Source: a virus. From it: DNA of 24,721 bases. Made by a program: the position numbers and the translations under genes. Below, one piece after another: positions 1 through 24,721 of this stretch. The notes under the pieces were generated by a model, which saw only the letters and a program-made list of their open reading frames with translations, made no database searches and was not told the origin of the DNA. Within the stretch, counting starts at the first letter, position 1; the number at the start of each line of letters is the position of its first letter. The DNA is taken from positions 1-24,721 of IMG/VR virus record IMGVR_UViG_3300025266_000041; one strand, written 5' to 3'.

Positions 1-2
1 CA

Positions 3-212
3 GAGGCGCAGCGCGGAAAAATAGTTGATGTTCTTTTATCGGATAACCCAGAACTGGTAAGAAAAGCATTAACTGATGAAAGCGCAATGATGGCTGTACA
101 AAAGAAAGTTGCACAAATCATGCAAGGATTCCAAGCATCGGCTCAACGTGGGGCTGCATACTATGGCGGTACACAAGGCGAAAAAGCAACTCAAAGTCTG
201 CTATCTAATTAA
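3..212 (+). CDS. C-terminal end of an unknown phage protein (partial)
   Basis: An open frame runs in from the left edge and stops at TAA 210-212, 12 bases before the portal start. About 69 residues are visible: a charged, probably helical stretch, a Gln/Ala-rich segment, and a Gly/Tyr-containing tail ending SLLSN. No start codon is in the window. Its position directly upstream of the portal gene, on the same strand, suggests a virion or packaging gene in the same late operon. I do not recognise the family, and too little is present to name it. Confidence 0.6.
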   Translation, partial: EAQRGKIVDVLLSDNPELVRKALTDESAMMAVQKKVAQIMQGFQASAQRGAAYYGGTQGEKATQSLLSN

Positions 213-224
213 TAGGATTTAACA

Positions 225-2381
225 ATGCCACAAATGAAAGAAGATGAAATACAAGGCGCAGTAAAAAACGCGATAGAGGCCGCTATTGATTACGTTGACA
301 GTGACATTCGAGATCAGCGAGAACGTGCCCAGAAATACTTTGATGGCGCTGTGGACCTAAGCCATGAAGAGGGTCGATCTAAGGTTGTCTCTACCAAAGT
401 GCGCGATGTTGTTCGTGGTGCAAAGCCCGGTTTAATGCGCGTGTTCTTGACTAACGATAAGTTCGTGGAATTCACGCCTAAAGGCCCGGAAGATGTGGCT
501 AACGCAGAACAAGCAACTGCCTATACGCACTGGGTGTTTAACAAGGTAGGTGGGTATAACGTATTAAATAACGCCATACATGACTCCTTGGTTAAAAAGG
601 TTGGCCTGGTTAAGGTTTGGTGGAATAACTACTGTGCTGCTAAATCATACACCTATGAGAATTTATCAGACGAAGAAGTTGAAATGCTTCTCTCAGACGA
701 TGATGTTGAGGTCTTAGAGCATTCGCAAGAAATATCTATGGAGATGGACCAATTCGGAATGGAAGCTCCTGTCAATGTCCACAGTATGGTGATTTCCCAT
801 AAGCGCGAAGAAGGGCAGATGGTTGTTGAGGGGATACCTCCAGAGGAGTTCTTTATTGACGGCAGTGCTAAATCAATTGATGACGCTTACATTGTTTGTC
901 ATAAGTCAGAAAAGTACGCAGGCGATCTAGTAGCAATGGGATTTGACCAGGATGTTATTGATGGCTTGGCAGGTTCAGGTGACGATTCCAGTGGCGATGA
1001 AGAACAGATATTACGTTTCGGTGAGAGCGTAGACTCAGAAGAGGATATTGTTAATGACCCCTCTATGCGCCTGGTTGTTGTTACTGAAGCCTATATGAAA
1101 ATTGACATTGAGGGAGATGGCGTACCAACCCTTCATAAGTTTCTATGTGGTGGCACTAACTACGAGATATTAGAGCAAGAGCCCTGGGACAGAGTTCCCT
1201 TTGCTGATTTCCATGTGGACCCAGAACCTCACGCATTCTATGGCCGCTCGTTAGCGGAACTGGTAATGAACGATCAGGATACGACTACAAGTGTGTTGCG
1301 TGGAATCCTAGACAACGTGGCATTAACTAACACTCCTCGCCTAGAAGTTAACGAAGACCTAGTAGAGATGGATGACGTGCTAAACAACGAAATTGGTGCA
1401 ATCATTCGTTCAGAGCAAATAGGGTCAGTAAACCCTCTTGTAGTACCTTTTGTAGCAGGGGCAACCCTACCAGCCCTCCAATACCTCGATATGCTTGTAG
1501 AGGAGAAAACAGGCATCTCTAAGATGAGTATGGGGCTTAACGCTGATGCTCTACAGAACACCACAGCGACAGGCGCAGCACTGACCGCACAAGCCAGTGC
1601 AGGACACGTTGAAGTGATGGCTAGAAACCTCGCCGAGGGCATGAAGCGGTTATTCCAGCTAATGTTACATGTTGCTGTTAAAAACTCTCCTGACGAGCAG
1701 ATGATGCGCCTCAACGGTGAATTTATACCAGTAGACCCAAGTGTTTGGGATATTGATATGGATATGGAGATTAACGTGGGCCTTGGTACTGGCAAAGAGG
1801 ACGTTAAAGCTGCCGCACTAATGCAAACTTTCCAAACTCAGCAGCAGATATGGCAAACCTACGGGGCGCAAAATGGCTTAGTTTCAATGACTCAAATGCG
1901 AAACACGCTATCCGATATGCTAGCTTTGAGTGGCCTCAAGAATGCTGACCGTTACTACGCCCCGATGACTGATGAGAAAGAGCAGCAGTTAATTGCAGCA
2001 CAGCAGCAGCAGGCAGCACAGGCTGGACAGCAGGGCGATCCAATGGCAGAAGCATTGATTCAAGCTGAAACGATCAAGGCCCAGGCCAAGTTGCAGGGCG
2101 ATCAAATGCGTATGCAAGGTAAGATGCAGGGTGATCAAATTAAGATGCAATCTAGTATGCAAGTTAAGGCTGCTGAAATGCAATCTGCACAGGGTCGTGA
2201 ACTACAAGAGCTACAGCTTAAATACCGTGAATTACAAGCTGGCGATGACCTAAACCGCGACAAGATGAACCAAGAACTACTCATTGAGGCGGCTAAAATC
2301 TTAGGCCAATACGGTACTGCGGTAGACGTTGAGCGCGTTCGTGCAATGCAGGCAGCCCCTCGGATGGGTAATATTCAATGA
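225..2381 (+). CDS. Portal protein (head-to-tail connector), SU10/P22-type
   Basis: The predicted product has 718 residues, close to the size of P22-type podovirus portals. Family knowledge: such proteins form a dodecameric ring at one capsid vertex through which the terminase pumps DNA and to which the tail attaches. The N-terminal part is acidic and mixed alpha/beta. The segment around HVDPEPHAFYGRSLAELVMN and the following NDQDTTTSVLRGILDN resemble conserved portal stem and clip regions. The last 120 or so residues are Gln/Met-rich with recurring GDQ-M-Q-K units and look like a long coiled coil or barrel helix. An AGGA at 213-216 suits the ATG at 225. The gene overlaps the next one by four bases (ATGA) and precedes scaffold and capsid genes, the standard head-gene order. 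The assignment rests on recognised sequence character and context. Confidence 0.88.
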   Translation: MPQMKEDEIQGAVKNAIEAAIDYVDSDIRDQRERAQKYFDGAVDLSHEEGRSKVVSTKVRDVVRGAKPGLMRVFLTNDKFVEFTPKGPEDVANAEQATAYTHWVFNKVGGYNVLNNAIHDSLVKKVGLVKVWWNNYCAAKSYTYENLSDEEVEMLLSDDDVEVLEHSQEISMEMDQFGMEAPVNVHSMVISHKREEGQMVVEGIPPEEFFIDGSAKSIDDAYIVCHKSEKYAGDLVAMGFDQDVIDGLAGSGDDSSGDEEQILRFGESVDSEEDIVNDPSMRLVVVTEAYMKIDIEGDGVPTLHKFLCGGTNYEILEQEPWDRVPFADFHVDPEPHAFYGRSLAELVMNDQDTTTSVLRGILDNVALTNTPRLEVNEDLVEMDDVLNNEIGAIIRSEQIGSVNPLVVPFVAGATLPALQYLDMLVEEKTGISKMSMGLNADALQNTTATGAALTAQASAGHVEVMARNLAEGMKRLFQLMLHVAVKNSPDEQMMRLNGEFIPVDPSVWDIDMDMEINVGLGTGKEDVKAAALMQTFQTQQQIWQTYGAQNGLVSMTQMRNTLSDMLALSGLKNADRYYAPMTDEKEQQLIAAQQQQAAQAGQQGDPMAEALIQAETIKAQAKLQGDQMRMQGKMQGDQIKMQSSMQVKAAEMQSAQGRELQELQLKYRELQAGDDLNRDKMNQELLIEAAKILGQYGTAVDVERVRAMQAAPRMGNIQ

Positions 2382-2608
2382 TTTTGAAATCTCAGGCTTT
2401 AAAATTGTTAGCCGATGATACTTTTGTTGCTGTATTTGATAGTGTACGAGCAGAACAGGTTAAAAAGTTCTTACAATCTAGTAAATCCGATTCGGAAGCT
2501 AGGGAAGATGCTCACGCTATGACGCGGGCATTAAACGAGTTCGAAGCTACTCTCAAACGTGTAATCACGAATGAGGATATGCGAGATAAACGCAACAAAG
2601 AAAGGTAA
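2378..2608 (+). CDS. Small hypothetical protein between portal and scaffold
   Basis: The 76-residue product is charged and predicted helical, ending in a basic tail (EDMRDKRNKER). Its ATG overlaps the portal stop as ATGA, so it is probably translationally coupled to the portal, and the scaffold start follows six bases after its stop. No membrane segment or known motif is visible. The position suggests a head-assembly accessory protein, but that is inference. Alternatives include a decoration or chaperone protein. Confidence 0.75.
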   Translation: MILKSQALKLLADDTFVAVFDSVRAEQVKKFLQSSKSDSEAREDAHAMTRALNEFEATLKRVITNEDMRDKRNKER

Positions 2609-2613
2609 GCACC

Positions 2614-3603
2614 GTGGAAGCGACTGACCAAAGCATTACTATTGAAAGTGCGGTTGAAGCGTTACTGGCTCCAGAGCCAGAGACAGCCGAAGTAGAATCT
2701 ACCGAACCTGAAGTAGATAAGGTAGAAGAAGCAGAGGCTGAAGAAGAGGAAGCCGAAGTTGATGATTCAGAAGAAGATGCAGAAGATGCAGAAGCTGATG
2801 ATGATGACGAAGGTGATGAATATGAATCAGAATCCGAAGAGCAAGCCGATTCAGTTGGTTCCGAAACATTCTCTATCAAAGTTGATGGCGAACACGTCAA
2901 GGTAAGCCTACAAGATCTAAAGCAAAGCTATAGTGGACAACGTTACATACAACAAGGCATGAAGCAAGCGGCCGAGCAGCGAAAGCAGGCAGAAGAGGCT
3001 TATAACGGGCTAAATCAGCAGCGATCAAACTTGGATCAGTTATTAAAGCAGATAAGTCAAAATGGCTTAGTGACTCAACCAACTCCACCCACTAGAGAAC
3101 TACTGGCAGATGACCCGCTTGGGTACATAGAGGCAGAAGCTACTTACCGTGAAGAGATGGGCAAGTTTCAAGCCGAAAGAAACCGACTACAGCATCAAGG
3201 CCAGGCAATGCAGGCTGAACAAGCAAAGGTCAATAAGGCCAACTTGAGTCAGCAGATGGAGCAATTAAAAACACTTATTCCAGATTTTGGAGATGCTAAA
3301 AAAGCACCAAAACTGAAAGAGAATTTAATTAAAAATGGTGAAAGGCTCGGATTTACAGCAGTTGATATTAATGCAATTGTCGATGCCAGAACTATGCAGG
3401 CGCTCCATGAAAGTATGCTATGGCGGCAGTCGCTGGAGGGTAAGAGTGATGTGCAAACTAAGCTCAAAAAAGCTCGTCCATTGATGAAGTCCGGGGTTAA
3501 GAAGACAGGCGAATCTGCTAAAAGCACTGAAGCGAAGTTGATGTCTAAATTGAAAAAGTCGGGAAGCGTCCAAGATGCTGCCGCTTTACTGTTCAACAAT
3601 TAA
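2614..3603 (+). CDS. Capsid scaffolding protein
   Basis: The 329-residue product sits between portal and major capsid genes, where phage scaffolds lie, and has typical composition. Residues of roughly 1-85 are extremely acidic (runs of Glu and Asp). A Gln/Glu/Lys-rich coiled-coil region follows from about 110 to 220. The last 50 residues are basic and helical (KLKKARPLMKSGVKK), like the coat-binding end of P22 scaffold. Family knowledge: scaffolds direct capsid polymerisation and then leave the shell. The start is GTG at 2614, with AAAGG at 2601-2605 overlapping the end of the previous gene; no better ATG exists nearby. Sequence identity to known scaffolds is expected to be low, so the call depends on composition and position. 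Confidence 0.8.
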   Translation: MEATDQSITIESAVEALLAPEPETAEVESTEPEVDKVEEAEAEEEEAEVDDSEEDAEDAEADDDDEGDEYESESEEQADSVGSETFSIKVDGEHVKVSLQDLKQSYSGQRYIQQGMKQAAEQRKQAEEAYNGLNQQRSNLDQLLKQISQNGLVTQPTPPTRELLADDPLGYIEAEATYREEMGKFQAERNRLQHQGQAMQAEQAKVNKANLSQQMEQLKTLIPDFGDAKKAPKLKENLIKNGERLGFTAVDINAIVDARTMQALHESMLWRQSLEGKSDVQTKLKKARPLMKSGVKKTGESAKSTEAKLMSKLKKSGSVQDAAALLFNN

Positions 3604-3630
3604 CTTTATTTTAAATTTTAGGAATTTATC

Positions 3631-4581
3631 ATGGCACAACCAACTAATACGTTCGATACGTACGATTCTAACTCTATAAAAGAGGATATTTCGACCGTAA
3701 TCTATAACGTCGACCCAAGTGAAGTACCTTTACTTAGCTCTATTGCTAAGACCAGCGCAACTAACACGTTGCATCAATGGCAGACTGATACATTACGTTC
3801 AGCTGTATCCACGAACAAAAATATTGAGGGTGACGCAACCACTGCTGAAGCACGATCTGCAGTAGCAAAACTCCACAATTTCACCCAAATCTTCAAGAAC
3901 GCTGTAACGGTGTCTGGCACTGACCAGAGTGTTACAAACATCGGCTATGGCAAGCAGATGACCCATGAAATCGTGAAAGTAGCAAAAGAGCAGAAGACTG
4001 ATATTGAAGCTTCAATCTTTGCTAACCTTCCAAGTGTTGCCGGTAACTCTACTACTGCTCGTCAGTTAGGTGGTTTAACTAGTTACATCACGAGTAACGT
4101 AACCAACATCGGTAGTGGTGGTGCTAACCCTTCTGGTTCTGTTCCTGGTGCTACAGCGCGTACTAACGGCACACAAACTGTCTTTAACCAGACTAAGTTT
4201 GATGCGTGTATGCAAAGCATTTGGGAAAAAGGTGGTAATCCAGATACTGTGTATCTCTCTGCAGCCCAAATGAGCCGCGCACTTGGCTTCGTTGGTAACA
4301 ATAATGAAAGAGCTACAGCCCAGAACGGATCCGTAGCCCAGCTGCTTTCGATCTACATGACGCCCTGGGGATCTGTGACCTTCACCCCATCACGTCACCA
4401 GGCCGCCAGGGATGTCTTTATTCTTCAGACTAATATGCTTGCACTTGCATCATTGCGTCCAATGAAGAATGAGCCGTTAGCTAAAAACGGAGATAATGTT
4501 ACGAGACAGGTTCTCACAGAGGCCACTTTGGTCGTCCGTAATGAGAAAAGCTTGGGTCTTATCGCAGACTGTACAGCGTAG
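3631..4581 (+). CDS. Major capsid protein, SU10/DUF5309 family
   Basis: The 316-residue product matches the DUF5309 (SU10-type) major capsid family as I know it. The N-terminus reads NTFDTYDSNSIKEDISTVIY, followed by a segment with the DPSEVPLLSSI pattern typical of the family. A central domain begins KNAVTVSGTD and has a conserved helix (EIVKVAKEQKTDIEASIF). The C-terminal part contains the TPWGSVTFTPSRH motif. The fold is expected to be HK97-like. Many copies would form the icosahedral shell around the scaffold. AGGA lies eight bases upstream of the ATG. A strong terminator follows immediately, a common arrangement after a highly expressed capsid gene. Confidence 0.92.
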   Translation: MAQPTNTFDTYDSNSIKEDISTVIYNVDPSEVPLLSSIAKTSATNTLHQWQTDTLRSAVSTNKNIEGDATTAEARSAVAKLHNFTQIFKNAVTVSGTDQSVTNIGYGKQMTHEIVKVAKEQKTDIEASIFANLPSVAGNSTTARQLGGLTSYITSNVTNIGSGGANPSGSVPGATARTNGTQTVFNQTKFDACMQSIWEKGGNPDTVYLSAAQMSRALGFVGNNNERATAQNGSVAQLLSIYMTPWGSVTFTPSRHQAARDVFILQTNMLALASLRPMKNEPLAKNGDNVTRQVLTEATLVVRNEKSLGLIADCTA

Positions 4582-4606
4582 ATAGCGTTTAAAACCGCCA
4601 CAATAC

Positions 4607-4631
4607 AAAGGGGCTTCGGCCCTTTTTTTTT
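4607..4631 (+). terminator. Rho-independent terminator after the capsid gene
   Basis: An eight-pair stem, AAAGGGGC paired with GCCCTTTT (one G-U pair), is closed by a TTCG tetraloop and runs into nine T residues ending at 4631. C(UUCG)G loops are unusually stable. It lies 26 bases after the capsid stop. The next gene's Shine-Dalgarno (AAGGA, 4632-4636) starts right after the T-run, so downstream genes depend on readthrough, antitermination or another promoter. Confidence 0.88.
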
Positions 4632-4643
4632 AAGGAAAATACG

Positions 4644-4931
4644 ATGGCTAAGATTTCTGAAAGGTGGGTGGAAGACGGGGATAAACTCATTCACGTTAAA
4701 ACACACGACTGGAACCCCATGTTAGACGCGGCAGAAGCATACCGCCAAAACGGTAACGCTGAGTTTGGTGAGTCAAGATTGATTGGCGTAATTGATGCTG
4801 CATTATTAGGTGAGTGGCTAAAAGAAGCAGGCGTTGCCTGGGACGACACCCCCGCTAAAGAAGAGATAATTAAACGCAAGATGCTATCTGGTGATTTTGA
4901 CAAACTGCGAGTTTCTAAAGGATCGTATTGA
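4644..4931 (+). CDS. Small conserved-type phage protein downstream of the capsid gene
   Basis: The product is 95 residues and acidic to neutral, without membrane segments. Recognisable stretches are LIGVIDAALLGEWLKEAG, followed by VAWDDTPA, then a KEEIIKRKM helix and a C-terminal LRVSKGSY. From memory, short proteins of this pattern occur next to capsid genes in other podovirus-like phages, without known function. AAGGA at 4632-4636 supports the ATG at 4644. The gene lies just past the capsid terminator. A head or connector accessory role is possible but is not shown by the sequence. Confidence 0.78.
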   Translation: MAKISERWVEDGDKLIHVKTHDWNPMLDAAEAYRQNGNAEFGESRLIGVIDAALLGEWLKEAGVAWDDTPAKEEIIKRKMLSGDFDKLRVSKGSY

Positions 4932-4963
4932 TCTAGTTCAGCATATAAAAGGGTATTAATACG

Positions 4964-5233
4964 ATGGAAGCCGCACGTTTTGACAGGTTGGAAGCAAAGA
5001 TCGATAAGTTAGCTGATGCGATGATAAAGCTAACCGAGCATTCTATAAAACTGGAGAATTTGGTCGATCACAACGTGGTTCAGGATAACCGCCTTAATCG
5101 CCATAGTGAAGCTATTGATCAACATGCTATTAAGTTAGCCATGACCGCCAAAACAAGTAGTGCCAACGAGTGGTTTGTTCGCATCTTAATTGCGGCTTTA
5201 GTTTCTGCTGCGGCCTTTATGTTACGGAGCTAG
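4964..5233 (+). CDS. Coiled-coil protein with C-terminal membrane anchor (XhlA-like)
   Basis: The 89-residue product begins with a heptad-like helix (RLEAKIDKLADAMIKL), continues through further helix, and ends in one hydrophobic segment (ILIAALVSAAAFML) with a two-residue tail. This coil plus C-terminal anchor layout is that of XhlA-type and related small phage lysis-associated proteins. Those help host-cell lysis together with a holin. It lies upstream of the endolysin and holin genes, which supports a lysis role. AAAGG lies 10 bases before the ATG. A virion-associated membrane tether is an alternative. The topology is visible; the function is inferred. Confidence 0.7.
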   Translation: MEAARFDRLEAKIDKLADAMIKLTEHSIKLENLVDHNVVQDNRLNRHSEAIDQHAIKLAMTAKTSSANEWFVRILIAALVSAAAFMLRS

Positions 5234-5235
5234 TC

Positions 5236-6408
5236 ATGGATTTAGAGAGCTTAAAGCAGTTCGCAACTGAGCGTCAGTGTCAGATTATTGACGCTGTTAT
5301 AAAGCATGGCTCTCAAGCGAAAGCAGCTACAGCATTAGGTATTAATCACCGTGGTTTAGAGCGCACATTGAAACGCGCAAAAGAGCAGGCTGCTAGGCGT
5401 GGCTGGAGTCCTTCCAATGATATGACTAAAAGCGTACCTAGTACACACGTTGCTAAAGGCATATCCACTTATTACGATTTACAGACAGGAGAACCACTGC
5501 GGCAGTGGGTTAAGTCTGATCTCAAGAAGGAGAACGCCGAAGCGTCATTACAATCTTTTGCTGATGCTCTAGCGCAAGACCTGCCTAAGTATAAACCCTT
5601 ACCCAACCAGCCTGTCAAAGACCTGCCTAAGCAGCTTACAGCCTACGTTATTGGCGATGCTCACGTCGGTATGTCCGTAACGAAAGAGCGGAATGGGGAT
5701 TCTGACTGGAATCTTGAAATAGCTGAACGCGTCACAGTTGGTGCTATAGAATCGTTGATTAAAGCAAGTGGTGGTTCTGATACTGCGCTAATGCTTGATC
5801 TAGGAGATTTTGGGCATTCAGATAACCTTCAAAACACGACAAGCTCAGGCCAAAACCATATGGATATGGACGGCGATTATGGCGATTCAATAGCCGCCCA
5901 AGTGCGTATCTATAGGCGCTCAATAAATCTGATGCTAGAGAGCCACAATAAGGTTGTATTGATGATGGTTCGCGGCAATCATAATAGCTCAACTTCTCGC
6001 TGCATGAATGTCATGTTGCAGGCGTTCTATGAGAACGAGCCGCGTGTAGAGGTGCTAGATAACGTCCATAAGTTTCAGCACATAACCTATGGCAACAACC
6101 TATTAGTCACCCACCACGGCGATCGTATGAAGCCTCAAAGAGCATTTGAATACGCTGCTAGATCACTCACTAAAGAATGGGGGTGCGAAAATAAAGCAAT
6201 TTTGATGGGTCACGTTCACCACTCTACAAGTGTAGAAATTGGCGGCGTACTTTGTGAAACATTCCAAGCTCTGCCCGCTGGCGATGCGTGGCACTCAGAC
6301 TCAGGGTATGGAGCAAAGCGCACTATGAGCGCCATTGTATACGATAAGCAACACGGCGAAGTGCAACGTCATAAGGTAGGTATAGGCCAACTAGAGGCGG
6401 CAGCATAA
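5236..6408 (+). CDS. Metallophosphoesterase with N-terminal helix-turn-helix
   Basis: From the ATG at 5236 (GGAG six bases upstream) the product has 390 residues; the frame is open further upstream but would overlap the previous gene. Residues 14-50 resemble a helix-turn-helix (HGSQAKAATALGINHRGLER). A calcineurin-type phosphoesterase follows with its metal-ligand motifs in order: GDAH (140-143), GDFGH (190-194), RGNHN (246-250), THHGD (292-296) and GHVHH (325-329). The family hydrolyses phosphoesters with two metal ions; related members include SbcD/Mre11 nucleases and nucleotide phosphatases. The substrate cannot be read from the sequence. The DNA-binding-like domain favours a nucleic-acid substrate. 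Its place between head and lysis genes implies late expression. It ends in a one-base overlap (TAATG) with the endolysin gene. Confidence 0.85.
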   Translation: MDLESLKQFATERQCQIIDAVIKHGSQAKAATALGINHRGLERTLKRAKEQAARRGWSPSNDMTKSVPSTHVAKGISTYYDLQTGEPLRQWVKSDLKKENAEASLQSFADALAQDLPKYKPLPNQPVKDLPKQLTAYVIGDAHVGMSVTKERNGDSDWNLEIAERVTVGAIESLIKASGGSDTALMLDLGDFGHSDNLQNTTSSGQNHMDMDGDYGDSIAAQVRIYRRSINLMLESHNKVVLMMVRGNHNSSTSRCMNVMLQAFYENEPRVEVLDNVHKFQHITYGNNLLVTHHGDRMKPQRAFEYAARSLTKEWGCENKAILMGHVHHSTSVEIGGVLCETFQALPAGDAWHSDSGYGAKRTMSAIVYDKQHGEVQRHKVGIGQLEAAA

Positions 6409-6794
6409 TGTTCAAACTTGGGCAAAACTCATTAAACCATCGAGCAGGCTGCGACCAAAGGTTATTAGACATAAGTGACTTGGCAATTAAAATTACTAAT
6501 ATTGATTTTGGCATCCCTAGCACTGGTGGCCTGCGCAGTACCGCAGATCAAGCCGCGTTGTTTACCGCTGGAAAGTCAAAGGCAGATGGACGCATCAATA
6601 AATCCTACCACCAATCAGGACGAGCTTTGGATGTGTACGCTTACGTTGACGGTAAAGCCTCATGGGAAAAAGAACATTTAGCAATTATAGCAGCGGCTAT
6701 GCTTCAAGCGTCTTCCCAGTTGGGTCATAAGCTAAAGTGGGGCGGCTTGTGGAAAAGTTGGCAGGACTTCCCACATTTTGAGCTAAAGGATTAA
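6408..6794 (+). CDS. Endolysin, M15-family peptidoglycan peptidase
   Basis: The 128-residue product matches the compact M15 peptidases (VanY/T5-endolysin type) that cut peptide stems of peptidoglycan. The entry motif is IDFGIPSTGGLRSTADQ (about 32-48). The zinc ligands fit SYHQSGRALD (His68, Asp75) and FPHFEL (His123), with Glu125 next to the last histidine. No signal peptide is present, so it would need the holin to reach the wall. The start overlaps the phosphoesterase stop by one base (TAATG) and the holin starts two bases after its stop. Exact bond specificity cannot be told. Confidence 0.9.
   Translation: MFKLGQNSLNHRAGCDQRLLDISDLAIKITNIDFGIPSTGGLRSTADQAALFTAGKSKADGRINKSYHQSGRALDVYAYVDGKASWEKEHLAIIAAAMLQASSQLGHKLKWGGLWKSWQDFPHFELKD
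6475..6681 (+). CDS. Possible nested lipoprotein (outer-membrane spanin-like), inside the endolysin gene
   Basis: In a second reading frame of the endolysin gene, a GTG at 6475 opens 68 codons. The product starts with a positive charge (TWQLK), a hydrophobic stretch (LLILILASLALVAC), and a lipobox-like LVAC at about residues 17-20, followed by a polar mature part of about 48 residues. Rz1-type outer-membrane spanins are short lipoproteins often nested in another lysis gene, so location and layout fit. Against it: the start is GTG, the nearest AAAGG is 13 bases away, the mature part is not proline-rich, no partner inner-membrane spanin is seen, and the host frame is conserved endolysin sequence. 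Confidence 0.35.
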   Translation: MTWQLKLLILILASLALVACAVPQIKPRCLPLESQRQMDASINPTTNQDELWMCTLTLTVKPHGKKNI

Positions 6795-6796
6795 TT

Positions 6797-7198
6797 ATGG
6801 GCTGGCTTTCGAGTTTAATAGGTGGTGGCAGCGTAGTAGAACCTATTGTCGCTGTTGGTAATATTATAGATCAAATATTCACTAGCGATGATGAGCGAGA
6901 GCAGGCTGAGATTATTAAACAACGCCTAGCTATGAAGCCAGCCTTATTACAGGCTGAGATTAGTAAGGTTCAGGCAGGCCATAGATCAACCTTTGTCGCA
7001 GGCGCAAGGCCATTTCTTATGTGGGTTTGTGGGTGTGGGTTTCTATTCGCCTTTGTTATCAACCCAATTCTCCAATGGCTTGCACCAGAACTTGGCTCAC
7101 CTGAACTACCCCTAGAAGCAATGATGGAACTTACCCTCGCAATGTTAGGTTTGGCTGGTCTTCGCACCGTAGAAAAAGTTAAAGGTCTTTCTAGATAA
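6797..7198 (+). CDS. Holin, three-transmembrane gene-transfer-agent type
   Basis: The 133-residue product resembles the GTA/3TM holin family. An amphipathic N-terminus with a GWLSSLIGGG start is followed by a charged helix (DDEREQAEIIKQRLAMKPAL). The signature segment RPFLMWVCGCGFLFAFV comes next (membrane helix, about 73-92). A final hydrophobic helix is near 108-124 (MMELTLAMLGLAGL), then a basic tail. Family knowledge: these proteins form membrane lesions that release endolysin or trigger lysis. AAAGGA lies six bases upstream of the ATG. It closes the rightward late operon, since a terminator follows directly. Confidence 0.86.
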   Translation: MGWLSSLIGGGSVVEPIVAVGNIIDQIFTSDDEREQAEIIKQRLAMKPALLQAEISKVQAGHRSTFVAGARPFLMWVCGCGFLFAFVINPILQWLAPELGSPELPLEAMMELTLAMLGLAGLRTVEKVKGLSR

Positions 7199-7220
7199 TT
7201 CTCCTGCTCGGTATGAGCTT

Positions 7221-7246
7221 GGCTACCTAGATCGGTGGCCTTTTTT
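7221..7246 (+). terminator. Rho-independent terminator after the holin gene
   Basis: GGCTACC and GGTGGCC form a seven-pair stem (one G-U pair) around a six-base loop, directly followed by six T residues. It ends the rightward lysis transcript. The TAG stop of the converging leftward gene lies inside the left arm, so the two operons meet tail to tail with overlapping ends. On the opposite strand the hairpin has no T-run. Confidence 0.82.
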
Positions 7247-7577
7247 CTGCCTCATCGTTATCCCACTCATGCTTATGCTTGATTGCCTCCGCGTCTATTT
7301 TATCAGCGTAATCTCTTAATAGTTTTGTGATTCTGTGAGAACCTTCACCATAATCATTTGGAATACTATCTAAAACGGTTTGTCTAAGTAGGTCTTCTAA
7401 TTTCATTATAAAAACATTACCTGCCTCACAGTTATGATTTTGGCAGAAATCACCCTCTCGCAATACAAAACCAATGGTAGGGTCTTCTGATCTTTCTACG
7501 CCATCATTCCAGCTAGTCAAATCAAAATCAAAATCAGGGTGTGTTGAACCGCATTCTGTACATTTTGGGAAAGTCAT
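7227..7577 (-). CDS. Hypothetical protein with zinc-ribbon-like N-terminus
   Basis: The 116-residue product begins TFPKCTECGSTHPDFDFD and later has CQNHNCEAG. The two Cys pairs (CxxC and CxxxxC) about 35 residues apart could bind zinc. The rest is acidic and helical (KLLRDYADKIDAEAIKHKHEW). It is the last gene of a four-gene leftward operon, and its ATG overlaps the stop of the preceding gene (ATGA). The Shine-Dalgarno is weak, which fits translational coupling. I do not recognise the family. The position near attP suggests a lysogen-benefit gene, not a virion gene. Confidence 0.7.
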   Translation of the reverse strand: MTFPKCTECGSTHPDFDFDLTSWNDGVERSEDPTIGFVLREGDFCQNHNCEAGNVFIMKLEDLLRQTVLDSIPNDYGEGSHRITKLLRDYADKIDAEAIKHKHEWDNDEAEKRPPI

Positions 7578-7951
7578 AGTCTATTCTTTCTTTTTGCCGC
7601 ATCATTTAGTGCAGTCGTTACAAATTCAGCAAGCTTTTGGCCTTTAGCAGCGTTAACCCATGCTGCCTTTTCGTAGGGATAACATCGCACAGTTAACACC
7701 GATGATTTAGTATCCTCTTTGCTGGCGTTAGTGTTGCCAGTGCTTCCATGTTTATTCATATTTGTTAACTGCCCTGAGTTAGTTTCCCACTTGTACGAAC
7801 CTTTGGCTGTTGCTTTATCAGATAACATCATTACATCACTTTCAGAATAAATAATGCTTGAAAGATCATCTGATTTTCTTTTTTTAAATATTAAGGCTCC
7901 TTCTCTCCATATTTTTTGCATTGCTAAATCAAAATCTGAATCATTGTTCAT
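7574..7951 (-). CDS. Hypothetical protein with C-terminal ribbon-helix-helix-like region
   Basis: The product has 125 residues. The last 45 look like a ribbon-helix-helix fold. A beta-like SSVLTVRCYP leads into helix EKAAWVNAAKG and then helix KLAEFVTTALNDAAKR, the pattern of Arc/CopG or DUF1778-type DNA binders. The N-terminal 75 residues are polar and not recognised. AAGGA is six bases before the ATG, and the ATG overlaps the stop of the upstream gene (TAATG). A ribbon-helix-helix protein in a small operon can be an autoregulator or an antitoxin. Which applies here cannot be told. Confidence 0.7.
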   Translation of the reverse strand: MNNDSDFDLAMQKIWREGALIFKKRKSDDLSSIIYSESDVMMLSDKATAKGSYKWETNSGQLTNMNKHGSTGNTNASKEDTKSSVLTVRCYPYEKAAWVNAAKGQKLAEFVTTALNDAAKRKNRL

Positions 7952-8265
7952 TATTTCGTCCTTTTTGAGCCGTAATTACTTAGGATACACCAGCCCCAAA
8001 AATCACCATCAATACCATCAATGTAAAAATCGTCCCAAAACAAGCCAGCTTTAAAGCCTTCACTTTTTAAAATCTGCAACGCAATCACAGCTTGCAGTGC
8101 GCCATCACCTACCCAATGCACATGACTGTCGGATAAATCAAACTCTTTTATTTCGTCACCATCTTCCCAGATAAAGCGATCAGCATTAGACATTTCAATT
8201 CCGTCAGTTGAACATTGCGTATGACTAAACATTTTAAAGTGCTTCAAGGTTAGTTCAAGATTCAT
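7951..8265 (-). CDS. Hypothetical protein, second gene of the attP-proximal operon
   Basis: The 104-residue product is acidic and aromatic-rich. Stretches such as HVHWVGDGALQAVIALQ and LFWDDFYIDGIDGDFWGW suggest a compact soluble domain. No catalytic motif, membrane segment or signal peptide is visible. A very good Shine-Dalgarno (GGAGGTGA) lies inside the final codons of the upstream gene, whose stop overlaps this ATG as ATGA. The family is not recognised. Confidence 0.72.
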   Translation of the reverse strand: MNLELTLKHFKMFSHTQCSTDGIEMSNADRFIWEDGDEIKEFDLSDSHVHWVGDGALQAVIALQILKSEGFKAGLFWDDFYIDGIDGDFWGWCILSNYGSKRTK

Positions 8266-8678
8266 GCGTCACCTCCAAAAAGCCACTCATTATCTTTAAT
8301 GAATTTATTAAGCGCAATCTCAACATCTGCATGGCCTTTGAACTCTTTAGCCTCTGTGACTGTCAAGAAGTAGCAGGTATTGAGGTCATGCCCAATAGCT
8401 TCTTTTGCTGCCTCAATCTCAGTTGGTGCGTCTTTAGGTGCGTAAAATTCGGATTCTTGGCAGTATCCTGTGCAAATAGCTTTGCCATGTTTACTGAGAA
8501 GTGCCGTTAAATTGTCTGGTATTTCATCGCCAAAACAAATAACAGCTCTTTCCATATTCCAATTTTCATAGCCAAAGTCGTGTACTTCACTTGCCATTTG
8601 AATGATGTGCTGTTCATTTTTAGCAAACCAAACACTGGGGCTTCTTTGGTGGGGTACTTCTACTATTATAATGCTCAT
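8262..8678 (-). CDS. Hypothetical protein, first gene of the attP-proximal operon
   Basis: The 138-residue product starts with a beta-like strand (MSIIIVEVPHQRSP) and alternates helices and strands without membrane segments. It contains scattered Cys and His (VICFGDE, CTGYCQESEFY) in no recognisable metal motif, and ends DNEWLFGGDA. AAGGAG lies seven bases before the ATG, and a good sigma70-like promoter lies about 60 bases upstream. It heads four overlapping genes that read toward the holin terminator. The function is unknown. Confidence 0.75.
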   Translation of the reverse strand: MSIIIVEVPHQRSPSVWFAKNEQHIIQMASEVHDFGYENWNMERAVICFGDEIPDNLTALLSKHGKAICTGYCQESEFYAPKDAPTEIEAAKEAIGHDLNTCYFLTVTEAKEFKGHADVEIALNKFIKDNEWLFGGDA

Positions 8679-8737
8679 AATCTACTCCTTGCTCCAAGTG
8701 CCGCTTGGTCGGTGGGGCTAACTCAACCCATATACGT

Positions 8738-8766
8738 ATTGTATATACATAACGGATAGATGTAAA
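8738..8766 (-). promoter_or_regulatory. Sigma70-like promoter of the four-gene leftward operon
   Basis: Read leftward, TTTACA (8761-8766) and TACAAT (8738-8743) are separated by exactly 17 bases, a near-consensus layout. Two small palindromes, GTATATAC (8741-8748) and ATACGTAT (8732-8739), cover the -10 and start region and could be an operator. The Shine-Dalgarno of the 138-residue gene follows about 45 bases downstream. Confidence 0.65.
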
Positions 8767-8839
8767 GGGTTAATAAAACAAAAGTCAACTCCCCCAAAGT
8801 AAAAAAAGGGGGGTCTGCGCGAACTCATATTATACTTAA

Positions 8840-8854
8840 TCGGTTTGAAACCGA
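8840..8854. repeat. Perfect 15-base palindrome in the attP-side intergenic region
   Basis: TCGGTTTGAAACCGA reads the same on both strands around one central G. It could be a protein-binding site or a small hairpin. It has no T-run, so it is not a simple terminator. A C5 run (8791-8795) and a G6 run (8808-8813) lie just upstream and could also pair. No gene is convincing here. Confidence 0.45.
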
Positions 8855-8896
8855 GAAAGTCCATCGATAAAAAATAATAAAATTCTTTAATATCCC

Positions 8897-9145
8897 CGCC
8901 TAATATACAGTGGTTAAAAAATAAAGAAGTGATGGTTTTAGCGGCCTGTTTTTTGCTCATTTGTTAGGCGAGGGAGTGGTATATTGTTGATTTATAAGGA
9001 AACGCATACAGATTGCAAATCCGTTTACCCCAGTTCGATTCTGGGTTCGGCCTCCATTATACGGGCGTTTCAGCGATAGTGTTTACTTTCGCCTAACACC
9101 GCCTAATATTTCGCCTAATATACAGTGCTGGTTTTATATACAGTA
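8897..9145. repeat. Integrase arm-type repeats flanking attP
   Basis: CGCCTAATATACAGTG occurs exactly at 8897-8912 and again at 9112-9127, about 100 bases left and 56 bases right of the tRNA-derived core. Shorter copies are CGCCTAACAC (9090-9099), CGCCTAATAT (9100-9109) and ATATACAGT (9136-9144). An inverted copy, TGTTAGGCG, is at 8962-8970. Clusters of short repeats on both sides of a core next to an integrase gene are the known layout of integrase arm sites. A weak IHF-like match overlaps 8981-8993 on the minus strand. Confidence 0.72.
9011..9056 (+). other. attP: attP core: 3' half of a tRNA-Cys gene
   Basis: The segment starts GATTGCAAATCC (anticodon loop with GCA), continues with a full T-arm (CCCAG, loop TTCGATT, CTGGG), then the acceptor strand TTCGGCC, a T discriminator and CCA. 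This is tRNA-Cys from the anticodon arm to the 3' end. No 5' half precedes it, and the bases before 9011 break one pair of the anticodon stem, so identity with the host probably begins near 9011. Integration at the matching bacterial attB would rebuild an intact tRNA-Cys. The integrase gene ends 96 bases to the right. Confidence 0.87.
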
Positions 9146-9151
9146 GTTGGG

Positions 9152-10156
9152 TTATTTTAAGGTTGGAACGATCTTTATTTTGCGCGAATAGTTTTGAGCC
9201 TGTGCTTCGGTCTTGTGCCCTGAAAATTCTTGCAAGTTGCCATCGTAGTCAGAAATTGATTTAGCTTTAATGTCGTGGAAGGTGAAATCTGTCACCCATT
9301 CGCCAGTATGATTTTCCCAAGCCTTTTTCCTCGCTTCCGCATACCACTTAGCCATAGTCGTCTGCTTGGAGTGATTACCCTTCTTATCCGCGAACACATA
9401 TTTCATACTCATTACGGTCTGAACTGATAGGGCCAAATCAACAGCAGCCATTAGCCGTGGGTTCCATTCCTTGATTTGTTTAGCACCTGTCTTGCCTTGG
9501 CGAATGTAAATACCTTCCTCGCGCAAGTCTGAGCGCGTCAAATTCCAGACATCCCCTTGTCTGGCAGCGCAACAGTAACTTATCTCCATTGCAGCCGCTA
9601 ATAGGGGCCACCTTCGATAAGCCTGCCCCAACACTTTGTTATACTCCCAATCCTCAATGTAACGTTCACGATGCGGCTCTGCGAACTTACGAACACCTTT
9701 ACATGGGTTAGCCTTAACCTTGCCATTCTCATAAGCCCATGAAAAAACCGCACTCATAAATGAATGCTCACGGTTTGCTTGAACAATTGTGGTCTTTGCC
9801 CTTTGATCCATGTAGCGTCTTATATGGTGGGGCTTGATTCTATGTTTATTTGTCTTTCCAAAAACAAAACCCACCCGATTTCCATAACCCACGTAATCTA
9901 TCTTCGTCCTAGTGCTTAGTTTTAAATAATTAGACCCTGCGAAATACTCACGCATCAATTGAGCGAATGCCCCAGTGGGTTCCTCACTTAAAGACACAGC
10001 CGCATAATAATTAGCTAGAATTATTTCTTTTGATTCAGTCAGCAAGCCCAGCTTTACCGAGCCGCCAGACTTTGGGTGGTATTCGTAGGACACCCGCCCC
10101 ATGTAACAGCGAAGGGGTAACCATTCAGGGCCTTTAATTCTTTTTCTTGGTGACAT
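9152..10156 (-). CDS. int: Tyrosine-family site-specific integrase
   Basis: The 334-residue product has an N-terminal arm-binding region (to about 60), a core-binding SAM-like domain (about 60-160) and a C-terminal catalytic domain. Active-site residues are visible as Arg199 (AARQGDVW), Lys222 (QGKTGAK), His294 and Lys297 (TFHDIKAK), His314 (FSGHK) and Tyr323 (QNYSRK). Position 297 carries Lys where most family members have Arg; this variant occurs in some phage integrases. The enzyme would recombine attP with a host tRNA-Cys gene. It is the last gene of the leftward early operon, two bases after the DUF4224 gene, and its stop abuts the arm repeats. Confidence 0.93.
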   Translation of the reverse strand: MSPRKRIKGPEWLPLRCYMGRVSYEYHPKSGGSVKLGLLTESKEIILANYYAAVSLSEEPTGAFAQLMREYFAGSNYLKLSTRTKIDYVGYGNRVGFVFGKTNKHRIKPHHIRRYMDQRAKTTIVQANREHSFMSAVFSWAYENGKVKANPCKGVRKFAEPHRERYIEDWEYNKVLGQAYRRWPLLAAAMEISYCCAARQGDVWNLTRSDLREEGIYIRQGKTGAKQIKEWNPRLMAAVDLALSVQTVMSMKYVFADKKGNHSKQTTMAKWYAEARKKAWENHTGEWVTDFTFHDIKAKSISDYDGNLQEFSGHKTEAQAQNYSRKIKIVPTLK

Positions 10157-10158
10157 AG

Positions 10159-10377
10159 TTAACCCATTGCCGAAAAGTTTGGTTCTTCATTATGCGCTAG
10201 GTTATTATTAAATCGCAAATGGCTAGGATTATTAAAGCTGTACCACGTTACGTGGGGGCATCCATTCCGATCTTTAACAAAGTGGATGCCGTGTTCTTTA
10301 AAAACTTCGCATTGCTTAGCCATTGATGTAAAGCCTGTCACTGTGGCAATTTCTTCCTCGGTCATTAAATTATTCAT
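10159..10377 (-). CDS. DUF4224-type protein, possible excisionase/integration factor
   Basis: The 72-residue product matches the DUF4224 pattern: MTEEEIATVTGF, then AKQCEVFKEHGIHFVKD and NGCPHVTW. Such proteins are commonly found directly upstream of phage integrase genes. Their winged-helix-like sequence and location suggest a recombination directionality factor, but I know of no general proof. The start overlaps the preceding stop (ATGA) and the integrase ATG follows two bases after the TAA, so the pair is probably co-translated. Confidence 0.78.
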   Translation of the reverse strand: MNNLMTEEEIATVTGFTSMAKQCEVFKEHGIHFVKDRNGCPHVTWYSFNNPSHLRFNNNLAHNEEPNFSAMG

Positions 10378-10631
10378 AGTGTTGGCTCGATTTTTGTTCC
10401 GTCATATCTCAAATTTAGCAATGAATCAGCCGCCTTTTCTACTTCGCTGCGACAATCCCAGGTTTCTAAATCAGTGCTTGGAGATAGCCCTAGCGTCACC
10501 CTGTCTTTGAACTTAGTAGTGGCGGTTTTCTTCTTACCAAATATCCTATCAAAGTTAGTTTTAAACTTTTCGCTATTGCCTCGGCTGGCTAATCGGTCGC
10601 CTGTAATATCGTTAGTCGTTGCTGCCATCAT
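10374..10631 (-). CDS. Small hypothetical protein of the integration operon
   Basis: From the ATG at 10631 the product has 85 residues; AGGTG lies six bases upstream, and a GTG three codons earlier is less likely. The protein is basic in its first half (FDRIFGKKKTATTKFKDRV) and has a C-terminal helix containing EVEKAADSLLNLRYDG. No family is recognised. It overlaps the DUF4224 gene by ATGA. A DNA-binding or recombination accessory role is only suggested by its neighbours. Confidence 0.68.
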   Translation of the reverse strand: MMAATTNDITGDRLASRGNSEKFKTNFDRIFGKKKTATTKFKDRVTLGLSPSTDLETWDCRSEVEKAADSLLNLRYDGTKIEPTL

Positions 10632-10660
10632 AATAATCACCTATTTAGTTTTACTACCCG

Positions 10661-10678
10661 AAAACCCCAATTAAGGGG
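10661..10678 (-). terminator. Weak terminator-like hairpin downstream of ssb
   Basis: Read leftward, CCCC and GGGG pair around a six-base AT loop, and TTTT follows. Four pairs make it marginal. It lies between ssb and the three integration genes, so it could reduce integrase expression during early transcription. Confidence 0.35.
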
Positions 10679-10716
10679 CTAGGGGCTTCGTCTTTCCAAA
10701 GTGTCATCACGGCTAT

Positions 10717-11226
10717 CTAAAACGGAATATCATCATCAAACCCATCATCAAAGCCGCCTTGTGGTGCTTTCTGCATTGCTTGGCGTTGCTCCTGCTGTTG
10801 CTGGGGCGTCCCATTAGAGTGAGGGCTTGGCGCTGCCTGTCTGGGGGCTTGTTGCCTTTGCTGTGGCGTTTGCTGCTGCTGCTGACCATTTTCGCGGCTG
10901 TCTAGCATTTGCATTTCAGAAGCCACTATCTCAGTGCTGTATCGCTTAACCCCTTCTTGTTCCCAACTACGAGTGCGTAAAGAGCCCTCAATATAGACTT
11001 TTGAACCTTTACGTACATACTCGGAAACAATCTCAGCTAGGCGATTAAAGAAAACTACCCTGTGCCATTCTGTACGCTCTTGCAATTGGCCTGTTTGCTT
11101 GTCCTTCCAGGATTCGCTAGTCGCCACCGTAATGTTCGTAACCATGCTGCCAGATGGCATAGCTTTAGTTTCTGGGTCACCGCCCACATTACCTACTAAT
11201 ATAACTTTGTTTACGCCTCGTGCCAT
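10717..11226 (-). CDS. ssb: Single-stranded DNA-binding protein
   Basis: The 169-residue product is a typical bacterial/phage SSB. An OB-fold occupies about 1-110, starting [18 protein letters not shown] and including [15 protein letters not shown] and [16 protein letters not shown] Gln/Pro-rich linker (about 113-155) is followed by the acidic tip DDDIPF, which normally binds partner proteins such as exonucleases and helicases. It would coat single strands during replication and recombination. AGGAG lies eight bases before the ATG. The exonuclease gene ends 16 bases upstream, so both are in one leftward operon. Confidence 0.95.
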
Positions 11227-11242
11227 GCTGTATTACTCCTAT

Positions 11243-11863
11243 TTAAAAAGTTAAATCCATGTGGACATCATTGACCACATCTAAGAATTTAAGTAGCTTT
11301 GCCCTGCATTCGTCAATGTCATCAAAGTCGTCCCTGGTGACTGTCTTAACGAATAGTGGACGTTCATAATTTCTGTCATCAAAACTGGCAAAGACCCAAA
11401 ATGTAACGTCATCTGACATAATAAAAGGCGCTTTTACTTGGTTTAAATACTCTTTAGGTATCTCGTCTTTTATCAGGTACTCAACGTGCTTTTTAGAGTT
11501 AGGGCATTTTGTTTCAATGCCCCCTATAATTAAGCCGTTTTCATCTTCAAATATGCCATCAGGTGATATTGAAAAGCGTGGGTATTTGTCGTCCAGCAAT
11601 AATCCTGTCTCTTCAAAATCAATGGCTATTTCAGCCGATGTAGCTTTAATTGCAAATGGCTCAAGCTCATTGCCCCTATCAATCGCAGGGGTGCTTAAAT
11701 CATTCATTTGAACCTCAGTCATGCGGTCAGCTATAAGTGAGTACATCAAGGTCTTCTGAACTGCTGGAGTTCCCAGTGCGCTTCCCAAGCTAGTGCCAGT
11801 GACGTTTCCAGCCCTAGCTTTTAACCATTCAAATGACTTTTGTTCAATATCTAATTTATACAT
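11243..11863 (-). CDS. YqaJ/lambda-type recombination exonuclease
   Basis: From the ATG at 11863 (GGGGAAA just upstream) the product has 206 residues; a TTG four codons earlier is possible. Family motifs appear in order: GNVTGTSLGSALG (about 19-31), DRGNELEPFA (62-71), SPDGIFED (100-107), GGIETKCPNSKKHVEYL (114-130) and a Gln near 142. Asp102, Glu117 and Lys119 fit the D-ExK metal site of lambda exonuclease. Such enzymes resect one strand of DNA ends so that a partner protein can anneal the exposed strand. The gene overlaps its upstream neighbour by eight bases and precedes ssb, a classic recombination cassette. Confidence 0.9.
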   Translation of the reverse strand: MYKLDIEQKSFEWLKARAGNVTGTSLGSALGTPAVQKTLMYSLIADRMTEVQMNDLSTPAIDRGNELEPFAIKATSAEIAIDFEETGLLLDDKYPRFSISPDGIFEDENGLIIGGIETKCPNSKKHVEYLIKDEIPKEYLNQVKAPFIMSDDVTFWVFASFDDRNYERPLFVKTVTRDDFDDIDECRAKLLKFLDVVNDVHMDLTF

Positions 11864-12404
11864 TGGTTTCCCCAATCTGGTTTTTCATGGTGTCTTTGTA
11901 TTCAGTTAAGCGAACCTTGATGTGTTTAGGTATTTCAGTAAAAACTTTTTTTAATTCATCTATCGTTGTGCATTGGCTTAATTTGTTTCCATGAAGCTCT
12001 AGCAGAGATTTATCTTCTTTAGTTTCTGGAATGGTAGCTCTTACGCGAAGTGCCATACCTTCTTTGCCAAATGCTTTAATTAAAGTTGCGTAAATCTGAA
12101 TGGATTGTCCTTTCCAATCGAAATAATTAACTCCGTAAAGTGAAGCGATGGTTTTGACATTTGTAATGTTCATCACCATTGGAGGCGCGTCTTCAAAAGT
12201 AATAACAGGTACTTCTTTTTGTTGACCACTATCATCTCTAATACTTTGCGTTTCAACGTGGGCAATCTTGGCAACTAGTTCTTCACCTTCATTTAAATTA
12301 TGAGAACCAAGCAACATAGTCTTGTTCGGAAATAGGTTTTTCCAATGCGTTGTTTGGCTAGGCTCGTAAACAATGTTCGGGTTGATTTGTGCTAAATTAT
12401 TCAT
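11856..12404 (-). CDS. Hypothetical protein, candidate recombination partner of the exonuclease
   Basis: The chosen ATG at 12404 has GTGGGGTGA just upstream and gives 182 residues; the frame is open for 35 more codons but without a good start. The protein starts MNNLAQINPNIVYEPSQ. It contains TMLLGSHNLNEGEELVAKI and APPMVMNITNVKTIASLYG, strand-rich stretches. A helical end includes PKHIKVRLTEYKD. I recall similar unnamed proteins beside phage exonuclease genes. It is neither RecT nor Erf nor Red-beta by any motif I can see. Its eight-base overlap with the exonuclease suggests a complex, perhaps in single-strand binding or annealing. That is inference. Confidence 0.78.
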   Translation of the reverse strand: MNNLAQINPNIVYEPSQTTHWKNLFPNKTMLLGSHNLNEGEELVAKIAHVETQSIRDDSGQQKEVPVITFEDAPPMVMNITNVKTIASLYGVNYFDWKGQSIQIYATLIKAFGKEGMALRVRATIPETKEDKSLLELHGNKLSQCTTIDELKKVFTEIPKHIKVRLTEYKDTMKNQIGETNV

Positions 12405-12453
12405 GTATTCACCCCACTTAAAATGCAGATTATTATTAAAATGGCTAAGTCCT

Positions 12454-12549
12454 TCATGCTGCAAGACCTGACCAGAAAAGGTAGCTACACAGCGAGAAGA
12501 TAACCGCACCCACTGTGTTAATGATTAGCGTTTCTTTTGAGATATTCAT
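12454..12549 (-). CDS. 31-residue putative membrane peptide
   Basis: A short frame, MNISKETLIINTVGAVIF continuing SLCSYLFWSGLAA, sits between two operon genes. Its ATG overlaps the upstream stop (TGATG), and GGTGA lies seven bases before it. After a short polar N-terminus nearly the whole peptide is hydrophobic, fitting one membrane helix. Coupling and Shine-Dalgarno support translation. Its short length leaves doubt. It could be a small host-membrane modulator. Confidence 0.5.
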   Translation of the reverse strand: MNISKETLIINTVGAVIFSLCSYLFWSGLAA

Positions 12550-12908
12550 CAATATTCACCATGGTTTTCTTGGTAATAAATAGATGCTAGCCCTGGGTCG
12601 TGTACACCGAAGAAATAGATAGCGCATTCAGTAATTATTTCAGTCGCTAATTCTTTGGCTGCTTCTGGGTCGCGTATGTTCATGAATACTAGGTTGCGAA
12701 GGTCTTCTTCGGTTTTCTCGCCTCCCCATTGGTACAGCTCCATTACATGGTATTCTGTGCGGTTGATCGTCACACACCCATGCTCTAGAAGCTCTGCAAC
12801 AATTTCGCTAGTTGATTCGTCGGGCGTAACTTCTGGAGCGTCAAAAATCATTGTATGTGCGCTAACTGCGTCGGCGATTGGGCAATAGTTACCTAACATT
12901 TGATTCAT
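12549..12908 (-). CDS. Hypothetical acidic protein, first gene of the leftward early operon
   Basis: The 119-residue product is acidic, with a helix-rich C-terminal half (DPEAAKELATEIITECAIYF) and a His/Tyr-containing centre (INRTEYHVMELYQWGGEKTEEDL). No motif or membrane segment is recognised. AAAGAG lies nine bases before the ATG; a second ATG three codons later is also possible. As the first gene after the PL-like promoter it would be expressed early. Phage genes in this place often encode host-takeover or anti-defence proteins, but nothing in this sequence proves that. Confidence 0.75.
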   Translation of the reverse strand: MNQMLGNYCPIADAVSAHTMIFDAPEVTPDESTSEIVAELLEHGCVTINRTEYHVMELYQWGGEKTEEDLRNLVFMNIRDPEAAKELATEIITECAIYFFGVHDPGLASIYYQENHGEY

Positions 12909-12929
12909 AATTTTGCTCTTTGTTGTAAT

Positions 12930-12969
12930 TAGTTAAACTATTATATAGTTAGATAGCTAACAAACGCAA
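12930..12969 (-). promoter_or_regulatory. PL-like promoter with palindromic operators
   Basis: Read leftward, TTGCGT (12964-12969) and a consensus TATAAT (12940-12945) are 18 bases apart. Two perfect inverted repeats sit on it. GTTAG-N4-CTAAC (12948-12961) lies in the spacer, and TAGTT-A-AACTA (12930-12940) lies over the start region. Either would block polymerase when bound. The same GTTAG half-site occurs near cro, so CI or Cro is the likely ligand. Confidence 0.68.
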
Positions 12970-12992
12970 GCGAAGAAATGCAAATAATGCTG

Positions 12993-13029
12993 TTTTTATA
13001 CATTTTTTAGGGTTTTTTTGTGTTTTTTT
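12993..13029. promoter_or_regulatory. Four A-tracts phased at exactly 10 bp (predicted bent DNA)
   Basis: T-runs of 5, 6, 7 and 7 bases begin at 12993, 13003, 13013 and 13023, one per helical turn. Phased A-tracts curve DNA strongly. The array lies 24 bases upstream of the -35 of the leftward promoter, where UP elements and bends stimulate transcription. A run of eight G residues follows at 13045-13052. Confidence 0.65.
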
Positions 13030-13063
13030 ACTGGGGCATGATGTGGGGGGGGTTAATAGCAGC

Positions 13064-13279
13064 TTATAAAGGAGGGCCATTAGACCAATCATTAGAGCCT
13101 TTAAACAAACGCGCTTTGCAGCCTTTAAGATTATTATGAGTGTAGCCAAAAGCATCAATGCGGGCGTATTTTGGACAGGTCAACGAAAACGCATCAACCA
13201 TGTATAACCAAGTGGGCCAGCTTTTTCGCATCCAAGCTAACTTTTTATACCTAATTTTAGAAATATTAAGATGTTTCAT
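13064..13279 (-). CDS. Small basic hypothetical protein downstream of the repressor
   Basis: The ATG at 13279 opens 71 codons, five bases after the repressor stop. The product is basic and aromatic (IRYKKLAWMRKSWPTWLYMV) with three Cys and an end reading SNDWSNGPPL. No clear Shine-Dalgarno is present, so translation would rely on coupling to the repressor gene. It is not recognised. If real, it would be expressed in the lysogen, where superinfection-exclusion genes are often found. Confidence 0.38.
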   Translation of the reverse strand: MKHLNISKIRYKKLAWMRKSWPTWLYMVDAFSLTCPKYARIDAFGYTHNNLKGCKARLFKGSNDWSNGPPL

Positions 13280-13283
13280 TTTA

Positions 13284-13913
13284 TTATTCGGCTGAATATG
13301 AACCGACAACAACTCCTAATATTTTAGTTGATTTGTTAAATTGCGCAATTGGGTATCGGTCATTTAGAGGCTTTAGGTAATGAACACCACCACTAATAAC
13401 GTATTCCCTAAACACTGACGAAAGACTTTGAGTGTCTATTGCCACGATTCTATCACCGCTTTTCGGCTCTCTATCTACGTCAATAAAGATAATCGTCCCA
13501 AGTGGGTATGATTTGCCATTACTGGCTGTCATCACCTCGTCTTTAACTTCTAGCGCAAACGAATTTTCGCTTAAATCTTCTGGGCATCCTACCCAGTTAT
13601 CACTCTCCATTTTAAATACTCCATTTAATAAGTCCTTTAATGAACTCCATTTAACAACTGGGGCTTTTCTTGTTATCGGCTGGAGTTTTAACCCCCCAGT
13701 CGTACTGTTAATTGCATTATCAGACATTAACTGTTCAATAGTGCAACCGAATGCTTTGGCAATTGATAGCAGAGCAGTCGCCTTTACCTCTGCTTTTGGG
13801 TCAGTTTCAAGTTGGGCTAATCGGCCTCGACTCAATGAAATTTTGTTAGAAAATTCTTCTTGTGACCAACCATGGTCTTTCCGCAAGTTTTTCACTCGTT
13901 GTCCCAAATTCAT
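13284..13913 (-). CDS. CI-like phage repressor, XRE HTH plus S24-like domain lacking catalytic residues
   Basis: The 209-residue product has an XRE helix-turn-helix at about 5-60 (WSQEEFSNKISLSRGRLAQLE) and a LexA/CI-type S24 domain at about 118-205 (SFALEVK, YPLGTIIFIDVD, YLKPLNDRYPIAQ). In the family, GDSM carries the catalytic serine; here the segment is DEVM (125-128) with Val127 at the Ser position. The general-base lysine is replaced by Arg169 (VFREY). The linker reads WSSLKD where an Ala-Gly cleavage site is usual. It should bind operators and maintain lysogeny but is probably not self-cleaved. GAGAGG lies seven bases before the ATG. It is transcribed divergently from the Cro-like gene. 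Confidence 0.9.
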   Translation of the reverse strand: MNLGQRVKNLRKDHGWSQEEFSNKISLSRGRLAQLETDPKAEVKATALLSIAKAFGCTIEQLMSDNAINSTTGGLKLQPITRKAPVVKWSSLKDLLNGVFKMESDNWVGCPEDLSENSFALEVKDEVMTASNGKSYPLGTIIFIDVDREPKSGDRIVAIDTQSLSSVFREYVISGGVHYLKPLNDRYPIAQFNKSTKILGVVVGSYSAE

Positions 13914-14114
13914 TTTTTGCCTCTCTTTTTTAATATCTTGTAGGTCGATACACGATTGCTAATCGTATAACCATTGTTTGCTAAGTAAGTGCCTTGTGGC
14001 AAGTCAGCTTACTATTAGAACCTGTGCGGTTGATTGCTTTTTTTATGTTAGTTAAGTAAAAATATTATGTCGAGAGGCTTGCATTTTGTTAGTTAGTAAA
14101 ATAACATTAGCTTT
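13914..14114. promoter_or_regulatory. CI-Cro intergenic control region
   Basis: This 201-base AT-rich region separates the divergent repressor and Cro-like genes. TGTTAGTTA occurs at 14046-14054 and 14087-14095, 41 bases apart, about four helical turns. The first extends into the near-palindrome TTAGTTAAGTAA (14048-14059). GCTAAGTAAG near 13980-13989 shares TAAGTAA. A rightward -10 candidate, TATTAT (14063-14068), lies just past the first site, though its -35 is poor. The leftward repressor promoter is not obvious. These sites are the likely operators for CI and Cro. Confidence 0.6.
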
Positions 14115-14312
14115 ATGAAAACATTAAAACCAATACCCATGACCGAAGTGCTGGCAGCATTTGGCACTAAAACCGATTTCGCAAAAGCCCTTGGTATCAC
14201 GCATGGCGCTGTTTGCCACTGGGGCGACTTTGTATGCAATTCCCGAACCTATCAGGTGCGTTATTTGCTAAATGAAATAAATCAAACTGCTCAGTCAGAG
14301 AGGGTCGCGTAA
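14115..14312 (+). CDS. Cro-like helix-turn-helix regulator
   Basis: The 65-residue product is the right size for Cro. The segment TEVLAAFGTKTDFAKALGIT followed by HGAVCHWGDFV is the YdaS/Cro helix-turn-helix pattern with the recognition helix around GAVCHW. It is the first rightward gene, divergent from the repressor, and should favour lytic growth by binding the shared operators. The Shine-Dalgarno is weak. The stop overlaps the next start (TAATG). Confidence 0.85.
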   Translation: MKTLKPIPMTEVLAAFGTKTDFAKALGITHGAVCHWGDFVCNSRTYQVRYLLNEINQTAQSERVA

Positions 14313-14506
14313 TGTCGAAGCTCAACAACCCTGTGGCGTCCATGTTTGATGACGACTTATATCGATTTGCCAAGGCCGCAGCAGCAGCCGAAGGGACTGA
14401 TATTTCTGGATACATTCGTGAAGCCATTGTTGCTCTCCGAGAGAAGAAGGTTAATGAGTACAAGATATGGCATTCAGTATTCGATGAACAGATAAATGAG
14501 ATATAG
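14312..14506 (+). CDS. Small ribbon-helix-helix-like protein
   Basis: The 64-residue product contains FDDDLYRFAKAAAAAEGTDI followed by SGYIREAIVALREKK. This fits a ribbon-helix-helix DNA-binding fold (Arc/CopG-like): strand, helix, turn, helix. It sits where lambdoid phages carry cII, between Cro and the replication gene, so a regulatory role is plausible. It overlaps the Cro stop by one base. The fold is inferred from pattern alone. Confidence 0.7.
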   Translation: MSKLNNPVASMFDDDLYRFAKAAAAAEGTDISGYIREAIVALREKKVNEYKIWHSVFDEQINEI

Positions 14507-14513
14507 CTGATAT

Positions 14514-15320
14514 ATGTCTAATCTAATCCACAGCTTTAGTGTTGAAGAGGCAGAGAAGTACGGTGTAGAGAAAGCTGTAATTCTGTACAACTTCCGATTC
14601 TGGCTAACTAAAAACATGGCTAACGATAAGAACAACATCGATGGGTATGTTTGGACGTACAACTCTGCTGCTGCTCTGGCTAAACTTTTCCCATACCTCA
14701 ATGCCAAGAAGATAAGCCGCTTACTGAAAGACCTTGAGGTATCAGGAGCTTTAATTACAGGAAACTATAACCAGATTGGATATGACCGCACTAAGTGGTA
14801 CTCAATGCCTGAATTCTCTACGAAAGCCGGGCCAATAGTCATTTCCCATATTTGCGAAATGGATTCCCCAGATATGAGCAATGGATTTCCCATAATTGCG
14901 CCACCTATACCAGATAGTAAACCAGATAATAAAACAGATATAAAAACTAAAACGTCAGCAAAGCTGAAGTTCGATGATAAAGATTTAGATTTTGTTGAGC
15001 GTATGTATCAGTCATTACTAAACCAAGACTCTAGGTTCAAGAAACCAAACTTAAAACAATGGGCAGACATAATTAGAAAGATGCGTGTAATTGATGGCCG
15101 TGATTACGACACTATGGCGGCGGTCTGGACTTGGGCTAGAAAAGATCCATTTTGGTACAAAAACATTTTATCTGCGACTAAGTTTAGGCATCACTTTCAA
15201 GCCTTATATTTAAATACCTTTCCTGCAAATAATCTAACCCCGCCAGTGGTCAACGAGGAAAAGCAGAGAAAGAGGGCTATCACAGCAAATGTGCTGGATA
15301 TTAATAACACCGATTGGTAA
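14514..15320 (+). CDS. Phage replication initiator, O-like winged-helix protein
   Basis: The 268-residue product starts with a winged-helix domain (about 1-105) typical of phage replisome organisers. Its hallmarks are GYVWTYNSAAALAKLFPYL, KKISRLLKDLEVSGALI and YDRTKWYSM. A polar, Lys/Asp-rich linker (about 125-155) is followed by a C-terminal helical domain with WADIIRKMRVIDGRDYDTM and RKDPFWYKNILSATKFRHHF. The latter resembles loader- or helicase-interacting domains of such proteins. Role: bind the origin and recruit the host helicase. No phage helicase or DnaC-like loader follows in the operon. The origin may lie within this gene, but I see no clear iterons. Confidence 0.82.
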   Translation: MSNLIHSFSVEEAEKYGVEKAVILYNFRFWLTKNMANDKNNIDGYVWTYNSAAALAKLFPYLNAKKISRLLKDLEVSGALITGNYNQIGYDRTKWYSMPEFSTKAGPIVISHICEMDSPDMSNGFPIIAPPIPDSKPDNKTDIKTKTSAKLKFDDKDLDFVERMYQSLLNQDSRFKKPNLKQWADIIRKMRVIDGRDYDTMAAVWTWARKDPFWYKNILSATKFRHHFQALYLNTFPANNLTPPVVNEEKQRKRAITANVLDINNTDW

Positions 15321-15349
15321 ACAACAATAATCACTTTAAAGGACTAAAC

Positions 15350-15622
15350 ATGATTTCAGGCGAAAACGTAATAAGAACTAACCCAGCACTAAAGAGCGCA
15401 GTCAGAGCCTCAATCGCTGCTGGTAGTCGCAGGGTTACTGAGAAAAACCGTCAACTAGCCGTTGATAACGAGATTAAGTTAATGCGCTGGCACCAAGAGG
15501 CCGGCCACCAAACACCCGAAGAATTCGCCCGTTCGGTTAAAACTGTTCAGATGCTTAAAAAAGAACATCGCAGATGGAACCTTGCAAGAGGCTTTCAGAG
15601 TCATGCGGATTTATACCTATGA
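15350..15622 (+). CDS. Small basic hypothetical protein
   Basis: The ATG at 15350 has AAAGGA eight bases upstream and gives 90 residues; an upstream TTG in frame is less likely. The protein is basic and helical (RRVTEKNRQLAVDNEIKLMR, then a helix with EEFARSVKTVQMLKKEHRR). No family is recognised. It ends in an ATGA overlap with the next gene, as part of a tight rightward early operon. Confidence 0.68.
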   Translation: MISGENVIRTNPALKSAVRASIAAGSRRVTEKNRQLAVDNEIKLMRWHQEAGHQTPEEFARSVKTVQMLKKEHRRWNLARGFQSHADLYL

Positions 15623-15795
15623 AATATTACCTAAAGCCACTAAGCCCTAAAAGCCTGTATGACGAGTTGATTGGTGATTACAAAGGGCCAGTAACCAAGG
15701 CTGGCTGGGGTGAGTCAGGAGGCTTAACGCACATCATCAAGTCACAACTTAATCCATTAGCTCGTAAGAAGTATTACAAGGAGAGGGCAGCATGA
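15619..15795 (+). CDS. Small hypothetical protein
   Basis: The ATG at 15619 overlaps the previous stop (ATGA) and gives 58 residues, starting KYYLKPLSPKSLYDELIGDY and containing TKAGWGESGGLTHIIKSQ. It is basic and soluble-looking. The family is not recognised. It overlaps the following gene by ATGA. The start could be placed 15 codons earlier, but coupling favours this one. Confidence 0.65.
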   Translation: MKYYLKPLSPKSLYDELIGDYKGPVTKAGWGESGGLTHIIKSQLNPLARKKYYKERAA

Positions 15796-16049
15796 AAGCA
15801 ACTAGCATAAAAGCATTTGCATCTGTACAGGAAGAGGCAGACAAGCAGCGAATCAGGATGGCGAAGTTTGTTGAAGATCATGCTGATCACACAAGCAACG
15901 AGCTAGGAAGGTTATCAGACGAATATGACCGCTACCAGTTTGCTAGGCGATTACCTGAACTAAGAGACAAAGGAACGCTAATCAACCCGCACACACGCTT
16001 CTGTGAAGTCTCAGGTAGGGAAGCAATGACTTGGGCTGCTGCAGTATGA
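15792..16049 (+). CDS. Small winged-helix-like protein
   Basis: The 85-residue product contains HTSNELGRLSDEYDRYQFAR, then RLPELRDKGTLINPHTRFCE and a VSGREAMTW ending. This arrangement looks like a small winged helix as in phage and MarR-like regulators: helix, recognition helix, beta wing. A GGAG-containing sequence (AAGGAGAGG) lies nearby upstream, and the start overlaps the previous stop. A regulatory role is possible. The target is unknown. Confidence 0.68.
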   Translation: MKATSIKAFASVQEEADKQRIRMAKFVEDHADHTSNELGRLSDEYDRYQFARRLPELRDKGTLINPHTRFCEVSGREAMTWAAAV

Positions 16050-16360
16050 GAATACTTGACCTCGATGAATGCAAGGTTGTAATTAAAAAGATTAATTCTG
16101 GCGTTGCTGCAAAGGTTATTGCTAAGAAGTTTGAAGTGGATCTTTACGATATAACCCTAATAAATCGATGCAGAGTTAATAAGTTTCCTTTGGATGAGTA
16201 CAAGTTGATTGATGATCCTAATTACAGGCTGCAGCCCATAAACCATAAGTGCAAAATAGCAGAGCCAACAGGTAATAATTTAGGCTCTCAGGGGTGGGAT
16301 ATACGAATGAGTCTAAAGCTATCACGGCTACCAATGAGTAAATGGGCGGCTGCACTATGA
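16046..16360 (+). CDS. Hypothetical protein with possible HTH
   Basis: The ATG at 16046 overlaps the previous stop (ATGA) and gives 104 residues. Residues 8-35 (CKVVIKKINSGVAAKVIAKK, then FEVDLYDITLINR) resemble a helix-turn-helix of the resolvase or Trp-repressor sort. The C-terminal half is polar and not recognised. It overlaps the NinB-like gene by ATGA. The function is unknown. Confidence 0.65.
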   Translation: MRILDLDECKVVIKKINSGVAAKVIAKKFEVDLYDITLINRCRVNKFPLDEYKLIDDPNYRLQPINHKCKIAEPTGNNLGSQGWDIRMSLKLSRLPMSKWAAAL

Positions 16361-16767
16361 GCGAAAACTGGACAGTTAACTCAGACCCAAGCCTTGAGAA
16401 CTTAATTAAACATTTGCGTGAACTGTATGCAGATAAGAAATATGTACAGGTTAAGTGGACAACCAATAAAGCGATTACTAACACGCAAAGAAATTCAGTT
16501 TATCTTTACTGCGGTTTGCTTGCACAAGAGTTAAACGGGCGTGGTTTAGATATGGTTAAAACTTTACATGACGTTGAAATTCCTTGGTCAAAACAATCAG
16601 TAAAAGAACATATTTGGGTCAAAGTTCAAAGTGCAAAGTTTGATAATGTTTCGGTTAATGATCTTAAAACGCCCCAAGTTAGCGCGATTTACGATGTAGT
16701 TAATCGTCACCTATCCGGCAAGTTTGGTGTGCATGTGCCATTTCCGAGCCGAGATAATAATGGCTAA
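16357..16767 (+). CDS. NinB/YbcN-like recombination accessory protein
   Basis: The ATG at 16357 gives 136 residues. The pattern KWTTNKAITNTQRNSVYLYC, then EIPWSKQSVKEHIWVKVQ and VNRHLSGKFGVHVPFPSRD fits a family of nin-region proteins, with TxxQN-like and HVPFPS signatures, that I relate to NinB (lambda Orf). Lambda Orf helps load recombinases on single-stranded DNA. The relation to lambda Orf itself is distant and is my reading. The gene overlaps NinG by eight bases, the usual partner in nin regions. Confidence 0.68.
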   Translation: MSENWTVNSDPSLENLIKHLRELYADKKYVQVKWTTNKAITNTQRNSVYLYCGLLAQELNGRGLDMVKTLHDVEIPWSKQSVKEHIWVKVQSAKFDNVSVNDLKTPQVSAIYDVVNRHLSGKFGVHVPFPSRDNNG

Positions 16768-17350
16768 CACTAAAAAGAAATGCAGACATTGCAAAGCCTT
16801 TGCCTTGGTTGAAACGGGCGTAACAGTGCTTTTAGGCTTTTACTGCACTAAAGAACACGCTTTAGATCATCAACACGCGAAAGCTATGGCTGCTGTGAGC
16901 AAGATACGCGCTAAAGCTATCCAGTTAGCTAAGAAAGATATAAAAGCCCGTAAGCAGGCCATTAAGAGCTTAGGGGAGCTACACAAAGAAGCGCAACCAG
17001 AATTCAACAGGTATATCCGATTACGGGATAGGGGACAGCCCTGTATTAGTTGCCAGAGACACCACACAGGACAGATCCACGCAGGGCATTACAGGTCGGT
17101 AGGGGCAGCAGCAGAGCTTCGGTATGACGAAAGCAACGTACACGCCCAGTGCGCGCCTTGTAATAACCACTTATCTGGCAATGCTATTGATTACCGCATT
17201 AACTTAATTAAAAAAATTGGGTTATCAAAAGTGGAAGAGTTGGAAGGGCCGCACGATCCTGCAAAGTACACAAGAGAAGATATTATGGCAATTAAAGGAA
17301 AATATAAAATAAAACATAAAGAGCTTGAATCTCAATGGGCGTTGTTATGA
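16760..17350 (+). CDS. ninG: NinG (Rap) recombination endonuclease
   Basis: From the ATG at 16760 the product has 196 residues. The N-terminus has a zinc-like CRHCKAF with GFYCTKEH. A basic helical region (about 45-85) follows. The conserved C-terminal nuclease-like part reads CISCQRHHTGQIHAGHYRSV, then ELRYDESNVHAQCAPCNNHL and SGNAIDYR, an HNH-like Cys/His arrangement. Lambda Rap (NinG) cuts D-loops and Holliday junctions during recombination. The gene overlaps the NinB-like gene by eight bases, and the next gene by four. Confidence 0.9.
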   Translation: MANTKKKCRHCKAFALVETGVTVLLGFYCTKEHALDHQHAKAMAAVSKIRAKAIQLAKKDIKARKQAIKSLGELHKEAQPEFNRYIRLRDRGQPCISCQRHHTGQIHAGHYRSVGAAAELRYDESNVHAQCAPCNNHLSGNAIDYRINLIKKIGLSKVEELEGPHDPAKYTREDIMAIKGKYKIKHKELESQWALL

Positions 17351-17526
17351 GCGATAAGCAAAAAAACGTGATTAACGAGGGTGCAAAAATAATCGCTCTT
17401 TTGGTTAATACGGTGATTGAAGTGGAAGATAGGCCACGTAATGAAGTGGACGATTTACTCATGGAAAAAGCAGAAGAGTGGGTCGATGAAAATGGCCCGA
17501 TTTCATTAGATTTAACGGAGTATTGA
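17347..17526 (+). CDS. Small acidic hypothetical protein
   Basis: The ATG at 17347 overlaps the NinG stop (ATGA) and gives 59 residues, strongly acidic (EVEDRPRNEVDDLLMEKAEE). One hydrophobic helix stretch (AKIIALLVNTVIEV) is probably amphipathic. It lies at the end of the early operon, three bases before the small terminase start. In lambdoid phages the late antiterminator is found here, but this protein is too small and too acidic to call one. Confidence 0.65.
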   Translation: MSDKQKNVINEGAKIIALLVNTVIEVEDRPRNEVDDLLMEKAEEWVDENGPISLDLTEY

Positions 17527-17529
17527 ACA

Positions 17530-17898
17530 ATGGCACGACCAACGAAGTACACGCCAGAGCTATTAGCAAAGGCTCAAGATTACCTAGATAATGAAAGTAA
17601 CTCATTTCCTAGTCACATAGGGCTGGCATTTGAGTTAGGCATATCTAATTCAACCTTGTATGAGTGGATCGGAAACGAAGATAAGCATGAGTTTTCGGAC
17701 ATCGCAGAGAGAGTTATGCAACGACAGTACATTAGCCTTACTACTAATGGCCTAGACGGTACGTTTAACGGTGGTATTACAAAGCTAATGCTAACCAAGC
17801 ATGGTATGAGCGACAAGGTTGACCAAACCTCTAGCGATGGTTCTATGACCCCTCCAACAACGATTAACCTCGTTGCTAAAGAGTTTGAGAATCTTTAA
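17530..17898 (+). CDS. Terminase small subunit
   Basis: The 122-residue product starts ARPTKYTPELLAKAQDYLD, a well-known opening of P22 gp3-like small terminases. A helix-turn-helix-like section reads HIGLAFELGISNSTLYEWIG. The segment GLDGTFNGGITKLMLTKHGM precedes a flexible tail. The protein would recognise the packaging site and bring the large subunit to the DNA. It overlaps the large subunit gene by one base (TAATG), which supports the pair. The pac or cos site cannot be located by eye. Confidence 0.88.
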   Translation: MARPTKYTPELLAKAQDYLDNESNSFPSHIGLAFELGISNSTLYEWIGNEDKHEFSDIAERVMQRQYISLTTNGLDGTFNGGITKLMLTKHGMSDKVDQTSSDGSMTPPTTINLVAKEFENL

Positions 17899-19208
17899 TG
17901 TCAGAAATTGATATTGAGTTGCCGCCTAAGTTGGTTCCAATCTTTGAAGGTGAGGCAAGATACCGAGCAGCCTATGGCGGTAGAGGCGGGGCCAAATCAA
18001 GAGCCTTTGGCATGATGACTGCTGTATGGGGTTATAAGTTCGGTAAGAGTGGAAGATCAGGCCAAATACTATGCCTACGCCAGTATATGAACAGCCTTAG
18101 CGAGAGTTCATTCGCAGAGATTAAGAGCGCCATCCAAGCCGTACCATTCCTTAACGACTACTACGATTGTGGCGACCACTACATCCGCAGCAAGGACGGT
18201 CGAATCAACTACAGCTTTGCAGGCTTAACACGCAACATCGACAGCATTAAATCTAAGGCTCGTATCATATTGGCATTCATTGACGAGGCTGAGACAGTGA
18301 GCGAAGAGGCATATATGAAGCTTTTGCCCTCGATTCGGGAAGAGAATAGCGAATGCTGGATAATCTGGAACCCTCAATCTAAGACCTCTGCAACACACGT
18401 TAGGTTCCGTGAGAACACCCCTGCTGATTGCAAGATAACTGCGATCGGGTGGCAAAATAACCCCTGGATGCCAGAAGTTTTAACCAAGCAGCGCCTAGAA
18501 GACCTAGAGCAGCGTCCAGATACATATGGTCATGTATGGGAGGGAGACTTTTTAGAGTTCCCAGAGGGAGCATTCTGGTTACGTGAAATCAACAAAGCTA
18601 AGGTCGATGGAAGGATAGGTAAGCTACCTGTAGTTGAAGCTCATCCTTGTATGACTTTTTGGGATATTGGGGCATCAGACGGCTGCGCAGTTTGGGTAGT
18701 ACAGCAAGTGGGCCTGGAGCTAAGGTGTATTGATTTCTACGAGGCTTGGGGCGAAACATATAGCCATGCCGTTAAGTGGATTAAATCACTTGATCTAGTA
18801 TTTGAAGATATGTACTTGCCGCACGATGCTGACCATAAGAGACAAGGACAGATCTCCAACAAATCACCCAAGCAAATGCTTAAAGAATTAATGCCTAGCT
18901 CTAACTGGCGAATCGTTCCACGGATACAAGACATTCTCTGGGGCATACAACAAACCAGTGATATGTTCCCGTATATTTGGATTGATGATGAAAAGTGTGC
19001 AGCAGGGCTAGATCACCTCAAAGCATACAGACGTAAATGGTCTAACAGTGAGCAACGATGGTCACACATACCTGACAAGAGTGAAGGTCACAGTGAAGCA
19101 GCCGATGCGCTTAGACAAATGGCACAAGCCTTTGCAGCAGGGGATTTAGGACGTATCAAGAAGAAGCACCGAGGGGCGTTAAAACGCAATGTTAAAGGAC
19201 TAGCATAG
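17898..19208 (+). CDS. terL: Terminase large subunit
   Basis: The 436-residue product has both enzyme domains of a packaging motor. The ATPase includes Walker A GGRGGAKS (27-34) and Walker B IILAFIDE (123-130), with the catalytic Glu130. A coupling-like motif (IIWNPQSK, about 155-162) follows. The RNase H-like nuclease includes acidic residues at WDIGASDG (Asp256, Asp261), LPHDAD (Asp310, Asp312) and EAADALRQ (Asp403). It cuts concatemers and pumps DNA through the portal. Its end overlaps a promoter for the tiny genes that follow. Confidence 0.95.
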   Translation: MSEIDIELPPKLVPIFEGEARYRAAYGGRGGAKSRAFGMMTAVWGYKFGKSGRSGQILCLRQYMNSLSESSFAEIKSAIQAVPFLNDYYDCGDHYIRSKDGRINYSFAGLTRNIDSIKSKARIILAFIDEAETVSEEAYMKLLPSIREENSECWIIWNPQSKTSATHVRFRENTPADCKITAIGWQNNPWMPEVLTKQRLEDLEQRPDTYGHVWEGDFLEFPEGAFWLREINKAKVDGRIGKLPVVEAHPCMTFWDIGASDGCAVWVVQQVGLELRCIDFYEAWGETYSHAVKWIKSLDLVFEDMYLPHDADHKRQGQISNKSPKQMLKELMPSSNWRIVPRIQDILWGIQQTSDMFPYIWIDDEKCAAGLDHLKAYRRKWSNSEQRWSHIPDKSEGHSEAADALRQMAQAFAAGDLGRIKKKHRGALKRNVKGLA

Positions 19209-19219
19209 TATGGTATAAT
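19192..19219 (+). promoter_or_regulatory. Extended -10 promoter at the end of terL
   Basis: A perfect TATAAT (19214-19219) is preceded by TGG, giving an extended -10 (TGnTATAAT). The -35 candidate TTAAAG (19192-19197, spacer 16) is poor, as extended -10 promoters tolerate. A start near 19226 leaves a short leader with GGAGGT before the 23-residue gene. GCTAACAA at the start region also occurs in the PL-like operator. Confidence 0.55.
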
Positions 19220-19244
19220 ACGCTAACAATTTTGGAGGTGCATT

Positions 19245-19316
19245 ATGATGACCAGTAAGCCTAAGAAAAAGCCAGCAAAGAAGCCTAAAAAAAAGCCTGT
19301 TAGATCGGGTTATTAA
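19245..19316 (+). CDS. 23-residue Lys/Pro-rich basic peptide
   Basis: The frame reads MMTSKPKKKPAKKPKKKP then VRSGY. It has a near-perfect Shine-Dalgarno (GGAGGT, 19234-19239) five bases before the first ATG and eight before the second, and a promoter just upstream. Short KP-rich peptides occur in other marine-type podoviruses near terminase genes, as I recall. It could neutralise DNA charge or bind nucleic acid. The gene signals are strong; the function is unknown. Confidence 0.62.
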   Translation: MMTSKPKKKPAKKPKKKPVRSGY

Positions 19317-19317
19317 A

Positions 19318-19485
19318 ATGGCTAAAGGCGTTAAGCATTATCTAAAGAATGGCACTGAACACAAAGGTGCTACTCATAAGACCAATGGAATACCCATGAC
19401 AGGGGCTAGGCACACTAGCACCAGTAAAGACCTGTTCCACAAGAAAGACCTGTCAGCAGCCGTTAAGAAGCGAATGGCTAAGTAA
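19318..19485 (+). CDS. 55-residue basic protein, conserved-type podovirus small protein
   Basis: The ATG begins one base after the previous stop, and the stop overlaps the next start (TAATG). The product is 55 residues, basic and His-rich: AKGVKHYLKNGTEHKGATHK, a central MTGARHTSTSKDLFHKKDLS, and a KKRMAK end. The layout HY-x-KNG-x-x-HKG-x-THK, then TG-x-x-H-T-x-TSK, then L-x-HKKDLS recalls small proteins seen next to terminase in podovirus genomes. It may be a minor virion or DNA-binding protein. That role is a guess. Confidence 0.66.
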   Translation: MAKGVKHYLKNGTEHKGATHKTNGIPMTGARHTSTSKDLFHKKDLSAAVKKRMAK

Positions 19486-20909
19486 TGGGTCTGTTAGATG
19501 ATTACATGGCCCAAGTTCAAGACTACAAAAAAGCTGGGTCTATTGGTACTGGGTTGCTTGCAGATAGGCCAGACTTGTCTTTAGGAAAAAGCGGTTTGCT
19601 TAGTCAAATGCAATCAGCAGAAGCTAAGTATATGGAGCGTGTAAACGACCCACTACCTTACTACCGACAGAATCCAGCAGCACAAGGGCTACTAAACGTA
19701 TCCCCTGAGTTAGATCTATTGGATATGTTTACTGGTGGCGGCAAGATGGCTATGGTTGCTGCAGCTCGTAATTTGGGAAAGAAAGCTGGATCTGGAAAGG
19801 TTGATGATGCAGGCCGATACATCGATGATTTGCGATATAACAAGTCTGAATATGATCCTCGCTACAGCCCACGCATAGCTGAAGAAACTCTGTTTAGGCC
19901 AAATGTAACTAATACGGGCCCGATAACTCCAGTAAAGCGTTTAGCCTTTCAAGACCTTGAAGGTAGGCCATATGTTTCAACTATGTCAGATCGCACTGCT
20001 GCTGGCGGGATACTTGAAGGTATTGGCGATAAGAATCTGAAGTATGGCGTACCACTTACTGGGGGACAAGACTACATGCGAACGCACCGTGATATGTGGG
20101 CTTCCGCTGATAGCGTGACCCCAGACATGGTTCAAGGTGCTAAAGAAATGCAGGCGAAAACTGGTGAAACCCCTATTTTCATGCCTTGGCGTATGGCCCC
20201 GACAGGTGGCGATTATGCCCATAAAACAGGCCAAACCATGCTCTCATATGCAGCAGAGAATATGCCTAGCAAGGCCAAGAAATCGCTTAACTCGGAACTA
20301 AAGAAATTAATCCCTGATTGGGTTGGCCTCGATGATCCAAAAAGTTTAGTTCAGTATGGCGCACAATCAGCTAACAAGCGAAAATTCATTCTGAACATGA
20401 TGGATAAGAAGTACCGAGATAAAGGTGGCATGTCTATAACTCAGGCTCGTTTGGGTGTATCTGATCAATTGCAATTAAACGCACCAGTTAGCGGATTCCA
20501 AAATGTTGGTTTATTCGATATGGATAGAGGTAACGTGCCGAAAGGCGGTAATGCAACTTACCCATCTAGCGTAGGTGGCAATTACCTTGGCACATTAGAT
20601 ACAGACATTACTGCAATGGACTTAAACCCAGAGCGATTGGTAAGGGCTGTAAACGGCAAAGGTGAGTTTCAATCTGGGCCACAAGGCATCGATTTATTAA
20701 GCACCAGATCTGAGCCTAGACGAGCTATGGAGGTTGGCACTTGGGGTGGGGTTATTACTGAGGATCTTATTAGGGATCTAGCATCTAAAGGCTTTAAGAT
20801 CGACTCTAACGGTGTGATAACAGCCATATCAGCTACAGTGGCTGGCATTCTAGGGGCTAACTCTATAGAAGATTTAAGCAAAGATACTAAACAGGAAATA
20901 AGGCTATAA
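19485..20909 (+). CDS. Large hypothetical protein between terminase and adaptor genes
   Basis: The 474-residue product starts GLLDDYMAQVQDYKKAGSIG and has a Gly/Met-containing helix at about 75-95 (DMFTGGGKMAMVAAARNLGK). The middle is polar with many aromatics (RLAFQDLEGRPYVSTMSDRT, then GGDYAHKTGQTMLSYAAENM). A hydrophobic stretch lies near the end (ITAISATVAGILGANS). No catalytic motif is recognised. The middle is reminiscent of large polyvalent-protein-associated domains from phage internal proteins, a weak impression. Its virion-gene position and size would suit an ejected internal protein. The next gene starts immediately after its stop. Confidence 0.72.
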   Translation: MGLLDDYMAQVQDYKKAGSIGTGLLADRPDLSLGKSGLLSQMQSAEAKYMERVNDPLPYYRQNPAAQGLLNVSPELDLLDMFTGGGKMAMVAAARNLGKKAGSGKVDDAGRYIDDLRYNKSEYDPRYSPRIAEETLFRPNVTNTGPITPVKRLAFQDLEGRPYVSTMSDRTAAGGILEGIGDKNLKYGVPLTGGQDYMRTHRDMWASADSVTPDMVQGAKEMQAKTGETPIFMPWRMAPTGGDYAHKTGQTMLSYAAENMPSKAKKSLNSELKKLIPDWVGLDDPKSLVQYGAQSANKRKFILNMMDKKYRDKGGMSITQARLGVSDQLQLNAPVSGFQNVGLFDMDRGNVPKGGNATYPSSVGGNYLGTLDTDITAMDLNPERLVRAVNGKGEFQSGPQGIDLLSTRSEPRRAMEVGTWGGVITEDLIRDLASKGFKIDSNGVITAISATVAGILGANSIEDLSKDTKQEIRL

Positions 20910-21530
20910 ATGGCTATTTCAACATATGCAGAACTTAAAACCTCAATCGCAGACTTTTTAAATCGTGATGATTTAACATCATCTATTGATACATTTATTG
21001 ATCTTGCTGAATCTAATCTAAATCGTGATGTAAGACATTGGCGTATGCAAATTCGCTCAACCCTTACTATCTCAAGTCAGTACACAACACTACCGTCAGA
21101 TTGGTTAGAAGCTGGTCGTATTAGCTTGCAGGCTAATGGGACAAGCGAAGTTAAATTAACCTCTTCTGCGGCCCTTGGCATACTACGCGCCACAAACAAT
21201 AATGCCACAGGTATACCAGCCAACTATGCAATCAATGGCAATAGTTTGGAAGTGCAGCCTAGCCCCGATGGGCCTTATGTTGCTGATATTTTATACACTG
21301 GAAGAACACCAGGCCTAAGTGCGTCCAACACTACAAACTGGTTGTTGACCTATGCGCCCGATGTTTATCTTTACGGCACATTGATTCACACAGCACCTTA
21401 TCTAAAAGACGATGCACGAACAACTGTTTGGGCGGCTTTGTATAACGCTGCCGTAAATAATCTAAACAAAGACAGCACTAAAGCAATATCGGGTGGCTCT
21501 GGCCTTGCGATTAAAGTTAATAGCTACTAA
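20910..21530 (+). CDS. Head-tail adaptor protein, SU10-type
   Basis: The 206-residue product starts AISTYAELKTSIADFLNRDD and continues with a helix of the DLAESNLNRDVR pattern, the signature opening of podovirus adaptor proteins. A beta part (TLTISSQYTTLPSDWLEAGR) and a C-terminal helical part (WLLTYAPDVYLYGTLIHTAP) follow. Family knowledge: twelve copies bind beneath the portal and form the tail docking platform. It directly follows the 474-residue gene with no gap and precedes the fibre gene. Confidence 0.88.
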   Translation: MAISTYAELKTSIADFLNRDDLTSSIDTFIDLAESNLNRDVRHWRMQIRSTLTISSQYTTLPSDWLEAGRISLQANGTSEVKLTSSAALGILRATNNNATGIPANYAINGNSLEVQPSPDGPYVADILYTGRTPGLSASNTTNWLLTYAPDVYLYGTLIHTAPYLKDDARTTVWAALYNAAVNNLNKDSTKAISGGSGLAIKVNSY

Positions 21531-21541
21531 GGACTTAGAAA

Positions 21542-24500
21542 ATGGCAGATTCAACCACACCAGTATACGGATACACTAGCCCAGAAGTAGGCGCGTCTGA
21601 CGATACTTGGGGAGCAAAACTAAACGCTAACTGGCTCAAGACTGATAACCTGTTAGGTGGTACTACGCCTATTACCGGGATCGACATTAACTCAGGCACT
21701 ATTGATAACGCGCCCATTGGTGCTGCTACCCCTGCTGGCGGTACGTTTACTGGCCTGGTGGCTGCTACTGTTGATATTAATGGCGGTACAGTAGATGGTG
21801 CGCAAATTGGTGCTTCAGCGGCTTCTACAGTGGTAGGCACAACAGTCACGGCTTCTAACTTTGTTGGCCCACTTGCAGGCGCTGTAACGGGTAATGTCAC
21901 AGGTAACACAGCAGGCGTACATACAGGCGCAGTCACAGGTAATGTAGCGGGTAACGTAACCACCACAACTGGCACAAGTACGTTTAACCATGTAACTATT
22001 GGTGGCTCACTAGATATGGACGCTGGCACATCAGCTACCATCACGGGCCTAAGCACTCCTGTCCAAGGTTCAGATGCAGCCACAAAGGGCTACGTTGATG
22101 CCGCAGACAATCTTAAATTGAACCTGTCTGGTGGAACCCTGTCAGGCGTTTTGGAGATGGGTACTAGCAAGATCACAGGTCTAGGAACGCCAACAGCTAC
22201 TGCTGACGCTGCTACTAAGGGTTATGTTGATGCTGGCATTGCTGCTGTAATTGATGCCGCTCCAGCCCATCTAGACACCTTAAACGAGCTTGCAGCCGCA
22301 CTAGGTGATGATGCTTCATTCTCTACTACAGTCTCAGCCAACATCGCTACCAAGCTACCACTAGCTGGCGGTACGATGACAGGCGCTTTAGCAATGGGTA
22401 CATCCAAGATTACAGGTCTTGGTACACCAACTCAAAGCACTGACGCCGCTACAAAGGCTTATGCTGACGCTGCTGACAATTCAAAGTTACCCAAGGCAGG
22501 CGGCACAATGACAGGTGCTATCGCAATGGGTACGAACAAGATTACTGGCCTTGGTACTCCAACCGCAGGCACAGACGCTGCCACTAAAGCATACGCAGAT
22601 AGCGTGGACACTCAGAAGCTAGATAAGGCAGGCGGTACAATGTCTGGCGTTATCGCTATGGGTGCTAACAAGATTACAGGGGTTGCAGATCCTACAGCCG
22701 CACAAGACGCATCAACTAAGAACTACACAGATGTACTATTTGGCTCTACTTCTGCTGCTGCTACAAGTGCTGCTAACGCGGCTACTAGCGAAGGTAATGC
22801 AAGCACATCGGCTACGGCTGCTTCTAACTCAGCCACATCTGCTGCGTCTAGCTTTGATTCATTCGATGACCGTTACTTAGGCTCTAAGGCTTCTGCACCA
22901 TCTACTGATAACGATGGTGGTACGCTTCTTTTAGGTGCTATCTACTACAACGCTACATCAGGCAAGAGTCAGGTTTGGAACGGCTCAACATGGCAGGACG
23001 TAGCCCCATTAGTGACAACGGTTGATAACTCTAATTGGTCTGGTACTGACTTAGCGGTAGAACATGGTGGTACAGGCGCATCTAGTGCTGGTGCTGCTCG
23101 TAACAACCTTGACGTGGATCAGGCTGGCGATAACCTACCTAAGACAGGTGGTGCTATGACAGGCGCTATCACTACCAACTCTACCTTTGATGGTCGTGAT
23201 GTAGCTACAGATGGTACTAAGCTAGACGGTATTGAAGCCGCAGCCACAGCAGACCAAACTAAGTCTGAGATTGATGCTTTAGGTATTGCTGCGACTAGCG
23301 TTACAGGTAGTCAAGCGAGTGCAATTACAGCCAACACAGCTAAGACAGGTATAACTTCTGCTCAAACCTCCGCAATTACCGCTAACACTGCTAAGACAGG
23401 TATAACTTCTGCTCAAGCCTCAGCTATCACAGCGAACACAGCTAAGACAGGTATAACTTCTGCTCAAGCCTCCGCTATCACAGCTAATACAGCGAAGGTC
23501 ACTAACTATAATCAAACCAAGTCAGATATTGACTCTTTGGGCATTGCAGCTACCAGTGTAACGGGTAGTCAGGCTAGTGCAATCACAGCCAACACAGCTA
23601 AGGTCACTAATGCTACACATACGGGTGATGTGACAGGTGGTACAGTGCTTACTATTGCTACTGACGCTGTTGACATAGCGATGCTATCTGCATCAGGTAC
23701 AGCAGGTTCTACGACATTCCTACGGGGTGATAACACTTGGGCTACTGCTGGTTCTACAAGCGCCTCAGATTTAACATCAGGCACTTTACCAAATGCCAGA
23801 TTTCCATCTACATTACCCGCTATCTCTGGTGCTAATTTGACTAACCTACCTGCTGGCGGTATTGGTGCGTTTAAAGGAAACTCAATAGCTATTTCTAGCA
23901 ATGGTTCAGCTTTAGCAGTGGATGACGGTTCATCTAATTCTAATATTGGCATGGGAGTTAATGCGGGTAATGATGTAACTACTGGGGAAGATAATGTCTT
24001 GCTTGGTAAGAATGTTGGTGAAAAAATAACTACTGGTGGCTACAATGTCGCTATGAGTTACTACGCGTTATCCAAAAACCTTACAGGTAATGCTAACGTG
24101 GCTCTTGGTGGGCAGGCTCTCCAAGAGACAACCGCTAGTAACAATGCTGCGGTAGGTTATATGGCTGGTATGAACATCTCAACAGGAAATTACAATAATG
24201 CTTTTGGTAGAGAGGCATTAAGAGGAAACCCAACATCCAAACTCACAGGCTCTTACAACGTAGGAGTGGGCTTCCAAACTGGCTATAATTTAACCACAGG
24301 ACAGTACAATGTGCTGAATGGCTATCAGGCTGGTAAGAACCTAACAACTGCAGGTACTACAGTAGCCATCGGCAATGAAGCTATGGGTCTCGGTGTTGTG
24401 ACAGGCAACTTCAATAATGCTTTAGGCTATCAGGCAGGCAGGACGCTCACTTCTGGAACTCATAATTTCTTCGCTGCAACTCAGGCAGGTGATCATACGA

Positions 24501-24721
24501 CAACAGGCTCAAATAATATAGGTATAGGCAATACTTCTTTGGGTGGTAGTGGCGCTAAGACAGGCTCTTACAACGTAGGTGTAGGCTTCCAAACTGGCTA
24601 TAGTTTAACCACAGGACAGTACAATAATTTCAGTGGCTACGCTGCTGGATATAATGTAACAACAGGTAGTAACAATGTAGGTGTTGGCCCATCTGCCCTA
24701 TATGGTGCTGCTGCTGGAATC
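21542..24721 (+). CDS. Tail fibre protein with internal repeats (3' end beyond the window)
   Basis: An open frame of 1060 codons begins at the ATG at 21542 (AAGGACTT upstream) and is still open at the edge. The N-terminus (YGYTSPEVGASDDTWGAKLN) is typical of virion-attached fibre ends. Next come 44-residue repeats with GGTMTGALAMGTSKITGLGT and DAATKAYAD. A fibre hallmark reads HLDTLNELAAALGDDASF. After a low-complexity Ala/Ser stretch come 17-residue repeats (AKTGITSAQ-SAITANT), then FLRGDNTWA. The final 270 or so residues repeat N-x-x-x-G-x-x-A-G units like YadA-type beta-roll heads (NVGVGFQTGYNLTTGQYN). It probably forms a trimer that binds the host surface. A chaperone or tip domain may lie beyond the window. 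Confidence 0.9.
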   Translation, partial: MADSTTPVYGYTSPEVGASDDTWGAKLNANWLKTDNLLGGTTPITGIDINSGTIDNAPIGAATPAGGTFTGLVAATVDINGGTVDGAQIGASAASTVVGTTVTASNFVGPLAGAVTGNVTGNTAGVHTGAVTGNVAGNVTTTTGTSTFNHVTIGGSLDMDAGTSATITGLSTPVQGSDAATKGYVDAADNLKLNLSGGTLSGVLEMGTSKITGLGTPTATADAATKGYVDAGIAAVIDAAPAHLDTLNELAAALGDDASFSTTVSANIATKLPLAGGTMTGALAMGTSKITGLGTPTQSTDAATKAYADAADNSKLPKAGGTMTGAIAMGTNKITGLGTPTAGTDAATKAYADSVDTQKLDKAGGTMSGVIAMGANKITGVADPTAAQDASTKNYTDVLFGSTSAAATSAANAATSEGNASTSATAASNSATSAASSFDSFDDRYLGSKASAPSTDNDGGTLLLGAIYYNATSGKSQVWNGSTWQDVAPLVTTVDNSNWSGTDLAVEHGGTGASSAGAARNNLDVDQAGDNLPKTGGAMTGAITTNSTFDGRDVATDGTKLDGIEAAATADQTKSEIDALGIAATSVTGSQASAITANTAKTGITSAQTSAITANTAKTGITSAQASAITANTAKTGITSAQASAITANTAKVTNYNQTKSDIDSLGIAATSVTGSQASAITANTAKVTNATHTGDVTGGTVLTIATDAVDIAMLSASGTAGSTTFLRGDNTWATAGSTSASDLTSGTLPNARFPSTLPAISGANLTNLPAGGIGAFKGNSIAISSNGSALAVDDGSSNSNIGMGVNAGNDVTTGEDNVLLGKNVGEKITTGGYNVAMSYYALSKNLTGNANVALGGQALQETTASNNAAVGYMAGMNISTGNYNNAFGREALRGNPTSKLTGSYNVGVGFQTGYNLTTGQYNVLNGYQAGKNLTTAGTTVAIGNEAMGLGVVTGNFNNALGYQAGRTLTSGTHNFFAATQAGDHTTTGSNNIGIGNTSLGGSGAKTGSYNVGVGFQTGYSLTTGQYNNFSGYAAGYNVTTGSNNVGVGPSALYGAAAGI
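22367..22760 (+). repeat. 132-bp (44-codon) tandem repeats in the tail fibre gene
   Basis: Units beginning GGCGGTAC or GGCGGCAC start at 22367, 22499 and 22631, exactly 132 bases apart and in frame. They encode GGTMTG followed by MGTxKITGLGTPT and DAATKAYAD. A diverged related unit precedes them near 22130. They can expand or contract without a frameshift. Confidence 0.85.
23339..23467 (+). repeat. 51-bp (17-codon) tandem repeats in the tail fibre gene
   Basis: A 27-base core, GCTAAGACAGGTATAACTTC plus TGCTCAA, occurs exactly at 23339, 23390 and 23441, 51 bases apart and in frame, encoding AKTGITSAQ. Diverged copies flank it on both sides (SVTGSQASAITANTAK near 23300 and 23560). Confidence 0.87.
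24245..24625 (+). repeat. 66-bp direct repeat in the fibre head region
   Basis: Bases 24245-24310 and 24560-24625 agree at 63 of 66 positions, 315 bases (105 codons) apart, both encoding TGSYNVGVGFQTGY followed by LTTGQYN. Two of the three differences are at third codon positions and the third changes Asn to Ser. Such recent duplication in a beta-roll head suggests length or specificity variation. Confidence 0.85.

Follow-up and report, generated by a model that had tools for sequence, protein, structure and literature searches.

A replaceable phage accessory operon with a predicted ribbon-helix-helix switch, laid out like acr-aca operons

What function could be served by 4 small genes that lie between the lysis genes and the attachment site of a temperate phage, and that are transcribed against the former? 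The window analyzed here is the entire 24,721-base IMG/VR record IMGVR_UViG_3300025266_000041, perhaps a genome fragment, and has the gene content of a temperate phage (portal, major head protein, exonuclease, endolysin, holin, integrase, excisionase, and terminase), with cI- and cro-like genes also present in its list of open reading frames. The cassette is placed between the holin gene and attP, and the attP core (approximately 9005-9056, plus strand) corresponds to the 3' part of tRNA-Cys(GCA). This assignment was taken straight from the sequence (ARAGORN makes no partial-tRNA calls) and agrees with the adjacent integrase gene, as integrase and excisionase genes come next after attP. Repeats of CGCCTAATATACAGTG at 8897-8913 and 9090-9130 flank attP and are likely integrase arm sites; in other phages with a different att site, the core of the attP-flanking repeat changes (TTCGGAA). 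Elsewhere in the window, between the major head protein gene and its next neighbor, a GGGGCTTCGGCCCT hairpin with a T-run behind it (4605-4643) is likely a terminator or attenuator.

A first-pass annotation had described 4 leftward genes overlapping stop-to-start, and all 4 minus-strand open reading frames were confirmed: gene A (8262-8678; 138 amino acids, pI 4.8) and gene B (7951-8265; 104 amino acids, pI 4.6), which encode acidic proteins, gene C (7574-7951; 125 amino acids), and gene D (7227-7577; 116 amino acids). The cassette does oppose the lysis transcript, whose intrinsic terminator (7221-7240, plus strand) overlaps the end of D. Purifying selection was evident in most homologue pairs of A (dN/dS 0.09-0.24), B (0.21-0.26), D (0.17-0.48), and the C-terminal half of C (0.11-0.24), which argues that these are real genes, while the N-terminal half of C is relaxed or fast evolving (approximately 0.7).

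Profile searches of A-D gave nothing significant in Pfam, PHROGs, NCBIfam, or the defense families of PADLOC, and the scores for TnpB_IS66 and Mistic fell far short of the cut-offs, so both were rejected as identities. No match was found among INPHARED phages by DNA or by proteins A, C, or the C-terminal module of C. Scans of IMG/VR with each of the 4 proteins returned 10-16 loci apiece. Homologues of A occur in 3 phage types; its structure model is usable (pLDDT 82), with no relative in the PDB and one viral protein match at E = 8e-6. Gene B is 93-97% identical between operons that otherwise differ. In D, the proposed zinc ribbon is supported by a CxxC...C(x2-4)C pattern whose cysteines C6, C9, C45, and C50 are invariant. 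A D profile produced only chance-level matches in the PDB.

Gene C is a fusion of 2 modules. Residues 1-64 (7760-7951, minus strand) elsewhere carry an HTH-like end (L019, L027, and L041), and residues 65-125 (7574-7759, minus strand) are a separate gene in most relatives or are fused to other N-termini (L033 and L040). The second module opens with an in-frame ATG at 7759 on the minus strand, and a separate short protein might also be made from this internal start. Its sequence suggests a ribbon-helix-helix (RHH) fold, as the first reading of the window had guessed. The profile matches are consistent in kind but below curated cut-offs (NikA-like, E = 2e-4 to 0.1; TacA1, 7e-4 to 0.06; HicB, 0.012), the best of them (E = 2e-4 to 0.012) having been obtained through the plasmid homologue P0006. 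With P0005/P0006 added, the top PDB sequences were DUF1778/KacA and CopG-family RHH proteins (E = 0.26-0.7) and AcrIF25; the last, at E = 0.23, is below significance and was left out of the evidence. An extended stretch followed by helices at residues 92-101 and 107-122 is predicted in a structure model of low confidence, which may be expected because an obligate dimer was folded as a monomer. Alignment of the RHH profile with BrnA and other RHH proteins by hhalign gave no significant match, and the operator described below was absent upstream of the RHH gene in the 2 plasmid relatives examined, of 4 weak ones.

The promoter (8738-8766, minus strand) has a −35 TTTACA (8766-8761), a 17-bp spacer, and a −10 TACAAT (8743-8738), matching the consensus at 10 of 12 positions. 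Promoter-like matches in general are not above shuffles in number (9 found versus 10.0 expected), but this promoter, together with the dyad on its −10, is kept in all related operons whose sequence extends far enough. The 2 palindromes once noted on the −10 fared differently. TGTATATACA is perfect and falls within WTGT-NN-RTACAAW, while the neighboring ATACGTAT is not conserved. The operator dyad ATGTATATACAAT (8738-8750, minus strand), the predicted RHH binding site, follows a family consensus of WTGT-NN-RTACAAT overlying the −10, and the exact motif is expected by chance approximately 0.002 times per 2.5 kb. The 5' leader (8679-8737, minus strand) contains a ribosome-binding site and predicted hairpins at 8729-8715 and 8708-8694, its RNA fold is no better than shuffles, and Rfam has no match in the cassette region. 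The sequence of the second hairpin recurs in relatives between cargo genes. A GGGGCTTCGGCCCC hairpin, often followed by ACCGACCAAGCGGCACTTGGAGCAAGGAG, is a repeated intercistronic element located just ahead of where cargo genes start, in the two phage types alike (L026:5632, L013:344, L014:689-1509, L037:6462-6696, L027:7250-7531, and L043:7107); it may act as a border for recombination or as a signal in the RNA.

Replacement of the segment by other cargo, which the first-pass annotation had proposed looking for, was found in the IMG/VR relatives. Head, lysis, and integration genes are conserved in related phages with another gene set at the position of the cassette, and across approximately 30 related contigs the interval is a patchwork in which small orphan genes of about 35 families are combined, a count that includes singletons and perhaps some spurious open reading frames. 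Breakpoints fall at gene and domain borders. Window positions 7759-8276 match L027 and L019 at 97% nucleotide identity and the match then stops, its borders being exactly the internal ATG of C and a point just before the start of B; positions 8671-8891 match L020 at 94% identity, and the genes downstream differ. These different gene sets refute the idea of A-D as a set 4-gene system: A, B, the N-terminal half of C, and D are interchangeable, and only the operator and the RHH module persist. The reading as a nonstructural accessory cassette at the prophage edge, adjoining attP, is supported.

Cargo proteins are mostly 60-140 residues long and mostly acidic (pI 4-5), and the stand-alone regulator is mostly basic. 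Orphans make up nearly the whole set. A SprT-like metalloprotease and a DnaJ-type zinc finger are the exceptions, each through a weak match, and HTH proteins also appear, again as weak matches. The metalloprotease (218-220 residues) is among the larger cargo (L024:2481-3146, L043:7157-7819, L044, and L056). No known Acr family was among the matches for A-D or for the cargo of relatives, and no cargo protein matched any other known counter-defense family. Families A, B, and D and several others were found in both operon types, and siphophage-like contigs (L011-L014 and L071-L077) have the same switch and cargo families in common with podophage-like contigs. In L011 and L013, the operon adjoins different structural genes. 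Three attP types, with 3' ends reading as tRNA-Cys, tRNA-His, and tmRNA, lie beside the operon (window 9005-9056; leaders of L005, L026, and L037; leaders of L040 and L043), and at least 2 kinds of integrase accompany it. The sole GTDB contig found with the RHH gene (L149) is a phage fragment of the same type in the Oceanospirillaceae MAG UBA1126, hinting at a marine gammaproteobacterial host.

If the middle of the operon is exchanged, how constant are its ends? A search of IMG/VR with an alignment of the 60-residue RHH module yielded 42 loci (for the operator count the window was added and one fragment set aside), and in 37 of these 42, WTGT-NN-RTACAAT with promoter hexamers lies 297-2344 bp upstream on the same strand; at the other 5, the contig ends 12-1428 bp upstream. 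A reverse search by the DNA pattern alone returned 75 loci. Among its family-leader loci, 24 encode the RHH protein downstream and 6 are on contigs that end within 160-920 bp. These counts include closely related contigs, and there are 29 distinct RHH-leader pairs. Loci with homologues of A or D and without the RHH gene (L008, L009, L010, L016, and L045) have no dyad. The 56-61-residue RHH protein is thus constant along with the promoter-operator, and that leader and RHH gene travel together while the middle is exchanged is as expected of a repressor-operator pair.

The 2 ends also covary. Distances between leaders correlate with distances between RHH proteins (Mantel r = 0.78, n = 25, p = 0.0003), and in 13 integrase-bearing operons the correlation is 0.73, or 0.69 once the effect of the integrase is removed. 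Proteins with Arg-Leu-Glu/Gln in the predicted beta-strand go with GTACAA operators (14/14) and those with Val/Ile-Leu-Thr/Asn with ATACAA operators (13/15), an association of residue and base with p = 2e-6 by a Fisher test that makes no correction for phylogeny. The architecture of the operon and the link between RHH protein and operator are well supported by computation.

The operator scan also reached other loci. The same dyad, TTGTNNRTACAAT, sits on the −10 of phage brnT genes (L082, L087, L098, L099, L108, L110, L123, and L144), with brnA behind brnT where the open reading frame was read, and Pfam confirms 3 of these loci. The dyad also precedes lone RHH genes in unrelated phages, confirmed by Pfam where tested. 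Both sets were chosen post hoc from the scan, and they lend independent support to the RHH fold of the module. TTTGTATGTACAATACTAACATA occurs in another conserved promoter, before a phosphoesterase-like gene of phage contigs (L085, L086, L091, L093, L094, L119, L135, L136, and L146); this promoter and the matches within genes were judged unrelated to the switch of the cassette.

With moderate confidence, we read the locus as an RHH-autorepressed mosaic accessory operon built like acr-aca operons, whose cargo would most likely act in counter-defense. On entry of phage DNA, the repressor would be absent and the leftward promoter would fire, so that the small cargo proteins (A, B, the N-module of C, and D) would be made early. 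The RHH protein would then dimerize on WTGT-NN-RTACAAT across the −10 and shut the promoter off, which would limit the burden on the host cell and curb antisense reading of the convergent lysis genes; a local reason for the shut-off would exist because the operon runs against those genes. The cargo would inhibit host immunity and be exchanged between phages as hosts change. We infer the early timing and the autorepression, like the role of the cargo, from the acr-aca plan, from known fusions of Acr proteins to repressors, and from a precedent in archaeal viruses. The co-occurrence and covariation of operator and RHH protein, the shared cargo, and the small, mostly acidic, orphan nature of that cargo favor this reading as a whole.

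Other readings of the operon were weighed. The earlier suggestion of a conversion or defense cassette holds as far as RHH-regulated, replaceable accessory genes are concerned, but a defense operon, like a toxin-antitoxin (TA) system, now appears less likely than counter-defense cargo given the lack of an obligate partner for the RHH protein, the lack of a PADLOC match, and the acr-aca plan. Were the cargo to protect or alter the lysogen, through lysogenic conversion or superinfection exclusion, low RHH-controlled expression at the prophage edge would be expected, and the own promoter, the mosaic cargo, and the position beside attP in 3 att types would all fit. We consider this unlikely, as no exclusion or defense family was matched, in the siphophage-like contigs the neighbors of the operon are terminase and portal genes and not an integrase, and autorepression would hold it low in lysogens. 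Controlled by this switch, the cargo might instead take over the host early in some way other than counter-defense, for example by acting on proteolysis or on host transcription or replication. Such a role would accommodate the weakly matched HTH proteins, metalloprotease, and DnaJ-type zinc finger, but we rate it as similarly improbable, since cargo that is so varied, and that one phage has and a close relative lacks, points to a function tied to the host strain, as with counter-defense.

A TA module, with the RHH protein as antitoxin and D or other cargo as toxin, seems very improbable to us. The RHH protein does resemble TacA1/DUF1778 antitoxins, D often sits directly after its gene, and brnTA in other phages uses the same operator. 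However, the operons of L005, L024, and L026 and those of the siphophage-like contigs end with the RHH gene and have no D, and L045 has D without RHH gene or operator; with neither needing the other across loci, an RHH-D pair was rejected. No gene always accompanies the RHH gene in the way of the constant pair of type II TA systems, no toxin family was matched, and a stand-alone protein of 56-61 residues is hardly long enough to include a toxin-binding tail as well.

Returning to counter-defense, we would go further only tentatively: the RHH protein and its operator may be a portable switch common to unrelated phages, and the approximately 35 orphan families may be immunity inhibitors, so that these operons would form a novel, RHH-regulated class of counter-defense operon. 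Were this so, some inhibitors would perhaps target immune systems not yet known, and in gene C an inhibitor would be joined to the protein that represses it. Counter-defense genes are difficult to recognize, as their products look like nothing described so far, and the RHH profile together with the DNA pattern serves as a sequence bait that pulls dozens of candidate genes from unannotated phage contigs. Repression of the RHH promoter by one 60-residue protein is a clear, testable prediction.

The closest known plan is that of acr-aca operons, in which variable small genes are followed by a regulator and an inverted repeat lies within the core promoter (PMC9410906). The cassette family has the same small variable genes and then a small DNA-binding regulator; in the mapped operons, nothing comes after the RHH gene except, in some, D or another short gene. 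It likewise has a core-promoter inverted repeat, in 37 of 42 RHH loci with the remaining 5 limited by contig ends, and resembles acr-aca in its mobile-element setting and antitoxin-like regulator. Known Aca proteins (Aca1-10) are, however, HTH and not RHH (PMC9410906), while the profile matches of the regulator here, all below cut-offs, are to RHH families only; because of this, and because no cargo is a known inhibitor, we do not file the cassette as an acr-aca operon. We found no RHH regulator of acr-aca-like operons of bacterial phages in the open-access literature, and the present one would add an RHH class to an HTH-only list. The inhibitor-repressor fusions AcrIIA15 and AcrIF24 (PMC10901769) join a cargo module to the DNA-binding domain of the operon in one protein, as gene C appears to, with HTH there in place of RHH.

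Early anti-defense genes of archaeal viruses are recognizable by a regulatory sequence that they have in common (PMC11065993), and there too a constant promoter or regulatory sequence stands ahead of diverse small orphan genes, but with archaeal promoters and single genes, whereas here one bacterial-type promoter serves each multigene operon. BrnTA has an RHH-type regulator, as is predicted for the cassette, and, in the phage copies found, the same dyad on the −10; the cassette differs in having no BrnT-like toxin, a regulator not significantly alignable with BrnA, and variable multigene cargo. Finally, as in phage morons, the cassette is an independent transcription unit of nonstructural accessory genes, with its own promoter and variable presence in relatives; unlike them, it combines changing cargo with a putative repressor-operator pair that stays constant and is common to unrelated phage types.
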